Positions 1-64,000 of a stretch of DNA of 64,000 bases are shown one piece after another. Position 1 is the first letter of the stretch; each line of letters begins with the position of its first letter. The DNA comes from an uncultured Clostridia bacterium (GTDB lineage: Bacteria > Bacillota > Clostridia > Oscillospirales > Acutalibacteraceae): contig CANRHD010000009.1 in NCBI GenBank assembly GCA_947630285.1, positions 1 to 64,000 of the forward strand, written 5' to 3'. The notes under the pieces are model-generated. The model was given only the letters and a program-made list of their open reading frames with translations, had not been told where the DNA came from and searched no databases. The position numbers and the translations under genes are program-made.

Positions 1-159
1 GGTACTTCTGCGGTATTCTTTCAGATACCGCAAGTGTCGCTGTCCCCACAAACCGATAGGCTGTTCTTTTTCGGCTGATAAGATGAGACAAGGAATATAA
101 TAATCTCCTTGCAGTTCATACCAAAGACCGTTGCTTTCATCATAAATATACTTGTCCAT
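1..159 (-). CDS. tnpV: TnpV-family transposon protein, N-terminal part (runs off the window)
   Basis: The frame opens at an ATG whose complement is at 157-159, behind a GGAGG ribosome site with good spacing, and reads 53 codons to the window edge without a stop. The translation (MDKYIYDESNGLWYELQGDY, then a region containing IGLWGQRHLRYLKEYRR) is what I recall of TnpV, a roughly 120-residue protein of unknown function carried by mobile elements of gut Clostridia. The rest lies outside the window. It marks the edge of a mobile element to the left. Family assignment is from memory of the sequence pattern; the function is not known to me. Confidence 0.75.
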   Translation of the reverse strand, partial: MDKYIYDESNGLWYELQGDYYIPCLILSAEKEQPIGLWGQRHLRYLKEYRRST

Positions 160-426
160 TAAAAAATCCTCCGTTATAATATATTCGCACATACATCACA
201 TTTCCCCGATTGCCACACTTTGTTATATCTTGTTATGAGATTTTTCTGCCCTTGATTTTGCCCTTATGGTTGTTCAAAACAAGGGTAACATTGTATGAAA
301 CCATATAAAGAAATAAGGTGTGCTGATTGCGATAAATCCTTTATTTTCAAGGCTTTCGGAGGATTTTATTAAAACTCTATGAGGTGTGATAAACACCTGT
401 AAAATTATGAGTTTCTAATTAATATT

Positions 427-1956
427 TTAAATTTCTTCGGCGCTCTTTTTGGCCTCTTGGGCAAGTCTTGCGGCTTCCTGTGCGGCCTCCTGCGCTTTTT
501 TGGCCTCTTCCTCGGCCTTTTCAATGTCACGCCTGATTTTTTCCTCTTTTTCGGCTTCCTTTTCCGCCTTTTCAGCCTCTTTCTTGAGCCTCTCGGCTTC
601 CTTTTTAGCCCGTTCCTGAGCCTCTTTTTCGGCTTTTTCGGCTTCTTTCCTGGCTCTCTCTGCGTCTTTTTTCGCCTTTTCAGCCTCTTTCTTCGCCTTT
701 TCCTGAGCTTCCTTTTCCGCCTTTTCAGTTTCCTTTTTCAGCTTCTCGGCTTCCTTTTTAGCTTTTTCTTCGGCATCTTTCTTAGCCTTTTCGGCCTCCT
801 TTTTAGCCTTTTCCTCGGCCTCTTTCTTTGCCTTTTCGGCTTCCTTTTTGGCTTTTTCAGCCTTTTGGAGCTTCTTCTGAGCCTCCCTTTCCGCCTTTTT
901 GGCCTTTTCCTCGGCCTCCTTGCGGAGCTTTTCCCTCTCCTTGGACTGCTCAAACTTAGCTTCCCTTTCCTGACGCTCTACCTTAATTTCCTCCATATCG
1001 AGGTCGTCGGTGCCGCCGGTGCGCCAGGTGTGTATAATTTCCGGCTCTTCAAATATTTCGTCAAGCCTCTTGATAAACGGAACTATCTCGCCGAAGTCGA
1101 GCGCCCTGTGGTCGAACGCAATGCACAGCGGCATTACCTGACGGATAGCGATTTCCTTTTCGCCGTCCTCGTTTACGATAACTACGGGCTTATCCTGAAC
1201 CGCACCCAGCGCAATGGCGCAAACCTGCGGCGGAACTATCTCAAGCAGGCAGGTTTCGCCCCTCTGCTGACGGTAGGTAGAGCCTATGTTTGATACGGTT
1301 ATTGTGCCCTGTTCAATATCGTGCTTTGTAAGTCTGTCCGATTCGGGTATTGCCTCATATGCCTTTTTCGCCTTGCCCGAAAGAGTTTTAACCTTGTGCT
1401 TGCCCGTCTTCGAACCGATAAGGCGGTAAATGGTTTGCTTGACCTTGCCCTGCTTGAGCGCAGTAAGCGTATTGTCAAGCGAAACATCGAACATTACCTC
1501 GTTTAAATCCGTGTTCTTGACCCTGCGGTTTACATCGGCGATATAGTCTACCATCTGGTCGAGGGTTTTGCTCTCAAAGTTGTGGAGATTAATTGTCATC
1601 ATCTCGCCGTTGGGCAGAACCATGGGCATGGAAATGTTAATATCTTCAAAGGTGTGTATTTCGCCCCTTACAAGCTTGCGGTCAAAATCAATATGGGCGT
1701 TCATTGCCGGGTCGGCCTTAAGCCCCTCTACAATGATTTTAAGCATAAGGGTGTTGAGGGTGATTTTATCTTCGGGAGCGCAGTTTTCGTTAAGGCGTTT
1801 ATATTCAATCATAAACTCCGTAACATCGGGCTCGTAATTGTATGTTACATGGGGTATGGTCTCCCAGCTCTCCGCCGTCATATTGGCGACGATTTTCCTT
1901 TGGATACCGAAATGAGTGGTTCCGGTTCTTTTAAGGCCGTTTTTATTTTTTGCCAT
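427..1956 (-). CDS. Orphan 2-oxoacid dehydrogenase E2-like acyltransferase with long charged C-terminal tail
   Basis: Residues about 1-325 resemble the catalytic domain of 2-oxoacid dehydrogenase E2 acyltransferases (chloramphenicol-acetyltransferase fold), including a late DHRALDFG motif near residue 287 that matches the catalytic HxxxD signature, though the usual following G is F. No lipoyl or E1/E3-binding domain precedes it, and no E1 or E3 gene is nearby, so a standard dehydrogenase complex is unlikely. Residues about 325-509 are an almost uninterrupted Lys/Glu/Ala repeat (KKEAEKAKKEAEE type) expected to form a long coiled coil or single alpha helix. I chose the ATG at 1956 because GGAGAG lies just upstream; a TTG six bases earlier is possible. 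Substrate unknown. Confidence 0.7.
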   Translation of the reverse strand: MAKNKNGLKRTGTTHFGIQRKIVANMTAESWETIPHVTYNYEPDVTEFMIEYKRLNENCAPEDKITLNTLMLKIIVEGLKADPAMNAHIDFDRKLVRGEIHTFEDINISMPMVLPNGEMMTINLHNFESKTLDQMVDYIADVNRRVKNTDLNEVMFDVSLDNTLTALKQGKVKQTIYRLIGSKTGKHKVKTLSGKAKKAYEAIPESDRLTKHDIEQGTITVSNIGSTYRQQRGETCLLEIVPPQVCAIALGAVQDKPVVIVNEDGEKEIAIRQVMPLCIAFDHRALDFGEIVPFIKRLDEIFEEPEIIHTWRTGGTDDLDMEEIKVERQEREAKFEQSKEREKLRKEAEEKAKKAEREAQKKLQKAEKAKKEAEKAKKEAEEKAKKEAEKAKKDAEEKAKKEAEKLKKETEKAEKEAQEKAKKEAEKAKKDAERARKEAEKAEKEAQERAKKEAERLKKEAEKAEKEAEKEEKIRRDIEKAEEEAKKAQEAAQEAARLAQEAKKSAEEI

Positions 1957-2047
1957 AAGCAAACTCTCCTTTAGTGTGCGTGCTGAAATTTATACATAAA
2001 TATTATAAACAAAACATCGCCGTATGGGAATACTATATTTTTAAAAT

Positions 2048-3691
2048 TTAAAAATCATTCACAATATTTTTTGTGTCGGTAAAGCGGACGAAGTTATCCG
2101 GCTGTCCCGTATTTTTTATCGTGTTATTACGGATTACGACATTTTCGGCGCATTTTACGGAAATGCCCCTGTCAAAGAGTGAATCGAAGGTGTTGCCCGT
2201 GATTTTAATATTCTTGTGAACCGTGTTTTTGTGGTTGGCGTTTTCGGGCAGAACATTTATGAAGTGGGCCTTACAGTCGCCGAAGTAGTTGTTCCTTATT
2301 TCAACATCGTGGCACGGGCCGCTCTCATACCAGCTTTTTGCGTCGTCGGAAAGCAGAATACAGTCCATGGACGAATTTAAAAATTTGTTGTTTTCGATTA
2401 AAACCCTGTTCCTTGTGGTAACGAGTATGTTCCTTGTGATTATTCTGTTGAGCGTGTTGCCGCCGTAATAAAATTCGGGACACATTGTAATATCTTCAAC
2501 CGCCATACCCACCTGCGCCGCCGAAACGCTGTCAACCGTCATTTCTATTTTGTATTCGGAAATCAGCCTGCTTTCAATTATCTTTGCCCGACCCTTGCTC
2601 TCAAGAGTTTGGCGGTCGATATATTCTATTTCGTCGCCCGTGTGAAATGGATTGAAGCCGTGGGTCTGAGGGTGGCGGAAGCTTAAAATTAATTTGTTAT
2701 CCCGAATTTCGTCAATATACATATGTATGCCGTGCACATTTATTGCGTCGTCGCAGGCTCCGCAGAAATTGCTGTCGGTTACGCTGACCCTGCCCTTACA
2801 ACAGCAGATTTGAATAAAATCCGCAAGCGAGCATATAAGCCTGCCCGAAGAGACAGAGGGGGAGAGGTCAGCGCCGTCGATAGTTATGTTTTCCGTGTCC
2901 TGGCAGACTATTGCGAGGGAGTAGTTGAAGCGCTGAGAGAAATTTTTTAAGCTGAAATTCTTGCAGCGGTTTACGAACACACCCACAAACTCACGGCGAG
3001 GGTTAAAGACATAGTATCTGTCGCCCTTTGAAAACCGCCTTGTCGAAAGGTAGCCGAGCTTAAACCTCCTGTCGCCGATTTCCCTTATGCCGAGCGCTCC
3101 GGCAAAGGGGTGGCTTGTCCTCTGAACGCAATTAATATCGTCATTTTTTACGAGAGCCGTCCAACCGGCGTGCATGCGGTCGGCGAAAAAATCCTCCCTG
3201 TAATCCTTGCCGACAAAATAAAAGCTCTTCCCATCTTTTTCGTATTCGCTTATCCTGTCAAGGGCAAAGGTAACGGAAAAGGGCGTTACTTTTTCGACGG
3301 TGAACTCATGCAGATGCGGATTTTTCACATCTATGCCCAAGCCGTCTATCGTAAGGTTCTCGCAGTTTTCGGCAACAATGTTTGTCACTTTCCCGTCAAT
3401 TATAAATTCCGCCCCGTTTCCACGAACGGTTAAATTGCTTATGTTTTGAAAATTCAGCGCAATTTTGGCGTAGTGCGGAGTTTCGCCGTCCTTAAATTCC
3501 CCGTCGCCGACGGTATTTGTTATGTAAAGCATTTTGCCTTTACAGTTGTCGGAGTCAATATAATAAATACCTTTTTCAAAAACGAGCGTTTTTTTGCCGT
3601 CGGTTGCGGACATTTTTTCAAGCGCCGCACACAGCTCGCCGCCGACTTCCTTTTCCGGTAAAATCCCAAAATCCCGAGCATAAAAAACCAT
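2048..3691 (-). CDS. Right-handed beta-helix glycosidase, GH110-like alpha-1,3-galactosidase
   Basis: A 547-residue protein with repeated short hydrophobic/Asn-rich turns (LTVRGNGAEFIIDG, ENLTIDGLGI, VVIRNNTIKNTG) typical of parallel beta-helix carbohydrate enzymes. The CDDAINVHG stretch near residue 315 resembles the paired-Asp region of GH110 enzymes, which cleave terminal alpha-1,3-linked galactose such as that of blood group B. There is no signal peptide, so it probably acts in the cytoplasm. The divergent neighbour is a GPH sugar symporter, consistent with uptake followed by intracellular cleavage. The ATG at 3691 has AGGTGA five bases upstream; a longer frame 22 codons upstream lacks such a site. 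Family call is by pattern; another beta-helix lyase or hydrolase family is possible. Confidence 0.6.
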   Translation of the reverse strand: MVFYARDFGILPEKEVGGELCAALEKMSATDGKKTLVFEKGIYYIDSDNCKGKMLYITNTVGDGEFKDGETPHYAKIALNFQNISNLTVRGNGAEFIIDGKVTNIVAENCENLTIDGLGIDVKNPHLHEFTVEKVTPFSVTFALDRISEYEKDGKSFYFVGKDYREDFFADRMHAGWTALVKNDDINCVQRTSHPFAGALGIREIGDRRFKLGYLSTRRFSKGDRYYVFNPRREFVGVFVNRCKNFSLKNFSQRFNYSLAIVCQDTENITIDGADLSPSVSSGRLICSLADFIQICCCKGRVSVTDSNFCGACDDAINVHGIHMYIDEIRDNKLILSFRHPQTHGFNPFHTGDEIEYIDRQTLESKGRAKIIESRLISEYKIEMTVDSVSAAQVGMAVEDITMCPEFYYGGNTLNRIITRNILVTTRNRVLIENNKFLNSSMDCILLSDDAKSWYESGPCHDVEIRNNYFGDCKAHFINVLPENANHKNTVHKNIKITGNTFDSLFDRGISVKCAENVVIRNNTIKNTGQPDNFVRFTDTKNIVNDF

Positions 3692-3790
3692 AATTTCACC
3701 TGCCTGAAACAATTTTTCGTTTAGATTATAACCCATATTTATGTGCAAATCAAACATATTTGCAATAAAAATAATGTAGAATTTTAGTTA

Positions 3791-3819
3791 TTGTAAAATA
3801 ATTAATAGTATGATAGAAT
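3791..3819 (+). promoter_or_regulatory. Sigma-A-type promoter for the GPH symporter gene
   Basis: TTGTAA (3791-3796) and TAGAAT (3814-3819) are separated by 17 bases. Transcription would begin around 3826, downstream of the ATG at 3824, which supports translation from the ATG at 3857. Confidence 0.5.
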
Positions 3820-3856
3820 TATAATGTTATATAAGAAAAGGGGGAATTCAATAAAA

Positions 3857-6280
3857 ATGGATTTGGTTTCAAAGGCTAAGGGCATAGTGGGCAATGTAAA
3901 AACCTACTGGAAAGTGCCGCAGTTCGGCCGCTATATGACCTTTAAGGAAATAGCGGCATACGCAGGCGGCGGTATAGGCGCCTATTTCATCATTCAGTTG
4001 GGCTCAACGCTTTTGGTGGGCACGCAGAATATGATAGTCGGCGGCGCAATAGGCGTAGCGCCTACGGATATGTATATTCTTTACATAATCTCAACCCTTG
4101 CGAACATACCGCTGACGGCGGTGCGTGCCAATATTATCGACAACACAAGGGGCAGGGGCGGTAAATACAGGCCGTACATTCTGTCCATGGGTATCCCCAC
4201 GGCGCTGATCTCGATAGCTTATGTCTGGTTCCCGTACAAAGAAATGTACTCGCTTTTCCCGAATATGATTTTCGGTAAAGACGCCGGATATGTAATAAAA
4301 TGCGCAATGGTACTAATTTTTAGCCTGTTGCTTCAGTTTTTCTTTAATTTCTTTAACGACGCATATACAAATCTTATTCATGTTCTTTCGCCGAACACTC
4401 AGGAGAGAACTGATGTTCTGGCAATAAAATCGGTAGTTTATTCGCTTGCGCCCTCAATAGTAAATATTGTGCTTCCCCTTGTTGCGAAATGGTGTACGGA
4501 TAACAACCTTTACGACATCAGGGTATATCGCTATACCTATCCCATATTTGCGATATTCGGTATGGCGCTTACGATAATCGTCTACGCTTATACGGAGGAA
4601 AAGATAGTTCAGGCGAAGACGCATACCATACAGATAAGCTTTATGGACTCTCTGAGAGAGGTTGCAAAAAACAAGTATTTCTGGATTATCGCCCTTGCAG
4701 GCTGGCTCGGCTTCCTTGAAAGCTCTTACGGTGCAATTCTTCAGTGGTCTTACACCTACGGCCACACCTGCGACGGTGATGTTTACGCCCTTATCAGCAC
4801 CCTTACGGGCAACGCCAGCCTTTGGGGTATGCTGTTGGCGCCTATCTGCATCAGAAAATGGGGCAAGAAAAAGGTGCTTATCGGCGTAAATATGCTCAAT
4901 GTTCTGTTCATACTCGCAATGCTTGTTGATATGCGGAACATTTGGTGGCTGTTTATCTGCGTTTACCTGAATTGGCTTGTCGGCGCATTCGAGCAGATTA
5001 CAACGCCGGCAATTCAGGCGGATATTCGTGACTATCAGCAGTACAGATCCGGCGAAAGAATAGACGGTATGTTTGCGGCGGTGTCTACGATAGGCAGCGT
5101 GGTTACGCTTGTAACCTCTTCGGTAACTCCCATAGTTCAAAAGTTCTACGGCGTTTACGAGGGCAACGGCTACGAAAAGCCCTTTGACATACTTGATATA
5201 AAGAACGGCGACGCAAATCTTTTATATAAGCTTATGGGCGCTATGATAATTATGGCGGCCGTCGGCGCATTCTTAAATGTTGTGCCGTATTTCTTCTATG
5301 ACCTTGACGAAAGGCATCAGAAGGCTATAGTCCGTATCCTTAAAATAAGGGCTTTGTTTGAGGATTACCACAACGGCGTTGTAAACGACGCAAATACGGT
5401 TGAGGCCATTGACATAATCAATTTTGCAAGGGAAACCGCATACGCTCAGCCCGTTCCCGTTGAAAAGACCTACAAGAGCATTGAAGACAAGGCTTTGAGA
5501 AAGGCCGGCAAAAAGGAATACAAAAAGGCCCTTGAATTTAACGAGGAAATTGAAATTTCAAAGCTTGTCTGCCAGGAGCTTGACAAGTTTAACACGCCTT
5601 TCTATCAAAAGCAGGTAGAGGCGAACAGCGTTGTGCTTAAAAACGGGCTTTCGGGCTTGCTTTCGCAGGACGCCCAAAGCAACGCCATAGAGTTAAGGCA
5701 GGCTAAGAGAATGCCCAGGGGAACGGAAGAAGAAAAGGAAAACCGTAAGCTTGCCATTGAAATAGCCAAGAAAAAGTTAGACTCATACAGGGCGATTAAG
5801 GAATATTATTCGGACGGTCAGGAGCTTAAGGAGCCTGACTTTACAAGGCTTGACGAGCTGTTTAATGCCGAGGACGAGTGCGAGGAGAAGCTCAGGGCGC
5901 TGAGCGCAAAGCTCTCGGAGGCCAAAAAGGAAAAGAATAAAGAAGAGGTCAGGAGCATAAAGGCCGAGATTAAATCCGTTGCCGCAGACAGGAAGGTTAT
6001 TTTCAGACAGCAGAAAATCGAAATGGATATGCACGCACGCTTCGGCAGAGCCGCAAAGCCGTACCTGTACGCTCAAAAGCTTATCAATCAGCAGCAGACC
6101 TATAATCACCTTGACGATGTATTAAGTCTTTATGACGAGGCCAAGGAGAGATATACCGCAAAGCTTGAGGCAGACAAGGCGGAGATTGCACGCATTAAGG
6201 CCGAGGAGGACGCCCTTACCGCTAAATTAAGGGCAGAGAAGGAAGCCAAAAAAGCGGCGAAAAAAGCGGGTAAAAAATAA
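3857..6280 (+). CDS. GPH-family (glycoside-pentoside-hexuronide) cation:sugar symporter with C-terminal cytoplasmic extension
   Basis: The first 490 or so residues form a typical 12-helix GPH/MFS carrier (for example IYVWFPYKEM, the GGKYRPYILSMGIP loop and several hydrophobic helices). The family is usually 450-500 residues; this one is 807. Residues about 500-807 are hydrophilic and helical, with charged coiled-coil stretches (EECEEKLRALSAKLSEAKKE, ending in a Lys/Ala-rich tail), presumably cytoplasmic. I chose the ATG at 3857, preceded by AAGGGGGA, over the one at 3824, which overlaps the predicted transcription start. The divergent GH110-like gene suggests the imported glycan. The role of the tail (regulation, partner docking) is unknown. 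A terminator hairpin follows at 6299. Confidence 0.75.
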   Translation: MDLVSKAKGIVGNVKTYWKVPQFGRYMTFKEIAAYAGGGIGAYFIIQLGSTLLVGTQNMIVGGAIGVAPTDMYILYIISTLANIPLTAVRANIIDNTRGRGGKYRPYILSMGIPTALISIAYVWFPYKEMYSLFPNMIFGKDAGYVIKCAMVLIFSLLLQFFFNFFNDAYTNLIHVLSPNTQERTDVLAIKSVVYSLAPSIVNIVLPLVAKWCTDNNLYDIRVYRYTYPIFAIFGMALTIIVYAYTEEKIVQAKTHTIQISFMDSLREVAKNKYFWIIALAGWLGFLESSYGAILQWSYTYGHTCDGDVYALISTLTGNASLWGMLLAPICIRKWGKKKVLIGVNMLNVLFILAMLVDMRNIWWLFICVYLNWLVGAFEQITTPAIQADIRDYQQYRSGERIDGMFAAVSTIGSVVTLVTSSVTPIVQKFYGVYEGNGYEKPFDILDIKNGDANLLYKLMGAMIIMAAVGAFLNVVPYFFYDLDERHQKAIVRILKIRALFEDYHNGVVNDANTVEAIDIINFARETAYAQPVPVEKTYKSIEDKALRKAGKKEYKKALEFNEEIEISKLVCQELDKFNTPFYQKQVEANSVVLKNGLSGLLSQDAQSNAIELRQAKRMPRGTEEEKENRKLAIEIAKKKLDSYRAIKEYYSDGQELKEPDFTRLDELFNAEDECEEKLRALSAKLSEAKKEKNKEEVRSIKAEIKSVAADRKVIFRQQKIEMDMHARFGRAAKPYLYAQKLINQQQTYNHLDDVLSLYDEAKERYTAKLEADKAEIARIKAEEDALTAKLRAEKEAKKAAKKAGKK

Positions 6281-6298
6281 ATAATTTTTCTGAAATAA

Positions 6299-6345
6299 AA
6301 CAGCACAGAGAGCAAAACTGAAATGCTTTCTGTGCTGTTCTTTTA
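6299..6345 (+). terminator. Rho-independent terminator after the GPH symporter
   Basis: AACAGCACAGAGAG pairs with CTTTCTGTGCTGTT (one G-T) around a short loop, followed by CTTTTATAAAA. It lies between convergent genes and may serve nadC on the other strand as well. Confidence 0.75.
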
Positions 6346-6357
6346 TAAAAATTAAAA

Positions 6358-7194
6358 TTAAGCCATTTTCATTGAAATGTCAAACGCCTTAACCGAGTGG
6401 GTGAGCGCACCCAGCGAAATTATGTCAACCCCCGTTTCGGCTACGGCCCTGACGGTTTCCTCGGTAATTCCGCCCGAGGCCTCCGTCTTTGCCCTGCCGC
6501 CGATAATTTTGACGGCCTCACGCATAGTGTCAATATCCATATTGTCGAGCATAATTATGTCCGCACCGGCGTTTACGGCCTCCCTGACCTCGTCGAGGGT
6601 TCGGGTTTCAACCTCAATTTTGACCGTATGGCCGATTTTGCCCCTAAGTGTATTGACGGCGTTTGTTATCCCTCCGCCGGCGTCTATGTGATTATCCTTT
6701 AGCATGGCGCAGTCGGAAAGATTAAATCGGTGGTTTTTCCCTCCGCCGCAGGTGACGGCATATTTTTGCATGGCACGCAGTCCCGGCAAGGTTTTGCGTG
6801 TGTCGGTAATTTGTGCGTTTGTACCCTTGCAAAGCTCAACCGCCTTGTCTGCGGCGCTTGCTATTGCGGAAAGGTGCTGAATAATATTGAGCGCAGTTCT
6901 CTCGCCCTTTAAAAGGAGTACGGTTCTGCCCTTAAATCTTGCAATTACATCGCCCTTCTTTATGCGGTCGCCGTCGGAAAAAAATACCTCGCTTTCAAAG
7001 CTTTCGTCAAGCAGTTCAAACACACGCATGGCAATTTTAATGCCGCAGAGCGTGCCGTCCGCCTTTGCAATAAAATACGCCTCGTCTGTCTGGTTTTCGT
7101 CTATAAGGTAATCGGAGGCAACATCAATATAGTTAATGTCCTCCTTTAGCGCATTTTTGATAACTTCATCAACATAGAATGAGGGCAAATTCAT
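6358..7194 (-). CDS. nadC: Nicotinate-nucleotide pyrophosphorylase (carboxylating)
   Basis: A 278-residue quinolinate phosphoribosyltransferase: it converts quinolinate and PRPP to nicotinate mononucleotide, CO2 and PPi in de novo NAD synthesis. Visible family motifs are DTRKTLPGLR, GGGKNHRFNL and MLKDNHI, which bind substrate and phosphate, and a C-terminal TIM-barrel region ending in GVDIISLGALTHS. The start ATG overlaps the nadB stop as ATGA, which indicates translational coupling. Length is normal for the family. The usual third member, nadA, is not in the visible operon. Confidence 0.95.
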   Translation of the reverse strand: MNLPSFYVDEVIKNALKEDINYIDVASDYLIDENQTDEAYFIAKADGTLCGIKIAMRVFELLDESFESEVFFSDGDRIKKGDVIARFKGRTVLLLKGERTALNIIQHLSAIASAADKAVELCKGTNAQITDTRKTLPGLRAMQKYAVTCGGGKNHRFNLSDCAMLKDNHIDAGGGITNAVNTLRGKIGHTVKIEVETRTLDEVREAVNAGADIIMLDNMDIDTMREAVKIIGGRAKTEASGGITEETVRAVAETGVDIISLGALTHSVKAFDISMKMA

Positions 7195-8648
7195 CTTTCG
7201 TCAACCTCCTTTAGAATTATGTGCGCTACGGTGGCAAGGCTCAGCGCCTCGCAGTAATCCGGAGTAATCGCAAACTTGCCGGAGTGCAGTCTCCTTAAAA
7301 TCCTGTCAACCTGTTTAAGGCTCGTCCTCGCCGAGTCAATGTCGGGGATAACAAAATATGACCTCTGAAGCATTGAGCGTATCTCCGTGCGTATTCCCTT
7401 GGGGAGCGGAGCGCCCGAAATGTCAAGCTCCTTATCGCTTACGGCAACATGGGCGAAACCTGCGTTCACGCATTTTGCAATGTCCTCTGCGGCTCTCCTG
7501 CCGAATACAAGGGCTTCAAGCAGGGAGTTGCTTGCAAGCCTGTTTTTGCCGTGTACCCCCGTGTGGGAACATTCGCCCACTGCGTACAGACGGGAAACGG
7601 AGGTTCTTGACTCAAGCGAAACATCGATGCCGCCCATCAGGTAGTGCTGACAGGGGAAAATAGGTATTAAATCCTTGGTTATGTCAATACCCTGTTCAAG
7701 ACAGCCTGCGTAAATACCGGGAAATCTGTTTATTAAATATTCCTTATCCCTGTGTGTAATATCGAGATAGAAATTATTGCTTCCCGTTTTTCTGCTTTCA
7801 AGGATTATTGCCCTTGAAACAACATCTCGGGGAGCCAGCTCAAGCCGTTTATCGTAGCGTTGCATAAAGCGCTCCCGATTGCAGTTTAAAAGGTACGCCC
7901 CTTCGCCCCGAACAGCCTCGCTTATTAAAAACTGTTCACGGTTAGGGCCGTTAAAAGCGGTCGGGTGGAACTGAACATAGCTCAAATTCTTAATCGAAGC
8001 GCCAAGCTCATATGCAAGGCGTATTCCGTCGCCCGTTGCAACAGAGGGGTTGGTGGTGTATTTGTACGCCCTGCCTATTCCGCCCGTTGCAAGCACGCAG
8101 TAGTCGGCAAAAACGCTTACGGGCGTTGCGCCGTCCAAAAGAATATCGGCACGGAAGCCGCTTTTAACCTTTTCGAGGTTATATACAAGAGCGTTTGAAC
8201 GCTGGGTTATGTTTTTCCTGCGGTGAAGCTCCTCAAGCAGTTTTTTTACGATTTCGGCGCCCGTTGTGTCCTTGTGGTGAACAATTCTTCTCCTGCTGTG
8301 GCCGCCCTCAAGAGTTTTCTGAATACTTCCGTCGGGGTTTTTGTCAAAGTCAACGCCGTATTCCATAATTTTGCGGACCTCGTCGGGCCCCTCATGCACA
8401 AGCACCGTTACTGCGTCGAGGTCGTTGGCCTGACCGCCGGCGATTAAGGTGTCGTTAATATGTAAATCGAAGCTGTCGTTTTCAAAGCTCAAAACAGCGG
8501 CAACTCCGCCCTGCGCAAGGTTGCTGTTTGAAAGCGTATCCGATTTTTTTGAAAGAACAAGCACCGAAAGACTTTCGGGCAGGGAAAGCGCCGTATAAAG
8601 GCCGCCGACTCCGCTTCCGACTATCAGCACATCATATCTTTTCTCCAT
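7191..8648 (-). CDS. nadB: L-aspartate oxidase
   Basis: The FAD-dependent first enzyme of NAD biosynthesis, oxidising L-aspartate to iminoaspartate. The N-terminus has the dinucleotide-binding glycine motif VGSGVGGLYTALSL, followed by NLAQGGVAAVLS and the succinate-dehydrogenase-type active-site segment HTGVHGKNRLASNSLLEALV. About 485 residues, slightly short of some homologues but with a full C-terminus. I prefer the ATG at 8648 because the one at 8657 sits directly against the only purine-rich ribosome-site candidate. It is coupled to nadC by a 4-base overlap. nadA is missing here, so iminoaspartate condensation must be encoded elsewhere or this pathway is incomplete. Confidence 0.93.
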   Translation of the reverse strand: MEKRYDVLIVGSGVGGLYTALSLPESLSVLVLSKKSDTLSNSNLAQGGVAAVLSFENDSFDLHINDTLIAGGQANDLDAVTVLVHEGPDEVRKIMEYGVDFDKNPDGSIQKTLEGGHSRRRIVHHKDTTGAEIVKKLLEELHRRKNITQRSNALVYNLEKVKSGFRADILLDGATPVSVFADYCVLATGGIGRAYKYTTNPSVATGDGIRLAYELGASIKNLSYVQFHPTAFNGPNREQFLISEAVRGEGAYLLNCNRERFMQRYDKRLELAPRDVVSRAIILESRKTGSNNFYLDITHRDKEYLINRFPGIYAGCLEQGIDITKDLIPIFPCQHYLMGGIDVSLESRTSVSRLYAVGECSHTGVHGKNRLASNSLLEALVFGRRAAEDIAKCVNAGFAHVAVSDKELDISGAPLPKGIRTEIRSMLQRSYFVIPDIDSARTSLKQVDRILRRLHSGKFAITPDYCEALSLATVAHIILKEVDER

Positions 8649-8848
8649 AAAAAACATCTCTTTGCTTCAAATCATATAATTACATTTTACATTCTATCAT
8701 AAAAGCGATAAAAAAGAAATTATTATTTTAATTTTTGTAGGATTGCTGAATATTTTTTCTCTTTACGGAAAATTTTTAAAAAAAACATAAAAACGGGAAC
8801 TCAAAAATCAAATGAAATTTTACTTTTAAATATAAGTGCAAAATGTTA

Positions 8849-8877
8849 TTGACTTTTTCATTTAAAAGTGATAATAT
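8849..8877 (+). promoter_or_regulatory. Promoter of tRNA-Arg
   Basis: TTGACT (8849-8854) and TAATAT (8872-8877) with a 17-base spacer, about 20 bases before the mature tRNA 5' end. Confidence 0.65.
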
Positions 8878-8897
8878 ATTTCAGCACAAAAGAATAT

Positions 8898-8974
8898 GCG
8901 CTGCTAGCTCAGCTGGATAGAGTGTTTGGCTACGAACCAAAAGGTCAGGGGTTCGAATCCCTTGCAGCGCGCCA
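8898..8974 (+). tRNA. tRNA-Arg (anticodon ACG)
   Basis: The acceptor stem GCGCTGC (8898-8904) pairs with GCAGCGC (8964-8970). The D arm is GCTCAGCTGGATAGAGT. The anticodon loop is CTACGAA between TTTGG and CCAAA, giving ACG. The T arm contains GGTTCGAATCC, and CCA is encoded after the discriminator G. Several copies of its 3' half follow downstream. Confidence 0.95.
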
Positions 8975-9320
8975 TACCGCCGCAGGATATATATTACTTG
9001 CGGCGTTTTTTTTAATTTTAGAGAAGCAGAAACCGGCAAGGGATTCGAACCGTCGTCCATCTTTTGCTCGTAAGAGCAAAAGGGACATAAAACAGGATTT
9101 GTTTGCGAAGCAAACTTCGGCGGAGTGAAACGAAGCCGAATCCCTTGCAGCGCGCCATACCGCCGCAGGATATATATTACTTGCGGCGTTTTTTTTAATT
9201 TTAGAGAAGCAGAAACCGGCAAGGGATTCGAACCGTCGTCCATCTTTTGCTCGTAAGAGCAAAAGGGACATAAAACAGGATTTGTTTGCGAAGCAAACTT
9301 CGGCGGAGTGAAACGAAGCC
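8955..9320 (+). repeat. Two tandem 183-bp units derived from the tRNA-Arg 3' end
   Basis: Units begin at 8955 and 9138 with GAATCCCTTGCAGCGCGCCA, the last part of the tRNA. Each unit then has the tRNA terminator, an inverted copy of the T-arm (GCAAGGGATTCGAAC, 9036-9050 in unit 1), a core TCGTCCATCTTTTGC...GAGCAAAAGGGACATA (9053-9089), a GTTTGCGAAGCAAAC hairpin, and CTTCGGCGGAGTGAAACGAAG before the next tRNA tail. The two units look essentially identical. Translations from the opposite strand give AARDS-like peptides that are only antisense tRNA sequence. Confidence 0.9.
8977..9014 (+). terminator. Terminator of tRNA-Arg (duplicated 183 bases downstream)
   Basis: CGCCGCA pairs with TGCGGCG and is followed by eight T. 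An identical copy lies at about 9160-9197 because the tRNA tail and terminator are tandemly duplicated. Confidence 0.8.
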
Positions 9321-9823
9321 GAATCCCTTGCAGCGCACCTCGTCGTCACGGACTGTGTATCGTTCGTGACGGCTTTTCTTTTGAAAATCCGTCCCTCGCT
9401 CACGCCGTCGCTCCTCCTCTCCGAAACGGGTCACGCACAAGTCGCCTGTTCGGTTGTAAACGCCCTCACGACGGCTTTGTTGTGCTACCAACCCGTTTCG
9501 GTTTACGCCTGCGGCGTAGGGTTAAGAGCAAAAGGGACATAAAATAGGATAAATTTGCTTCGCAAAAAGGTTTGCGAAGCAAAGGCGGCGGAGTGAAACG
9601 AAGCCGAATCCCTTGCAGCGCGCCTCGTCGTCACGGACTGTGTATCGTTCGTGACGGCTTTTCTTTTGAAAATCCGTCCCTCGCTCACGCCGTCGCTCCT
9701 CCTCTCCGAAACGGGTCACGCACAAGTCGCCTGTTCGGTTGTAAACGCCCTCACAACGGCTTTGTTGTGCTACCAACCCGTTTCGGTTTACGCCTGCGGT
9801 GTAGGGTTAAGAGCAAAAGGGAC
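9321..9823 (+). repeat. Two further tRNA-tail units (285-bp period) with a different insert
   Basis: tRNA-Arg tail copies GAATCCCTTGCAGCGC recur at 9321 and 9606. After each, the sequence departs from the 183-bp units: a GTCACG...CGTGAC hairpin followed by GGCTTTTCTTTT (9345-9380) looks like a terminator from another locus. About 160 bp of shared noncoding sequence follows, ending in TTAAGAGCAAAAGGGACATAA, which is the right half of the core in the first units. The two copies differ at only a few positions. No reading frame here looks real. Confidence 0.85.
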
Positions 9824-9904
9824 ATAATTTAAAATAAAAAAGTAATATTGAAAAGTGAAGAAGTGCGGAGAGTCCGCTGTGTGGACGAATAATTTTATAA
9901 ATGC

Positions 9905-9947
9905 GAACAATCGGAAGTGTTTCAGAACGCTTCCGATTGTTTTTTAT
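9905..9947 (+). terminator. Strong hairpin terminator after the repeat array
   Basis: AACAATCGGAAGTG pairs perfectly with CGCTTCCGATTGTT (the outer 12 bases) and is followed by TTTTTTATTTT. There is no coding gene upstream, so it may be the ancestral or an imported end of a tRNA transcript. Confidence 0.75.
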
Positions 9948-9986
9948 TTTGCTGTTTTATTGTGAGCGCTTGTATTTATGCCGTTT

Positions 9987-10013
9987 TGTCCTTAAACCAT
10001 TAATTTAAGGACA
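9987..10013 (+). repeat. 27-bp palindromic inverted repeat, left of integrase
   Basis: Ten-base arms TGTCCTTAAA and TTTAAGGACA around CCATTAA. The exact reverse complement of this 27-mer lies at 11295-11321 on the other side of the integrase gene. Confidence 0.85.
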
Positions 10014-10058
10014 GGGCGATAACCTGCGTTATTTCAAGGCTTTTCGGCCGGACGCCTT

Positions 10059-10086
10059 TTGAAATAAGTTTAATTAATACTATCAT
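10059..10086 (+). promoter_or_regulatory. Probable integrase promoter with adjacent hairpin
   Basis: TTGAAA (10059-10064) and TATCAT (10081-10086) are 16 bases apart. An imperfect inverted repeat, TTATTTCAAGGC with GCCTTTTGAAATAA (about 10029-10067), overlaps the -35 and could be an operator. The promoter lies inside the 27-bp repeat pair. Confidence 0.4.
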
Positions 10087-10182
10087 ATAAACGGCAATAA
10101 ATCAAGCGTTTACATTCTTTTTTACCTTTTTTCCGCTTGATTTGCCGTCAATTTTACAGTCAAAGAAAGGATGTGTTTTTTT

Positions 10183-11232
10183 ATGGCACGCAGAGGCGAA
10201 AACATATATAAGCGCAAGGACGGAAGATACGAGGGCAGATATATAAAATACTACGATTTATCCGGCAGAGCGGTTTACGGATATGTTTACGACAGAAAAT
10301 ATACTGCGGTAAAGCAACGGCTGGCGGAGCGAAAAGCCGAAAAGGGGCGCACCCCCGTACAGGCTTCCGTAAAGCTGTGCGATTGGCTGGATATATGGCT
10401 CAAATCGCAAAGTAATTTGAAGCCCACAACCAAACAGATTTACAAAAGCTACATCGCAAACCACCTGTGTCCGGCAATCGGCAATATTCCGCTGAAAAAG
10501 TTAAATACTGAAATTTTGCAGGCGTTTATTGACAATATTGAATTGTCCGCATCTTCTGTCAAGACGGTTTTCAGCATACTGCGCTCGGCATTGTCTGCGG
10601 CGCAGGACAGGGGCTTTATAACGGATATATGGAGCAAAATTAAAGTCCCCAAGTGCGAGAAAGCCATTGTAAAGGTGCTTACGCCGAAGCAACAGCGTCA
10701 GCTTGAAAATGTGCTGACGGGCGACGGAGATATTGGAATTTTGATATGCCTTTATACGGGTTTGAGAATAGGAGAGCTGTGCGCCCTTAAATGGTCGGAT
10801 ATAAATTTAGAAAGCGCAATTCTGACTGTCAACGGCACGCAGGCAAGGACGGAAAACGGCGTTGAAATCCTCTCGCCCAAGAGCAGGACTTCAAATAGGG
10901 AAATTCCCGTTCCGCCTTTCTTGCTCAATAAGTTGAAGCTGCTGCCGCACAATGGCGATTTTGTCGTCTCCCATAACGGGAAGCCCTACGATGTACGCAC
11001 TTACCGCCGCTATTTTAAGGCGGCGTTGAAAAGGGCGGATTTGCCCGATATTAAGTATCATTCCCTGCGGCACACCTTTGCCACCCGTGCTTTGGAGGTG
11101 GGTATGGATTACAAAACGCTTTCGGAAATCCTCGGGCACTCGTCGGTGGGAATTACCCTCGATTTATATGCCCACTCCCTAAAGGAACACAAAATACAGC
11201 AGATGAATAAACTGAATAAACTCCACAAATAG
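10183..11232 (+). CDS. Site-specific tyrosine recombinase (phage-type integrase)
   Basis: A 349-residue integrase with an N-terminal arm-DNA-binding region (ARRGENIYKRKDGRYEGRY), a SAM-like core-binding domain (about 60-150), and a C-terminal catalytic domain. Catalytic residues visible are Arg in TGLRIGE (about 193), HSLRH (about 292), LGHSS, and the nucleophile Tyr in LDLYAHS (about 328). The ATG at 10183 has AAAGGA upstream at workable spacing; a start 12 bases earlier is possible. No excisionase, cargo or other phage gene accompanies it. It sits downstream of tRNA-Arg, a usual integration target, and between a perfect 27-bp inverted repeat pair. Confidence 0.9.
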   Translation: MARRGENIYKRKDGRYEGRYIKYYDLSGRAVYGYVYDRKYTAVKQRLAERKAEKGRTPVQASVKLCDWLDIWLKSQSNLKPTTKQIYKSYIANHLCPAIGNIPLKKLNTEILQAFIDNIELSASSVKTVFSILRSALSAAQDRGFITDIWSKIKVPKCEKAIVKVLTPKQQRQLENVLTGDGDIGILICLYTGLRIGELCALKWSDINLESAILTVNGTQARTENGVEILSPKSRTSNREIPVPPFLLNKLKLLPHNGDFVVSHNGKPYDVRTYRRYFKAALKRADLPDIKYHSLRHTFATRALEVGMDYKTLSEILGHSSVGITLDLYAHSLKEHKIQQMNKLNKLHK

Positions 11233-11294
11233 CCGTCAAAATTTACCGTCCGATAATGCCGATAACACAGCACATTCGGGGCTTTGCGGCACTC

Positions 11295-11321
11295 TGTCCT
11301 TAAATTAATGGTTTAAGGACA
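11295..11321 (-). repeat. 27-bp palindromic inverted repeat, right of integrase
   Basis: Exact reverse complement of 9987-10013, so recombination between the two sites would invert the 1.3 kb containing the integrase and its promoter. Confidence 0.85.
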
Positions 11322-11465
11322 AAATGTTCGGGATATAGCTTTGTATCCGTTTTCCCGAAATATTTTACCGCCGCAGGAAAAACGGGACGGCACGGGGCGA
11401 GAAGAGAAGTATTTTTATCTTTAACGGGCATGGCGCTATAACGGAATTGCAAGGGGAGTAAAATT

Positions 11466-13343
11466 ATGTGCGGAATAACGGGATTTATTCAGCTTGAACA
11501 AAAGTACAGCGTTGAAAATCTTAGGAGCATTGTCCATAAGATGAACGAGCAGATTATACACAGAGGGCCAGACAGCGAGGGGCTTTATGCGGACAGGGAA
11601 TGTGCGCTTGGCATGCGCCGCCTGTCTATTATAGACTTGCAGGGAGGAAGCCAGCCGATTTGGAACGAGACACACGATAAGCTGATTGTTTTTAACGGCG
11701 AGCTGTATAATTTCCTCCCGTTAAGGCAGGAGCTTATAAAAAAGGGGCATCGCTTTTCAACCGATTCGGACACGGAGGTTATGCTGCACGGGTACGAGGA
11801 ATACGGTACTGATTTTTTAAAGCAGGCGGAGGGAATGTTCGCCTTTGCCATATATGATTTAAAGCAAAAAGTTTGGGTGCTGGCAAGGGACCGTATCGGC
11901 GAAAAACCGTTATATTACTACCGTGACGGTAAGAATTTCCTGTTTGCTTCGGAGCTTAAAAGTCTTGTCTGTACGGGCATAGTGCCAAAGCAGATAGACA
12001 AAGAGGCCCTGTCACGGTATTTTCAATTAACATATATACCTGCGCCGAAATCAATTTTTAAAAATGTGTATAAGCTGCCGCCTGCCTGTGTTATGAGGAT
12101 TGATTTGCAGGGGAATATCTCAACCGAGCCGTACTGGCAGCTTGATATTGACGATGATAACGGGGAGTATGAGGACTACGAAGCCTGCAAAAAGAAGCTT
12201 CGCAACGCCCTGTTTGCCTCCGTAGAGCGCAGAATGATAAGCGATGTGCCGATAGGGGCGTTTTTGAGCGGCGGATTTGACTCCGGCATAATTGTCGGCA
12301 TTATGTCACAGCTTTCGCAAACTCCTATCAATACCTTTACAATAGGCTTTAAGGAAAAGCAGTTTGACGAAAGCCCTTTGGCGGAGATTGTAGCAAAAAA
12401 GAACCATACCAATCACAGGGTGCTTATGCTTGATTGGAATGAGACTTTTGAAGATATAGATAAAATTTTAGAGAATATCGACGAGCCCTTTGCCGATTCG
12501 TCGCTGATAGCCACATATGCCGTATCAAAAATGGCAAGACAATGCGTCACGGTCACGCTTACGGGGGACGCCGGGGACGAGCTTTTTGCAGGGTATAACA
12601 AATACTTGATTTCCTATTATTCCGATATGTATAAAAAAGTCCCCAAGCCCATAAGGAAAGGCGTAATCGAGCCGTTTGCCGGAATGTTGCCTAAAAAAAG
12701 CAGTATCGCAAGAAAGGTTAATAAGGTACTGCAAATTGCCGACTCCGATATTTACGAACAACGCAAACGGTTGATGAGCCTGGGGTTTAAGGAAAACGAA
12801 GTAAAAGAGCTTTTGTCCGACGCTTTTGCCGACCCTATGGATTTTATCAGAGAAGATTACGAATTTTTAAAAAATGCCGACGAGCAGAAGAGGGCGCAGT
12901 ACATAGATTTAAAGACCGTGCTTGAGGGGGATATGCTTGCCAAGGTTGACAGGGCGAGTATGTTAAATTCCCTTGAAACCAGAGTGCCTATGCTTGATAG
13001 AGAGGTTATAGAGCTGGCGTTTCGTATGCCTACAAAATTTAAGATAGATAAGAAAAACAGAAAGATAATTCTTAAAGATACATTCAGGGATTTGCTGCCG
13101 GAGGAACTGTTCCATGCGCCGAAGCACGGCTTTGCCGTTCCGATAGGCGAGCTGTTGGAGCATAAGCTAAATGCGAAGCTGAACGCCTATGCGGACAGGG
13201 AGTACCTGAAGCGGCAGGGGATTTTTAATGCGGAGTATATCAGGGGAATGATAGACTCGCATATGCGGCACAGGGAAAACCGTTTCAGCGAGCTTTGGGC
13301 GTTTTATGTGTTCCAAAACTGGTACGAGCGTATGTTTCAGTAA
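11466..13343 (+). CDS. asnB: Asparagine synthase (glutamine-hydrolysing)
   Basis: A 625-residue AsnB: it amidates aspartate using glutamine and ATP. The N-terminal glutaminase domain begins MCGITGF, with the catalytic Cys2, then HRGPDSEG, RRLSIID and FNGELYN. The synthetase domain has the ATP pyrophosphatase loop LSGGFDSG near residue 268 and TGDAGDELFAGY. AAGGGGAG precedes the ATG. It stands alone, 145 bases after the integrase repeat. A bidirectional hairpin terminator follows. Length is at the upper end of bacterial AsnB, like the B. subtilis forms. Confidence 0.93.
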   Translation: MCGITGFIQLEQKYSVENLRSIVHKMNEQIIHRGPDSEGLYADRECALGMRRLSIIDLQGGSQPIWNETHDKLIVFNGELYNFLPLRQELIKKGHRFSTDSDTEVMLHGYEEYGTDFLKQAEGMFAFAIYDLKQKVWVLARDRIGEKPLYYYRDGKNFLFASELKSLVCTGIVPKQIDKEALSRYFQLTYIPAPKSIFKNVYKLPPACVMRIDLQGNISTEPYWQLDIDDDNGEYEDYEACKKKLRNALFASVERRMISDVPIGAFLSGGFDSGIIVGIMSQLSQTPINTFTIGFKEKQFDESPLAEIVAKKNHTNHRVLMLDWNETFEDIDKILENIDEPFADSSLIATYAVSKMARQCVTVTLTGDAGDELFAGYNKYLISYYSDMYKKVPKPIRKGVIEPFAGMLPKKSSIARKVNKVLQIADSDIYEQRKRLMSLGFKENEVKELLSDAFADPMDFIREDYEFLKNADEQKRAQYIDLKTVLEGDMLAKVDRASMLNSLETRVPMLDREVIELAFRMPTKFKIDKKNRKIILKDTFRDLLPEELFHAPKHGFAVPIGELLEHKLNAKLNAYADREYLKRQGIFNAEYIRGMIDSHMRHRENRFSELWAFYVFQNWYERMFQ

Positions 13344-13389
13344 CATAGCATAGCATTATTTTGCGGTGCGGTAATAATATTACAGCATA

Positions 13390-13440
13390 AGAATAAGCTA
13401 TTGACAGCTTTCTCACTGCCAATAGCTTATTATTTTAGCT
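13390..13440 (+). terminator. Terminator between convergent asnB and GH51 genes
   Basis: AATAAGCTATTG pairs with CAATAGCTTATT and is followed by ATTTTAG; it can also form on the minus strand. Confidence 0.7.
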
Positions 13441-13482
13441 TAATTTATTTCGCCTTTAGCTTAATTTTGCCTTTGGTTTATT

Positions 13483-16254
13483 TTATTTTGCAAGCCTTAT
13501 TACGGTTATGCTGTAGGGTTCGAGGGCGTAATTAAACTGCGGCGAGACGCCGTCAAGCTCGGTTTTATTCAAGGAGACTACCTCTTTTTCGCCGAGGATA
13601 TTGTCGTTGTCGGGCGAAGTGCCGACAACCTTGTAAAGCTCTGCCTGCGGCTTTATTTTATCTGCGTTTTTAACATCTATCGCAACGGTTTTTACCTTGT
13701 CGCAAACATTTACAAGCTTAATTATGGTATCGCCCGTTTCGTCGGCGGAAACTACGCTGTAAACATCGGAAAGCGTAGTTTCGGGCACATCGTAATCTAC
13801 ATACAGCTCGCCGTCAATGTAGCATTTTACATTCCTGCCGCTTACAACAACCTTAAGCTTGTAGGTTCTGCCCTTTTCTATTTCAATTTCCTTTTCCGTT
13901 CCGGGGATTTCGGCGGACTTTGAAGCCCCGTCAACTCTTTGGAGCGCAGATTTTGTGTTCCACCAGCCGCCTATGTTCCAGAAAATATTGTTATCCTTGT
14001 CGCTGACGGCAAACGGGATAAGGAAGCCCTCCGAGCCGCCGGTTTTCTTTGCGTCCACGGTTAAGCTGTAGTTTGACCAGTCGGTATCGCCGAAATACAT
14101 AACCGTACCCGTGTTATTGTATTTTTCCGTATCGGTTTCCTTTGATTTTTGGCTTAGCTTGCCGCCTAAAACAGACCACTTGCCGTCCGATACCGCCTCC
14201 CAATTATCGGTTAAGCTGTAACGGTTGAAATTGTCCTTTGCCAAAACCTCTCCGGTTTCGTTGTCGGTAATAACCAGGTTGTCGAACTTTGCGCTCGTGT
14301 TCCATGTACCCAGGCCGACCTTACCCTTTAAATCGTCGGCGTTATCGCTTTTGGTACCGCTAAAGCTGTGCTTTAAAACATCTGTGCCCTGATTTATCGA
14401 GAATACCTGCTGGGCGTAATAGTCAACCGATTTTGTAACGCTTGTGTTGTTGAACCATATAAGGTTCGGCGACCAGTGCGTTGCCGTGGTGTTGCCGAAC
14501 AGGGGAGCGTAAGCCGCCATTTTAACTATGTCACCGTTCCGCTCAAGACCCGTCATATATGCCGCCTCCGCAAGACCGGCTTTCCATGTGTTTGAACGGG
14601 CGGCGTATTCGCCCAAAAATACCGGTATGCCGCCGCCGTATTTTGTGCTGTCAAGCTCCTTTTCGTCCCTTGAATAGTTGCCCTCGTCATAGTAATCCGT
14701 GTGCGTAAGGAACCAGCCCGGGTCGTTATAATAGTGCTGATCGGTTGCGCCGGCAAAATCCGTCAGACTCTTACCGGGGTTGTTTTTAAGCCATTCCTCG
14801 GCGTTTGTGTATGAGGGCAGGTAATCGGGATTATTGCTGTCGCCGTCGTCCACACCGGAGGAGTAAATCAGCTCTATGCCCTTGTATAAATCGGGCTTCT
14901 CTGCCTTGGCCTTATTAAAGGCCTTGACGAACTCGGCATAATGGGTGTAGAAAGCCTTGCCCCACTGTTCGTTGCCTATGCCTATGTATTTAAGCTCAAA
15001 AGGCTCGGTATGACCCATTGCGATGCGAACAGCACCCCATTTTGTAGAGGCGCCGCCACGGCAGAACTCAACAAGGTCGAGCATATTTTGAATATAGTAA
15101 TTCATTTCTTCGGAGCCGATTTTTGCATACTGCGTCTGATCGCCCCTGCCCATACAGCAAATGCCGCAGTTAATAACGGGAACGCCTACTGCGCCTATTT
15201 TTTCCGCAAGGCAGAAATATTCGTAAAAGCCCAGACCGTAGGTCATATATGAGGGATAGGGGTCGTCGGTAAGGTCTTCGTTAATCCAAATATTCTGACC
15301 CATCTTCCTCGCCGCAACATCGCCGTAAACGCCGTTGAATTTGTAAGGCTCGCCGTTTTCGTCTGCGCCGACAGAGTCTTTCCAGTCGTATGCAAGGTCA
15401 AGCGTGTGACCCTCTATAACACAGCCGCCGGGGAAGCGCAAAAACTTAGGCTCCAGTTCCTTAAGCGCCTGTACGAGATCCGCTCTCATATTGTCGTCTG
15501 CGCTTTTTGGGATAAGCGATACCATATCGACGCTGACGCTTCCCTTATCAATGAGCAGGGCAAGCGTTACATCTTTATTTGCGCTCAATTCAGAGGTGAG
15601 CGTAAGGTTAAACTTTTTCCATTCATTCGTTATTCCGTCAAGCTCTGCGCTTGCCGCAGTTTTATCGCCGCATTTAAGCTGAATATAAAGCTTTCCTTTG
15701 TAATCGGCACTCTTTAAATATACCGAAAAATTATAGCTTTCGCCCTTTTTAACCGCCATTCCCTCAAGGAAGCCGGAGTTTGCGATACCTGCCTTTTCGG
15801 AAGAACCGTTTGTCAGCACCATATAATTGGGGTTATTCGGATTAAGACAGCCTGCTTTATCGCCCTTTTTGACATTTGCGGAAATTTCGCCTATGTCCGA
15901 CCAGGCGTGCTTTTCGTTGCCCTTTGCAATTTCGTTAAATTCAAAGGAGCGGTTTTGTACCATTTCGGCATAAAGTCCGCCGTCCGCCGCAAAGTTAATA
16001 TCCTCGAGGAACACTCCGTAAAGAAGCTCGCTTATGTGCTTGATTTTGTTTGAAGCGTCAATTTCAAGCGTGTAATCGGCATTTTGAGCGTCATATTTTG
16101 TAAGCGCCCCTGCCTGCCCGTTTGAGGAGCTTTCTGTTTCTGTCTTTGCCGTCTTTATTTTCGGTGCGCCGGCAATAGGGACGAGTACCGCCATAATTAC
16201 GGCGGCGCAGACGACAAGCGCAACGACTGCCGTTATAATTTTACCCTTTTTCAT
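13483..16254 (-). CDS. Secreted GH51 alpha-L-arabinofuranosidase with carbohydrate-binding-like domains
   Basis: A 923-residue protein. A hydrophobic N-terminal segment (about residues 4-29) acts as signal or membrane anchor, followed by a Ser/Thr-rich linker. A CBM4_9-like beta-sandwich (about 110-230) precedes the GH51 barrel, with acid/base Glu in GIGNEQWG (about 430) and the likely nucleophile Glu in LGEYAARSN (about 548). A laminin-G/concanavalin-like domain (about 635-830) is inserted before the final beta domain. It should remove arabinofuranosyl side chains from arabinoxylan or arabinan outside the cell. The ATG at 16254 is preferred over an upstream TTG. It lies just downstream of the AIM24-like gene on the same strand. 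Confidence 0.87.
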   Translation of the reverse strand: MKKGKIITAVVALVVCAAVIMAVLVPIAGAPKIKTAKTETESSSNGQAGALTKYDAQNADYTLEIDASNKIKHISELLYGVFLEDINFAADGGLYAEMVQNRSFEFNEIAKGNEKHAWSDIGEISANVKKGDKAGCLNPNNPNYMVLTNGSSEKAGIANSGFLEGMAVKKGESYNFSVYLKSADYKGKLYIQLKCGDKTAASAELDGITNEWKKFNLTLTSELSANKDVTLALLIDKGSVSVDMVSLIPKSADDNMRADLVQALKELEPKFLRFPGGCVIEGHTLDLAYDWKDSVGADENGEPYKFNGVYGDVAARKMGQNIWINEDLTDDPYPSYMTYGLGFYEYFCLAEKIGAVGVPVINCGICCMGRGDQTQYAKIGSEEMNYYIQNMLDLVEFCRGGASTKWGAVRIAMGHTEPFELKYIGIGNEQWGKAFYTHYAEFVKAFNKAKAEKPDLYKGIELIYSSGVDDGDSNNPDYLPSYTNAEEWLKNNPGKSLTDFAGATDQHYYNDPGWFLTHTDYYDEGNYSRDEKELDSTKYGGGIPVFLGEYAARSNTWKAGLAEAAYMTGLERNGDIVKMAAYAPLFGNTTATHWSPNLIWFNNTSVTKSVDYYAQQVFSINQGTDVLKHSFSGTKSDNADDLKGKVGLGTWNTSAKFDNLVITDNETGEVLAKDNFNRYSLTDNWEAVSDGKWSVLGGKLSQKSKETDTEKYNNTGTVMYFGDTDWSNYSLTVDAKKTGGSEGFLIPFAVSDKDNNIFWNIGGWWNTKSALQRVDGASKSAEIPGTEKEIEIEKGRTYKLKVVVSGRNVKCYIDGELYVDYDVPETTLSDVYSVVSADETGDTIIKLVNVCDKVKTVAIDVKNADKIKPQAELYKVVGTSPDNDNILGEKEVVSLNKTELDGVSPQFNYALEPYSITVIRLAK

Positions 16255-16298
16255 ATTATCTTTTTCCTTTCTCAAAAAGATTAAAAGAATTTACAGCG

Positions 16299-16973
16299 TT
16301 ATTTGCCCACGGCAATGTAGCGGCCGATGCTTCCGGCAAGCTTCATAATGGGCATGGTTTGGATTATAACCTCGCCGGGTCCCGTAACAACGGTGTTGAA
16401 CAGCCCTTCGCCGCCGAAGACCATATTTTTTACGCCCTTGATCATCTGCACATCCATATGGCAGGTCGAGTCCATCATAACAAGGTGGCCCGTGTCGATG
16501 ATAATTTGCTCGCCGGGCTGGAGATTGTAATGAATGGCGGAGCCGTCAATTTCTATAAACGCAATTCCGTTACCGCTGATTTTTTGCATAATAAAGCCCT
16601 CGCCGCCGAAAAGACCCGAACCGAGCTTCTTTTGGAAAGTTATTGACAGGTCAACTCCGGCAGTAGAGGCGAGAAAAGCGGATTTCTGGCATATGTACTG
16701 CCTGCCGCTTGAAAGGTCAAGCGGCATTATTTCGCCGGGAAGGGAGCTTGCAAAAGCGATTGAACCCTTGCCGTTTGCGGTGTAGCGGTTTTGGAAAAGC
16801 GCCTCGCCCGAGAAAGCCCTGCCGAGCATCTTGCCCAGACCTCCGCCGACCGTCTCCATTTTTATGTTGGGGGTCATCCAGCTCATGCCGCCTCCCTCGG
16901 TTATCATCGTCTCTCCGTCCTCAAGCTCGCAAATAAGCGCCGGAAAATTGTTTCCGAAAATTTCGTAATTCAT
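16299..16973 (-). CDS. AIM24/TIGR00266-family protein
   Basis: A 224-residue protein matching the TIGR00266 (AIM24-like) pattern: repeated Gly-rich beta segments such as GGGMSWMTPNI, LGSGLFGGEGFIMQK, LQPGEQIIIDTGHLV and VFGGEGLFNT. The fold is a tryptophan-RNA-binding-attenuator-like beta prism; the biological role in bacteria is not established. It has no signal peptide. It is 44 bases upstream of the GH51 gene on the same strand, but the connection is probably only positional. Confidence 0.85.
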   Translation of the reverse strand: MNYEIFGNNFPALICELEDGETMITEGGGMSWMTPNIKMETVGGGLGKMLGRAFSGEALFQNRYTANGKGSIAFASSLPGEIMPLDLSSGRQYICQKSAFLASTAGVDLSITFQKKLGSGLFGGEGFIMQKISGNGIAFIEIDGSAIHYNLQPGEQIIIDTGHLVMMDSTCHMDVQMIKGVKNMVFGGEGLFNTVVTGPGEVIIQTMPIMKLAGSIGRYIAVGK

Positions 16974-17113
16974 AAATTAACTCCTATTTTTTAATTTTTA
17001 ATATAAGGTAATTTTATTATAGCATATTGCGGTAATTTTTCAATATTTCCTTTTTTTATTGAAATGACTTTTCTTATTTGTTAAAATAGGAAAAAAGCAA
17101 GGGAGGCGGTACG

Positions 17114-17599
17114 GTGATAAGAAAGAGCGTTCCCGAAGATTTTGACGCCGTCAATTCCGTTTACCAAAAGGCGAGAAGCTTTATGGCCCGTTGCGGCATA
17201 GACCAGTGGCAGGACGGCTATCCGTTTGAAGAGGATATTTTATCGGATATTAACAACTCAATTTCATATGTTTTGCTTGACGGGGGAGAGATTTACGCAA
17301 CCTTTGTTTTGGTTCGTGGCGATGACCCCGACTATGCCAAGATTGAGGACGGGGAGTGGAAAAACTCACAGCCCTATTTTGCAATCCACCGTGTTGCGAG
17401 CGACGGGAGCCGCTCGGGGGTTTTTAAAAGGATTTTCGAGTTTGCCAAGAGTAAATCGGGGCATCTCAGGATTGACACCCACAGGCAGAATATCAATATG
17501 CAGAGGGTTCTCAGGGCAAACGGCTTTGAGTACTGCGGAGTTATCCATTTAAAGGACGGCAGTCCGAGAGACGCCTTTGAATATACAGAGCGTAAATAA
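17114..17599 (+). CDS. GNAT-family N-acetyltransferase
   Basis: A 161-residue GNAT fold protein starting at GTG behind GGGAGG. It begins IRKSVPEDFDAV, has the central strand with AIHRVASDGSRSGV (acetyl-CoA loop region) and ends with ANGFEYCGVIHLKDGSPRDA, as in small uncharacterised clostridial GNATs. The substrate cannot be told. It ends 23 bases before the GH31 gene and is probably cotranscribed with it. Confidence 0.85.
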   Translation: MIRKSVPEDFDAVNSVYQKARSFMARCGIDQWQDGYPFEEDILSDINNSISYVLLDGGEIYATFVLVRGDDPDYAKIEDGEWKNSQPYFAIHRVASDGSRSGVFKRIFEFAKSKSGHLRIDTHRQNINMQRVLRANGFEYCGVIHLKDGSPRDAFEYTERK

Positions 17600-17622
17600 T
17601 TTTTATAAATACGGGGCTTATT

Positions 17623-19572
17623 ATGAACAATGTGACTATTACGGAAAATAAAATTCTCTTTAGCAGGGCAGGGGAGCTTGTAAGGCTTACCCCGTGCGGA
17701 GAAAACGCCATTCGCTTCGAGGGCTTTCCCGACGGCAGGGAATTTGACGAGAATTTCACGCTTATGCCGCAAAAGGCCGAAGCGGTCATTACGGACGGGG
17801 AATATTTTGTCACCATGACCGTGGGTTCAAATACGGTGAAGCTTGAAAGAAGCGGAAAGCTTACCTTCTATAAGGACGGCAAAACGATTATTGAAGAAAA
17901 GCCGGAGCTTACTTTCGAGGGCGGTTACCGCTTTTATGAGAACACCGCCGGCGGCCTTTGGAGCATGAGGGAGACCTTTAAGGCACAGCAGGGCGAGCAT
18001 ATTTACGGCCTCGGCCATGAGGACAGCAATATGTTTGATTTAAAGGGCTGTTCTTTTGATTTGCGCAATGTCAACGCAAAGTGTACCATACCCTATATTT
18101 ATTCTTCTCTGGGCTACGGCTTTATTTGGAACAATCCTGCGATAGGAAACGCAGAGCTTTCAAATAACAGAACGAGGTGGAGCGTCGGTGCGGCGAGGAA
18201 AATGGACTATGTTGTAATTACGGGCAACCCGAGGTCCGTTACGGCAACGCTTGCCGATTTAACGGGTCACGCTCCGGTGATGCCGCATTGGGCTACGGGC
18301 TTTTGGCAGAGCAGGTTAAGGTACGAAACGCAGGAGGAGTTGCTCGAAGTCGCAAGAAGATACAAAAAGGAAAACATACCGCTCTCGGTAATAGTATGCG
18401 ATTATTTCCATTGGACGGAGCAGGGCGATTATAAATTCGACCCCCTGTATTGGCCCGACCCCGAAAAGATGGCGCAGGAACTGCACGATATGGGAACTAA
18501 GCTGATGGTTTCGACCTGGCCCACAATAAACGGCGGCAGTGAAAACTACAATTATATGCGTGATAACAATATGCTTATAAGGACTTCGAGGGGCGCAGAC
18601 AGGGTTTTCAGCTTTTACGGCTGGCAGTCCGAAATCGATGTCACTAACCCTGCCACAAGAAAATTCGTGTTCGGCAAATTAAAGCAGAATTATCTTGACA
18701 ACGGCGTGGATTGCCTGTGGTTCGACGAGGCGGAGCCGGAAATCCACCCGGAGCATTTTGACAACCTGATAATGTATCTCGGCAGGGGAGACGAGGTTGC
18801 GATGCTCTATCCGTATTATTATTCCAAAATGGCGTATGACGGATTTAAGGAAATGGGCGTTGAAAATCCCGTAACGCTGACAAGATGCGCCTACCTCGGC
18901 AGTCAAAAATTCGGCTCGCTTGTTTGGAGCGGCGATATACCCTCCACATTTGAGAGCCTGAAAAGTCAGGTTAAGGCAGGGCTTAATATGGCCATGTGCG
19001 GCATAGTTTGGTGGAACACCGACATAGGCGGATTTTACGGCGGCGATACCGAAAAAGAGGAGTACAGGGAGCTGTTTATACGCTGGTTCCAGTACGGAGT
19101 ATTTTCCCCTGTAATGAGGGCGCACGGGCACAGGCAAAAGCACGGCGAAAGGAGCAAGCTTAAAGAGGCCTCCGGCGGCGGAAACGAAATTTGGAGCTAC
19201 GGAGAGGAAAATTTTGAAACGCTTAAAGACCTTATTCTTCTGCGTGAAAGATTGAGGCCGTACATAGAAAAGCATATGAAAACCGCCTCCGAAAAGGGCC
19301 TGCCGATAATGAGGGCCATGTTCTTTGACTACTCCGACGATGAAATCTGCTATACTCTCGGCGAGCAGTATATGTTCGGCGACGATATAATTTTCGCCCC
19401 GATAGTGAACAGGGGACAAACGGTTAAGACGGTTTACCTGCCAAAGGGCGAATGGATACTCACCAAGGATAAACGGGAGTACAAAGGCGGCTCAAGCTAT
19501 GAAGTGGAGGCCGCAATAAACGAGTTTATAGCTTTTGTTAAAAAGGGCAGTAATGTAATTGACTGTTTTTAA
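17623..19572 (+). CDS. GH31 family glycoside hydrolase (alpha-glucosidase or alpha-xylosidase type)
   Basis: A 649-residue cytoplasmic GH31 enzyme. It has the N-terminal beta-sandwich, then the barrel with the nucleophile region GVDCLWFDEAEPE (Asp near 367), the likely acid/base Asp in WSGDIPSTFES (about 437), and the conserved WWNTDIGGFYGG and RWFQYGVFSPVMRAHG. The FDEAEPE form resembles the DATEPE motif of alpha-xylosidases more than the DMNEP of alpha-glucosidases, so xyloglucan or isoprimeverose substrates are possible. No signal peptide. Its stop codon lies inside a 32-bp sequence that is repeated exactly 234 bases downstream. Confidence 0.88.
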   Translation: MNNVTITENKILFSRAGELVRLTPCGENAIRFEGFPDGREFDENFTLMPQKAEAVITDGEYFVTMTVGSNTVKLERSGKLTFYKDGKTIIEEKPELTFEGGYRFYENTAGGLWSMRETFKAQQGEHIYGLGHEDSNMFDLKGCSFDLRNVNAKCTIPYIYSSLGYGFIWNNPAIGNAELSNNRTRWSVGAARKMDYVVITGNPRSVTATLADLTGHAPVMPHWATGFWQSRLRYETQEELLEVARRYKKENIPLSVIVCDYFHWTEQGDYKFDPLYWPDPEKMAQELHDMGTKLMVSTWPTINGGSENYNYMRDNNMLIRTSRGADRVFSFYGWQSEIDVTNPATRKFVFGKLKQNYLDNGVDCLWFDEAEPEIHPEHFDNLIMYLGRGDEVAMLYPYYYSKMAYDGFKEMGVENPVTLTRCAYLGSQKFGSLVWSGDIPSTFESLKSQVKAGLNMAMCGIVWWNTDIGGFYGGDTEKEEYRELFIRWFQYGVFSPVMRAHGHRQKHGERSKLKEASGGGNEIWSYGEENFETLKDLILLRERLRPYIEKHMKTASEKGLPIMRAMFFDYSDDEICYTLGEQYMFGDDIIFAPIVNRGQTVKTVYLPKGEWILTKDKREYKGGSSYEVEAAINEFIAFVKKGSNVIDCF

Positions 19573-19828
19573 TTAAAATTAAAACTGCAAAAAGTTGAAA
19601 GTTTTTGTCCGTCTTTTTTCAAAAAGACGGTGGGGTCGAGGGGCAAAGCCCCCGTCGCAGTCCGCAGACTGCGAAATACCTGTACTTCATAAAGCGCAGG
19701 AGGGGCGCAAAACAGTTCGGTGAACTGTTTTGCGGTGGGGAACCCACGCCATGGGGTTCCCCTGTAAGCTTACTGTTTTCGTAGGTTTTATAAAGTCTGT
19801 TTTTAATTAAAATTAAAACTGCAAAAAG
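19563..19828 (+). mobile_element. Short interspersed hairpin-rich element (copy 1), bounded by a 32-bp direct repeat
   Basis: The insert 19595-19796 contains the same ordered blocks as the copies at 21.3 and 35.6 kb: GTCCGTC...GACGG hairpin, GGTGGGGTCGAGGGGCAAAG, a CAGTCCGCAGACTG hairpin, GCGCAGGAGGGGCG, AACAGTTCGGTGAACTGTT, and GGGGAACCC...GGGTTCC. It lacks the CAG...TGT terminal repeats of the other copies. Perfect 32-bp direct repeats at 19563-19594 and 19797-19828 flank it; the first contains the GH31 stop codon. No credible gene inside. Confidence 0.8.
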
Positions 19829-19865
19829 CAAAAATGCGCTCTCAAACCGAGAACGCATTTTTTAC
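19829..19865 (+). terminator. Bidirectional terminator between GH31 and argH
   Basis: AAAATGCG and CGCATTTT pair around TCTC/GAGA with one mismatch, with T-runs readable on both strands. Confidence 0.7.
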
Positions 19866-19879
19866 TGCCGTTTTAAATT

Positions 19880-21259
19880 TTATATGCTCTCAAGCTCTTT
19901 TTTAACGCTTTCTATCTGCATTAAAACGCTCTGTGCGGTAGGCCCTCCGAACGAGGTTCTTTTGCCGAGACAGTTTTCAAGGCTTACCGCATCATATATG
20001 TCATTGTCAATTATCTGCGAAAACTCCCTGTATTTTTCAATAGGCAGGTTTTCAAGCACAAGCCCGTTTTCTATGCAGTATGCCACAGCCCTGCCCGAAA
20101 TTTTGTAGGCGTCACGGAAAGGCAAGCCCTTGCCCACAAGGTAATCCGCCATATCCGTAGCGTTTATAAAGCCCTTTTGGGCGGCCTTTTTCATATTTTC
20201 GGTAAGAGCCGTGAGCGTGCTTATCTCGCCGTTTGTTATGTTAAGACAGGCCTTAACCGTGTCAACTGCGTCAAACACGGCCTCCTTATCCTCCTGCATA
20301 TCCTTGTTGTATGCCAGGGGAAGCCCCTTAAGCGTTGTAAGGAAAGCCAGCAAATCGCCGTAAACCCTGCCCGTCTTGCCCCGAACAAGCTCCGCCATAT
20401 CGGGGTTTTTCTTCTGCGGCATAATGGACGAACCCGTTGTAAAATCGTCGGAAAGCTCTATAAATTTAAACTCCCAGCTTGACCAGAGTATTATCTCCTC
20501 CGAAAGTCTTGAAAGGTGCGCCATAATAAGCGATATTGCGCTTAAAAGCTCAACGCAGAAATCTCTGTCGGAAACGCCGTCAAGCGAATTTATGCAAACG
20601 CTGTCAAACCCAAGGCGGTCCGCCTCAAATTTGCGGTCGGTGTCGTAGGTGGTGCCTGCCAAAGCGCAGGAGCCTATCGGAGAAACGGCCGTTCTCTTTT
20701 TTACGCCCTTAATCCTGTCAAGGTCACGGCAAAGCATAACGGCATATGCCATAAGATGATGGCCGAATGTTATGGGCTGAGCCCTTTGAAGGTGGGTGTA
20801 GCCCGGCATAATTGCGTCCTTGTATTCCTCCGCCCGTGCGCAGAGCGTAAGCGTAAGCTCTTTTAAAAGGGCGCTTATTTCATCGCACTCTTCAAGCAGG
20901 TACATTCTTGTGTCGAGCGCCACCTGATCGTTTCTGCTCCTTGCGGTGTGAAGCTTCTTGCCCACGGCGCCGAGCCTTTTTGTAAGCTCCGCCTCAACGA
21001 ACATATGAATATCCTCGGCGGTTTCGTCTATGGGAAGCCTGCCGGAGTCTATGTCGGCAAGTATTTCAGAAAGGCCGTTTATTATAGCCTCGCTTTCGCT
21101 CTGCTCAATAATGCCCTTATGTGCAAGCATAGCGGCGTGCGCCATGCTTCCCGTTATATCCTGCTTATACATTCTTTTGTCAAAACGGATCGATGAATTG
21201 AAATCGTCTGCCGCCTTGTTGGTGGTACCGTCTGTTCTGCCCGCCCACATTTTAGCCAT
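19880..21259 (-). CDS. argH: Argininosuccinate lyase
   Basis: A 459-residue ArgH: it splits argininosuccinate into arginine and fumarate. The fumarase/lyase superfamily signature GSSIMPQKKNPD is clear, as are HMFVEAELTKRLG, HTARSRNDQVALD and MPGYTHLQRAQP. The ATG at 21259 has AAAGG about ten bases upstream, while an alternative GTG three codons earlier sits too close. It is the second gene after argG, but the 345-base gap contains a mobile repeat element carrying hairpins that may reduce readthrough. Confidence 0.95.
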   Translation of the reverse strand: MAKMWAGRTDGTTNKAADDFNSSIRFDKRMYKQDITGSMAHAAMLAHKGIIEQSESEAIINGLSEILADIDSGRLPIDETAEDIHMFVEAELTKRLGAVGKKLHTARSRNDQVALDTRMYLLEECDEISALLKELTLTLCARAEEYKDAIMPGYTHLQRAQPITFGHHLMAYAVMLCRDLDRIKGVKKRTAVSPIGSCALAGTTYDTDRKFEADRLGFDSVCINSLDGVSDRDFCVELLSAISLIMAHLSRLSEEIILWSSWEFKFIELSDDFTTGSSIMPQKKNPDMAELVRGKTGRVYGDLLAFLTTLKGLPLAYNKDMQEDKEAVFDAVDTVKACLNITNGEISTLTALTENMKKAAQKGFINATDMADYLVGKGLPFRDAYKISGRAVAYCIENGLVLENLPIEKYREFSQIIDNDIYDAVSLENCLGKRTSFGGPTAQSVLMQIESVKKELESI

Positions 21260-21283
21260 TTTTCTCACTGCCTTTATAAAAAT

Positions 21284-21582
21284 ACGGGGGAAAGCTTCCC
21301 CCGTCAGCCTGTCGATAAACTGTTTTGCAATAGCAAAATATTCAAAAGTTTTCGTCCGCCTTTTTCAAAAGGCGGTGGGGTCGAGGGGCAAAGCCCCCGG
21401 CGCAGTCCGCAGACTGCGAAATTTTTGCCCATAAAGAGCGCAGGAGGGGCGAAAAACAGTCCGGTGGACTGTTTTTCGGTGGGGAACCCTCGCCGGGGGT
21501 TCCCATAATCTTACTCCTTTTGTGCTATTGCCAAGTGACAAATGCTTTTTCTACACTCTGACGGGGGGAAAGCTTCCCCCGT
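21284..21582 (+). mobile_element. Non-autonomous terminal-inverted-repeat element (copy 2) between duplicated GC hairpins
   Basis: The element proper is 21305-21560 (256 bp). It starts CAGCCTGTCGATAAAC and its reverse complement starts CAGAGTGTAGAAAAAG, giving imperfect terminal inverted repeats. The flanks are ACGGGGGAAAGCTTCCCCCGT (21284-21304, shown here in 20-base context as a perfect palindrome) and the same with one extra G (21561-21582). The interior is about 80-90 percent alike to copy 3 by eye. It lies between argG and argH and encodes no plausible protein. Confidence 0.85.
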
Positions 21583-21604
21583 TTATTGTGTTTCTTATAT
21601 TATA

Positions 21605-22831
21605 TTATTTCTTCGTCTTTGCGTCAAGCTTAGCTTTAACCTTAATCGGCAGGCCGTAAAGATTGATAAAGCCGGCGGACTCTTTCTGGTCATAGACCTC
21701 GTCCTCGTCAAATGTTGCAATTTCGGGGTCGTAGAGCGAATACGGCGAGGTTACGCCTGCGTTAATCATATTGCCCTTGTAAAGCTTCAATTTGACATCG
21801 CCCGTAACGGTTTCCTGCGTCGTCTTTACAAAAGCGAGTATCGCCTTTGTAAGGGGAGTGTACCACTGGGCGTTATACACAAGCTCGCCGAGCTTCTGCG
21901 CTACGAGCGCCTTATAGTGCATGGTTTCCTTGTCAAGACAGATGGTTTCAAGCGTTTCGTGCGCCCTGTAGAGAATTGCGCCGCCGGGGGTTTCATAAAC
22001 GCCCCTGCTCTTCATACCTACAAGTCTGTTTTCAACAATGTCAAGCAGTCCTATGCCGTTTTCGCCACCAAGCTTATTGAGCGTTTCAACAAGCTCGACC
22101 GCACCCATTTCTTTGCCGTTTACCGCCGTGGGAACGCCCTTTTCAAAGTGAACGGTAACATATGTGGGCTTGTCGGGGGCGGCTTCGGGAGAAACGCCCA
22201 TTTCAAGGAAGCCCGGCTTGTTGTACTGCGGTTCGTTTGCCGGATCCTCAAGGTCAAGCCCCTCGTGTGAGAGGTGCCAGATATTTTTATCCTTTGAATA
22301 ATTTGTCTCCCTGTTAATTCTAAGCGGAACATTGTGCGCCTGGGCGTAGTCTATTTCCTCGTCACGGGATTTGATATTCCACTCACGCCAGGGGGCTATA
22401 ATGGGCATATCGGGTGCGAACGCTTTAATCGCAAGCTCAAACCTTACCTGGTCGTTGCCCTTGCCGGTACAGCCGTGGCAAATTGCGTCTGCGCCCTCGG
22501 CAATAGCTATTTCGGCAAGCCTTTTGGCGATAAACGGGCGTGCAAAAGCCGTGCCCAAAAGATAATCCTCATATTTTGCGCCTGCCTGAACGCAGGGGAA
22601 CACGCACTGTGTAAGCATTTCTTCCGTAAGGTCCTCAACATAAAGCTTTGAAGCACCTGTTTTGAGAGCCTTTTCCTCAAGCCCGTCAAGCTCGTCTGCC
22701 TGACCGACATTTCCCGAAACCGCTATAACCTCGCAGTTGTTGTAATTTTCTTTAAGCCACGGTATGATAATCGAGGTATCAAGACCGCCCGAATATGCCA
22801 AAACAACCTTCTTAATATTTTCTTTATTCAT
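21605..22831 (-). CDS. argG: Argininosuccinate synthase
   Basis: A 408-residue ArgG that condenses citrulline and aspartate using ATP. The N-terminus has the PP-loop [11 protein letters not shown], followed by family segments such as [17 protein letters not shown] and [24 protein letters not shown] sits a few bases before the ATG. It heads the argG-argH unit behind a strong promoter and an ARG-box-like operator. Length is standard. Confidence 0.96.
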
Positions 22832-22864
22832 TACTGACTCCTCCGAATTTTGTATGTTGCAGAT

Positions 22865-22936
22865 ATTATATTACAGCTTTTGCATAAAATCAAGATATTT
22901 TTGTATATTTATTCAAATAATTTGCATATTTAGCTA
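22865..22936 (-). promoter_or_regulatory. argG promoter with ArgR/AhrC-type operator
   Basis: On the minus strand TTGATT (22888-22893) and TATAAT (22865-22870) have a 17-base spacer. Just upstream, TGAATAAATATACA (22902-22915) fits the ARG-box consensus TGNATWWWWATNCA at every position, and a degenerate second box TAGCTAAATATGCA follows (22923-22936). Arginine-dependent repression is inferred. Confidence 0.65.
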
Positions 22937-23008
22937 TTTTAACAGTATGCTCGGCTAAAAACGCTTTTATTTATACATTTTTACAAAACAATAAACTGCG
23001 GTACGGAA

Positions 23009-23041
23009 TAAAAAAACAGCACACACAAGTGCATGCTGTTA
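23009..23041 (-). terminator. Terminator of the rpsF-ssb-rpsR operon
   Basis: Read on the minus strand, AACAGCA and TGCTGTT pair around a short loop and are followed by a run of seven T. Confidence 0.7.
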
Positions 23042-23057
23042 ATTTAACCGAGATTGA

Positions 23058-23306
23058 TTAATCAGATGTGTAGGGAAGAAGAGCGATGGCACGGGCTCTT
23101 TTGATAGCCGTTGTAAGCTCTCTCTGATGATAAGCGCAAGTTCCTGTAACCCTTCTCGGAAGAATTTTTGCTCTTTCCGAAGTGAAGCGGCGGAGCTTTG
23201 CAGCATCTTTATAATCTATCTTGTCAATTTTTTCAACGCAGAACGCACAAACCTTTTTGCGTTTTCTGTTCATGGGACGGGAGCCCTGAGCTTTTTCGTT
23301 AGCCAT
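23058..23306 (-). CDS. rpsR: 30S ribosomal protein bS18
   Basis: An 82-residue bS18 of the small subunit platform, which binds together with bS6. It has the basic N-terminus, [26 protein letters not shown] and [16 protein letters not shown]. The CxxC...CxxH set is the zinc-binding form of S18. It is the last gene of the conserved rpsF-ssb-rpsR operon, 36 bases after ssb. Confidence 0.97.
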
Positions 23307-23342
23307 TTTATAATCCTCCTGTTAAATTCAAATTTACGATAA

Positions 23343-23816
23343 TCAGAACGGAAGTCCGTCGTCATCGTCGGCCGCCGAGCCGAAGCCGAAATCATCATCG
23401 GTCGAAACGGTGTTGAAACTGCTTGTGTCCTGACTCTGATAAGACGGCGTATTCTGAACCGGAGCCTCAAAGCGTGTGCCCTGAGCAGAGTCGGAAGACT
23501 TTGAGCCGCAGAAAGAAACATTATCCGCAACAATTTCAACGGCGGTTCTTTTTGCACCCGTTCTGTCCTCATAGGAACGGGTCTGGATTGAGCCTTGAAC
23601 GGCAATCATTGAACCCTTGCGGAAATATCTTGTAACAAAATCGGCGGTCTGACGCCACGCAACAACATTGATGAAGTCGGCCTGCCTTTCCTCGCCGGGC
23701 TTGACATAATTCCTGTCAACCGCAACGCAGAATGATGTTACCGAAATTCCGCCGGTGGTAGTTCTGAGTTCGGGGTCTGCAACAAGTCTGCCCATTATAA
23801 CTGCACAGTTAATCAT
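23343..23816 (-). CDS. ssb: Single-stranded DNA-binding protein
   Basis: A 157-residue SSB. The OB fold occupies residues 1-105 (NCAVIMGRLVADPELR, FINVVAWRQTADFVTRYFRKG). A Gln/Ser-rich linker leads to the acidic tip DDDDGLPF that recruits replication and repair partners. Its place between rpsF and rpsR is the standard Firmicutes arrangement. Confidence 0.97.
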   Translation of the reverse strand: MINCAVIMGRLVADPELRTTTGGISVTSFCVAVDRNYVKPGEERQADFINVVAWRQTADFVTRYFRKGSMIAVQGSIQTRSYEDRTGAKRTAVEIVADNVSFCGSKSSDSAQGTRFEAPVQNTPSYQSQDTSSFNTVSTDDDFGFGSAADDDDGLPF

Positions 23817-23831
23817 TTACAGCACCTCCGA

Positions 23832-24113
23832 TTACTTCTTTACTACGATAGAACGAAGAACGCCTTCGGTTATGTTTGCGATACGCTCAAGTTCTGCCGG
23901 GAATGTAGGTTCGCACTCGAAATTATAGAGAACATAATAGCCCTCCGCCTCGTCGTCGATAAGGTAAGCAAGCTTTTTCTTACCCCACTCGTCAACGCTT
24001 TCTACAGTGCCGTTTTTCTCAATCAAAGCCTTGAATTTTTCAACAAGAGCCTTTACGTCGTCCTCGGATTTACCGTTAATCGAGAAGACAAAGATTGATT
24101 CATACTTTAACAT
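23832..24113 (-). CDS. rpsF: 30S ribosomal protein bS6
   Basis: A 93-residue bS6 (LKYESIFVFSINGK; VDEWGKKKLAYLID; EGYYVLYNFECEP), partner of bS18. First gene of the operon, with GGAGGTGC before the ATG. A CCCTCAAA...TTTGAGGG hairpin in the leader may take part in S6:S18 feedback, but I do not see a clear match to the known S6:S18 RNA motif. Confidence 0.97.
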   Translation of the reverse strand: MLKYESIFVFSINGKSEDDVKALVEKFKALIEKNGTVESVDEWGKKKLAYLIDDEAEGYYVLYNFECEPTFPAELERIANITEGVLRSIVVKK

Positions 24114-24199
24114 TACTTTTGCACCTCCTTATGGACTTTGCCCTCAAACCTTATTTGAGGGAAGGAGCTGAAAACAAAAAACTTTTTCAGCGAGTTATA

Positions 24200-24228
24200 A
24201 TTATATCAGCACATTTGAAATAAGTCAA
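24200..24228 (-). promoter_or_regulatory. Promoter of rpsF-ssb-rpsR
   Basis: On the minus strand TTGACT (24223-24228) and TATAAT (24200-24205) are 17 bases apart. Confidence 0.75.
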
Positions 24229-24328
24229 GAATATTTTTCTGAATTGATAAAATCAAAAAGTCGGGTTCGGTTTTGGAATATAAAAGGGTGATTTTCATAT
24301 ATTAATATAAATGGAAAGGGGTGTATTT

Positions 24329-24796
24329 ATGAAAATTAAAATTAATCTTAAACCTCTGCTTTTGTTCGTCCTCGGCGCTCTGCTTGTGGGTGTGCTGAGC
24401 TCGTGGGCAGGGGGAACGATGACGGGCTTTGACAATATCAATACTCCGTCGTTTGTACCGCCGGCTTCGGTTTTCCCGATAGTATGGACGGTGCTGTTTA
24501 TACTTATGGGCATTTCGGCCTATATTGTGTTCGAGGCGAAAGACCCTTTGAGTAAAAACGCATTGATATACTATTATATACAGCTTGCGGTAAACTTCCT
24601 TTGGCCGGTGCTGTTTTTCAGACTGCACGCCTTTTTGGCGGCGTTTTTGTGGCTGTTGTTGCTTTTGGTACTCGTAATCATAATGGATATTAAGTTCTTT
24701 AAAATAAATAAGCTTTCCGCCTATCTGCAAATTCCCTATATTTTGTGGCTTTTGTTTGCAGGCGTTTTGAATTTCTCGGTCTATCTTATAAACTGA
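24329..24796 (+). CDS. tspO: TspO/MBR family membrane protein
   Basis: A 155-residue, five-helix membrane protein of the translocator/benzodiazepine-receptor family, which binds tetrapyrroles and related ligands. Family features are the N-terminal helix, WAGGTMTGFDNINTPSFVPP, PIVWTVLFILMGISAYIV, IQLAVNFLWPVLFF and the C-terminal LWLLFAGVLNFSVYLIN. I chose the ATG at 24329 because AAGGGGTG is five to six bases upstream. Function here (stress or porphyrin handling) is not evident from neighbours. Confidence 0.9.
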   Translation: MKIKINLKPLLLFVLGALLVGVLSSWAGGTMTGFDNINTPSFVPPASVFPIVWTVLFILMGISAYIVFEAKDPLSKNALIYYYIQLAVNFLWPVLFFRLHAFLAAFLWLLLLLVLVIIMDIKFFKINKLSAYLQIPYILWLLFAGVLNFSVYLIN

Positions 24797-24827
24797 CTGA
24801 AAATAAAGGGCAGGGATTGTTTTTGCA

Positions 24828-25157
24828 TTAAATATAAAATATGCGAATTTCCCTGCCTGTTTTATTGCACCTGTCTATTACATATTTTGTGCCGTGGGAG
24901 CCTCCGTCCCAAAAGGCGTAGACAATATCCGCATAGTCTATAATTTTATTGTTCCTCTTTAACGGCGCAGACCTGCCGTATTTACTGTATTCGGGCAGAA
25001 ATTCCGTAAATTTAATGCCGTTCATGGCGGCAAAATCCCTGGCGCATTTGTCAACGCCGTTTGCGCCGCCGGAAACTATTTCGTCAACATTGTCGGGTAA
25101 AAAGTCGCCCAAATTTTTAATGCAAATATCTCTTGAACCTATGACAGCAACTTTCAT
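24828..25157 (-). CDS. Small SLOG-superfamily protein
   Basis: A 109-residue Rossmann-like protein starting KVAVIGSRDI and carrying the nucleotide-binding motif VSGGANGVDKCARDFA, then DYADIVYAFWDGGSHGTKYVI. This is the pattern of stand-alone SLOG/DprA-like proteins (the DUF2493-type group), thought to sense nucleotide-derived ligands. Specific function unknown. It converges on tspO, and its 3' end overlaps an inverted repeat (AGGGCAGGGA with TCCCTGCCT) that can terminate both genes. Confidence 0.8.
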   Translation of the reverse strand: MKVAVIGSRDICIKNLGDFLPDNVDEIVSGGANGVDKCARDFAAMNGIKFTEFLPEYSKYGRSAPLKRNNKIIDYADIVYAFWDGGSHGTKYVIDRCNKTGREIRIFYI

Positions 25158-25265
25158 ATTCTCTCCTTTAGATACAAATTAGATATATTTTATGTTTATT
25201 AGTTTAATTGTAACACAATTTGAACATAAAATAAATCCATAATAAAACTAAAGGGGAGTAAAATT

Positions 25266-25442
25266 ATGGCTATTAAGAGTTTGTCAATTCGCATTGAGCA
25301 GGAAATGCTGGATAAGCTTCATATCGTGGCGGATTATGAGGGGCGCTCGGCAAACAGTCAGATTTTAATTTTAATCCGTGACTGCATAAAGGAGTACGAA
25401 AAGGAAAACGGAGAGATAATTTTGTCGAAAGGCAAAGGGTAA
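25266..25442 (+). CDS. Ribbon-helix-helix (Arc-like) small DNA-binding protein
   Basis: A 58-residue frame with AAGGGGAG before its ATG. The sequence IKSLSIRIEQEMLDKLHIVA then YEGRSANSQILILIRDCIKE is a compact ribbon-helix-helix fold: a beta strand of alternating residues, two helices, and NSQI at the turn. Such proteins are repressors or antitoxins. No toxin-like partner follows. It lies between the SLOG gene and the G-tract promoter of the LRR-dockerin gene; whether it regulates either is not visible. Confidence 0.8.
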   Translation: MAIKSLSIRIEQEMLDKLHIVADYEGRSANSQILILIRDCIKEYEKENGEIILSKGKG

Positions 25443-25500
25443 CGGAAATTCGGGACGGGAAACCGCAAGAACCAAAACAGCAAAATATATCATTTAACTT

Positions 25501-25534
25501 CGCCGTGTTTAAGCTGAATGCGGCGTTGTTTTTT
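25501..25534 (+). terminator. Terminator after the ribbon-helix-helix gene
   Basis: CGCCG and CGGCG pair around a 15-base loop, followed by TTGTTTTTT. It insulates the downstream G-tract promoter. Confidence 0.6.
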
Positions 25535-25550
25535 GCCTTAAAATAAAAGC

Positions 25551-25579
25551 TTGACAAAATGCGGGGGGGGGGGTAGAAT
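25551..25579 (+). promoter_or_regulatory. Promoter with an 11-G homopolymer in the spacer
   Basis: A consensus -35 TTGACA (25551-25556) and a near-consensus -10 TAGAAT (25574-25579) are separated by exactly 17 bases: six mixed bases followed by 11 consecutive G (25563-25573). Slippage in the tract would change spacer length and promoter strength, as in known phase-variable bacterial promoters. It is about 90 bases upstream of the LRR-dockerin gene. Confidence 0.75.
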
Positions 25580-25668
25580 ATTATTGTTATTTTTGTAATA
25601 TGAGGTAAAAAGAATAATGATTACCTTAGTTGCAGGAAAATAAACAAATAACAGAAAGCAGGTAGGAA

Positions 25669-27210
25669 ATGATTAAATCATTTAACAGACAGCGAAAAAT
25701 AGTATCATTGCTGTTGTCACTTGCAATGATACTGACCGCTCTGCCCCTGGCAGGGTTCACAGCATTTGCGGAGGACGAATTATACAAAAGCGAAGGCTTT
25801 GAGTACAGAATACTTGAAGACGGCTCGGCGGAGATTACAAGCTATATAAAAAACGCAGAAACATATGATATTCCCTCGGAGCTTGACGGACACACGGTTA
25901 CAAGCATAGGAGATTATTCATTTACATATTGCGACAGCTTAAAAAATGTAATAATGCCGGACAGCGTTACAAATATAGGCGTTTGGGCGTTTGCACATTG
26001 CCCCGGCTTAGCAGATATAACAATACCGGACAAGGTTACAAGCATAGGTAATTATGCGTTTTCCCATTGTTCCGGTTTGACTGATGTAATAATACCGGAA
26101 AGCGTTACAGATATAGGTTACGCCGCATTTGAATGGTGTGAGAACTTAGCAAGCGTAACAATCGGCGACAGCGTAACAAGCATAGGTAATTATGCGTTTT
26201 CATATTGCAGTAACTTAACGAGCATAACAATACCCGACAGCGTTACAGATCTGGGTGATTATGCATTTGCGCAGTGCACCGGCTTAACAAGCGTAACAAT
26301 CGGTGACGGCGTTACAAGCATAGGAGATTGGGCATTTGAAAATTGCGGCAGTTTAACGGAAATAAATGTTGGCGCAAACAATAATTACTATTCCTCGCAG
26401 GAAGGCGTTTTATTTGATAAAAATATAACAGAGCTTATACTGTATCCGGTAGGGAACAAAAGAACATCATATGATATTCCCAACGGCGTTACAAGCATAG
26501 GCGGAAATATATTTTCAAATTGCGACAGCTTAAAAAATGTAACAATTCCCGAAAGCGTTGAATATATACATGATTTTGCATTTGAAAATTGCAACGGCTT
26601 GACAGAAATAAAAGTTGACGCAAACAATAAAAACTATGCCTCACAGGACGGAGTATTGTTTAATAAGAATAAAACAGAGCTTATACAATATCCGGTAGGA
26701 AATGAAAGAAAAACATATGAAATTCCCGACAGCGTTACACTCATATGCGAAAATTCATTTAAAAATTGTAACAGCCTAACCGACATATATATATTAAACA
26801 AGGATTGTTTTATTGTTTCATCAGAATATTTTTATCCGATACCGACTGAAATCACAGTCCACGGTTATGCAGGTTCAACCGCCGAGGAATATGCAAAAGA
26901 ATACGGCAACAATTTCGTTGTCATAGAGGACGAACCCGTGCCCCCGGACGACCCGACAAAGCCGGATAAGCCGGTAACGCCCGATGAGTCTATTATAATC
27001 GGCGATGTTGACGGAAATAAGAAAATTACAATTACCGACGCTAAGTGGATTTTACAAAATACCGTAAAATCAAGAACCCTTACCGAGAAGCAGGCAAAGG
27101 CCGCCGACCTCAACAAGGACGGTAAAATTACAATCGTTGACGCAAAATGGGTGCTTCAAATAGTCGTAGGCCTTAGGGACGCCCAAACTCTCAAACCGAT
27201 TAAGAAATAA
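25669..27210 (+). CDS. Secreted BspA-like leucine-rich-repeat protein with C-terminal type I dockerin
   Basis: 513 residues. An N-terminal signal peptide (basic start, LLLSLAMILTALPLAGFTAFA) is followed by about a dozen LRR_5/BspA repeats (pattern SVTSIGDYAFxxCxxLTSVT). A Pro/Asp linker (PPDDPTKPDKPVTPDE) leads to a dockerin with two calcium-binding repeats, DVDGNKKITITDAKWIL and DLNKDGKITIVDAKWVL. BspA-type repeats mediate adhesion in other bacteria; the dockerin would attach the protein to a cohesin scaffold, not an enzyme. Expression is probably switched by the G-tract promoter. GGTAGGAA precedes the ATG. Confidence 0.92.
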   Translation: MIKSFNRQRKIVSLLLSLAMILTALPLAGFTAFAEDELYKSEGFEYRILEDGSAEITSYIKNAETYDIPSELDGHTVTSIGDYSFTYCDSLKNVIMPDSVTNIGVWAFAHCPGLADITIPDKVTSIGNYAFSHCSGLTDVIIPESVTDIGYAAFEWCENLASVTIGDSVTSIGNYAFSYCSNLTSITIPDSVTDLGDYAFAQCTGLTSVTIGDGVTSIGDWAFENCGSLTEINVGANNNYYSSQEGVLFDKNITELILYPVGNKRTSYDIPNGVTSIGGNIFSNCDSLKNVTIPESVEYIHDFAFENCNGLTEIKVDANNKNYASQDGVLFNKNKTELIQYPVGNERKTYEIPDSVTLICENSFKNCNSLTDIYILNKDCFIVSSEYFYPIPTEITVHGYAGSTAEEYAKEYGNNFVVIEDEPVPPDDPTKPDKPVTPDESIIIGDVDGNKKITITDAKWILQNTVKSRTLTEKQAKAADLNKDGKITIVDAKWVLQIVVGLRDAQTLKPIKK

Positions 27211-27271
27211 ATTTTAAAGCAAAAAGTTCTTAAAAAGCATAAACAAAGCAATAACAAAAAAACAAAACAAT

Positions 27272-27316
27272 AAAAAGCGGTTATACCGAGGTGGAACTTG
27301 GTACAACCGCTTTTTT
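27272..27316 (+). terminator. Terminator of the LRR-dockerin gene
   Basis: AAAAAGCGGTT pairs with AACCGCTTTTTT around a loop that itself contains a small hairpin. Confidence 0.8.
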
Positions 27317-27342
27317 GTCTTTGATTGATTTTAAAGGTAAGA

Positions 27343-27441
27343 GAATTTCGCAGTCTGCGGACTGCGACGAGAAATTCCCTCGGCTCACCGAAAATTTGGG
27401 CTAAGCCCGACCGCCGCTCGCCTTAAGCGAAGCTCTGTACC
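27343..27441 (-). repeat. Small hairpin-rich repeat fragment
   Basis: It contains TCGCAGTCTGCGGACTGCGA, the reverse complement of the central hairpin of the interspersed elements at 19.6, 21.4 and 35.7 kb, bracketed by GAATTTC and GAAATTC. The remaining sequence (GGGCTAAGCCC, GCTCGCCTTAAGCGAAGC) forms more short hairpins and does not match the other copies. Perhaps a related or degraded element downstream of the ABC genes. Confidence 0.45.
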
Positions 27442-27462
27442 TTTTTTCTCGGTATTTTCAAC

Positions 27463-29262
27463 TCAGCTTTTATATTTTTCCGCCTGAAGCGTAAACATCT
27501 TTGCGTATGTTCCGCCGAGCTCCATAAGCTCTTCGTGCGAGCCTGCCTCTATTATCTCACCGTTTTCCATAACATATATTTTATCGGCTATCACCGTTGT
27601 GGAAAGCCTGTGGGAGATAAATATTACCGTCTTGTGCTTTGCCGCCTCAAGCATGGTTTGGTTGAGCTTGTATTCGGCTATCGGGTCAAGGTTTGCCGAC
27701 GGCTCGTCAAGGATTACATACGGGCATTTTTTGTAGAACGCCCTTGCGATAGCCACTTTCTGAGCCTCACCGCCCGAAAGCATAACGCCGTTTTCGTCAA
27801 ATTCCCTTAAAATTTCCGTATCCGTGCCGTATTTCAATTCCTTTGTAAATCCGCTGCTGTTCAACGCCTCCATAACGGCGGCGCTGTCAAAATCTTTGTC
27901 AAGCGCAACATTCTCGCCTATCGAACACGAAAAGGTCTGAAAATCCTGGAACACCGCCGCAAACCTGTCCCTGTGAGAAGCCACGGTTACATCTTTAATG
28001 TTTTCGCCGCCTATCAGAATTTCACCCTCGGTTGCGTCGTACAGCCTCAGCAGTAAATTGGTCAGCGTCGTTTTGCCGGCCCCGTTATAGCCTACAAGCG
28101 CAATTTTCTCATACGGCTTTATTTCAAGATTGATATTGTTGAGAGTCGGCTTGTCGTTGCCGGGATAAGTAAACGACATATTCTTAATCGAAATCGTTTT
28201 CGGCTCGGCGCACTCCGCCTTTCCCCTGCCGTCCTTGATTTTATAGTCGGCTTTCAGGAACTCTCTGTATTTTTCAATCATCTTTGCCCTTTCCGACATT
28301 ACCGCCCTTGCCCACACGGTAAGGAAATTGATTGACAGCGCTATGGAGTAAGCTCCGTTAAAGGTTGCCACAAAATCGCCGGGCGACAGCGTTTTTTTGA
28401 CAAGCACGCAGTAGCCCAAGTACAGCGGCAGAATAAGCATAAAGCCCATGCCCTGAACGCCGACCTGCTGAATACCGTAGCACAGAGAGATTTTTTTCCA
28501 ATACCTTTTCTGGTTGTCGATTACATCGTCTGCGGCGTCGTTATACCTGTCCATAAGCAGGGGAGTTATGCCGTTCATTCTGACCTCTTTGGCATAGTCC
28601 TGCAAGTAGAAAATCCGTTGGAAATAGTCGCTCCTGCGGTGGTATCTCGTGTTGTCGATCCTCCTGCCCATCTGAAGCTCAGCTATCTTTGAGCTCAAAG
28701 GCAGGAATATTAATATCGAAGCGAGAATTATTACAAGGCAAACGGGGTCAACCGCAAGTATAACCGAAGCTATTGCGCCGAGCGATATTAAGTTTGCCAC
28801 ATAGTTCTGCACAAGCCCCAGCAGACCCTGAATATTATCCGACGAGGACTCAATGGTTAAAATAAAGTTGTTGTAAAAGTCGGGGTCGTCGTAGCTTTCA
28901 AGGTCAAGCAGATGCGCCTTTTCGTACAGCTTTGAATTGAGCTTGAAATACAGCCTTTCACGCTCCATATTCCAGTAAAATTCCCTGTATAGAATTGTGA
29001 TAAGGTTTCCGAAGATGATTACCGCCGCAATGATTAACACGGCGTAATAAATCCTCTCTAAATTTTTACCCTCAACAACCGTGTCGATTATGTATTTTAC
29101 GCCTATTACGGAAACAAGCCTCGGCGGCAGCGTTCGGAAAATTCCCGACATTATATCGCCTATTACAAGCCCCGGGGAAAGACGGAACATAAGCCACAGA
29201 AAGTACATAATGTTGCTGAACATCGAGTGTTCGTCTTTGTTTTTCTTATTTAATTTAAGCAT
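27463..29262 (-). CDS. ABC exporter, fused membrane and ATPase domains (second subunit)
   Basis: A 599-residue half-transporter: six membrane helices in residues about 20-320, then an ATPase domain with Walker A GYNGAGKTTL (about 389), signature LSGGEAQKVAIARA (about 495) and Walker B YVILDEPSANLDP. It overlaps the preceding ABC gene by eight bases, so the two products almost certainly form a heterodimer. It has no N-terminal C39 peptidase domain. The substrate may be the small peptide encoded upstream or a xenobiotic. Confidence 0.93.
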   Translation of the reverse strand: MLKLNKKNKDEHSMFSNIMYFLWLMFRLSPGLVIGDIMSGIFRTLPPRLVSVIGVKYIIDTVVEGKNLERIYYAVLIIAAVIIFGNLITILYREFYWNMERERLYFKLNSKLYEKAHLLDLESYDDPDFYNNFILTIESSSDNIQGLLGLVQNYVANLISLGAIASVILAVDPVCLVIILASILIFLPLSSKIAELQMGRRIDNTRYHRRSDYFQRIFYLQDYAKEVRMNGITPLLMDRYNDAADDVIDNQKRYWKKISLCYGIQQVGVQGMGFMLILPLYLGYCVLVKKTLSPGDFVATFNGAYSIALSINFLTVWARAVMSERAKMIEKYREFLKADYKIKDGRGKAECAEPKTISIKNMSFTYPGNDKPTLNNINLEIKPYEKIALVGYNGAGKTTLTNLLLRLYDATEGEILIGGENIKDVTVASHRDRFAAVFQDFQTFSCSIGENVALDKDFDSAAVMEALNSSGFTKELKYGTDTEILREFDENGVMLSGGEAQKVAIARAFYKKCPYVILDEPSANLDPIAEYKLNQTMLEAAKHKTVIFISHRLSTTVIADKIYVMENGEIIEAGSHEELMELGGTYAKMFTLQAEKYKS

Positions 29263-31078
29263 CGTTTTCGCCCTCCTCTCTTACATAGCCGGAAGCCTGA
29301 AGCTTAAACATTCTGCTGTATTCTCCGTCCGAGCCGAGCAACTGCTTATGCGTGCCGCTTTCGGAAATTCTGCCGTCTGAAATGACAAAGATCCTGTCCG
29401 AAAGCACGGCGGAGGACAGCCTGTGAGAAATATATATAACGGTTTTGTCCTTGGTTGCGTCAATAAGGCTCTCGTACATTTTGTATTCCGCAATCGGGTC
29501 GAGGGCGGACGAGGGCTCGTCAAGCACGGCGATTTCATACTCGCCGGCAAAAAGCCTTGCGGTGGAGAGCTTTTGGTTTTCGCCGCCGGAAAGCCCTGCG
29601 CCGTTTTCGTCAAATTCCCTCGTCAGCACGGTTTCGCCGCCGGAGGGCATGGAGCTGATTTTTTCCCAAAGCCCTGCCTTTTTAAGGGCGGACTTTGCCC
29701 TTTCTCTGTCCTCGTCGGAACATTCCCTGCAAATTACATTTTCAAAAATGGAAATTGCAAAGTTCCTGTAATCCTGGAAAACGGTTGCAAAGGCGTTTCT
29801 GAGGGAGTCTACGGTATATTCCTTTATGTTTACTCCGTTATAGAGAATTTCACCCTGCGTCGGGTCGTAAAACCTGAGCAGAAGCTTTACGAGCGTAGAC
29901 TTGCCTGCGCCGTTTACACCGACTATGGCAATGGTTTCGCCCTTTGTGATTTTAAATGAAATATTTTCAAGCACATTTTTCTTTGCGCTCGGATAGCGGA
30001 AAGTGACATTTTTAAATTCAAGGCTTTCAAATTTCCCCGCCGTTTTCTCTCCGTCCTTTATGTTCGTTTCACAGTCGAAAAAGTCGTGCAAATTCTGAAA
30101 GTACAACGCCATTTGAGCCATTTCATCAAAGCAGTAGGTGATAAGCGTTATCGACTCCCTTACCGAAGTGAACGCCGAAATAACAACGGAAAAGCCCGAA
30201 ACGCTCAAAGTATTTTTCCTGACAAATTGGTAAGCCGCATATGCGTAAGTGCCGATAAGCGGGATGAATTCCGAAAACAGCGTGCTTATCATGCTGTAAA
30301 CAAACAGCTTAAAGCCGTAGCTTTTAAGTATTTTTACATTTTCCTTAATCGCCTTGTCAAAGCGCTTCATCATAACCGAAAAAATATTCGAGGTACGCAT
30401 ATCCTTTGAAAAGTCCTTTAAGAAAACGGTTCTTTGGATATACGCCTTCGTGCGGTTATTGCCCGCCATTTCCCAGTCCCTTTTATACACTTTTTTGCTT
30501 TTGCGAAGCTCTATTACGAAAACGAAAAGGGTGGGAATAAGGAAAAGCAGATATACGGGGCCTATCGAGGCGACCGTGCCCAACAAGAATATAAGCGACA
30601 GCACGGAGGAAACAACATCGGCAAAATCGGAGCAGAGAACATCGTAATAGCCTGCCGACATAACAAGCGTAGCTCTCTGGTATTTGTCGTAGAATTTCGG
30701 CTCCTCGTACTCGGCGACGTCAAGCGAAATAGCCTTCTCGAAGACCATATTGTTAAGCACCTTGAGTACCCTTTTTGTAGATACCTGCCTTATATATGAC
30801 GACCACCAGGTCACTACTTTTATAAACACCGTGACGCCGAAAAACAAAAGCAAATCACGCAAAAACAGGTTGAAATCTCCGCCCGAGTCAATAACGCCGA
30901 GCAGGACCTTTAAAAACAGCACGCCCTGTATGTAACGCATAAAAATATTGTCCGCCAAATAGCTGACCATATAGCTTAAAAACAGCTTTTTGTCGGCTTT
31001 CCATACAAGCTTTAAAGCATATGCAATGTTTTTGAAAACGGGTACTTTTTCGTTTTCGTGAAGCTTTACATATCTCAT
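29255..31078 (-). CDS. ABC exporter, fused membrane and ATPase domains (first subunit)
   Basis: A 607-residue partner of the next gene: membrane helices in about residues 30-320, Walker A GVNGAGKSTL (about 384), signature LSGGENQKLSTARL (about 496), Walker B IAVLDEPSSALDP. The ATG at 31078 follows GGAGGAAGAT; an upstream TTG lies inside that ribosome site and is rejected. A terminator-like hairpin separates it from the 37-residue peptide gene, which could set a high peptide-to-transporter ratio. Confidence 0.93.
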   Translation of the reverse strand: MRYVKLHENEKVPVFKNIAYALKLVWKADKKLFLSYMVSYLADNIFMRYIQGVLFLKVLLGVIDSGGDFNLFLRDLLLFFGVTVFIKVVTWWSSYIRQVSTKRVLKVLNNMVFEKAISLDVAEYEEPKFYDKYQRATLVMSAGYYDVLCSDFADVVSSVLSLIFLLGTVASIGPVYLLFLIPTLFVFVIELRKSKKVYKRDWEMAGNNRTKAYIQRTVFLKDFSKDMRTSNIFSVMMKRFDKAIKENVKILKSYGFKLFVYSMISTLFSEFIPLIGTYAYAAYQFVRKNTLSVSGFSVVISAFTSVRESITLITYCFDEMAQMALYFQNLHDFFDCETNIKDGEKTAGKFESLEFKNVTFRYPSAKKNVLENISFKITKGETIAIVGVNGAGKSTLVKLLLRFYDPTQGEILYNGVNIKEYTVDSLRNAFATVFQDYRNFAISIFENVICRECSDEDRERAKSALKKAGLWEKISSMPSGGETVLTREFDENGAGLSGGENQKLSTARLFAGEYEIAVLDEPSSALDPIAEYKMYESLIDATKDKTVIYISHRLSSAVLSDRIFVISDGRISESGTHKQLLGSDGEYSRMFKLQASGYVREEGENDA

Positions 31079-31091
31079 ATCTTCCTCCAAA

Positions 31092-31127
31092 TAAAATAAA
31101 AAAGCACTGCCGAAGCTCCGACAGTGC
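31092..31127 (-). terminator. Hairpin terminator or attenuator between the peptide gene and the ABC genes
   Basis: On the minus strand GCACTGTCG and CGGCAGTGC pair (one mismatch) and are followed by TTTTTTATTTTATTT. The ABC ribosome site lies directly after it, so partial readthrough is expected unless the ABC genes have their own promoter. Confidence 0.7.
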
Positions 31128-31154
31128 GTAATATCCCAAAAAAACTTAAAAAAG

Positions 31155-31268
31155 CTAATCGCAAGTATGGGGTATCCTGCACCTTTCGGGGCAGAAAACT
31201 ATATTAACAGAATCCATTGGGCGATACTGTTCGGACATTCTTGAACGATAATTATACGAATATGTCAT
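31155..31268 (-). CDS. 37-residue cysteine-containing peptide upstream of an ABC exporter pair
   Basis: The frame has a strong AAGGAGG ribosome site eight bases before its ATG, a 17-base-spaced promoter, and a terminator after it, so I regard it as a real gene. The product starts MTYSYNYRSRMSEQYRPMDS and ends VNIVFCPERCRIPHTCD, with three Cys and a His concentrated in the last 12 residues. It could be an exported or modified peptide, or a regulatory leader peptide for the exporter. No modification enzyme or peptidase is next to it. I do not recognise a family. Confidence 0.6.
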   Translation of the reverse strand: MTYSYNYRSRMSEQYRPMDSVNIVFCPERCRIPHTCD

Positions 31269-31292
31269 TTTTCTGCCTCCTTTTTGTAAATT

Positions 31293-31347
31293 TTAACCGT
31301 TGCGCAACGATTAAAATTAAGATAACACAAATGCTTTGCCATGTCAA
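31293..31347 (-). promoter_or_regulatory. Promoter and palindromic operator of the peptide-ABC operon
   Basis: On the minus strand TTGACA (31342-31347) and TATCTT (31319-31324) are 17 bases apart. The near-perfect palindrome TTAATCGTTGCGCAACGGTTAA (31293-31314; core CGTTGCGCAACG) lies between the -10 and the ribosome site. A TTGCGCAA core is reminiscent of MarR-type operators. No regulator gene is adjacent. Confidence 0.65.
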
Positions 31348-31463
31348 CAAAAATTTTTAGACTGTTTTTAACTATCACCCCTTTGCGCTTTTTATACAAA
31401 AATATCATAACGGCAAAAAAAGCGGCATAAAATTAATAAACACAATTAAAGGAGATTTTTAAA

Positions 31464-31754
31464 ATGGCAGATAATACATTAAAACAAAAAATGCCCCACA
31501 ATGTAATTATGGAGGACCGCCGCCATCTCACCGTTTCGGGAGTAGAGGATATTGACAGCTTTGACGAACAGGCAGTTGTAATTTTCACCCAGATGGGCGA
31601 GCTTACCGTAAAGGGAGACGACCTGCATATAAACCGTTTGAGCCTTGAGGTCGGCGAAATTTTGATAGAGGGCGAAATCTATTCCCTTGTCTATTCCGAA
31701 AAGCAGGAAAAGCAAAGCTCGTCCCAGGGCTTTTTCTCAAAGGTGTTTCGGTAA
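31464..31754 (+). CDS. yabP: Sporulation protein YabP
   Basis: A 96-residue YabP/YqfC-family protein (NVIMEDRRHLTVSGVEDIDSF, VIFTQMGELTVKGDDLHI, GEILIEGEIYSLVYSE), required for spore coat or cortex assembly in Bacillus. It starts a yabP-yabQ-divIC-yabR row identical in order to B. subtilis. Its stop overlaps the yabQ ATG by one base. Confidence 0.92.
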   Translation: MADNTLKQKMPHNVIMEDRRHLTVSGVEDIDSFDEQAVVIFTQMGELTVKGDDLHINRLSLEVGEILIEGEIYSLVYSEKQEKQSSSQGFFSKVFR

Positions 31755-32245
31755 TGGAATATATTTTAAGTCTGTCAACTCAAACAAAAAGCTTTCTGTA
31801 TTCCCTGGGCTTCGGGCTTTTGATAGGTGTGCTTTACGACGCTTTGAGGGTTGTCAGGCTTATTCTTTCTTTTTCAAAAGCCGCCGTATATATTACGGAT
31901 TTTTTGTTTGCTTTGGTATCTGCCGTTATGACTTTTTTATTCTGCCTCTCGGTCACAAACGGGGAGGTGCGTTCGTATATTATCCTCGGCGAGTTTATAG
32001 GGTTTTCCGTTTTTTACTTCTCTTTCGGGAGCGTTGCGGTCAGGTTTACGGAAAAAAGCGTAAGAAAAATATTTAATGCGGTTAAAAGATTTTTTCATTT
32101 CATTTTTTCACCCTTTATCAGGATTTTTACGGTAATAAGCCTGAAAATTTCAAATTTAAAGAAAAAAGTGAGAAAAAAGGCGAAAAAACCTAAAGAAATT
32201 GCCAAAAATCTCTTGCAAAAGTCTAAAAAATCAGATATAATTTAA
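31754..32245 (+). CDS. yabQ: Spore cortex biosynthesis protein YabQ
   Basis: 163 residues with several hydrophobic helices (SFLYSLGFGLLIGVLYDALRV, ITDFLFALVSAVMTFLFCLS, FIGFSVFYFSFGSVAVRF) and a basic C-terminal tail. Family, length and position after yabP match YabQ, a forespore outer-membrane protein needed for cortex formation. Confidence 0.9.
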   Translation: MEYILSLSTQTKSFLYSLGFGLLIGVLYDALRVVRLILSFSKAAVYITDFLFALVSAVMTFLFCLSVTNGEVRSYIILGEFIGFSVFYFSFGSVAVRFTEKSVRKIFNAVKRFFHFIFSPFIRIFTVISLKISNLKKKVRKKAKKPKEIAKNLLQKSKKSDII

Positions 32246-32297
32246 CAGAAAATATGTAACTTTATTTCAGATAAAATCTAACTAAGAGAGAATAAAA

Positions 32298-32609
32298 ATG
32301 AAAACAAACAAAAAACGCCCTGCGCGTAAACCGCAAAAGTTCAGTTTTATACTTTCAATATGCCTGCTTCTGTTAGTGGGCTACTTTGCAATCAGCTTAA
32401 TAAATGTCCATATGCAGATAAACGACCGCAAAAATGAGGTTAAGGAGCTTGACAGCGAGTACGAGGAACAGCTTGCGGACAATAAGGAGCTTAGCAGGGT
32501 CATTGACGGCGGCGACAAGGAAGAGTATATTGAGCGCATAGCTCGTGAAAAATTAGGCTATGTAATGCCCGGCGAAAGGGTTTATTACAACATAACACCA
32601 AACAACTGA
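32298..32609 (+). CDS. divIC: Septum formation initiator, FtsB/DivIC family
   Basis: 103 residues: a basic cytoplasmic start, one membrane helix (FILSICLLLLVGYFAISLI), a coiled coil (NDRKNEVKELDSEYEEQL) and the terminal IERIAREKLGYVMPGERVYY typical of DivIC/FtsB. It would form the divisome complex with FtsL and DivIB. Its place after yabQ matches Bacillus. Confidence 0.92.
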   Translation: MKTNKKRPARKPQKFSFILSICLLLLVGYFAISLINVHMQINDRKNEVKELDSEYEEQLADNKELSRVIDGGDKEEYIERIAREKLGYVMPGERVYYNITPNN

Positions 32610-32649
32610 ATTTCTGTTTGTTATTCTCGAGGGAGGATTATTCACTTTT

Positions 32650-33096
32650 ATGTTTGAAGTCGGCCAGGTCCTTGACGGCAAAGTTACAGGTCTTACTAAT
32701 TTCGGCGCTTTTGTCAGCTTGCCCGAAAATAAAACCGGTATGGTACATATTTCGGAAATTTCCCTTTCGTATGTTAAGGATATTCACGATTTTCTCAAAG
32801 AGGGTCAGAGCGTCAGGGTAAAAATAATCGAGATAAGCGGCTCCGGTAAAATCAGCCTGTCGATTAAGCAGGTCGAAGAACAGGATGGGCAGAAGGCAGA
32901 TGCGGACAAGGCCAAAAAACCTGCGGCCAAAGCCTCGGCGGCAAATGTTTGGAAAGGTATGCCCGAGAAAAAGAGCAACGCTCCCATGTCCTTTGAGGAT
33001 ATGATAGCGCAGTTTAAGCAGAGGAGCGACGAAAAGCTCGCCGACAAGAGAAAAAATACAGACTCAAAACGAGGTTCATATTCAAAAAGAAGGTAA
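32650..33096 (+). CDS. yabR: S1-domain RNA-binding protein (YabR-like)
   Basis: 148 residues with one S1 domain (residues 1-75: VGQVLDGKVTGLTNFGAFV, GMVHISEISLSYVKDI, GKISLSIKQVE) and a charged, disordered C-terminal half. This is the general-stress/polyribonucleotide-nucleotidyltransferase-like S1 family of B. subtilis YabR. Preceded by GAGGGAGG. The last gene before a terminator. Confidence 0.9.
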   Translation: MFEVGQVLDGKVTGLTNFGAFVSLPENKTGMVHISEISLSYVKDIHDFLKEGQSVRVKIIEISGSGKISLSIKQVEEQDGQKADADKAKKPAAKASAANVWKGMPEKKSNAPMSFEDMIAQFKQRSDEKLADKRKNTDSKRGSYSKRR

Positions 33097-33100
33097 ACGG

Positions 33101-33129
33101 TGCAGGCAGTTATGCCTGCATGTTTTTTA
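33101..33129 (+). terminator. Terminator after yabR
   Basis: TGCAGGC and GCCTGCA pair around AGTTAT, followed by TGTTTTTT. It ends only ten bases before the fumarase start. Confidence 0.8.
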
Positions 33130-33138
33130 GGTAAAGCT

Positions 33139-33981
33139 ATGAGAGAAATTAATGTTTCACAAGTTCAGGACACGGTAAAAAGGCTGGTTATAAGGGCCAA
33201 CAAGGTTTTGCCCGAGGGGCTTTGCGCTTTAATTGAAAGCTCCCGTGAAGCGGAGGAAAAAGAGCTTCCGAAAAAAATTATGACTCAGCTTGTCAACAAT
33301 CTTGACGCCGCAAAACAGCTTGATATTCCCATTTGCCAGGACACGGGTATGGCGGTTATTTTTATAGAGGCAGGCCAAGATGTCCATTTCTTCGGCGGAG
33401 ATTTATACGAGAGCATAAACAGGGGCGTGGCGCAGGGCTATACCGAGGGGCTTTTGCGTAAATCAATAGTCAGAGATCCCTTTGACAGGGTAAACACGGG
33501 CGACAACACTCCGGCGGTGATACATTTTAAAATCGTTCCCGGCGAAGCGGTGAAGATTACCGCCTGTCCCAAGGGCTTCGGAAGCGAGAATATGAGCAGG
33601 CTGAAGATGTTTACCCCGTCGGCTTCAAGAGAAGATGTTATGAATTTTGTGCTTGAAACCGTCGTTACCGCAGGGGGAAACCCCTGTCCGCCCATGGTTG
33701 TCGGCGTCGGAATAGGCGGAGATTTTGAAAAATGCGCCTATCTCTCCAAAAAGGCGCTTTGCAGAGATGTAAGCATAAGAAACGAAAATGCGTTTTATCG
33801 GGATATGGAAACGGAGCTTTTGGAAAGGATAAACGAAACCGATATAGGCCCCCAGGGCTTCGGCGGCAGGACAACCGCCCTGTGCGTCAATGTCGAGCAG
33901 GCTCCCACGCATATTGCAGGACTGCCCGTTGCGGTCAACATAGGCTGTCATGTCACCCGTCATGCACAGGAAATTATCTGA
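33139..33981 (+). CDS. Class I fumarase (fumarate hydratase/TtdA-type), alpha subunit
   Basis: A 280-residue homologue of the N-terminal iron-sulfur half of class I fumarases and the alpha subunit of tartrate dehydratase. Cluster ligands are suggested by ICQDTGMAV, GGNPCPPMVVGVGIGGD and NIGCHVTRHA. Family beta subunits normally follow directly; here the next gene is a GH30 enzyme, so the partner is elsewhere or missing. The ATG at 33139 lies just after the yabR terminator, so transcription needs terminator readthrough or an unseen promoter. An in-frame ATG at 33100 is inside the terminator hairpin region and is less likely. Confidence 0.85.
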   Translation: MREINVSQVQDTVKRLVIRANKVLPEGLCALIESSREAEEKELPKKIMTQLVNNLDAAKQLDIPICQDTGMAVIFIEAGQDVHFFGGDLYESINRGVAQGYTEGLLRKSIVRDPFDRVNTGDNTPAVIHFKIVPGEAVKITACPKGFGSENMSRLKMFTPSASREDVMNFVLETVVTAGGNPCPPMVVGVGIGGDFEKCAYLSKKALCRDVSIRNENAFYRDMETELLERINETDIGPQGFGGRTTALCVNVEQAPTHIAGLPVAVNIGCHVTRHAQEII

Positions 33982-34017
33982 ACTTAAATTTGCTTATAAA
34001 TAATAAGGAGCGGAAAG

Positions 34018-35550
34018 ATGAAAAAGATAAAGGCTAAGGTCATTATACCCGTAATTGCCGTGGTTTTGGCGGCAGCGCTTGCGGTTGTGGGCGTAAAGGT
34101 GGTTTACCCGAAATACAAGAGCAACGGCCCTCTTAAAATAACGGTGGACAGGAGCAGGGAAATAAGCACCTTTGACGGCTTCGGAGCCTCCGCCTGCTGG
34201 TGGTCGCAGGTTTGCGGCGGAAGCGATAAGGCCGAGGAGGTTGCAAAACTGCTTTTCAGCAGGGACGGCCTTGCCCTTAATATTTACAGATACAATATCG
34301 GCGCCGGCGAGGCGGACAATGTCAACAGCATTATAAATAACAGCTGGAGGGCGACCGAAAGCTTTTATGTCTATGACGAGGCGGCAAAAAAGTACAAATA
34401 TGACTTCACCCGTGACGCCAATTCGCAGAAAATGCTTGATTTGGCTCTTTCATACGGCGTGGTTGATACGGTAGTGCTTTTTGCAAATTCTCCGCATTAC
34501 TCTATGACCGTTTCGGGCAAGGCAAGCGGAGGGGACGAACAGTTTGTATCAAACCTGCCCAAGGAAAATTACGGCGCTTATGTCGATTATTTTCTTACGA
34601 TAACGCAGTATTTCCTTGATAAAGGCGTACCGGTAAAATATATCAGCCCCGTAAACGAACCGCAGTGGGGCTGGGGCGGCGGCAACGCCACGCAGGAGGG
34701 CTGTCATTACACCTCCGAGGAAATTTACGAGCTTTACAGGCTCTTTGCGCAGGAAATTCAAAAGCGGAATATGCCCGTTAAGCTCTCCGCTCCGGAAAGC
34801 GGCGCCATTGACGACGACGCCAAGGAGTGGTTCAAGGCCCTTTATGAGGACGAAACCGTCAAAAAATCTCTCGGCACGCTTTCGTATCACAGCTATTGGT
34901 CCGATGATTTTGTCGATAGGAAAATTGATTTCGGCAACTGGCTCAGGGAAAATGTGCCCGACGCCAAGGTCGAGATGTCCGAATGGTGTCAGCTCCCGTG
35001 CAGTGCGGATACAACTTCGATTTTCGGAGCGCTTACGCAGGCGAGGGTAATCGCAAACGATTTGCAGTACGGCAGGGTAAACAGCTGGAGCGCATGGGTC
35101 GGGGTCAATGAGAACGGCATCGCACAGGACGGCAAAAATTACTCGGACGGCCTTTTGGTGGCTTCAAAGGATTTTTCCGAATGTGAAAAGGCTATCAGAT
35201 ATTATGCAATGGAGCATTTCAGCAAGTTTATTCCGTCGGGAAGCGTTCAGCTTGAAACGCAAAAGAATATAGACGATTTAAAGACCTGGAACTCCGACAA
35301 CCCCGAGGACGAGGAGCTTCGCAATATCTATTCCACAAGCACCGTCGCTTTCCGCACGCCCGACAATAAAATTGTAGTGGTTGTTGTAAATGAGGGCGGC
35401 GAGAGGAAGCTGAAAATAGATGTTGACGGCGTAAGCCAAATGAAAGTATATACCACCACCGAGGAGGAGCAGATGGCGGAAACCTACAGCGGAAATATTA
35501 AAGCGGTAACTTCACCGCAGTACAGTATAACAACGCTTGTGCTTGAATAG
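34018..35550 (+). CDS. Secreted or membrane-anchored GH30 family glycoside hydrolase
   Basis: 510 residues. An N-terminal hydrophobic segment (IIPVIAVVLAAALAVVGVKV) anchors or exports it. The GH30 barrel starts ISTFDGFGASACWW, with acid/base Glu in SPVNEPQWGWGGG (about 214) and nucleophile Glu in VEMSEWCQLP (about 321), and a C-terminal beta domain ending ITTLVLE. The subfamily is uncertain: beta-1,6-galactanase, xylanase and glucosylceramidase-like activities all occur. It stands 36 bases after the fumarase gene. The final hairpin is a terminator that has been duplicated around a mobile element. Confidence 0.85.
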   Translation: MKKIKAKVIIPVIAVVLAAALAVVGVKVVYPKYKSNGPLKITVDRSREISTFDGFGASACWWSQVCGGSDKAEEVAKLLFSRDGLALNIYRYNIGAGEADNVNSIINNSWRATESFYVYDEAAKKYKYDFTRDANSQKMLDLALSYGVVDTVVLFANSPHYSMTVSGKASGGDEQFVSNLPKENYGAYVDYFLTITQYFLDKGVPVKYISPVNEPQWGWGGGNATQEGCHYTSEEIYELYRLFAQEIQKRNMPVKLSAPESGAIDDDAKEWFKALYEDETVKKSLGTLSYHSYWSDDFVDRKIDFGNWLRENVPDAKVEMSEWCQLPCSADTTSIFGALTQARVIANDLQYGRVNSWSAWVGVNENGIAQDGKNYSDGLLVASKDFSECEKAIRYYAMEHFSKFIPSGSVQLETQKNIDDLKTWNSDNPEDEELRNIYSTSTVAFRTPDNKIVVVVVNEGGERKLKIDVDGVSQMKVYTTTEEEQMAETYSGNIKAVTSPQYSITTLVLE

Positions 35551-35591
35551 TTTGGCTTGTATGTTCTATTAAAATCGTAATAAAAATATAT

Positions 35592-35909
35592 CAGCGGCAG
35601 AGATCGTAACCTCTGCCGCTTCAGTCTGTCGATAAACTGTTTTGCGATAGCAAAATGTCCAAAGTTTTCGGCCGCCTTTTTCAAAAGGCGGTGGGGTCGA
35701 GGGGCAAAGCCCCCGGCGCAGTCCGCAGACTGCGAAATTCTTATACTCAAAAAAGCGCAGGAGGGGCGCAAAACAGTCCGGTGGACTGTTTTGCGGTGGG
35801 GAACCCACGCATGGGGTTCCCAATAATCTTACTCCTTTTGTGCATATTGCCAAGTGACACATACTTTTTCTACACCCTGCAGCGGCAGAGATCAAAACCT
35901 CTGCCGCTT
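35592..35909 (+). mobile_element. Non-autonomous terminal-inverted-repeat element (copy 3) between duplicated terminator hairpins
   Basis: The element is 35622-35879 (258 bp), starting CAGTCTGTCGATAAAC; the other end, reverse complemented, starts CAGGGTGTAGAAAAAG. Thirty-base copies of a terminator hairpin (arms AGCGGCAGAG and CTCTGCCGCT) lie on both sides, at 35592-35621 and 35880-35909, differing only in two loop bases. The right copy keeps the T-rich tail and serves as the shared end of GH30 and the convergent DUF2461 gene. Confidence 0.88.
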
Positions 35910-35922
35910 AAGTTTTAATTTT

Positions 35923-36582
35923 TTACTGTGCAAGCCTTTGCGTAAAATCCTTTAAATCAAGAAAAGCCTCTGCGATTTCATTTTTCAGAGCGCAGGAGAA
36001 TAAATTATCGTTAATTGCCCGTACTTTTGAAACGGAAAAGGTTTTCATATTGAGAAGCTGTTTTGCGCTACAGGGCTCAATATCGGGAAAACGGTCTCTT
36101 TTATAGCCTGTGCCCGATATTTCAAAGCCTTTTAATTTTAAATCGTCAACAAGCGACGAAAACAGCTTTGTATTTGCGCTGATTTTTTCTTTCAGCTTAT
36201 TAACGCCGCCCGTGCTTGCCTTGTAAATTCTCAATCCGTAACCGTAAGCTTCGTATCCCATATCAAAATACAGTCCGAGCATATCGCTTGATTTGCCTGC
36301 CTGCCGAAAGCGCAGATACATATACTCCTTTAAAGGCGCAGTCGGTGAAAATCGCCTGTCGGCATAGGGCGAAGAAATGCACCTTACGGGCTTTGTTTCA
36401 AAGCTCATATTAAATTGACCGATAACCTCCAGTAAATCGAGATATAAAAGATTTAGAGGCAGGGAAATGTATTTTTTGTAGTCTGCGGCGTTTTTTGCCT
36501 GATTTTCCAATGTGTTTGAAAAACGCAGGGCAAAGAGAAAATCCACAGCCTTTTTGTCAAAGCCTTTAAAATTATTTTCCAT
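35923..36582 (-). CDS. DUF2461-like protein
   Basis: A 219-residue protein resembling the DUF2461/TIGR02453 family: NFKGFDKKAVDFLFALRFSN, then RFSPTAPLKEYMYLRFRQ, GLYFDMGYEAYGYGLRIY and GYKRDRFPD. The family has no settled function. I chose the ATG at 36582, eight bases after GGAG, instead of the ATG eight codons upstream. It converges on the GH30 gene through the duplicated terminator. Confidence 0.6.
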   Translation of the reverse strand: MENNFKGFDKKAVDFLFALRFSNTLENQAKNAADYKKYISLPLNLLYLDLLEVIGQFNMSFETKPVRCISSPYADRRFSPTAPLKEYMYLRFRQAGKSSDMLGLYFDMGYEAYGYGLRIYKASTGGVNKLKEKISANTKLFSSLVDDLKLKGFEISGTGYKRDRFPDIEPCSAKQLLNMKTFSVSKVRAINDNLFSCALKNEIAEAFLDLKDFTQRLAQ

Positions 36583-36728
36583 AGCCGTTTCTCCGTTTTT
36601 TAGCATAATTAACCTCTATTCCGTTTTGAAACCGTTGCCCTAATTATACATTTGCTTTCTATATAAATCTCGGAAGTTATTTAGCGGTAATTCACTCATA
36701 TTACCCATTCCTTTGCATTCATTTTCAA

Positions 36729-38915
36729 TCATAATATATCAGACAAAACTGCCCAATCATCACTCTCTATATCATCAGAGTAATGCTCCATACAGATGCA
36801 AAGTTCATCGGTTGTTGCATCGTTACGGACAATACCGCCTTTTAAGCCGTGTTCGTCAAGGTATGCCTTTAACACGCCGAATTTCTTTGGCGTATAAAGA
36901 TCTATGTCTTGGCTATTGCCGCTGCGGTCAAAGCCGCCCTTTGTTTCGATGATCCAGATTTCGCCGTTTACTGAAATAAGATAATCGGGGTAGAACAGCT
37001 TTTGCCTATTGGAATTGTCTGTGTAAACGATGGACAAGTATTCGTTGCCCTTGTCCCCGTTTTTATACCACCATTCCACGCTGTCGGAACGCTCACAGAA
37101 TTTTTCAAATTTAACCTCTGGCGTAGATCGCGGAGCGGCAGATGATAAGTAATTCTGATATACATTTTTCTTCATCACAAGCTGTGTTTTCGCCTCACCG
37201 TTGTAGGTAAACAAGCAAGACTGCGGAATACGGAATTCATAATAGGATTTTCTCGGCATATCAAGCTGTATCTGAGCCAATTCATAAGCCATAGCTTCAC
37301 GCACCAAATGGCGAAGTCGGTCTGCATTGTTGATGACAAAAGCATATACGCTTCTCGGCTCCAAAGAAAGAATTTTGCGTGTGTAGGTAAAATTCTTATC
37401 AAACAGCTTGCGGATAATCGTATTCATATAGGAATACTCCATACCGATTTCCAAGCCAATTTTACCGATAGTACGATGATATTCACGTCCGTGTTTATGC
37501 GTACTTAACGATTCAACGACCTTGATATCATTCAGATCCGTAGATGAAAAATCCAGCGTTGCGGCTTCCCCTGAAAAAGTGTGTTTCACAATATTCTCAT
37601 TTAATTCAAAGCCGGCGGTCTGCAAACGGGTACGATTTTCTGTTTTATTCGCTGTGACGCCGTATTCTTTTTCTGCGTAAGAGGCGATTGCTTGTAATGC
37701 TTTTTGCGGATTACGTGTGGATGTCACCATCGTTCTCTGCTCGCCTGTAAGTGTTATGTTTTTATACTCGTTTTTAAGGAAAATGGTACAGGCGTTTAAT
37801 GCACTTTTATCGAGAGCCATTTTTACGCCTGCGGTAAATTTTTCATCGAAGGTGTAAAGATAGCAACTGTCGAGCAAGTCACTTTCATAATGTTTTGCTT
37901 CGGGCATACGGCGGATACGGCCTATCGTTTGTATCTCAAAGGTTTCGTCCATATTGTCACGGAGTTTCACAAGAATATGCGCTCTCGGACAGTCCCAACC
38001 CGTTGCAACCGCTTGTTTTATGATAACCGCAGAGACGGAGGCATTAGGCTCTTCAATACCCTCCAAGTTTTCGTGCCGGTCGGAGAGCCAAACCGCAAGT
38101 TGACCGTTTTCATAGGTCAACCCCTGCGTTTCAAGATAGCGTTCAACGCCGTCCTGCAAGATTTCCGATTTATTCGGGATTTGAATTACAATCAACGGGT
38201 TTATATCGGTATTACGCTGTAAAAACTCTGCACGGAGCTCCCGTTGCTTTTGGAGAGCCTTTTCAAGAAGGAACGCCGTTTGATCTTCCGTTTCCACCGT
38301 CTGCGGAAAGTCTTGATTAATAACAAGCAGTTTTTTAATAAGCCCGGCAGTAATAACATCTTCTTCGGGGATTTCTATGATTTCCGCCTTTGCTATGCCC
38401 TTCGGCGTTGCGGAACAGCGAATGATCTTTTCCGTATGAAAATACTGTATGATCTCGTCAGCTTTTATCGTGTTGTTCTGATGGCTTTCATCAACGATAA
38501 TCACAAAGCGTAAGTCGTCATTCAAGGCGTTCCGGATATGCTCTAAAAAATTCGTGCGTTCACTGTCTTTCAGAGCATTGTTGCCCTTTTTGGTGAGCTT
38601 TTCCCAGTTAATGAAGCAACTGTCGTTTTCTTCAAAACCCGAGGTCATAACATCGGAAAGCAGTTTTGTCTGTGAAGTGTGGATATATTCATCCATTTTT
38701 GCCTTGCTCTGTTCTTCAAGGTTGCCCTTGCCCGGCGTGAGCCAAACAAAAACGGTTTTCGGGAAAGACTGTATGTACTGATGCATAAAATAAGTTAAAA
38801 TAATTGTCTTTCCGCTTCCCGTCGGGCTTTTGAGTATAATATCACGGGTGGTGGGCTTGTCCATCGCTTCAAATAGTGATTTCACTGCGTTTAATTGAAA
38901 TTCTTTAAGTATCAT
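36729..38915 (-). CDS. res: Type III restriction endonuclease, Res subunit
   Basis: A 728-residue DEAD-type superfamily 2 helicase-nuclease: Walker A SPTGSGKT (about 30-37), VDESHQNN, CSATPKG, the helicase motif TIGRIRRMPEA, and a C-terminal PD-(D/E)xK-like nuclease segment with YPDYLISVNGEIWIIETKGG. It would cut unmethylated DNA together with Mod after ATP-dependent communication between two sites. Its start overlaps the stop of the small membrane protein gene by one base. Base composition and codon use are more AT-rich than flanking housekeeping genes, suggesting acquisition. Confidence 0.93.
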   Translation of the reverse strand: MILKEFQLNAVKSLFEAMDKPTTRDIILKSPTGSGKTIILTYFMHQYIQSFPKTVFVWLTPGKGNLEEQSKAKMDEYIHTSQTKLLSDVMTSGFEENDSCFINWEKLTKKGNNALKDSERTNFLEHIRNALNDDLRFVIIVDESHQNNTIKADEIIQYFHTEKIIRCSATPKGIAKAEIIEIPEEDVITAGLIKKLLVINQDFPQTVETEDQTAFLLEKALQKQRELRAEFLQRNTDINPLIVIQIPNKSEILQDGVERYLETQGLTYENGQLAVWLSDRHENLEGIEEPNASVSAVIIKQAVATGWDCPRAHILVKLRDNMDETFEIQTIGRIRRMPEAKHYESDLLDSCYLYTFDEKFTAGVKMALDKSALNACTIFLKNEYKNITLTGEQRTMVTSTRNPQKALQAIASYAEKEYGVTANKTENRTRLQTAGFELNENIVKHTFSGEAATLDFSSTDLNDIKVVESLSTHKHGREYHRTIGKIGLEIGMEYSYMNTIIRKLFDKNFTYTRKILSLEPRSVYAFVINNADRLRHLVREAMAYELAQIQLDMPRKSYYEFRIPQSCLFTYNGEAKTQLVMKKNVYQNYLSSAAPRSTPEVKFEKFCERSDSVEWWYKNGDKGNEYLSIVYTDNSNRQKLFYPDYLISVNGEIWIIETKGGFDRSGNSQDIDLYTPKKFGVLKAYLDEHGLKGGIVRNDATTDELCICMEHYSDDIESDDWAVLSDIL

Positions 38916-39295
38916 TATCTCTTCCCGCCTCTTTTATTGGATGCACTTCTTATTCCTTTCGCAAACTCTGCTTGGACTTCAGGCATTTTCATGGCCTCGC
39001 CTACAACATTATTAATGAGGTTTTGATTTAGAGCGTTTTCACTTTCGATTTTCGCAAGTTCAAGTTTGTGCTTATGTTCAAGTTCCAACTTTTCTAATTC
39101 CTGTTGGTGTTGCTGGGTCAATGAGTCAATATCTACCTTATGCTGTTCCATTAGTCGGTCAATATCATGCTTATTTTGTGTTTCAAGGAGCTTGATTTGT
39201 GTCGATGAATTTTTTCGTGCAACCAAATATGAGACAACCCCTGTAATAACTGCAGGTATGCACGAAATCAATAAGGTTTGTATAAATTCTGTCAT
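38915..39295 (-). CDS. Small membrane-anchored coiled-coil protein inside a type III R-M operon
   Basis: 126 residues: an N-terminal membrane helix (TLLISCIPAVITGVVSYLVA), then a long charged helix (DIDRLMEQHKVDIDSLTQQH; LEKLELEHKHKLELAKIESE) that should form a coiled coil, and a basic tail. It begins five bases after the mod stop and overlaps res by one base, so it is part of the operon. I do not recognise the family. A structural or regulatory role, or an added defence function at the membrane, are possibilities only. Confidence 0.75.
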   Translation of the reverse strand: MTEFIQTLLISCIPAVITGVVSYLVARKNSSTQIKLLETQNKHDIDRLMEQHKVDIDSLTQQHQQELEKLELEHKHKLELAKIESENALNQNLINNVVGEAMKMPEVQAEFAKGIRSASNKRGGKR

Positions 39296-39300
39296 TGTTT

Positions 39301-40926
39301 TTACCTTTCCTGTAAATCCTTGTAATAGTAATCGGGGATAATACTTATTTCTATTCCTTGCGCCTTCAAGGCTTTTTCCTGCGCCTGCGTTGGTAAAAGG
39401 TCATGACCCATATACAGCTTTTTGCACTTGGAAAATGCATCTGTATTTGACACAAAGGCTTCAAGCTCCTCCTCGGTCAGCACAATACCGATTTCGGCGT
39501 TGCCTATGAAATTTATGCCGTTTTCAAGCTCCACAAGCTCACGAATATGCTTCAAGAGTTCATCGGCATATTCATAGTACATTTGCTCGTCTATCGGAAC
39601 ATAGTCTACCTTGTAATATTTAAGGCTTGCTTCGTAATTTTCTTTATCAATCACACGCTTGATGCGCTCGTATGTGACATCACGGCAAATATTGTTTTCA
39701 TTATTTGTGCAGAGGATGAATTTGCGATTTCCACTGTCTTTTGCATTTAGCTTCATTACTGCGTGTCCTGTTGTGCCTGAGCCTGCAAAAAAATCAAGTA
39801 CACAGCCGTTTCTATTTCCAATTTCAAGACATCTCTTAATTAGGTCTGTGGGTTTTGGATTATCAAAAGTATTAGACTTTCCCATAATTGCTTCTAACTC
39901 ACCACTTCCGGCGGTGTTTTGTGGCAAATCATTCCACAGAGTATCAATTCTCTTGCCCTCGTTTTCTCTTTCATTCCAATAGTCTTTTACTCTTAAACTT
40001 TTTCCACTCAAGACTAAGCGGTTATCGTTTTCCAAACCCTTAATTTTCTCGTATTTCATGCGCCAGCCCTTTGGTGGACATGGCCATATCTTGCCCATAT
40101 TATCAACATAGTCATATGTTGTTTCAGGACCGGGATCACGAGGTTTTTGCAGACTTACTGTCTGATACTTTCCCCTACCGTCATTGTCATCAAATTTGAA
40201 TAACTTTTGTGAGGCTTCGGAAAGAGGTTTATATGCGGAATTAAGTGTGTATGCACTACCTTTGGAATATAGCAAAACATATTCTGTATTTACCGTAAAT
40301 TTACCTTTTTCGGTTTTAGCACTTGAATTGCGTTGCCATATGAAAAGATTGATAAAAAAATCTGCACCGAACACTTCATCACAAAGCAATTTTAGTGCCG
40401 CTACCTCATTGTCATCAATAGAAATGAAAACCAATCCTGTTTCAGTCAAAAGGTGTTTAGCCACCTCTAAACGAACTTTCATAAAAGAAACCCACTTACT
40501 GTGCTTGAATGTGTCTTCATTTACGACAAAATCGTCATCGTAAACGAAGTCAGTTTTTCCACGATTATACGGCGGATCTATGTAGATGAGGTCGATTTTA
40601 CCTTTGTGCGTTTTTTCAAGCAATTTAAGAGCGGCAAGGTTGTCCCCCTCGATGAGAAAATTCATTTGTCCGCCGTTGTCGATGAACAGGTCTTTCTCTT
40701 CGGTCAGTACTGGCGTATGGGTATCAAGTACATCGTCGATTTCCTCACGGTGTTCCTCAAAAACCAGTCCGTATTTCTTGCCGTTCACATCTTTCTCAAG
40801 GTCGGAAAGATAAGAGAGCAGATTACCTGTATTCTCGTCCTGCGGTGCAGCAGAAATAAAGGCTCGTATTTCTTTGATTTTATTTAACAAGTCCTCACGC
40901 TTTTGTTTTGAGATGTTTGTGCTCAT
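39301..40926 (-). CDS. mod: Type III DNA methyltransferase, Mod subunit
   Basis: A 541-residue beta-class adenine methyltransferase. Motif IV is IDPPYNRGKTDFVYDDD, and motif I, LDFFAGSGTTGHAVM, comes later in the chain, the order expected for this class. The N-terminal and C-terminal parts would bind Res and carry target recognition. It methylates one strand of an asymmetric site and provides specificity for Res. It overlaps the upstream small gene by 32 bases. Confidence 0.93.
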   Translation of the reverse strand: MSTNISKQKREDLLNKIKEIRAFISAAPQDENTGNLLSYLSDLEKDVNGKKYGLVFEEHREEIDDVLDTHTPVLTEEKDLFIDNGGQMNFLIEGDNLAALKLLEKTHKGKIDLIYIDPPYNRGKTDFVYDDDFVVNEDTFKHSKWVSFMKVRLEVAKHLLTETGLVFISIDDNEVAALKLLCDEVFGADFFINLFIWQRNSSAKTEKGKFTVNTEYVLLYSKGSAYTLNSAYKPLSEASQKLFKFDDNDGRGKYQTVSLQKPRDPGPETTYDYVDNMGKIWPCPPKGWRMKYEKIKGLENDNRLVLSGKSLRVKDYWNERENEGKRIDTLWNDLPQNTAGSGELEAIMGKSNTFDNPKPTDLIKRCLEIGNRNGCVLDFFAGSGTTGHAVMKLNAKDSGNRKFILCTNNENNICRDVTYERIKRVIDKENYEASLKYYKVDYVPIDEQMYYEYADELLKHIRELVELENGINFIGNAEIGIVLTEEELEAFVSNTDAFSKCKKLYMGHDLLPTQAQEKALKAQGIEISIIPDYYYKDLQER

Positions 40927-41224
40927 TGTTTTCCTCCGCCTGTATTTTTATCAGCTTTCCCTGCAAAATGTCTCTTTGCATAACTAACTCTCCGACAATT
41001 TGACCGTTTGTTGATTGACTGAAAGGTGTAGAGGATACAGCAAGATTCACAGCAGTAGCAGCTGCTATATCTTTATCTTTTGTCCTTAATTCTTGAATTT
41101 TTTTAATCGCTTCATTTCTGTCTAATGATCCATATTTCTCATAATTGGAAATAATGCGATCTCTTTCGCTGATGTCTTTAATCAAGGATGTTTTATCAAA
41201 TTTGTTTTTAATTGGATTACTCAT
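40895..41224 (-). CDS. Hypothetical protein at the head of the type III R-M operon
   Basis: 109 residues, largely helical and hydrophilic (KNKFDKTSLIKDISERDRII; RNEAIKKIQELRTKDKDIAA), with no membrane segment or motif that I recognise. It has AGGAGAAA before its ATG and its 3' end overlaps mod by 32 bases in another frame, which implies coupled translation. It may be an accessory or regulator of the R-M system; no function can be assigned. Confidence 0.65.
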   Translation of the reverse strand: MSNPIKNKFDKTSLIKDISERDRIISNYEKYGSLDRNEAIKKIQELRTKDKDIAAATAVNLAVSSTPFSQSTNGQIVGELVMQRDILQGKLIKIQAEENNEHKHLKTKA

Positions 41225-41424
41225 ACTACAATTTCTCCTATTATGTTATTAATAAAATACAGCTTTAACAAGTTACTTCTACGACTTGTTGCAGATAAAA
41301 ACATTTGAAATTATTTTTATCAATATTCAAATGTCATAATTAACCATTTTATATAATACCGCAAAATCTTCGGCTTTTCAACCCGATTGCCAAGATTTCA
41401 AAAAATATTACATTATAAAAGTTT

Positions 41425-41603
41425 ACAAGCTGACCCGGACGAGAATCACAGGCGTGCGCCTGTGTATTGCTACGCAATTATCGTATTATATGTCCCTTTT
41501 GCTCGTACCTCGCAAAAGATGGACGATGAGTTCAATTCTCTTGTTATACTTTATAAATTTGTTTGCACCGCACCTTTTCACTTATACTATTACTTATTAC
41601 TTG
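41425..41603 (-). repeat. tRNA-Glu tail-derived repeat element
   Basis: Read on the minus strand, after the tRNA-Glu terminator, comes an inverted T-arm copy (GAGAATTGAACTC), then the core TCGTCCATCTTTTGC...GAGCAAAAGGGACATA (41489-41526) shared with the tRNA-Arg locus, hairpins (ACAGGCGCACGCCTGT), and a 16-base direct copy of the tRNA 3' end (41431-41446, equal to 41646-41661). No gene is visible in the 41225-41642 interval. Confidence 0.8.
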
Positions 41604-41643
41604 CAAATAAATATCCCCCGGCTACGCCGAGGGATATTTATTT
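41604..41643 (-). terminator. Terminator of the tRNA-Met/tRNA-Glu unit
   Basis: AAATAAATATCCC and GGGATATTTATTT extend through CGGC/GCCG into a nearly perfect long stem immediately after the tRNA CCA end. Confidence 0.8.
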
Positions 41644-41717
41644 GGTGACCCGGACGAGAATTGAACTCGTGTTACCGCCGTGAAAGGGCGGTGTCTTAAC
41701 CGCTTGACCACCGGGCC
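41643..41717 (-). tRNA. tRNA-Glu (anticodon TTC)
   Basis: Minus strand: acceptor GGCCCGG with CCGGGTC, anticodon loop CTTTCAC between CCGCC and GGCGG, T arm CGAGTTCAATTCTCG, encoded CCA. It follows tRNA-Met by four bases and shares its promoter. Confidence 0.95.
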
Positions 41718-41721
41718 GTAT

Positions 41722-41798
41722 TGGTAGCGGCAGTGGGACTTGAACCTACGACCTTCCGGGTATGAACCGGACGCTCTAGCCAGCTAAGCTATGCCGCC
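41722..41798 (-). tRNA. tRNA-Met (anticodon CAT), elongator type
   Basis: Minus strand: GGCGGCATAGCTTAGCTGGC, anticodon loop TTCATAC between TCCGG and CCGGA, T arm with GGTTCAAGTCC, encoded CCA. The acceptor and D-arm sequence resembles elongator tRNA-Met, but a lysidine tRNA-Ile cannot be excluded from the anticodon alone. Confidence 0.9.
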
Positions 41799-41837
41799 AT
41801 TTTGATTTTTGCCTCAACCTTTGTTTTCGGCTTGATT

Positions 41838-41866
41838 ATTATAATATATAAAAATCGTATTGTCAA
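41838..41866 (-). promoter_or_regulatory. Consensus promoter of tRNA-Met/tRNA-Glu
   Basis: Minus strand TTGACA (41861-41866) and TATAAT (41838-41843) separated by 17 bases. Confidence 0.85.
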
Positions 41867-42076
41867 TACTTTTTTGCTCTATTTTGCAAATGCTGTCGGC
41901 TTATATCCGATTTTTTGAGAGTGTGGAATAAAAAATAATTTTTAATACCGTTCTTCGCCTATTATCGGCAAAAATCAGGGCGTTATACTTTCGTTTTGTA
42001 ACAAAAAATGCGGACAAAATCACCTGCTTGGGCGTTTAAGTGAAAGGGCTTTACCGCCTGCGAAAGGAGTTAGATT

Positions 42077-42571
42077 ATGGAAGAAAAGCTAAGTAAAAAG
42101 GAACAGGATTTTTGCAGATACTATGTCCATTTGCGTTCGCCCCGTGAGGCCGCCGCACTTGCAGGTTGGCTGTTGCTTCCCGAAAGGTGCGGAGAAAAGC
42201 TGCTTGAAAAAAAGAAAATCAGGGACGAGATCTCAAGGCTTGAAGCTCAGCAGGACGGCTTCAGGCTTGCCAAAGCCGGCTTCAGGCGCCTTGCGTTCGG
42301 CTCGGTGGCAGACGCAATAAGACTGCTCGACGGCGAAAGGGACAACATCGACGGCCTCGATTTGTTTATGGTTTCCGATATTAAAATCCCCAAGGGCGGA
42401 GGAATGGAAATTAAATTCTTTGACAGGCAGAAGGCTCTTGAAAGCCTTGCGTCAATGGAAAACCTCGCGGATAACGGCTCAAGTCTGCCGTTTTACAACG
42501 CATTGGAAAAATCTGCTTCCCTTGTTTCGGGAACGCCCGAAAACGGTTCGCTTGAAGAGGCTGATTTATGA
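42077..42571 (+). CDS. terS: Phage terminase small subunit
   Basis: 164 residues with an N-terminal helix-turn-helix typical of TerS (LSKKEQDFCRYYVHLRSPRE then AAALAGW), followed by EISRLEAQ and a central segment (FGSVADAIRLL). It recognises the packaging site and recruits the large subunit. GAAAGGAG precedes the ATG, and its last codons overlap the next gene as ATGA. First gene of the packaging and head cassette. Confidence 0.87.
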   Translation: MEEKLSKKEQDFCRYYVHLRSPREAAALAGWLLLPERCGEKLLEKKKIRDEISRLEAQQDGFRLAKAGFRRLAFGSVADAIRLLDGERDNIDGLDLFMVSDIKIPKGGGMEIKFFDRQKALESLASMENLADNGSSLPFYNALEKSASLVSGTPENGSLEEADL

Positions 42572-43833
42572 GAATTGACAGCTTTAAGAGCTTTTCAAAA
42601 AAACAGTTGACGCTTTTGACATGGTGGTGCAAAAACAGCCCTTTCAATTCCCACGACGCAATTATCTGCGACGGAGCGGTACGAAGCGGCAAAACGCTTT
42701 GTATGTTTATTTCATTTGTATCATGGGCGTTTTACGGGTTTAACGACGGCTCGTTCGCCCTCTGCGGAAAAACGGTGACAAGCCTGAGGAGAAATTTGGT
42801 TACGCCTATTTTGCCCCTGTTACGGGATCTGGGATTTAAGTGCGAGGAGAAAATCTCCAAAAATTATATAGAAATTTCCCGTGACGGCAGGCTCAACAGA
42901 TTTTATCTTTTCGGCGGCAGGGACGAATCCTCCGCATCGCTTATTCAGGGTATGACGCTGTGCGGCGTTATGCTTGACGAGGTTGCGCTTATGCCCCGTT
43001 CGTTTTGCGAACAGGCCATTGCCCGATGCTCGGTTGAAGGCTCCAAAATCTGGTTCAACTGCAATCCCGAAAATCCTTCGCACTGGTTCTATCGAGAGTG
43101 GATAAAAAAGAAAAACGAGAAAAACTGTCTTTATCTTCATTTTGTTATGGAGGACAACCCGTCGCTTTCAAAGGAGATTATAAAGCGGTACAAAAGCCTG
43201 TATTCCGGCGCTTTTTACGAACGCTTTGTGCTGGGCAAATGGGTTGCCGCCGACGGACTTGTATATCCGTTCTTTAACGAGGGCTTTGTATATGATGTCC
43301 CGGCGGATTTTGACAGCTTTGCGGTTTCGTGCGACTACGGAACGGTCAATCCCACCTCTATGGGACTTTGGGGCAGAAACGGCGGCGTATGGTACAGAAT
43401 TGACGAGTTTTACCACGATTCAAGGCGAAAAGGCTTTCAGATGACCGATGAAGAATATTACAATTCACTCGCTTCTTTAATCGGCGGCAGAAAAACGGAA
43501 TTCGTTGTTGTAGACCCGTCGGCCGCTTCTTTTATCGAATGTATCAAACGCCACGGCAAATACAATGTCGTTAAGGCGGAAAACGATGTGCTTGCCGGTA
43601 TTCGCAGAACCTCCGACGCACTTAAACGGGGGGAAATTAAAATTTGCAAAACCTGTCCCGATATTATAAGGGAATTTAACCTTTACAGATGGGACGAGAG
43701 CGCAAGATACGATGCTCCGAAAAAGGAGAACGACCACGCAATGGACGATATGAGATATTTTGCGGTGACTGCGTTAAAAGAGAAAAAAGATGATTTTTTT
43801 GCGGTCAGTTTTTCAAGAGAAAGGGGGTTTTAA
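42568..43833 (+). CDS. terL: Phage terminase large subunit (PBSX type)
   Basis: 421 residues. The N-terminal ATPase has Walker A-like DGAVRSGKTLC and a Walker B region MLDEVALMPRSF. The C-terminal RNase H-like nuclease has SCDYGTVNPTSMGLW, FVVVDPSAASFI and NDHAMDDMRYFA, with acidic residues expected at the metal site. It drives DNA packaging into proheads. The gene appears intact, which argues against simple decay. Confidence 0.92.
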   Translation: MRIDSFKSFSKKQLTLLTWWCKNSPFNSHDAIICDGAVRSGKTLCMFISFVSWAFYGFNDGSFALCGKTVTSLRRNLVTPILPLLRDLGFKCEEKISKNYIEISRDGRLNRFYLFGGRDESSASLIQGMTLCGVMLDEVALMPRSFCEQAIARCSVEGSKIWFNCNPENPSHWFYREWIKKKNEKNCLYLHFVMEDNPSLSKEIIKRYKSLYSGAFYERFVLGKWVAADGLVYPFFNEGFVYDVPADFDSFAVSCDYGTVNPTSMGLWGRNGGVWYRIDEFYHDSRRKGFQMTDEEYYNSLASLIGGRKTEFVVVDPSAASFIECIKRHGKYNVVKAENDVLAGIRRTSDALKRGEIKICKTCPDIIREFNLYRWDESARYDAPKKENDHAMDDMRYFAVTALKEKKDDFFAVSFSRERGF

Positions 43834-43834
43834 T

Positions 43835-45010
43835 CTGGCTATTTTTACTAAAAAGAAAAAGCAGAGCGTTTCCGTGCCTGTTCTGGCTTCGGGAACCGGG
43901 TTTTCAAGACACCCGTTTTACGCAATAGAGAATTATATGCCGGCGGAATGTGTGGAATATGATTTGTACGACAGCCTGCGTGAGGCCATTCCGATTATCG
44001 ACGCCTCAATTTATAAGATTGTAAGGCTGACCGGCGGATTTCGCATTAAAACGGAGGAAAAAAGATTTGACAATATCATCAATGAATTTGTAAAAGATGT
44101 CAGCACGGACGCAGGTCAATGTTCATTGCAGACCTTTATTGACAGCTATTTTGAGCAACTGCTCACTTACGGCGTTGCCGCAGGAGAAATGCTTACGGAT
44201 TCGGACGGTAAAGTAAAATACCTTTACAATGCTTCTTGCAGAAATATTGTCCTCAGACGCAACGAAAATAATTTTAACGAGATTGATGTCTGCTCAACCG
44301 ACGGTGTAACTCAAACGCCTGCCGTAAACCAGGACAGGATAATATATTCCACTCTTAACGCAAAGCCCGGCGAGCTTGTGGGCTGTTCCGTGCTCAAGGG
44401 ACTGCCTTTTGTGAGCGATGTGCTTTTGAAGATATACAACGCCATCGGTCAGAATTGGGACAGGGTGGGGAATGTCAGGTTCGCCGTTACCTATAAACCG
44501 AACGACGACTCGGGCTCAAAGTCTTACGCCAAGGAGAGGGCGCTTGTAATAGCCGAAGAATGGGGCAAGGCGATGAAGAGCCGAGAGGTCCGTGATTTTA
44601 TAGCGGTCGGCGATGTCGATATAAAGGTCATAGGTGCGGACAATCAGATACTCGACAGCGAAGTACCCGTCAGGCAGATGCTTGAACAGATAGTGGCAAA
44701 GCTCTCCCTGCCTCCGTTTATGCTCGGAATATCGTGGTCAACCACCGAAAGAATGTCGCAGCAGCAGGCGGACACCCTTACATCGGAGCTTGAGTTTTAC
44801 AGGAGGATACTCACTCCCGTAATTAAAAAAATTTGCAAAACGCATCTGCGTGCATACGGATACACAAAGACCGTAAATGTAGTTTGGGACGGCATCACAT
44901 TAAAGGATATGCTTGACGAGGCGAACGCCCGTTACCTTAATGCCAAGGCAGATGAAATTTACGATAAAATAGGCGTGGAAAAGGAGGAAATTCATGAACA
45001 AAAGCTATGA
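43835..45010 (+). CDS. Phage portal protein
   Basis: About 391 residues of an SPP1/HK97-like portal: ASIYKIVRLTGGFRIKTEE, the central DRIIYSTLNAKPGELVGCS and VPVRQMLEQIVAKLSLPPFM are typical. The best start is a CTG at 43835 (CTG GCT ATT TTT) seven bases after AAAGGGGG; the only upstream ATG in frame (43790) has no ribosome site and overlaps terL by 44 bases. The portal would form the dodecameric DNA channel of the capsid vertex. Confidence 0.85.
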   Translation: MAIFTKKKKQSVSVPVLASGTGFSRHPFYAIENYMPAECVEYDLYDSLREAIPIIDASIYKIVRLTGGFRIKTEEKRFDNIINEFVKDVSTDAGQCSLQTFIDSYFEQLLTYGVAAGEMLTDSDGKVKYLYNASCRNIVLRRNENNFNEIDVCSTDGVTQTPAVNQDRIIYSTLNAKPGELVGCSVLKGLPFVSDVLLKIYNAIGQNWDRVGNVRFAVTYKPNDDSGSKSYAKERALVIAEEWGKAMKSREVRDFIAVGDVDIKVIGADNQILDSEVPVRQMLEQIVAKLSLPPFMLGISWSTTERMSQQQADTLTSELEFYRRILTPVIKKICKTHLRAYGYTKTVNVVWDGITLKDMLDEANARYLNAKADEIYDKIGVEKEEIHEQKL

Positions 45011-45971
45011 TTTACAGCCAAATTCGGAGGCTGAAAGCATAACGGAGGACGACCTGAAGCTTATCAACGCTTACTCACGAAAGCGGTTAAAGGCCGATGA
45101 TGTTTTTGTCTTTTCCGCCGTGCTTTGCGACAACGAAATCGACCGTGACTTTGAAAGGTTTTCGGTTGAGTCCCTCAAAACTCTGGCGGAGCTTTTTGTC
45201 GGCAAAACGGCCATAAAAAACCATTCGATGAATTCGGAGGATCAGTCCGCAAGAACCTTTAAGACGGAGCTTATTACAGACGAAAACAGGAAAAACAGTC
45301 TCGGCGAACCCTATGTATATTTAAAGGCGTACAGCTATATTCCGAGAATAAAAAAGTACGAGAGCCTCATAGAGGAAATCGAGTCGGGAATAAAAAAAGA
45401 AGTCAGCATAAGCTGCTGCGTCTCAAAAAGCATTTGCTCCGTTTGCAAAACGGATTTAAGGCAGTCCGCCTGCCACCACAAGAGGGGAAAAAGCTACAAC
45501 GGGAAGCTGTGCTACTGCGAGCTTAACGACCCTCTTGACGCATACGAATGGTCTTTTGTCGCAGTGCCGGCACAGAAAAACGCAGGCGTTGTAAAAAGCT
45601 TTAAGGATAAGGAGGGTAATAAAAAGTTGAGTAATATTGTAAAGTCGCTCGGAGAAGCCGAGGGCGAAATTTTATTGAGCGACGGCGAGGTAAAGGCGCT
45701 CAGGGATTATATCAAATCGCTTGAGACACTGGCAGACGAGGGGAGAGAATACAGAAAAGCGCTTGAGAGCGAAACGGTAAGATTTTTTGCGCTCACCTCT
45801 CCCGAAATTTCAAGCGACTGTACCCGAAGCATATGCAAATCGCTTTCAACCAAGGATTTAAAGGAGCTTAACGGGGCGCTCAGGGAAAAACAGCAAAAGC
45901 TTTCCGCTCCCCAGCTTGCACAGGCCAAAAAGCCGAGTGAAAATTCGGCAAATTCACAGTTCAGATTTTAA
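44994..45971 (+). CDS. Putative prohead protease fused to scaffold region
   Basis: 325 residues lying between portal and major capsid genes, where head maturation proteases are found. The N-terminal part (about 1-205) has FVFSAVLCDNEIDRDFERFS and KNHSMNSEDQSARTF, plus an unusual Cys/His cluster (CCVSKSICSVCK, CHHKRGK, CYCEL) that could bind zinc. The C-terminal 114 residues are charged and helical like a scaffold, and can be translated separately from an internal start. It overlaps the portal gene by 17 bases. Confidence 0.65.
   Translation: MNKSYDLQPNSEAESITEDDLKLINAYSRKRLKADDVFVFSAVLCDNEIDRDFERFSVESLKTLAELFVGKTAIKNHSMNSEDQSARTFKTELITDENRKNSLGEPYVYLKAYSYIPRIKKYESLIEEIESGIKKEVSISCCVSKSICSVCKTDLRQSACHHKRGKSYNGKLCYCELNDPLDAYEWSFVAVPAQKNAGVVKSFKDKEGNKKLSNIVKSLGEAEGEILLSDGEVKALRDYIKSLETLADEGREYRKALESETVRFFALTSPEISSDCTRSICKSLSTKDLKELNGALREKQQKLSAPQLAQAKKPSENSANSQFRF
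45627..45971 (+). CDS. Nested capsid scaffold protein (internal start in the protease gene)
   Basis: An AAGGAGG site at about 45608-45617 lies ten bases before an in-frame TTG (45627), giving a 114-residue product LSNIVKSLGEAEGEILLSDG through ANSQFRF. Nested scaffold genes in the 3' part of head protease genes are known from lambda-like phages. The product is helical and Lys/Glu-rich, as scaffolds are. Confidence 0.55.
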   Translation: MSNIVKSLGEAEGEILLSDGEVKALRDYIKSLETLADEGREYRKALESETVRFFALTSPEISSDCTRSICKSLSTKDLKELNGALREKQQKLSAPQLAQAKKPSENSANSQFRF

Positions 45972-45995
45972 TTTGTAAAAGAAAGGATTAATAAT

Positions 45996-47003
45996 ATGGC
46001 TATTTATGAAAATATTAAACTTGATAAAGGACTTTATTCAACGGGCAGGGGCTTTACAAAGGAACTTGAAGCCGTAGATCCGTCCGAAAATTACAAGGGC
46101 ACTTCGCTTGAGGGCCTTGACGCTTTTGAAAGACAGTTAAAGCGTTTTGACATCAAAATAAGCGGCAGCGGCAGCGATGTAATCGAAAAGTTCTTTAAGA
46201 CTGCGGACTCTGCGGCACTTTTCCCCGAATATGTGGCGAGGGCTGTCAGAAAGGGCAAAGAGGAGGCGGATATACTTCCCTTTATAATCGCCTCAAAAAC
46301 AAATATAAACGGCCTTGATTACAGAAGCATAGCCTCCGTGCCTACCGATGACGACAAGGCTTTGAAGGGCGTTGCCGAGGGCGAGGCTATTCCCGAAACG
46401 GAAATTAAGGTGCAGTCAAATCTCGTTAAGCTTAAAAAGCACGGCAGAATGCTTGTGGCTTCTTACGAGGCCATCAGATTTCAGCGCCTTGACCTTTTCA
46501 CGGTTATGCTCAGGCAGATAGGCGCATATATTGCAAAATCACAACTGAGCGAAGCCGTTAAGACTATTGTTTCCGGCGACGGCAACAACAATGCGGCCTC
46601 AAAAACCAATACGGCGTCCTCCGGCGAACTTACATACGCCGATCTTGTTTCTTTCTGGAACAGCTTTGACCCGTATGAACTCAATACCATAGTTGCTTCG
46701 CCCGATGTAGCGGCAAAAATCCTTGAAATGAGCGAGATGCGTGATGCGGCGGCAGGGCTCAATTTCCATGCTACGGGCAATGTGATAACTCCCCTCGGCG
46801 CAAAGCTTTTGAAGAGCTCGTCCGTTACGGAGGGTTCTCTTATCGGGCTTGATAAAAACTGCGCTCTTGAGATGGTTCAGGCAGGCGGTATACTCACGGA
46901 ATACGACAAGCTTATCGACCGCCAGCTTGAGCGCGCGGCAATAACGGAGATTTCCGGCTTTGCCAAGATTATTACTGACGCTTCAAAGGTACTCGAAGTC
47001 TAA
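45996..47003 (+). CDS. Major capsid protein, HK97-like
   Basis: 335 residues beginning AIYENIKLDKGLYSTGRGFT, with a central region FPEYVARAVRKGKEEADILP, LVKLKKHGRMLVASYEAIRF (E-loop/spine region) and ending in a beta-rich A domain (YDKLIDRQLERAAITEISGF). This matches the phage capsid family of siphovirus type. AAAGGA precedes the ATG. It is complete and follows the scaffold region by 24 bases. Confidence 0.87.
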   Translation: MAIYENIKLDKGLYSTGRGFTKELEAVDPSENYKGTSLEGLDAFERQLKRFDIKISGSGSDVIEKFFKTADSAALFPEYVARAVRKGKEEADILPFIIASKTNINGLDYRSIASVPTDDDKALKGVAEGEAIPETEIKVQSNLVKLKKHGRMLVASYEAIRFQRLDLFTVMLRQIGAYIAKSQLSEAVKTIVSGDGNNNAASKTNTASSGELTYADLVSFWNSFDPYELNTIVASPDVAAKILEMSEMRDAAAGLNFHATGNVITPLGAKLLKSSSVTEGSLIGLDKNCALEMVQAGGILTEYDKLIDRQLERAAITEISGFAKIITDASKVLEV

Positions 47004-47017
47004 TCGGAGGAATTTCG

Positions 47018-47380
47018 ATGATAGATGCAATTAAGGTTGCCAAGGCAGTTAAAAGACTTGCCAATGCAAGCGACTCTCAGGCAAACGAATTTATTCCCAT
47101 AGTAAAGGGCGCTTGCACGGAGCTTTCGGGCAGACTGAAAAAAGAGGAATATGCCGATGATTTCAGAGCGGTAAACGCCGCCGTGTATTTAAGCTATTAC
47201 AGGCTTATTTTAAGGCAGGTGTTGGCGGGCGATTCGCCCGACAGCTTTAAAATAGGGGATATTACCGTTACGCAGAGCCCTTCGCTTATACTTGAAAAGG
47301 CGGCTAAGCTCAGGGACGACGCAATATGCCAGGCCTCCTGTTTGCTCGAGGATATTGATTTTATGTTCAGGCAGGTGTAG
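47018..47380 (+). CDS. Phage head-tail connector-like protein
   Basis: 120 residues, mainly helical (DAIKVAKAVKRLANASDSQA; AVYLSYYRLILRQVLAG), directly after the capsid gene, where the gp6/gp15-type adaptor ring protein lies in siphoviruses. Recognition is by position and helical pattern. AATCGGAGG precedes the ATG. Confidence 0.6.
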   Translation: MIDAIKVAKAVKRLANASDSQANEFIPIVKGACTELSGRLKKEEYADDFRAVNAAVYLSYYRLILRQVLAGDSPDSFKIGDITVTQSPSLILEKAAKLRDDAICQASCLLEDIDFMFRQV

Positions 47381-47383
47381 GGT

Positions 47384-47722
47384 TTGAAGTATCCGAAAAT
47401 TGATTTTAAAAAATACGGCGAGAGCGTATATGTTTCGGACGGAAGCTGGAGCTCTGAGGTCTATTATGCTTATATAGAGCCGCTCAGGTACAAAAGCAGA
47501 ATGTATATGGTCGATGATCTTACTCAGTTGGGATATTACGGCGAGGACTACTGCCTTTACATAGGGCCGCCCGACATATTGCTTGAAAAGCTTACGCTAA
47601 ATGCGGTCCTGAACACGGCCAGCGGAAAAAAGTATAATATTTACAAGACAGAGCAAATCTGTGCAGGCGGCAAGCCTGTATATGTTTGGGCGATTATAAG
47701 GCTTATGCCGGCAGGTGATTAA
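47384..47722 (+). CDS. Putative phage head closure protein
   Basis: 112 residues of mostly beta character (YVSDGSWSSEVYYAYIEPLR; DYCLYIGPPDILLEKLTLNA), starting at TTG behind GGTGTAGGG. Position and size suit a head completion (stopper) protein. It ends directly against the next ATG. I do not recognise the family by sequence. Confidence 0.5.
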   Translation: MKYPKIDFKKYGESVYVSDGSWSSEVYYAYIEPLRYKSRMYMVDDLTQLGYYGEDYCLYIGPPDILLEKLTLNAVLNTASGKKYNIYKTEQICAGGKPVYVWAIIRLMPAGD

Positions 47723-48142
47723 ATGTTTTATCCGGGTAATGTGATTACGACCGTTATAAAAAGGCTCAAGGAATGTGCGGCCTTTGCAAGAACCGTTATC
47801 ATAAACGAATTTGACTCAAAGACCCTTGAAAAGCCCAACGAAAAAATTTTTATTTCGGTGGGTCTTGACAGCTATTACATAGGCGAAAATATCGAGACCC
47901 CGGGCGGTTCTCCGGAGACAAGGGAGTTTACGGCGAATGTGAGGATAAGCTGTTACGGAAGATATGCAAACGGCGCCGATAACTGCTATAAATATACGGA
48001 CAGAATAATACAGATGATGTTCGAGGATTTTAAGGATATTGAGGTAAAAGGCGTTAAGTGCAGCGGCGCAGAGTACCGCCGTAAAATCGACAGCATCGCA
48101 ATAGATTCTGTGTTTGAGCTAAATGGACTTTACCATGTTTAA
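47723..48142 (+). CDS. Putative phage minor structural protein (head-tail or tail terminator position)
   Basis: 139 residues: VITTVIKRLKECAAFARTVI, then a beta region with ETREFTANVRISCYGRYANG and IDSIAIDSVFELNGLYHV. Size and place would fit a tail-completion (tail terminator) protein. It is the last gene of the cassette: a strong terminator follows and no tail tube, tape measure, baseplate, holin or lysin gene exists in the window. Confidence 0.5.
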   Translation: MFYPGNVITTVIKRLKECAAFARTVIINEFDSKTLEKPNEKIFISVGLDSYYIGENIETPGGSPETREFTANVRISCYGRYANGADNCYKYTDRIIQMMFEDFKDIEVKGVKCSGAEYRRKIDSIAIDSVFELNGLYHV

Positions 48143-48162
48143 CGGCACAGAAATATAGTTTT

Positions 48163-48195
48163 ACGCACGGGAATTTTTCTCCCGTGCGTTTTTTT
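48163..48195 (+). terminator. Strong terminator closing the capsid cassette
   Basis: ACGCACGGGA and TCCCGTGCGT pair perfectly around a short T-rich loop and are followed by seven T. Confidence 0.9.
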
Positions 48196-48288
48196 GTTAC
48201 AGTTAAAAAAAGGTGAATTTTGTAACAAAATGCACAAATCGCTCTAACAAAATTCGTTATCTGTTTGAACGAAATAGTCAAAAAACAC

Positions 48289-48317
48289 TTGAATTTATTT
48301 CATCTATTTGGTAAAAT
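48289..48317 (+). promoter_or_regulatory. Promoter of the glycogen operon
   Basis: TTGAAT (48289-48294) and TAAAAT (48312-48317) are 17 bases apart. Just upstream TTCGTT and AACGAA form an inverted repeat (about 48253-48273) that may be an operator. Confidence 0.55.
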
Positions 48318-48348
48318 GTTTTTATAATGAAATAGTGAGGTAGTATAA

Positions 48349-50253
48349 ATGTCTGAAGCTTTTCGTAAAAAAGCCGAAAAGGAAAGAGAGGTTCCGCTTT
48401 ATCTTTTTCATGAGGGCAGTAATTCTCATTCTTACGAATATTTCGGTTCACATAGGAAAAATAAAGATACCGTTGTTTTCAGGGTTTGGGCTCCGCACGC
48501 AAAGTCTGTAAGCGTTGTCGGCGATTTCAATAATTGGGACAGTAACGCCGATATTATGAATTGCATCGAAAAATCCGGCGGCGTTTGGGAGTGTGAAATT
48601 AAGGGCATTAAACAGTTCGACAACTATAAATATGCCGTCACCGCCCAAAATTCAAATGTCTTTATGAAGAGCGACCCCTATGCTTTCCATATGGAAACAA
48701 GACCCGGAACGGCCTCAAAGTTTTACGAACTCGATAATTGCTTTGAGTGGACGGACGAGGACTGGCTGGGCAAAAGAAACGGTAAAAATATATACAAGTC
48801 CCCCGTGAATATATACGAGGTTCACGCAGGTTCATGGAAGCGCAACGGCGACGGAAGCTTCTATTCTTACAGAATGCTTGCCGACGAGCTTGTGCCTTAT
48901 GTAAAAAAGATGGGTTATACTCATATTGAGTTTATGCCCTTAACCGAGTATCCGTTTGACGGCAGTTGGGGATATCAGGTTACGGGTTATTTTTCCGCAA
49001 CTTCCCGTTACGGAACGCCGGCGGATCTTATGTACCTTGTAAACAAGTGCCACAGGGCCGGCATAGGCGTAATACTCGACTGGGTGCCGGCGCACTTCCC
49101 CAAAGACGCCAACGGGCTTTATGAATTTGACGGTCAGCCCCTTTACGAATACGCAGACCCGAGGAAGGGCGAGCATTACGGCTGGGGAACAAGGGTTTTC
49201 GATTTCGGAAAGACCGAGGTGCGCTCGTTTTTGATGTCAAGCGCAAACTTCTGGCTTAAAAAATATCACCTTGACGGCATAAGAATTGACGCCGTGGCTT
49301 CGATGCTCTACCTCGATTACGACCGCAGGGACGGCGAATGGATTGCAAACAAGGACGGCGGCAGGGAAAATCTTGAGGCTGTCGAGTTTTTGCAGAAGCT
49401 CAACGAAAATATCTTTGCGGAGTTTCCCTACGCCCTGATGATAGCCGAGGAAAGCACTTCCTGGCCCATGGTTTCAAAGCCCGTGTTTATGGGCGGCTTG
49501 GGCTTTAATTTCAAGTGGAATATGGGCTGGATGAACGACATTTTAAGATATTTTTCGCTTGACGGCTTTTTCAGGAAATATAATCACGACTGCATTACTT
49601 TTTCAATGTTTTACGCCTTTTCGGAGAATTTCGTCCTGCCTATTTCTCACGATGAGGTGGTACACGGAAAATGTTCTCTCATAAACAAAATGCCCGGAAC
49701 TTATGACGAAAAATTTGCAGGCGTCAGGGCGTTTGTGGGCTATATGATGGCTCACCCCGGCAAAAAGCTTATGTTTATGGGTTCGGAGTTCGGGCAGTTT
49801 ATCGAGTGGAATTACGAACGGGGTCTTGACTGGCTGTTGCTTGACTACGAAAAGCACCGTCAATTACATTTATTTTTCCAAAGTATAAACAGCTTTTACA
49901 GGAAGAATTCACCCATGTGGGAGGTTGACTATTCCTGGGAGGGATTTTCCTGGATTTCATCGGACGATAACGAAAATTCCGTTATTGCGTTCAGGCGCAT
50001 CGATGAAAAGGGCAAGGAAATAATCACGGTTTGTAATTTTACCAATGTGGAACGAGAAAACTATAGAATAGGCGTTCCCAAAAAGGGGAATTACAAGATT
50101 ATTTTCAATTCCGACGCCATTGAGTTCGGCGGATGCGGAAGAGGCAATACCGATAAAATCAAGTCGGAGGAAATTAATATGCACGGCTTTGAGCAGAGCA
50201 TAAACCTCGATTTGCCTCCGCTGTCTACAATATATATCAAAAAGACGGTCTGA
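48349..50253 (+). CDS. glgB: 1,4-alpha-glucan branching enzyme
   Basis: A 634-residue GH13 branching enzyme that makes alpha-1,6 branches in glycogen. A CBM48 domain ([20 protein letters not shown]) precedes the barrel, with [15 protein letters not shown] (nucleophile Asp), [10 protein letters not shown] (acid/base Glu) and [11 protein letters not shown] (transition-state Asp). First gene of the glgB-glgC-glgD-glgA operon, with GTGAGG before the ATG. Length normal. Confidence 0.95.
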
Positions 50254-50301
50254 TTTGCTTTTAAAAGGTCAATTATTTTTCCAAAAAAGGAGTAATATAT
50301 T

Positions 50302-51519
50302 ATGGCACGAAAAATGGAATGTATAGCGATGCTCCTTGCCGGAGGACAGGGCTCAAGGCTTGGAGTCCTTACAAAGAACATTGCAAAACCTGCCGTACCC
50401 TACGGCGGAAAATACAAAATCATCGACTTTCCGCTTTCAAACTGCGTAAATTCGGGAATTTCAACCGTCGGCGTTTTGACGCAGTACCAGCCGCTTGAGC
50501 TAAACGATTATATCGGGAACGGTCAGGCGTGGGACCTTGACCGTGCAAACGGCGGCGTCCATATGCTTTCGCCCTATCAGCAGATAAAGGGCATGGAGTG
50601 GTATAAGGGCACAGCAAACGCCATTTATCAGAATATACATTTTATTGACAGGTATAACCCGGAGTATGTGGCGGTTCTTTCGGGAGACCATATATATAAA
50701 ATGGATTACAACAAAATGCTTGAGTACCATAAGGCCAACGATGCGGCGTGTACCATAGCGATGCTTGAGGTGCCGTGGGAGGAGGCAAGCCGTTTCGGCC
50801 TGATGATTTTAAACGACGACAACTCAATAAGCGAGTTTGAGGAAAAGCCGAAAAATCCGAGAAGCAATAAGGCCTCCATGGGCGTATATATTTTCACCTG
50901 GTCAAAGCTTCGCAAGTATCTGATTGATGACGAGAACAATCCCGACTCCTCAAACGACTTCGGCAAAGATGTTATTCCGGCAATGCACAGGTCGGGCGAG
51001 AGAATGTTCGCCTATCTTTTTGACGGATATTGGAAAGATGTAGGTACAATAGATTCCCTCTGGGAGGCAAACCTTGACCTGCTCAACCCCAAGGTAAACC
51101 TTGATTTATCGGACGACACCTGGAAAATTTATTCAAAAACTCCCACCGTGCCGCCGCAGTACATTTCCGCAACGGCAGATGTTCAGAACTCCATGGTTGC
51201 CGAGGGCAGCGAGGTGTTCGGCGAGGTGGATTATTCTATTCTCTTCCACAATGTAACGGTCGAAGAGGGCGCAAAGGTTCGCTATTCCATAGTAATGCCG
51301 GGGGCGGTAATCAAAAAGGGCGCCGATGTTGAGTACTCTATAATAGCGGAAAATGCGGTTATAGAGGAAAACGCCAAGGTCGGCTGCCGTCCCGAGGATA
51401 TTTCGGACCGTGACGAGTGGGGAGTTGCCGTTGTAGGCGCTTCGGTCACGATAGGAGAGGGAGCGTCGGTCGCTCCGAAAGCTATGATTGCAGAGGATTT
51501 AAGAAAGGGGGACGAATAA
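50302..51519 (+). CDS. glgC: Glucose-1-phosphate adenylyltransferase, catalytic subunit
   Basis: 405 residues. Catalyses ATP plus glucose-1-phosphate to ADP-glucose, the committed step. Nucleotidyltransferase motif [20 protein letters not shown], then [17 protein letters not shown], and a C-terminal left-handed beta-helix ([20 protein letters not shown]). AAAAAAGGAG precedes the ATG. It is followed one base later by glgD, as in Bacillus and many Clostridia. Confidence 0.95.
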
Positions 51520-51520
51520 G

Positions 51521-52636
51521 ATGACGGGTAAGAATATAGTCGGAATTATTTTTTCAAACGCCTATGACGAGTGCCTGCCCGAGCTTACGGGTCTTCGCAC
51601 CATGGGCTCCATACCCTTTGCCGGCGGATACCGCCTTATTGACTTTTCTCTTTCAAATATGGTTAATGCGGGCATTGAAAAGGTCGGCGTAATTACAAAG
51701 GCGAATTATCAGTCTCTTATGGACCACTTGGGAACAGGCAAGCCCTGGGACCTTTCGAGAAAAACGGGAGGTATGTTCCTCCTGCCGCCGTTTTCAACTG
51801 CGGACGCAAGCAACAACGGGGATAAAATCGCTTCTCTTAAAGGCATAATGGGATTTATAAACCAGTCAAAAGAGGAATATGTTTTGCTCTCGGACTGCAA
51901 CAGCATTTTTAATGTTGATATTGAAAAGCTTATGGAATTTCACGCCGATAAAAATGCGGATATAACCATAGCTTATAAAAACGGCTGTGCCCCTAAGCTC
52001 GGCGATATTATGGTATTGGATACCGACAATTCGGGCAGGGTAACGAATGTTTCGGTGGGCTGGCACAATGAGGAGGCCGTTAATTATTCGCTGAATGTAA
52101 TACTTATGAAGAAATCGCTCATCGAGCGCCTTATGAACGAGGCCATCAGCCAAAACTATAACGATTTTGAAGCGAATATCATTCAGCGCAATGTAAACAA
52201 GCTGAGCATTTTCGGCTATGAGGTTGAGGGCTATGCGGCTGTTATCGACTCTATGAAAACATACTTTAAAATCAGTATGGATTTGCTTGATATTGAAAAC
52301 CGCAGGGAGCTTTTCAACCGTGAAAGACCCGTTTATACAAAAATCAAGGACGATATGCCGGCTACTTACAGAATAGGCTCAAAGGTAAACAATTCGCTTA
52401 TTGCAAACGGCTGTATTATCGAGGGCGAGGTCGAAAACTCAATAGTCTTCAGGGGCGTAAGGATAGGCAAGAACGCAGTTGTAAGGAACTCCATTATTAT
52501 GCCTGAGAGCTATGTGGCTACGGGCGCTTCCCTCAATTACACCATTATTGATAAAAACTCGGCAGTTACGCCGTATAAGACATTGTCGGGAGCCGATAAT
52601 TATCCTATCTATGTAGGCAAAGGTATTATGATTTAA
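51521..52636 (+). CDS. glgD: Glucose-1-phosphate adenylyltransferase regulatory subunit
   Basis: 371 residues, homologous to GlgC, but the N-terminal nucleotide motif is lost: the region reads GIIFSNAYDECLPELTGLRT, with no GGxGxRL. LSDCN replaces the SGDH segment. This is the GlgD type, which raises GlgC activity in a heterotetramer. The start ATG is one base after the glgC stop, consistent with coupled 1:1 expression. Confidence 0.93.
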   Translation: MTGKNIVGIIFSNAYDECLPELTGLRTMGSIPFAGGYRLIDFSLSNMVNAGIEKVGVITKANYQSLMDHLGTGKPWDLSRKTGGMFLLPPFSTADASNNGDKIASLKGIMGFINQSKEEYVLLSDCNSIFNVDIEKLMEFHADKNADITIAYKNGCAPKLGDIMVLDTDNSGRVTNVSVGWHNEEAVNYSLNVILMKKSLIERLMNEAISQNYNDFEANIIQRNVNKLSIFGYEVEGYAAVIDSMKTYFKISMDLLDIENRRELFNRERPVYTKIKDDMPATYRIGSKVNNSLIANGCIIEGEVENSIVFRGVRIGKNAVVRNSIIMPESYVATGASLNYTIIDKNSAVTPYKTLSGADNYPIYVGKGIMI

Positions 52637-52679
52637 AATTTACTCTGATTTTTCACAGATAATTACGGAGGCTTTATAT

Positions 52680-54104
52680 ATGAAAGTTTTATATGCAGCA
52701 AGCGAAGCGTTACCCTTTATGGCGTCGGGCGGACTCGGAGATGTTGCCGGCTCATTGCCGCAGGCTCTTCGCAAAAGGCTTATAGGCGCAAGGGTAGTAA
52801 TGCCTATGTACGATACCATTAAGCAGGAACTAAAGGACAAAATGACCTTTGTTACAAGCTTTACCGTTCCCGTTGCCTGGAGAAGGCAGTATTGCGGAGT
52901 TTTTGAAGCGAAGCATAACGGCGTTATTTATTATCTTTTGGATAATCAGTATTACTTTAAGCGTGACGGTATTTACGGCTACTATGACGACGCCGAGAGA
53001 TTTGCCTTTTTCTCAAGGGCCGTACTTGAAATGATACAGTATATAGATTTTAAACCCGATATAATCCATTGTAACGATTGGCAGACGGCGCTCGTACCCG
53101 TATATTACAGCACCATGTATGCAAATTCGCCCGGATACGAAAACATAAAGACGGTGTTTACAATTCATAATATTCAGTATCAGGGCATTTACGGAATGGA
53201 GATTATACCCGAGGTTATAGGTATTCCTCCGCAGGCAACAAGCGTTATAGAATATGACGGCGATGTAAACTTTATGAAGGGTGCGGTTGAAACCGCTAAC
53301 AGGGTAACTACCGTCAGCCCGTCATATGCAAGCGAAATACTCGACCCCTGGTATTCGCACGGGCTTGATACAATTTTAAACGAGAGAAGATGGAAGCTTT
53401 CGGGAATACTCAACGGCATAGATGTTGAGCTGTATAACCCCGAAACGGACCCCGATATATTTTACCCTTATTCGGCGGACGACTTTAAGGATAAGGCCAA
53501 AAACAAGAAAAAATTGCAGGAGCTTGTCGGGCTTCCCCAAAAGGCCGACACACCTGTTATCGGCATAGTTTCAAGGCTTGTTTCACACAAGGGGCTTGAC
53601 CTTGTAAAGGCGGTTTTGGAGGAGCTTATCCAAACCACCGATGTCCAGATAGTCGTTTTGGGCTCGGGAGACTGGCAGTATGAGGACTTCTTTAAGCAGA
53701 TGGCAGGCAGGTATCCCGAACAGCTTTCGCTTACGCTCGGATTTAAGCCGTCGCTTTCAAAGAAAATTTATGCCGGAAGCGATATGTTCCTTATGCCGTC
53801 AAAATCAGAGCCGTGCGGACTTTCCCAGATGATAGCCCTGCGCTACGGCTCGATACCGATAGTGCGTGAAACGGGCGGCCTTCGTGACAGCATTAAGGAC
53901 TCGGGCGACAACGAGGGCAACGGCTTTACCTTTGCCAATTACAACGCCCACGAAATGCTCCATACAATCCGCCGTGCCATTGAGGGCTACGGCAACAAAG
54001 AGGGCTGGAGCATACTTGTTAAAAGGGCTATGGAGTGCGACTACTCCTGGGGCAAATCCGCTAACGAGTACATTAAGCTGTATAGGGCGCTTTTAAAGGA
54101 ATAA
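52680..54104 (+). CDS. glgA: Glycogen synthase (ADP-glucose type, GT5)
   Basis: 474 residues. N-terminal KVLYAASEALPFMASGGLGD with the ADP-glucose binding Lys replaced in sequence by M in the usual KTGGLGDV position (here MASGGLGDV), HCNDWQTALVPVY, TVFTIHNIQYQG, and the C-terminal MPSKSEPCGLSQMIALRYGS. Extends alpha-1,4 glucan from ADP-glucose. Last gene of the operon. The K-to-S/A change next to GGLGD is common in some Firmicutes homologues as far as I recall, but deserves checking. Confidence 0.94.
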   Translation: MKVLYAASEALPFMASGGLGDVAGSLPQALRKRLIGARVVMPMYDTIKQELKDKMTFVTSFTVPVAWRRQYCGVFEAKHNGVIYYLLDNQYYFKRDGIYGYYDDAERFAFFSRAVLEMIQYIDFKPDIIHCNDWQTALVPVYYSTMYANSPGYENIKTVFTIHNIQYQGIYGMEIIPEVIGIPPQATSVIEYDGDVNFMKGAVETANRVTTVSPSYASEILDPWYSHGLDTILNERRWKLSGILNGIDVELYNPETDPDIFYPYSADDFKDKAKNKKKLQELVGLPQKADTPVIGIVSRLVSHKGLDLVKAVLEELIQTTDVQIVVLGSGDWQYEDFFKQMAGRYPEQLSLTLGFKPSLSKKIYAGSDMFLMPSKSEPCGLSQMIALRYGSIPIVRETGGLRDSIKDSGDNEGNGFTFANYNAHEMLHTIRRAIEGYGNKEGWSILVKRAMECDYSWGKSANEYIKLYRALLKE

Positions 54105-54130
54105 AGAACAATTTAAAATACGGTTTTTTC

Positions 54131-54162
54131 AGGCTCTCCTCACCTTAGGAGAGCCTTAGTTT
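54131..54162 (+). terminator. Terminator of the glycogen operon
   Basis: AGGCTCTCCT and AGGAGAGCCT pair perfectly around CACCTT; the T-tract is weak (TAGTTTAT). Confidence 0.7.
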
Positions 54163-54219
54163 ATATAAAACTTAAATATTAAAAGTTTTTGTCCGTCTTT
54201 TTCATACCGTCGCTTTTTA

Positions 54220-54247
54220 TTGACAAATTCAGATATTCATATATAAT
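54220..54247 (+). promoter_or_regulatory. Promoter of queT
   Basis: TTGACA (54220-54225) and TATAAT (54242-54247) with a 16-base spacer. The region before it (about 54178-54206) holds a remnant of the interspersed repeat start, AAAAGTTTTTGTCCGTCTTT. Confidence 0.7.
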
Positions 54248-54267
54248 ATATATGCTTCAAAAATACA

Positions 54268-54341
54268 GACAATTTGCTCTTGAAGCGGTCAGTTCGTAAC
54301 CATCCTGACCGGCGCATACTGCGCCAATCAAAACTAAGGAG
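54268..54341 (+). promoter_or_regulatory. preQ1-type riboswitch upstream of queT (class III suspected)
   Basis: The leader has a GGTCAG...CTGACC stem with a CA-rich loop (about 54286-54310), a second GGCGCATACTGCGCC hairpin (54311-54325), then an A-rich stretch running into the ribosome site (CAAAACTAAGGAG). The gene is a queuosine-precursor transporter, the usual preQ1 target, and class III examples are reported mainly from this bacterial family. The class is inferred from context; I have not aligned it to a covariance model. Confidence 0.6.
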
Positions 54342-54350
54342 AAACAGAAT

Positions 54351-54866
54351 ATGAAAAAGTCGAATGTCAACACTCTTGTGCTCGGCGCATTTATCGCCGC
54401 ACTCTACGCCGCTCTGACCTATGCCGCGTCCCTTGCCGGGCTCGCCTACGGTCAGGTGCAGTTCCGATTTTCGGAGGCGCTTACCGTTCTCGCCGCCCTG
54501 ACCCCTGCGGCAATACCCGGGCTTACAATAGGCTGCTTTTTAGGCAACCTCGGCAGTCCCTACGGTATGGTCGATATTGTATGCGGAACTCTGGCGACCT
54601 TAATCGCCGCCGTGCTGTCGTATTTGACAAGGAATGTAAAGCTAAAGGGCATACCGGTGCTGGCGCCGCTCTTCCCGGTAATTTCAAACGCCGTAATAGT
54701 GGGCCTTGAAATAACTGCGTTTTTGCCGGAGGGTATAAGCCTTTACGCCTTTTTGATAAACGCCCTCTGGGTCGGAATAGGGGAGCTTGTTGTGTGCTAT
54801 GCGGGAGGTATTCCGCTTTTGATAGCCATACAAAAAACCGGGCTTAAAAAATACTTTAACTTTTAA
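54351..54866 (+). CDS. queT: Queuosine precursor (preQ1) ECF transporter S component
   Basis: 171 residues, about five hydrophobic helices (LVLGAFIAALYAALTYAASL; YGQVQFRFSEALTVLAALTP; FPVISNAVIVGLEITAFLP). The QVQFRFSEAL and GCFLGNLGSPYG motifs are those of QueT (COG4708). Works with a shared ECF energizing module encoded elsewhere. Starts after AAGGAGA at the end of the predicted riboswitch, which probably controls translation. Confidence 0.9.
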   Translation: MKKSNVNTLVLGAFIAALYAALTYAASLAGLAYGQVQFRFSEALTVLAALTPAAIPGLTIGCFLGNLGSPYGMVDIVCGTLATLIAAVLSYLTRNVKLKGIPVLAPLFPVISNAVIVGLEITAFLPEGISLYAFLINALWVGIGELVVCYAGGIPLLIAIQKTGLKKYFNF

Positions 54867-54924
54867 ATAAGGATTGAACAACACCGCCCTTTTATGGTAG
54901 AATAAAAAATAGGGTGGTGTTTTT

Positions 54925-55611
54925 ATGTCTAAAATTATTGTAGCCGACGACGAACAGCTTATAAGAAAGCTTTTAGGCGATTTTTTGAGAAAAGAAAACC
55001 ATACCGTGCTTGAGGCGGAGGACGGCGAAAAGGCCATTGAGCTTTTTAAGAAAAATCCCGATACGGGCCTTTTAATTCTTGACATAATGATGCCGGAGAT
55101 AGACGGCTGGGAAGTTTGCAGGAAAATAAGGAGAATTTCCGATGTGCCTGTTATGATGCTAACCGCAAGGAGCCAGGATTTTGATCAGATAACAGGCTTT
55201 GAGGCAGGTGCGGACGACTATGTTACAAAGCCTTTTTCACCGGCGGTAATAGTAAAAAGGGTAGAGGCTCTGCTCAGGCGAAAATCGGCAAACCGTGCTG
55301 AAAACAGCAATAATTATTGGGGACTTGCCATTGACCCGTCCGCACATGAAATAAGAATTGACGGCAAAGAAGTGGAGCTGACCTTAAAGGAGTTTAAAAT
55401 CCTTGAGATGCTTCTGTCCTCTGTCGGCAGGGCGTACAGCCGTGAACAGCTTCTTGACAGCGTGTGGGGCTTTGATTATTTCGGCGATACAAGAACCGTT
55501 GACTCCCATGTGGCAAGGCTTCGCACAAAGTTAGGCAGTTGGGGAGAGTCGCATTTAAAAACGGTTTACGGCGTGGGATATAAAATTCAGGAGAAGCTGA
55601 ATGAAGAATAA
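54925..55611 (+). CDS. Response regulator, OmpR/PhoB family
   Basis: 228 residues: receiver domain with acidic pair ADDEQ, phosphoacceptor Asp in LLILDIMMPEIDG (about 53), Thr in MMLTARS and Lys in YVTKPF; then a winged-helix DNA-binding domain (LTLKEFKILEMLLSSVGRAY; TRTVDSHVARLRTKLG). It overlaps the kinase gene by 11 bases. Target genes unknown. Confidence 0.95.
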   Translation: MSKIIVADDEQLIRKLLGDFLRKENHTVLEAEDGEKAIELFKKNPDTGLLILDIMMPEIDGWEVCRKIRRISDVPVMMLTARSQDFDQITGFEAGADDYVTKPFSPAVIVKRVEALLRRKSANRAENSNNYWGLAIDPSAHEIRIDGKEVELTLKEFKILEMLLSSVGRAYSREQLLDSVWGFDYFGDTRTVDSHVARLRTKLGSWGESHLKTVYGVGYKIQEKLNEE

Positions 55612-57055
55612 GCAGGGCAAAAAGTATATAAGCATAAGGTCCAGACTTTTTCTTGAGGTCGGGGCTGTTATACTTGTTGCCGTAACGGTTATACTTTCAT
55701 TAAACAACTTTATTTTGCCTGCCTTTTATGTTTACAACGAAAGGCGGAATATGAAAAGCGTTTGCGGCGAGATCGACGACTTCCTTTCAACCGGGGCGGA
55801 CGCAACGCAGTATGTATCCCAGCAGGAAAAGAACAACAGCTTTTCAATAGATATTTACGGCGAGGACGGCACGCCCGTATATATCGGGACAGATGATATT
55901 TTTTCTTCGGGCGGTAAGGTAACCGTTTCGCACAGAAAGGATTATGACGACGGCTCTTTTTACGAAACGCAGACAAATTTAAGCAGTGAAAAGCAGTACA
56001 TCGTTTACGGCACCGTACTAAGTTCGGGCGGCGAAATAGAAATGTTCAGCAGTAAGGATTATATCGACACTACCTCGCATACCGTGGTGTTTATTGCGAA
56101 CACGATAAGCGTTACCGCTCTGCTGTTGGCGCTCGTGTTTATATTCTTTTACACAGGCAGGTTTACAAAGCCCCTGATAGCGATGAGTAAAATTACAGGC
56201 AAAATGGCGGAAATGGATTTTACCGAGAAGTGCGAATTAAACGGCAGGAACGATGAAATTTCCGTCCTGTCGTCAAGTATAAATTATCTTTCCGATTCCC
56301 TTAACTCCACGCTGAAGGACTTAAACCAAAAAAACGAAAAGCTGAAGGACGATATTGAAAAGGAAAAAAATCTCGAAAAAATCAGAAAAGATTTTATTTC
56401 AAATGTTTCGCATGAGCTTAAAACGCCCATTTCAATTATCAGGGGATATTCCGAGGGTGCGGTTATGATGCTTGACAGCGGCGACGAGGAGGCCGCCAAG
56501 TCCTACTGCGATGTCATTGTCACCGAGACGGAAAAAATGAATGCGCTTGTGCTTGAACTGCTGGAGCTTTCAAAGTACGAATCGGGCAACATTGAAATTA
56601 GCAGGGAAAAATTCGATATTTACAATATGATAAGCGAATATGCGCTCGGTGCGGAAATAAAGTTTAGGGAAAATTCCATAACCTTTGAAAACAATGTTCA
56701 AAAGGGCATAGAGGGCGTAGGCGATACGATAAAGCTTGAGATGATAGTAAACAACTACATTTCAAACGCCGTTTCGCACGCCGGAGGGGAGAAGCTTATC
56801 AGGGTCGGCAGTGAGGAGCTGTCCGATTGCTACAGGATAAGCGTGTTTAACACCGGCGAAAACATCTCGGAGGAAGAAAAGGACAAAATATGGATAAGCT
56901 TTTACCGTGCGGATAAATCCCGTTCGAGAAGCGAGGGACGCTTCGGGCTGGGGCTTTCCATAGTTTCCGCCATACAAAAGCTCCATAAACGGGATTACGG
57001 CGTTTATAACACCCCGGACGGCGTTTGCTTTTGGTTCGATATAGAAAAGGCTTGA
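55601..57055 (+). CDS. Sensor histidine kinase
   Basis: 484 residues. Two membrane helices (VGAVILVAVTVILSLNNFI and TISVTALLLALVFIFFY) enclose a ~120-residue extracytoplasmic sensor, then HAMP and a coiled coil, the phosphoacceptor box FISNVSHELKTPISIIRGYS, N-box NYISNAVSHAG, and G-box GLGLSIV. Partner of the preceding response regulator. The ligand is unknown; domain order resembles VanS/PhoR-type kinases. Confidence 0.94.
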   Translation: MKNKQGKKYISIRSRLFLEVGAVILVAVTVILSLNNFILPAFYVYNERRNMKSVCGEIDDFLSTGADATQYVSQQEKNNSFSIDIYGEDGTPVYIGTDDIFSSGGKVTVSHRKDYDDGSFYETQTNLSSEKQYIVYGTVLSSGGEIEMFSSKDYIDTTSHTVVFIANTISVTALLLALVFIFFYTGRFTKPLIAMSKITGKMAEMDFTEKCELNGRNDEISVLSSSINYLSDSLNSTLKDLNQKNEKLKDDIEKEKNLEKIRKDFISNVSHELKTPISIIRGYSEGAVMMLDSGDEEAAKSYCDVIVTETEKMNALVLELLELSKYESGNIEISREKFDIYNMISEYALGAEIKFRENSITFENNVQKGIEGVGDTIKLEMIVNNYISNAVSHAGGEKLIRVGSEELSDCYRISVFNTGENISEEEKDKIWISFYRADKSRSRSEGRFGLGLSIVSAIQKLHKRDYGVYNTPDGVCFWFDIEKA

Positions 57056-57095
57056 CGATATAATCTTGCAGAGATTGACATAAAGCAGAGGAAAA

Positions 57096-57116
57096 CCCAA
57101 AAGTGCGCTTTTGGGG
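57096..57116 (+). other. Hairpin after the histidine kinase gene
   Basis: CCCAAAAG and CTTTTGGG pair around TGCG; no T-tract follows, so termination is uncertain. Confidence 0.4.
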
Positions 57117-57212
57117 TGTAAAATGTGCGCCGGGTTAATAGCGGTAGATTTATTGATGATTTTGTAGTTTGATTTATTAAACCTGCGTGTTTTCCCACCA
57201 CATCATAAATAA

Positions 57213-57254
57213 AACGACGGCATAAAAAGCGTTTTTGCTTTTAGTGCCGTCGTT
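57213..57254 (+). terminator. Possible terminator hairpin between convergent genes
   Basis: AACGACGGCA and TGCCGTCGTT pair perfectly, with an inner AAAAGC/GCTTTT stem. A further hairpin CCGTTA...TAACGG followed by TTTTTT lies at 57284-57306 and is the better plus-strand terminator. Confidence 0.6.
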
Positions 57255-57308
57255 AAATATTTATTTCGTATTAATTGCTGTTGCCGTTATCGGGTAACGG
57301 TTTTTTGC

Positions 57309-57866
57309 TTATTTTTGAAAGTCATAGCTCTCGATAATGGACTCAACTTCCTTTGCGACAACCTTAAAAATTTCGGAGCCGAGCTTTTCAAACTCCTCAT
57401 CTGCGCCCTTTCCGCAAACCATGGCAAAGGTTTTGCCGACAGCGGAAATAAAATCTTCCTTTTTAATTGCAAGGTAATAAAAGCTGTACTCTACAGCGTC
57501 CGAAAACTCCTCGTAAAATGCGCCGGCATTTTTGATTATGCTGTCGTAAATCGTGTTTGTCGCCGTGTTTTTTAACAGGGCGTTGGGAAGTAACCTGTTA
57601 ATACAGTACTCGGCGGTGAAAAACATAAGTATTTTGATTTGGAAGATTATTTTTTCGGAATAGTTGAGCGGACCGACCTCTTCCTCAAGAGAACAGCGCA
57701 AATTTTCCGTATCAAGGAACCTCGCCGAAAGCTCTTTTCCCAAATCCTTAGCCTTCTGCGTGTTGCCGTTTGAACGCTGTGTATTCATTTCGGAAATCAA
57801 CGCAATGGTGTCATCTGCTTCGTTTTTTGACTTTCCGACAAAAATTTTAATATCGTTATCTTCCAT
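57309..57866 (-). CDS. Hypothetical protein
   Basis: 185 residues, soluble and mostly helical (DDTIALISEMNTQRSNGNTQ; GPLNYSEKIIFQIKILMFFT; SEIFKVVAKEVESIIESYDF). No motif that I recognise. AGGAGC-type ribosome site (AAAGGAGCAAAAG) before the ATG. It is 21 bases after the PHP gene on the same strand and probably forms an operon with it. Confidence 0.65.
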   Translation of the reverse strand: MEDNDIKIFVGKSKNEADDTIALISEMNTQRSNGNTQKAKDLGKELSARFLDTENLRCSLEEEVGPLNYSEKIIFQIKILMFFTAEYCINRLLPNALLKNTATNTIYDSIIKNAGAFYEEFSDAVEYSFYYLAIKKEDFISAVGKTFAMVCGKGADEEFEKLGSEIFKVVAKEVESIIESYDFQK

Positions 57867-57887
57867 CTTTTGCTCCTTTGGGGGATT

Positions 57888-58775
57888 TTAGACTGCATTG
57901 GTTGCCTGGGCGGCTTTCTGAGCCTTTTTCAAAAGTCTTTTTTGACGGGCCTTGTAGCTTAACAGCTTTGTAACGGCTTCGCCGGGTGCGCCTATGTCGC
58001 CCGGGGAAATACTCCGCATATTGTAAAGGCCGTGGAAATCCGTTCCGCCCGTCATAACAAGCTTATTTTTTGAAGCAAGCTTTTTAAGCTGAGTCTGTTG
58101 CTGTTCGTCGGCGGACGGGTGCCAAACCTCGATACCGTCAAGGCCGTTTTCAATAAGCCTCGGCAAACAGTCAAGGTTGTCTGACGCAATGGGGTGCGCA
58201 AGCACGGCAACGCCGCCGGCGTCGTGGATAGCCGTAATAACCTCGTTAATATCGGGGTATTTGGGCGAAACCAATATATTTTCGTCAGAGTCGGGCGAAA
58301 ACAGCTTGTCGTAAAGCTTGCCGTAAATAGAAGTCGTGTAACCGCACTCCATAAGTGCCTGCATAATGTGCTGTTTATAGATGTTCGTAGACCCTGTAGC
58401 GCATTTAATTATAAATTCCGTTGCGATGTTAAATCGCTTTGCGACCTGAAGCATCATAATGTGCGCCGCCTTTTTCCTTGCCAAAGAATTTCTGTGGCAA
58501 AGTCCCTCAAGCCTGTCGGGCATATCGCTAAGATAGCAAAGCAAATTAACCCTTTTACCGGTTTGCGAGTCCGTAGAAGAAAGCTCAACGCCCGGTATAA
58601 CATTTACGCCGTAGCGTTCGCCTATGATTTTCCCCCTGACCGTACCGGCAAGGCAGTCGTGGTCGGTAATTGCGATGGTTTCAAGACCTCTTTTCTTCGC
58701 CAAGGTAATTAAATCCTCAATTCCGAGAGATCCGTCCGATAATTTTGTATGGCAATGTAAATCTGCGTATGGCAT
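57888..58775 (-). CDS. PHP-domain metal-dependent phosphoesterase
   Basis: 295 residues beginning PYADLHCHTKLSDGSLGIED, with AITDHDCLAGT, a central VIPGVELS, GVAVLAHPIASDN and TGGTDFHGLY: the complete PHP metal-binding set. Relatives hydrolyse nucleoside 3',5'-bisphosphates or short RNA (RNase AM/TrpH group). ATG at 58775 follows AGGAGGAATT. The C-terminal tail is basic (KARQKRLLKKAQKA). Confidence 0.9.
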   Translation of the reverse strand: MPYADLHCHTKLSDGSLGIEDLITLAKKRGLETIAITDHDCLAGTVRGKIIGERYGVNVIPGVELSSTDSQTGKRVNLLCYLSDMPDRLEGLCHRNSLARKKAAHIMMLQVAKRFNIATEFIIKCATGSTNIYKQHIMQALMECGYTTSIYGKLYDKLFSPDSDENILVSPKYPDINEVITAIHDAGGVAVLAHPIASDNLDCLPRLIENGLDGIEVWHPSADEQQQTQLKKLASKNKLVMTGGTDFHGLYNMRSISPGDIGAPGEAVTKLLSYKARQKRLLKKAQKAAQATNAV

Positions 58776-58980
58776 AATTCCTCCTGTGTTTTTCAAACAT
58801 AACCCTAAAAAATATTCAAAATAAGCTTAAAAATTACAAAACTCCTGCAATAATAACATATATTTATTATACTATTCATTTATTACATTTTCAAGTGTTA
58901 TTATTATGTTTTTACGCAGTTTTTCGGGCGTTTTTGTGAAAAGATTTTATCAAGATTGCCCGTTAAGAACAATTTAACAG

Positions 58981-59010
58981 TTGACAAACCCATATAAAAG
59001 TGTGTATAAT
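58981..59010 (+). promoter_or_regulatory. Promoter of tRNA-Thr
   Basis: TTGACA (58981-58986) and TATAAT (59005-59010) with an 18-base spacer. Confidence 0.85.
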
Positions 59011-59035
59011 ATCAAATGCTTGATAGATACGCTGT

Positions 59036-59111
59036 GCTGCTATGGCTCAGGTGGTAGAGCACATCCTTGGTAAGGATGAGGTCGGCAGTTCGAGTCTGCC
59101 TAGCAGCTCCA
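59036..59111 (+). tRNA. tRNA-Thr (anticodon GGT)
   Basis: Acceptor GCTGCTA pairs with TAGCAGC; D arm GGCTCAGGTGGTAGAGCAC; anticodon loop TTGGTAA between ATCC and GGAT; T arm GGCAGTTCGAGTCTGCC; encoded CCA. No tail-derived repeat follows this tRNA. Confidence 0.95.
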
Positions 59112-59155
59112 AAAATCGGTGAGGTAATAAAACGCCTTGCCGATTTTACTTTTTC
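59112..59155 (+). terminator. Terminator of tRNA-Thr
   Basis: AAAATCGG and CCGATTTT pair, with inner AGG/CCT, followed by TACTTTTTC. Confidence 0.75.
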
Positions 59156-59298
59156 AACGATTTTTATGGCAGGTTTTCGGCAAGCAAGAAGTAACGGCGA
59201 AAAGTAAAAATGTATCGTTTTTACCGTACGGAAAGTTTCGGGAGAAAGCTTATTTAAAGCCTTCTCCCTTTAGTTTTGTCTTGTTTTTCGCTTTTAAG

Positions 59299-60471
59299 TC
59301 AATTTTTATTTTTTACCCTTTTCTCAAGCAGGAGCGTTGCGCCGAGCATCAGCATAAAGCAAACGCCCAAATAATACGGGAAAAAGCCAACGCCGAATTT
59401 CTTTGAAAGCAGACCGAAGATGATGGGCGACAGCATTATTGACATATATGCAAAGCCCATTTGAGTGCCGATAATCGACTGCGAAATTGAATTGTCAAAG
59501 TATTTTACGGTAAGCTGCGTCATATTCGGGAACAGCGGCCCGTTGCCGAAGCCGACAAGAAAAAGTCCGACGGTTGCCAAAAAAGTATTTCTTGTTAAAA
59601 GCAAAATAAGTATAGCCGCCAAGGTTATACCCTGGCCTGCGAAAACGACCTTTTCACACGGCAGTTTTTTTACCGCAAAGCCCGATAAAAACCTGCCTAT
59701 GGTCACACCGGCAAAATAAAATGTCACAAGCTTTGCCCCGTATTCGGGCGAGACTCCTTTGGAGTTTACAAGGTAAGTACTGCCCCACACAAGGCAGACG
59801 GCCTCAATGGCGCACGAACCTATGAACACAAGCCATTGTACCCTGACTGCCGAATTTTTAAAAAGCACGGAAAATTTCACGGGCTCGGCGTTTGCAGGCT
59901 CTGCGTCATATTCATCGGACGAGAACCTTTTCCAAAGCGGCAAGGATAAAATCAAAATTACAAGTATTGAAAGCTGTATGTAAAACATTGTGCGGTAGCC
60001 CGAGCGCCACCGCATGCCGTCCTTGATAAAAAGCGACATAAGATACGGGCTCAGAGCCACGCCGACCCCGTAAAAGCAATGCAGGAAGTTCATATGTGAA
60101 GCGTTAAAGTGCTTTGCGACAAAGTTGTTTAACGCAACATCAATCGACCCTGCGCCAAGCCCCTGCGGAACGGCAAAAAGGCACAGCCAAAGCATATTTT
60201 TTGAAAACGAATAGCCGAGAAGCGCTATTACCGTCAGCGCCGTGCTCAGCACCATAACGGGCGCAGTTTTTAATTTTTTAACTACACGCTCGCTTGAAAA
60301 GCTTGAAACTATCGTACCCAACGAGATGATAAGCGAAACTGCGCTCACATCGGAAACATTGGCATTGAACTCGGGGTAAATAGCCGGCCATGCGCTTCCC
60401 AACAGGGAATCGGGTATTCCCAGCCCTATATATGCAATAAAAATAACTGTCAATAAAGCGGTTGTCGCCAT
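59299..60471 (-). CDS. MFS transporter (sugar/FucP-like or unknown substrate)
   Basis: 390 residues, about 12 membrane helices (LLTVIFIAYIGLGIPDSLLG; GAGSIDVALNNFVAKHF; FLHCFYGVGVALSPYLM; ATVGLFLVGFGNGPLFPNMT). The GIPDSLLGSAWP and HxxYGxG segments occur in the FucP/FKJL-like MFS group. AAAGGA precedes the ATG. Substrate cannot be told. It follows the reductase-like gene on the same strand by 51 bases. Confidence 0.85.
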   Translation of the reverse strand: MATTALLTVIFIAYIGLGIPDSLLGSAWPAIYPEFNANVSDVSAVSLIISLGTIVSSFSSERVVKKLKTAPVMVLSTALTVIALLGYSFSKNMLWLCLFAVPQGLGAGSIDVALNNFVAKHFNASHMNFLHCFYGVGVALSPYLMSLFIKDGMRWRSGYRTMFYIQLSILVILILSLPLWKRFSSDEYDAEPANAEPVKFSVLFKNSAVRVQWLVFIGSCAIEAVCLVWGSTYLVNSKGVSPEYGAKLVTFYFAGVTIGRFLSGFAVKKLPCEKVVFAGQGITLAAILILLLTRNTFLATVGLFLVGFGNGPLFPNMTQLTVKYFDNSISQSIIGTQMGFAYMSIMLSPIIFGLLSKKFGVGFFPYYLGVCFMLMLGATLLLEKRVKNKN

Positions 60472-60522
60472 AACTGTGTCCTTTCACGGCTATAAGCGTT
60501 AAACATTCGGAGCCGATAAAAA

Positions 60523-61389
60523 CTATTGATTTTTCCCGATTTTTGAGAGATACGCCAAAGCGCTGTGCAGGGCAACGTTTCCCTCGCCTACGGCCTTGGC
60601 TATCTGGTAGGGTGCGCCCGTGCAGTCTCCGGCGGCAAAACAGCCGTCAATGTTCGTTTTCATCTCTCGGTCAACGATTATTCTTCCGTTTTCCGTCTCA
60701 AGCTTACTCAATAAAATATCTGCTGCGGCGGACTGCTTTAGGAAAAATACCCCGTCAACCTTTATTTTATCGCCGTTTTTAAGCTTGATTTCCTCAACTC
60801 GGTTTTGACCGCATACCGCCTTTATACCGCTGTGGGGCTTTATGATATTTTCCCTTTCAAGACTGCTTTTAAAGCTCGGGAAATAATACACCCTTTGGGC
60901 GATTTCGCTTAAATATACCGCCTCGGCCTCTTCTTCCGGGCAGTCGCAGGAAACCGCTATGGTTTTACCTTTAAATAGGTTGCCGTCGCAGGTTGCACAG
61001 AAGCTCACGCCCCTGCCGAGAAATTCTCTTTCGCCCTCAACGGGCTTTAAGGATTCCGCACCCGTTGCGAGTATCACGCAGTCCGCCTCAAACTCCTTTA
61101 AATCGGCAAGCAGTATAAAACGGCCGCCCCTTTTGTAAATTCCCGTTATCTTTTCGTCTGTGATGCCGACGCCCGCTTTGTCCAAATGAGCCTTGAATTT
61201 TTCGTTAAGCTCTTTTCCGCTTATTTCGGGTAGACCGGGGTAATTGCTTATCAGCTTTGAAAGCTCTACCTTGCGACTTAAATCCCCGTTCCCGAAAAGA
61301 ATAACGGATTTGTTCCTGATTTTGGCGTTGAGGGCCGCAGAAATTCCGGCAGGTCCGGCGCCCACTATCGCAATATCCGCTCTGTTCAT
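60523..61389 (-). CDS. Thioredoxin reductase-like FAD/NAD(P)-dependent oxidoreductase
   Basis: 288 residues. FAD-binding AIVGAGPAGISAALNA, redox-active disulfide in SFCATCDGNLFKGKTIAVS, and the C-terminal FAD motif GCFAAGDCTGAPYQIAKAVG. The second NAD(P)-binding glycine motif (usually GGGDSA) is replaced by VSCDCPEEEAEA, so nucleotide binding may be altered, as in ferredoxin- or flavin-dependent thioredoxin reductases of Clostridia. No thioredoxin gene is adjacent. Confidence 0.85.
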   Translation of the reverse strand: MNRADIAIVGAGPAGISAALNAKIRNKSVILFGNGDLSRKVELSKLISNYPGLPEISGKELNEKFKAHLDKAGVGITDEKITGIYKRGGRFILLADLKEFEADCVILATGAESLKPVEGEREFLGRGVSFCATCDGNLFKGKTIAVSCDCPEEEAEAVYLSEIAQRVYYFPSFKSSLERENIIKPHSGIKAVCGQNRVEEIKLKNGDKIKVDGVFFLKQSAAADILLSKLETENGRIIVDREMKTNIDGCFAAGDCTGAPYQIAKAVGEGNVALHSALAYLSKIGKNQ

Positions 61390-61479
61390 TTTATCACCTT
61401 GAATTTGTGAAAGATTTTTATCCTGAAAATAATAACTCCCACGGCGGCCGCAGGAGCTGACATAAAAATTTGCGGTCTG

Positions 61480-61899
61480 TTACGGATTGTTCAGACCCAA
61501 GCCGGCAAGGTACCAATACGGGTCCGTGGTTGCGCTTTCTGTTTGGCCGTTTTCCGTCTCGCCGGGAATAACTGCAAGGTCGGCGGAGGTTGTTTCGGGT
61601 ACGGCGGTCGTTACGGGTTTGGTTGTGGTTTCGGGCTTGGTCGTGGTAACGGGAGCGGTAATCGGCTGTAAATTAATGCCGGCGTTTGAATTGTTTTCGG
61701 GGCTTGCCGTAACAATGGCGGAGGCCTCGGGATTTTCGGATTTGCCGTTTACCGCATGCTTGACGGCAACGCCTGTAATTATCGCCGCCAAAATTATAAC
61801 GCAGGTAATGATAATCTTGACGATTAAAAACTTTTTCTTTCTTGCGGCTTTCTCTTTTTGCAAGTTTTCAATTTTTTCCTGACGGGAATTACCGTTCAT
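61480..61899 (-). CDS. Single-pass membrane protein with Thr/Pro-rich extracytoplasmic tail
   Basis: 139 residues: a basic, helical cytoplasmic start (RQEKIENLQKEKAARKKK), a membrane helix (IVKIIITCVIILAAIITGVA), then a Thr/Pro/Glu-rich tail (TTTKPETTTKPVTTAVPETT) ending YWYLAGLGLNNP. The tail looks like a disordered, possibly glycosylated spacer. No family recognised. AAGGATG precedes the ATG. Confidence 0.65.
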   Translation of the reverse strand: MNGNSRQEKIENLQKEKAARKKKFLIVKIIITCVIILAAIITGVAVKHAVNGKSENPEASAIVTASPENNSNAGINLQPITAPVTTTKPETTTKPVTTAVPETTSADLAVIPGETENGQTESATTDPYWYLAGLGLNNP

Positions 61900-62028
61900 T
61901 TTGTTTTCATCCTTGTTAAAACTTATTGTATTATAATAGTATATTTTAGTTTACCCCCGTTTGTCAATGTTTTTGACTTGAAAGGGCAAAGATTTTAAGC
62001 TATACTGTTATTTGAAAGCGGTGAAATT

Positions 62029-62523
62029 ATGACTAAAGAAAGCTATGAAAAGCTGTTAAAACCGTTTAAGGAAAATAAAACTGCGGCGACGGCGTTAAAT
62101 GCGCTCGATAAAACCCTGACTGCGCTCATTTACATTTCTTATCCGTGCCTGCTGTTTTATCTTTTGCTGTTTTGCAGGGAAAAATTAATAAAATCCGTGC
62201 TTGTTCCGGCAATTATGCTTGTGCTTGTGAGCATATTGAGAAAAATTATAAACAGACCCAGACCCTATGCCGCCTTTAATACCGAAGCTGTAATAAAAAA
62301 GGATAAGCAGGGCGAATCAATGCCGAGCCGCCACGCCTTTTCCGTTTTCATAATAGCCATGACCTTTTTGTATTGCTTTGGGGCTTTGTCTATTCCCGTT
62401 TTCGCCGTGGGAGTAATCCTCGGCGCGGTAAGAATTTTTGGCGGAGTTCACTACCCGTCGGATATTGCCGCAGGCGCCGCAATAGGGATAATTTCCGGCC
62501 TGATAGGCTTTTTCGTTATATGA
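62029..62523 (+). CDS. PAP2-family membrane phosphatase
   Basis: 164 residues with membrane helices and the three PAP2 motifs: KIINRPRPY, SMPSRHAFS and GVHYPSDIAAG. Such enzymes dephosphorylate undecaprenyl pyrophosphate or phosphatidylglycerophosphate. Which one is not decidable here. GAAAGCGGTG precedes the ATG. Confidence 0.9.
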   Translation: MTKESYEKLLKPFKENKTAATALNALDKTLTALIYISYPCLLFYLLLFCREKLIKSVLVPAIMLVLVSILRKIINRPRPYAAFNTEAVIKKDKQGESMPSRHAFSVFIIAMTFLYCFGALSIPVFAVGVILGAVRIFGGVHYPSDIAAGAAIGIISGLIGFFVI

Positions 62524-62827
62524 TAAAGAAATTACAATATAAAATCCCAAAACCCGTTTCACCGCAAATATGCGCTTTTTCGAACAGTACCCGTAAAATA
62601 AAAATCTTCGCCATGCCTTAAATAAATTGCCCTAAGTAAGTTAGACAAAGGTTTAAAGAAAGCTTTATAAAAGCTGAATATTAATGAATAAAATAAGAAC
62701 TAAAACGGATTTATATTTAGTCTGTGGACACATAGCCATACCTCAAAAAAAACAAACAACATTACCTTGAGCAGGATATCCGAATCATATCTTTTACAGC
62801 TTGTCCTTTTTTCTTAATGGTAAGGTA
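62524..62827 (+). other. Intergenic stretch without recognised features
   Basis: About 300 AT-rich bases after the PAP2 gene. I see no gene, tRNA, clear terminator or riboswitch. The flank of the next promoter has a CATTACCTTGAG...GGTAAGGT region without a convincing stem. Confidence 0.5.
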
Positions 62828-62856
62828 TTGACAAAATGACTTCTATTGTGTATACT
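62828..62856 (+). promoter_or_regulatory. Promoter of the DUF1413-like gene
   Basis: TTGACA (62828-62833) and TATACT (62851-62856) with a 17-base spacer, about 55 bases upstream of the chosen ATG. An ATG at 62836 lies inside the promoter and cannot be the start. Confidence 0.8.
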
Positions 62857-62910
62857 AAAATCAATGGGCATAGCACCCATCACCAAAACAATATTTTAGG
62901 AGGTTATCAT

Positions 62911-63270
62911 ATGCCACGAGTTTATTCTAATTATACACAGCAGGAGCTTCTGTTACTGCAACAAGAAAGCGCAAAAATGGGATTAACCGTATCATCTTAT
63001 CAAAAGTACAGGACCCTAAAAGCCTTGAACAATAATAATACTTTTAATATGCCAACCTTGATTTCAACCATGAAAGAAACTCTTGCACAAAAAAAGAAAG
63101 GCGATGTATTTATCGTGTCGGCTTTATTGCCGGACAAATGGGTATCCTTGACGAGGAGTCAGAAGACCACATTAGCTAAAGCTTTGAAAGGAATTGTTGA
63201 TGAGAACCCCAAAAAATATGCAATCAACGCTGTTTTGCCGGGTAAAATTAACCAGTATATCGTTTTATAA
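62911..63270 (+). CDS. DUF1413-like small protein
   Basis: 119 residues starting at ATG 62911 after TTAGGAGG. The N-terminal part (PRVYSNYTQQELLLLQQESA) looks like a short helical, RHH-like region; the C-terminal part (KKKGDVFIVSALLPDKWVSL; KALKGIVDENPKKYAINAVL) fits the DUF1413 pattern seen in small proteins of mobile or toxin-antitoxin contexts. No function known. Codon use is more AT-rich than most of the window. Confidence 0.65.
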   Translation: MPRVYSNYTQQELLLLQQESAKMGLTVSSYQKYRTLKALNNNNTFNMPTLISTMKETLAQKKKGDVFIVSALLPDKWVSLTRSQKTTLAKALKGIVDENPKKYAINAVLPGKINQYIVL

Positions 63271-63314
63271 AGTTGATTATTATTAAGATATGCTAATGGA
63301 GGTGATTAACCGAA

Positions 63315-63989
63315 ATGAGCAGTATATATGCAATCAGCGACATTCACGGATACATTGAATCACTTGATGAAGCCCTGAATCTTGTCGATTTATCCGGCGA
63401 TAATAAACTTATATTTTGCGGCGATTACATACATAGAGGGCCGGACAGTTACGCAGTGTTAGATAAAATTATGGAGCTGGAAATGAAATACGGCCCTGAT
63501 AAAATAATTGTCCTTGCCGGAAACCACGAAGACATGGTTGCGGAGGGCAGATACCCTATTTGTTATTACGATGATGAAGTTGACGCCGACGGCAGTGACG
63601 ATAAATACATTTTATGGATGCAGAATTTGCAGAGATATTATGTAGAAGAGGACACCGACACCATATTTGTTCATGCAGGGGTTGACGAGGAGGCAGGTGA
63701 CTTATGGGAATGGGGGACAGATGATTATACTTTTACAGAAAAATACCCTGCGCAAACGGGAAAGTTTTATATGAATATTGTTGCCGGGCATATTGGAACA
63801 GAAGAGATTTCAGGCGACCCCAATTTCCATGATATATACTATGACGGCGAAAGCCATTATTATATTGACGGAACAGTAACGGTTAGCGGAATTATTCCGG
63901 TTATCAAGTTAGACACGGACAGCCGTAAGTTTTACCGTGTATCAAAAAACGGCGAATGGTTAATAACACCGTTTGATGAAGAATTTTAA
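63315..63989 (+). CDS. Calcineurin-like metallophosphoesterase (PPP-type protein phosphatase)
   Basis: 224 residues with SDIHGYIESLDEAL, CGDYIHRGPDSYAVL, LAGNHEDMVAEG, FVHAGVD and IVAGHIGTEEISG: the full set of metal ligands of PPP/calcineurin phosphatases. Likely a Ser/Thr protein phosphatase or dinucleoside polyphosphatase. GGAGGTGATT precedes the ATG. It is 44 bases after the DUF1413-like gene. Confidence 0.88.
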   Translation: MSSIYAISDIHGYIESLDEALNLVDLSGDNKLIFCGDYIHRGPDSYAVLDKIMELEMKYGPDKIIVLAGNHEDMVAEGRYPICYYDDEVDADGSDDKYILWMQNLQRYYVEEDTDTIFVHAGVDEEAGDLWEWGTDDYTFTEKYPAQTGKFYMNIVAGHIGTEEISGDPNFHDIYYDGESHYYIDGTVTVSGIIPVIKLDTDSRKFYRVSKNGEWLITPFDEEF

Positions 63990-64000
63990 GGGAAGCTATA

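Follow-up and report, generated by a model that had tools for sequence, protein, structure and literature searches.

We estimate a probability of roughly 0.8 that the promoter at positions 25551–25579 of the window (the whole stretch of 64,000 nucleotides that was analyzed) is a slipped-strand phase-variable promoter, a reading drawn from the sequence of a 17-bp spacer that carries 11 consecutive G residues in front of a gene encoding an LRR-dockerin protein. In its favor, a paralogous promoter of the same genome and five promoters of a same-genus species (G001) retain both boxes but differ in tract and spacer. Similar promoters recur across the order with a constrained spacing, and the products encoded behind promoters of this kind are mostly predicted to be secreted.

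Architecture of the Promoter and of Its Gene

The distance between the −35 and −10 boxes sets the engagement of RNA polymerase, and 17 bp is the accepted optimum. A TTGACA box, a 17-bp spacer with G11 and a TAGAAT box had been described in the initial annotation, and both direct reading and a promoter scan agreed exactly with this description (Table 1). The promoter matched 11 of 12 consensus positions and was the top of 15 promoter-like matches in a scan of positions 24600–27500. A homopolymer tract thus lies between the −35 and −10 boxes, as in a promoter-spacer switch, and the 17-bp optimum is reached at some tract length, namely G11 in the window, with relatives that span 15 to 21 bp; all tract lengths given here are assembly consensus values. 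A reading-frame switch of the type found at coding-tract contingency loci was ruled out, as no ORF of at least 100 aa covers positions 25551–25579 on either strand.

Table 1. Features of the promoter locus and the single cohesin match of the genome (positions are those of the window unless a contig is given).
Feature	Position	Strand	Basis
Terminator-like hairpin and T-rich tail (stem 25501–25525, 11 pairs)	25501–25534	+	Hairpin search; upstream of the promoter
−35 box TTGACA	25551–25556	+	Direct reading, promoter scan
Spacer of 17 bp, AAATGC + G11	25557–25573	+	Direct reading, promoter scan
G11 tract, non-template strand, proposed slippage site	25563–25573	+	Longest G/C run of the window
−10 box TAGAAT	25574–25579	+	Direct reading, promoter scan
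5' leader; AGGTAGG at 25660–25666 as possible ribosome-binding site (by eye)	25580–25668	+	
ORF of 513 aa, BspA-type LRR_5 and C-terminal type I dockerin	25669–27210	+	Pfam profile search
Imperfect inverted repeat then T run, possible terminator	27273–27315	+	By eye; absent from the hairpin-search list
Cohesin match	contig 10, 37100–37411		Profile search of the genome

The −10 box is separated from the start codon of the LRR-dockerin gene by 89 bp. The upstream terminator-like hairpin, whose sequence is kept in the orthologous locus of G001 (contig 7), would keep read-through transcription from reaching the G-tract promoter. With this hairpin upstream and an inverted repeat followed by a T run after the gene, the LRR-dockerin gene appears to form an insulated unit on its own.

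The 513-aa product matched LRR_5 (PF13306; E 1.3e-72, 242 bits versus a cut-off of 27.7) and Dockerin_1 (PF00404; E 8.5e-10, 39.1 bits versus a cut-off of 22.9), the dockerin being encoded at 27001–27153, and a signal-peptide-like N-terminal stretch was recognized by eye. These features agree with the earlier view of a secreted, BspA-like protein with a dockerin downstream of the promoter. Its LRR repeats match solved BspA-type LRR structures, such as 4gt6 and TpLRR 6mlx, and an NCBIfam search returned sub-cut-off matches only, such as the LRR adhesin HupY. This domain content would be consistent with a role in adhesion or antigenic variation. Elsewhere in the window, a block of phage-like ORFs (terminase-, portal- and capsid-like by eye) occupies positions 42077–47003, and restriction-type ORFs at 36729–40926 adjoin it.

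Thirty-one dockerin matches were found in the genome, and one cohesin match (26.6 bits versus a cut-off of 24.1). The cohesin protein, of about 205 residues, begins with a signal-peptide-like stretch, and its hydrophobic C-terminus resembles a membrane anchor and is followed by KKKNED. It is perhaps the single docking point of the cell, onto which the LRR-dockerin proteins would dock.

Placement of the G Tract

Runs of G or C in the window number 16314, 4216, 963, 200, 35 and 2 for lengths 1 to 6, respectively, with a single further run of 11; since the spectrum otherwise stops at 6, G11 stands alone as an outlier. Dinucleotide shuffling of the window produced 0.43 G9 matches on average, and the three matches observed were reached in 3 of 100 shuffles, so that under this model the position of the run is more remarkable than its length. 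Five G/C runs of at least 9 occur in the 2.03 Mb genome, two of which (in the window and on contig 12) lie exactly between TTGACA and TAGAAT. The chance of TTGACA and TANAAT flanking a given run at spacings of 15 to 21 was calculated by hand as about 7 × 4^-11 = 2e-6. It is the placement of the G run, and not its length alone, that exceeds chance.

Of the three other long runs, two are found within ORFs of a polysaccharide-type cluster and one in a histidine-kinase-like ORF, at its 3' end. At the G9 run of contig 4 (23367–23375), the halves of an acyltransferase-like domain (PF01757) are in different frames, and the G11 run of the same contig (20444–20454) stands right before a sugar-transfer ATP-grasp ORF (PF14397) of the polysaccharide-type cluster; both look like coding-frame contingency loci. 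The G10 run of contig 21 (21685–21694) occupies the final codons of a GHKL-type histidine-kinase ORF (PF14501) and is followed by TAGAAC, with no TTGACA before it.

A Promoter Family in Two Species of the Genus

When 98 genomes were searched by blastn with a 151-bp query from the window promoter (E ≤ 0.001), matches were obtained in two, the genome itself and G001. The paralogous promoter on contig 12 (G9, spacer 15) precedes a second LRR-dockerin gene and shares the leader of the window promoter with 93% identity over a 131-base match. As this was the only other strong place for the query in the genome, and its context is common to the sister species, a dispersed mobile repeat was rejected. 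Five promoters were found in G001, on contig 3 (G9, spacer 18), contig 6 (G11, spacer 21), contig 7 (G12, spacer 21), contig 8 (G10, spacer 18) and contig 16 (G10, spacer 19). In the alignment of the seven promoters, TTGACAAAAT is invariant. The −10 box is TAAAAT in one promoter and TAGAAT in the other six, whereas differences are seen in the tract and in the few bases just before it. Genes encoding LRR_5 and Dockerin_1 follow six of the seven, and the seventh is followed by an ORF for a VanY-type carboxypeptidase. The LRR-dockerin gene of the window, which had been considered on its own in the initial annotation, does have a switch-like promoter, but as one of a family with two members here and five in the sister species.

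Synteny identified the ortholog of the window locus on G001 contig 7, where TspO-like and SLOG-like genes precede the locus and an ABC transporter follows it, and that of the contig 12 locus on G001 contig 16, where a CarB-like ORF follows. The spacer changes from 17 to 21 and from 15 to 19 in these pairs with the boxes kept; thus, tract and spacer have changed in both.

At the level of the genus, the pattern was detected in 3 of 39 genomes (8 matches; none in the reversed control). In the third of these genomes (G025), it consists of a G8 site with a spacer of 17, and an obvious secreted gene was not found after this site. LRR relatives at E ≤ 1e-40 are present in 21 of the 39 genomes, compared with three that bear the pattern, which indicates that many LRR genes do without the switch; in the genome under study, a G-tract promoter was found at 2 of 18 LRR_5 frames.

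Recurrence in the Family, the Order and Other Bacteria

Across 398 genomes of the family, a scan for TTGACA, a gap, at least seven G and TANAAT gave 18 matches in 11 genomes, and none in the reversed control. A scan of 394 genomes of the order, for TTGACA, at least eight G and TANAAT with any spacer from 10 to 40 allowed, gave 29 matches in 13 genomes, again with none in the reversed control. All 29 spacers fell within 15–21 (15, three; 16, one; 17, six; 18, six; 19, nine; 20, two; 21, two), for which the chance under uniform spacing from 10 to 40 is about 2e-19, or about 4e-9 when one match per genome is counted (n = 13), paralogs not being independent. A poly-C counterpart of this promoter class was rejected, as no C-run version was found in 197 genomes, in which the G version gave nine matches in seven genomes.

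The search was widened to 84,980 genomes, one per species, with at least nine G and spacers of 11 to 25, and at least 118 stretches from many phyla were recovered. Many of the matches listed are animal-gut metagenome bins, and isolates among them belong to Streptococcus, Treponema, Streptobacillus, Helicobacter, Blautia, Schaedlerella, Mediterraneibacter, Microcystis and Hydrogenoanaerobacterium. Among the matches listed, the spacer measures 15–20 at 114 of 119 distinct sites, the Treponema putidum site, with a spacer of 12, being one of the five outside this range. A spacer of 19 is the commonest at these 119 listed sites (33), followed by 16 (24) and 18 (21), and 17 is scarce (9), a shortage that was seen post hoc in a distribution also shaped by the G9 floor of the pattern. 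The state that was sequenced thus frequently departs from the expected optimum, which would mean either that low states are common among those sequenced or that some hosts have a different optimum. The coupling of tract length to the remaining spacer length is weak (r −0.30 at 165 sites; −0.16 without tracts longer than 13). Several such promoters may occur in one genome, with four in H. saccharovorans An564 (G675) and seven in G733.

Products Encoded Behind Such Promoters

The survey of products comprised 167 sites, at least one of which (contig 12) was counted twice and whose wide-scan part consists of the matches listed; a first ORF was assigned by rule at 121 sites and not at the other 46. 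Secretion was called by a home-made rule (secreted or lipoprotein), which errs: it labels as secreted the L173 product, which resembles a cytoplasmic glucanotransferase. By this rule, 100 of the 121 first downstream ORFs were predicted to be secreted or lipoproteins, versus 120 of 412 nearby genes in the wide-scan loci (Fisher p 2e-26), and the same held for the wide-scan sites alone among the matches listed (71 of 87; p 8e-20).

Products with both LRR_5 and Dockerin_1 were found outside the genus, at two sites of a genome from another genus of the family (G180; G15 with spacer 24, and G10 with spacer 18). Dockerin products lacking LRR occur in G113 and in G281, in the latter with a GDSL lipase and a dockerin bit score barely over the cut-off. 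In another family of the order, an LRR_5 product lies behind such a promoter (G733); several products of this genome have dockerin-like C-termini, none of which reached Dockerin_1 at E 0.001. Three similar secreted proteins are encoded behind G9, G10 and G11 in H. saccharovorans An564, whose fourth site has G10. The downstream ORFs of G204 (two sites) and G275 had no signal peptide by eye, and no fitting ORF was found close behind the promoter at L290, L302, L303 and L304.

We lean towards the view that promoters with a G tract in the spacer form a widespread class of surface-gene switch that has evolved repeatedly in commensal, mostly animal-associated bacteria (among them Clostridia, Bacilli, Saccharibacteria, spirochaetes and streptococci) and that, in Clostridia, also governs dockerin-bearing proteins.

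Proposed Mechanism

Random gain or loss of G in the tract would interconvert spacer states. The state of the window (17 bp) is predicted to be high, spacers of 16 or 18 to be intermediate, and those of 15, 19 and beyond to be low; by analogy, the contig 12 state (15) would be low and the G001 states (18–21) intermediate to low. By analogy with studied systems, we also infer slippage within the species and an effect of tract length on transcription. In N. meningitidis porA, expression is high with 11G, and the amount of surface protein is about 2-fold lower with 10G and about 13-fold lower with 9G, according to passages of PMC3639595; the spacer optimum is given as 17 nt in a passage of PMC7864442. 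As this response is graded, the "on and off" of the initial annotation is better read as high, medium and low. The interpretation given there is supported in part: its core proposal of a slippage-prone spacer for a surface LRR-dockerin gene finds good backing in the differing tracts of paralog and orthologs, the tight spacers and the bias towards predicted secreted products.

The LRR-dockerin protein would probably be held at the cell surface through dockerin-cohesin docking, and the tract would then alter the choice of LRR proteins on display. In Clostridia with dockerin-bearing proteins under such control, the proteins on show would be a random selection, made anew for every cell, of those that can dock on its cohesin. 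The benefit would presumably lie in the variation of adhesion or of antigens.

Tract variants were also sought in IMG/VR. Two contigs (L217 and L219) carry a G12 spacer, and the near-identical L289 has at this place a G-rich stretch of 15 bases interrupted by two T (identity to L217 of 99.9% on the upstream side and 99.85% on the downstream side, each over 2 kb). As an instance of tract-length variation, this difference is suggestive only. The ORF behind the tract of these phage-like contigs has no signal peptide and resembles an HNH-type endonuclease by eye. Free-gap scans of IMG/VR around two other G-tract sites gave no tract variant, and the five contigs obtained with the window promoter were rejected as one unrelated fixed sequence with no G tract.

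Alternative Explanations

The locus could be an ordinary promoter whose spacer is G-rich by happenstance, with a rigid tract that does not slip at a relevant rate. We consider this unlikely. The same-genus pair G281/G183 does share an identical G9 tract and a spacer of 18, as this explanation would have it, but tract lengths differ in the paralog and the orthologs with both boxes kept, and the bias towards predicted secreted products has no reason under such a view. Homopolymers of similar size, moreover, slip in porA, tprL and B. breve, as described in passages of PMC3639595, PMC7864442 and PMC9187656.

It is quite improbable that the tract acts through its own structure or through binding of a regulator, for instance as a G-quadruplex or a site for a CRP-like protein, with spacing being secondary. 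The restriction of the pattern to G runs in 197 genomes would fit such an action, as would the CRP homolog linked to a poly-G effect at Treponema tprE/G/J in a passage of PMC7864442. However, the total spacing is held within 15–21 in every order-wide match, and tp0126 performs best at 17 nt in the part of PMC7864442 that describes it. A false poly-G arising from sequencing or assembly seems hardly credible here. Two-colour sequencers are known to produce spurious poly-G, and metagenome bins make up most of the wide-scan matches listed; nevertheless, isolate genomes such as those of Treponema bryantii, Streptococcus orisratti and Schaedlerella arabinosiphila match as well, and conserved boxes at a constrained spacing bound the run. 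Slipped-strand phase variation of the promoter is the reading that we retain.

Comparison with Known Systems

To our knowledge, slippage in a promoter spacer as a means of phase variation has been described chiefly in a small number of mucosal pathogens. The precedents of porA and tp0126 mean that the mechanism is already known; what is new here is the host group (Clostridia) and the kind of cargo (dockerin proteins), with no report in the literature searched. In the PMC full-text matches for dockerin and phase variation, an unrelated co-mention was all that appeared, and among the PMC matches listed, as far as titles and abstract starts tell, there was no report of spacer G tracts in Clostridia; the homopolymeric tracts in the pertinent part of PMC2831843 are in coding genes. 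Most likely to surprise is how widely the class occurs. If the proposal is true, clonal commensal populations hedge their surface make-up by spacer-slippage promoters, mixed tract lengths are predicted in ordinary metagenome reads, and dockerin display is under stochastic control, for which no report was found in the literature searched.

The comparison with Neisseria made in the initial annotation is apt. Like the window promoter, porA carries its poly-G tract between the two boxes and serves a surface protein, and its high state has 11G, the count also present in the window (passages of PMC3639595). However, porA encodes a porin of a Gram-negative pathogen and its slippage and expression effect are experimental, whereas the window promoter is known from its sequence. 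T. pallidum tp0126 is an equally close precedent, with its poly-G between the −35 and −10 boxes and top transcription at a 17-nt spacer, although it encodes an OmpW homolog of a spirochaete, without LRR or dockerin (passages of PMC7864442). Slippage between G10 and G11 in a surface system of a gut commensal is described for B. breve, but the tracts studied there are within pilus genes and affect the reading frame; other G tracts in promoter spacers are mentioned without detail (passages of PMC9187656). For Candidatus Mycoplasma girerdii, switching of BspA-like LRR surface proteins has been inferred from repeats of variable length (passages of PMC5476646), but these are mainly dinucleotides that act by frameshift, and the word dockerin is absent from the paper (count 0).
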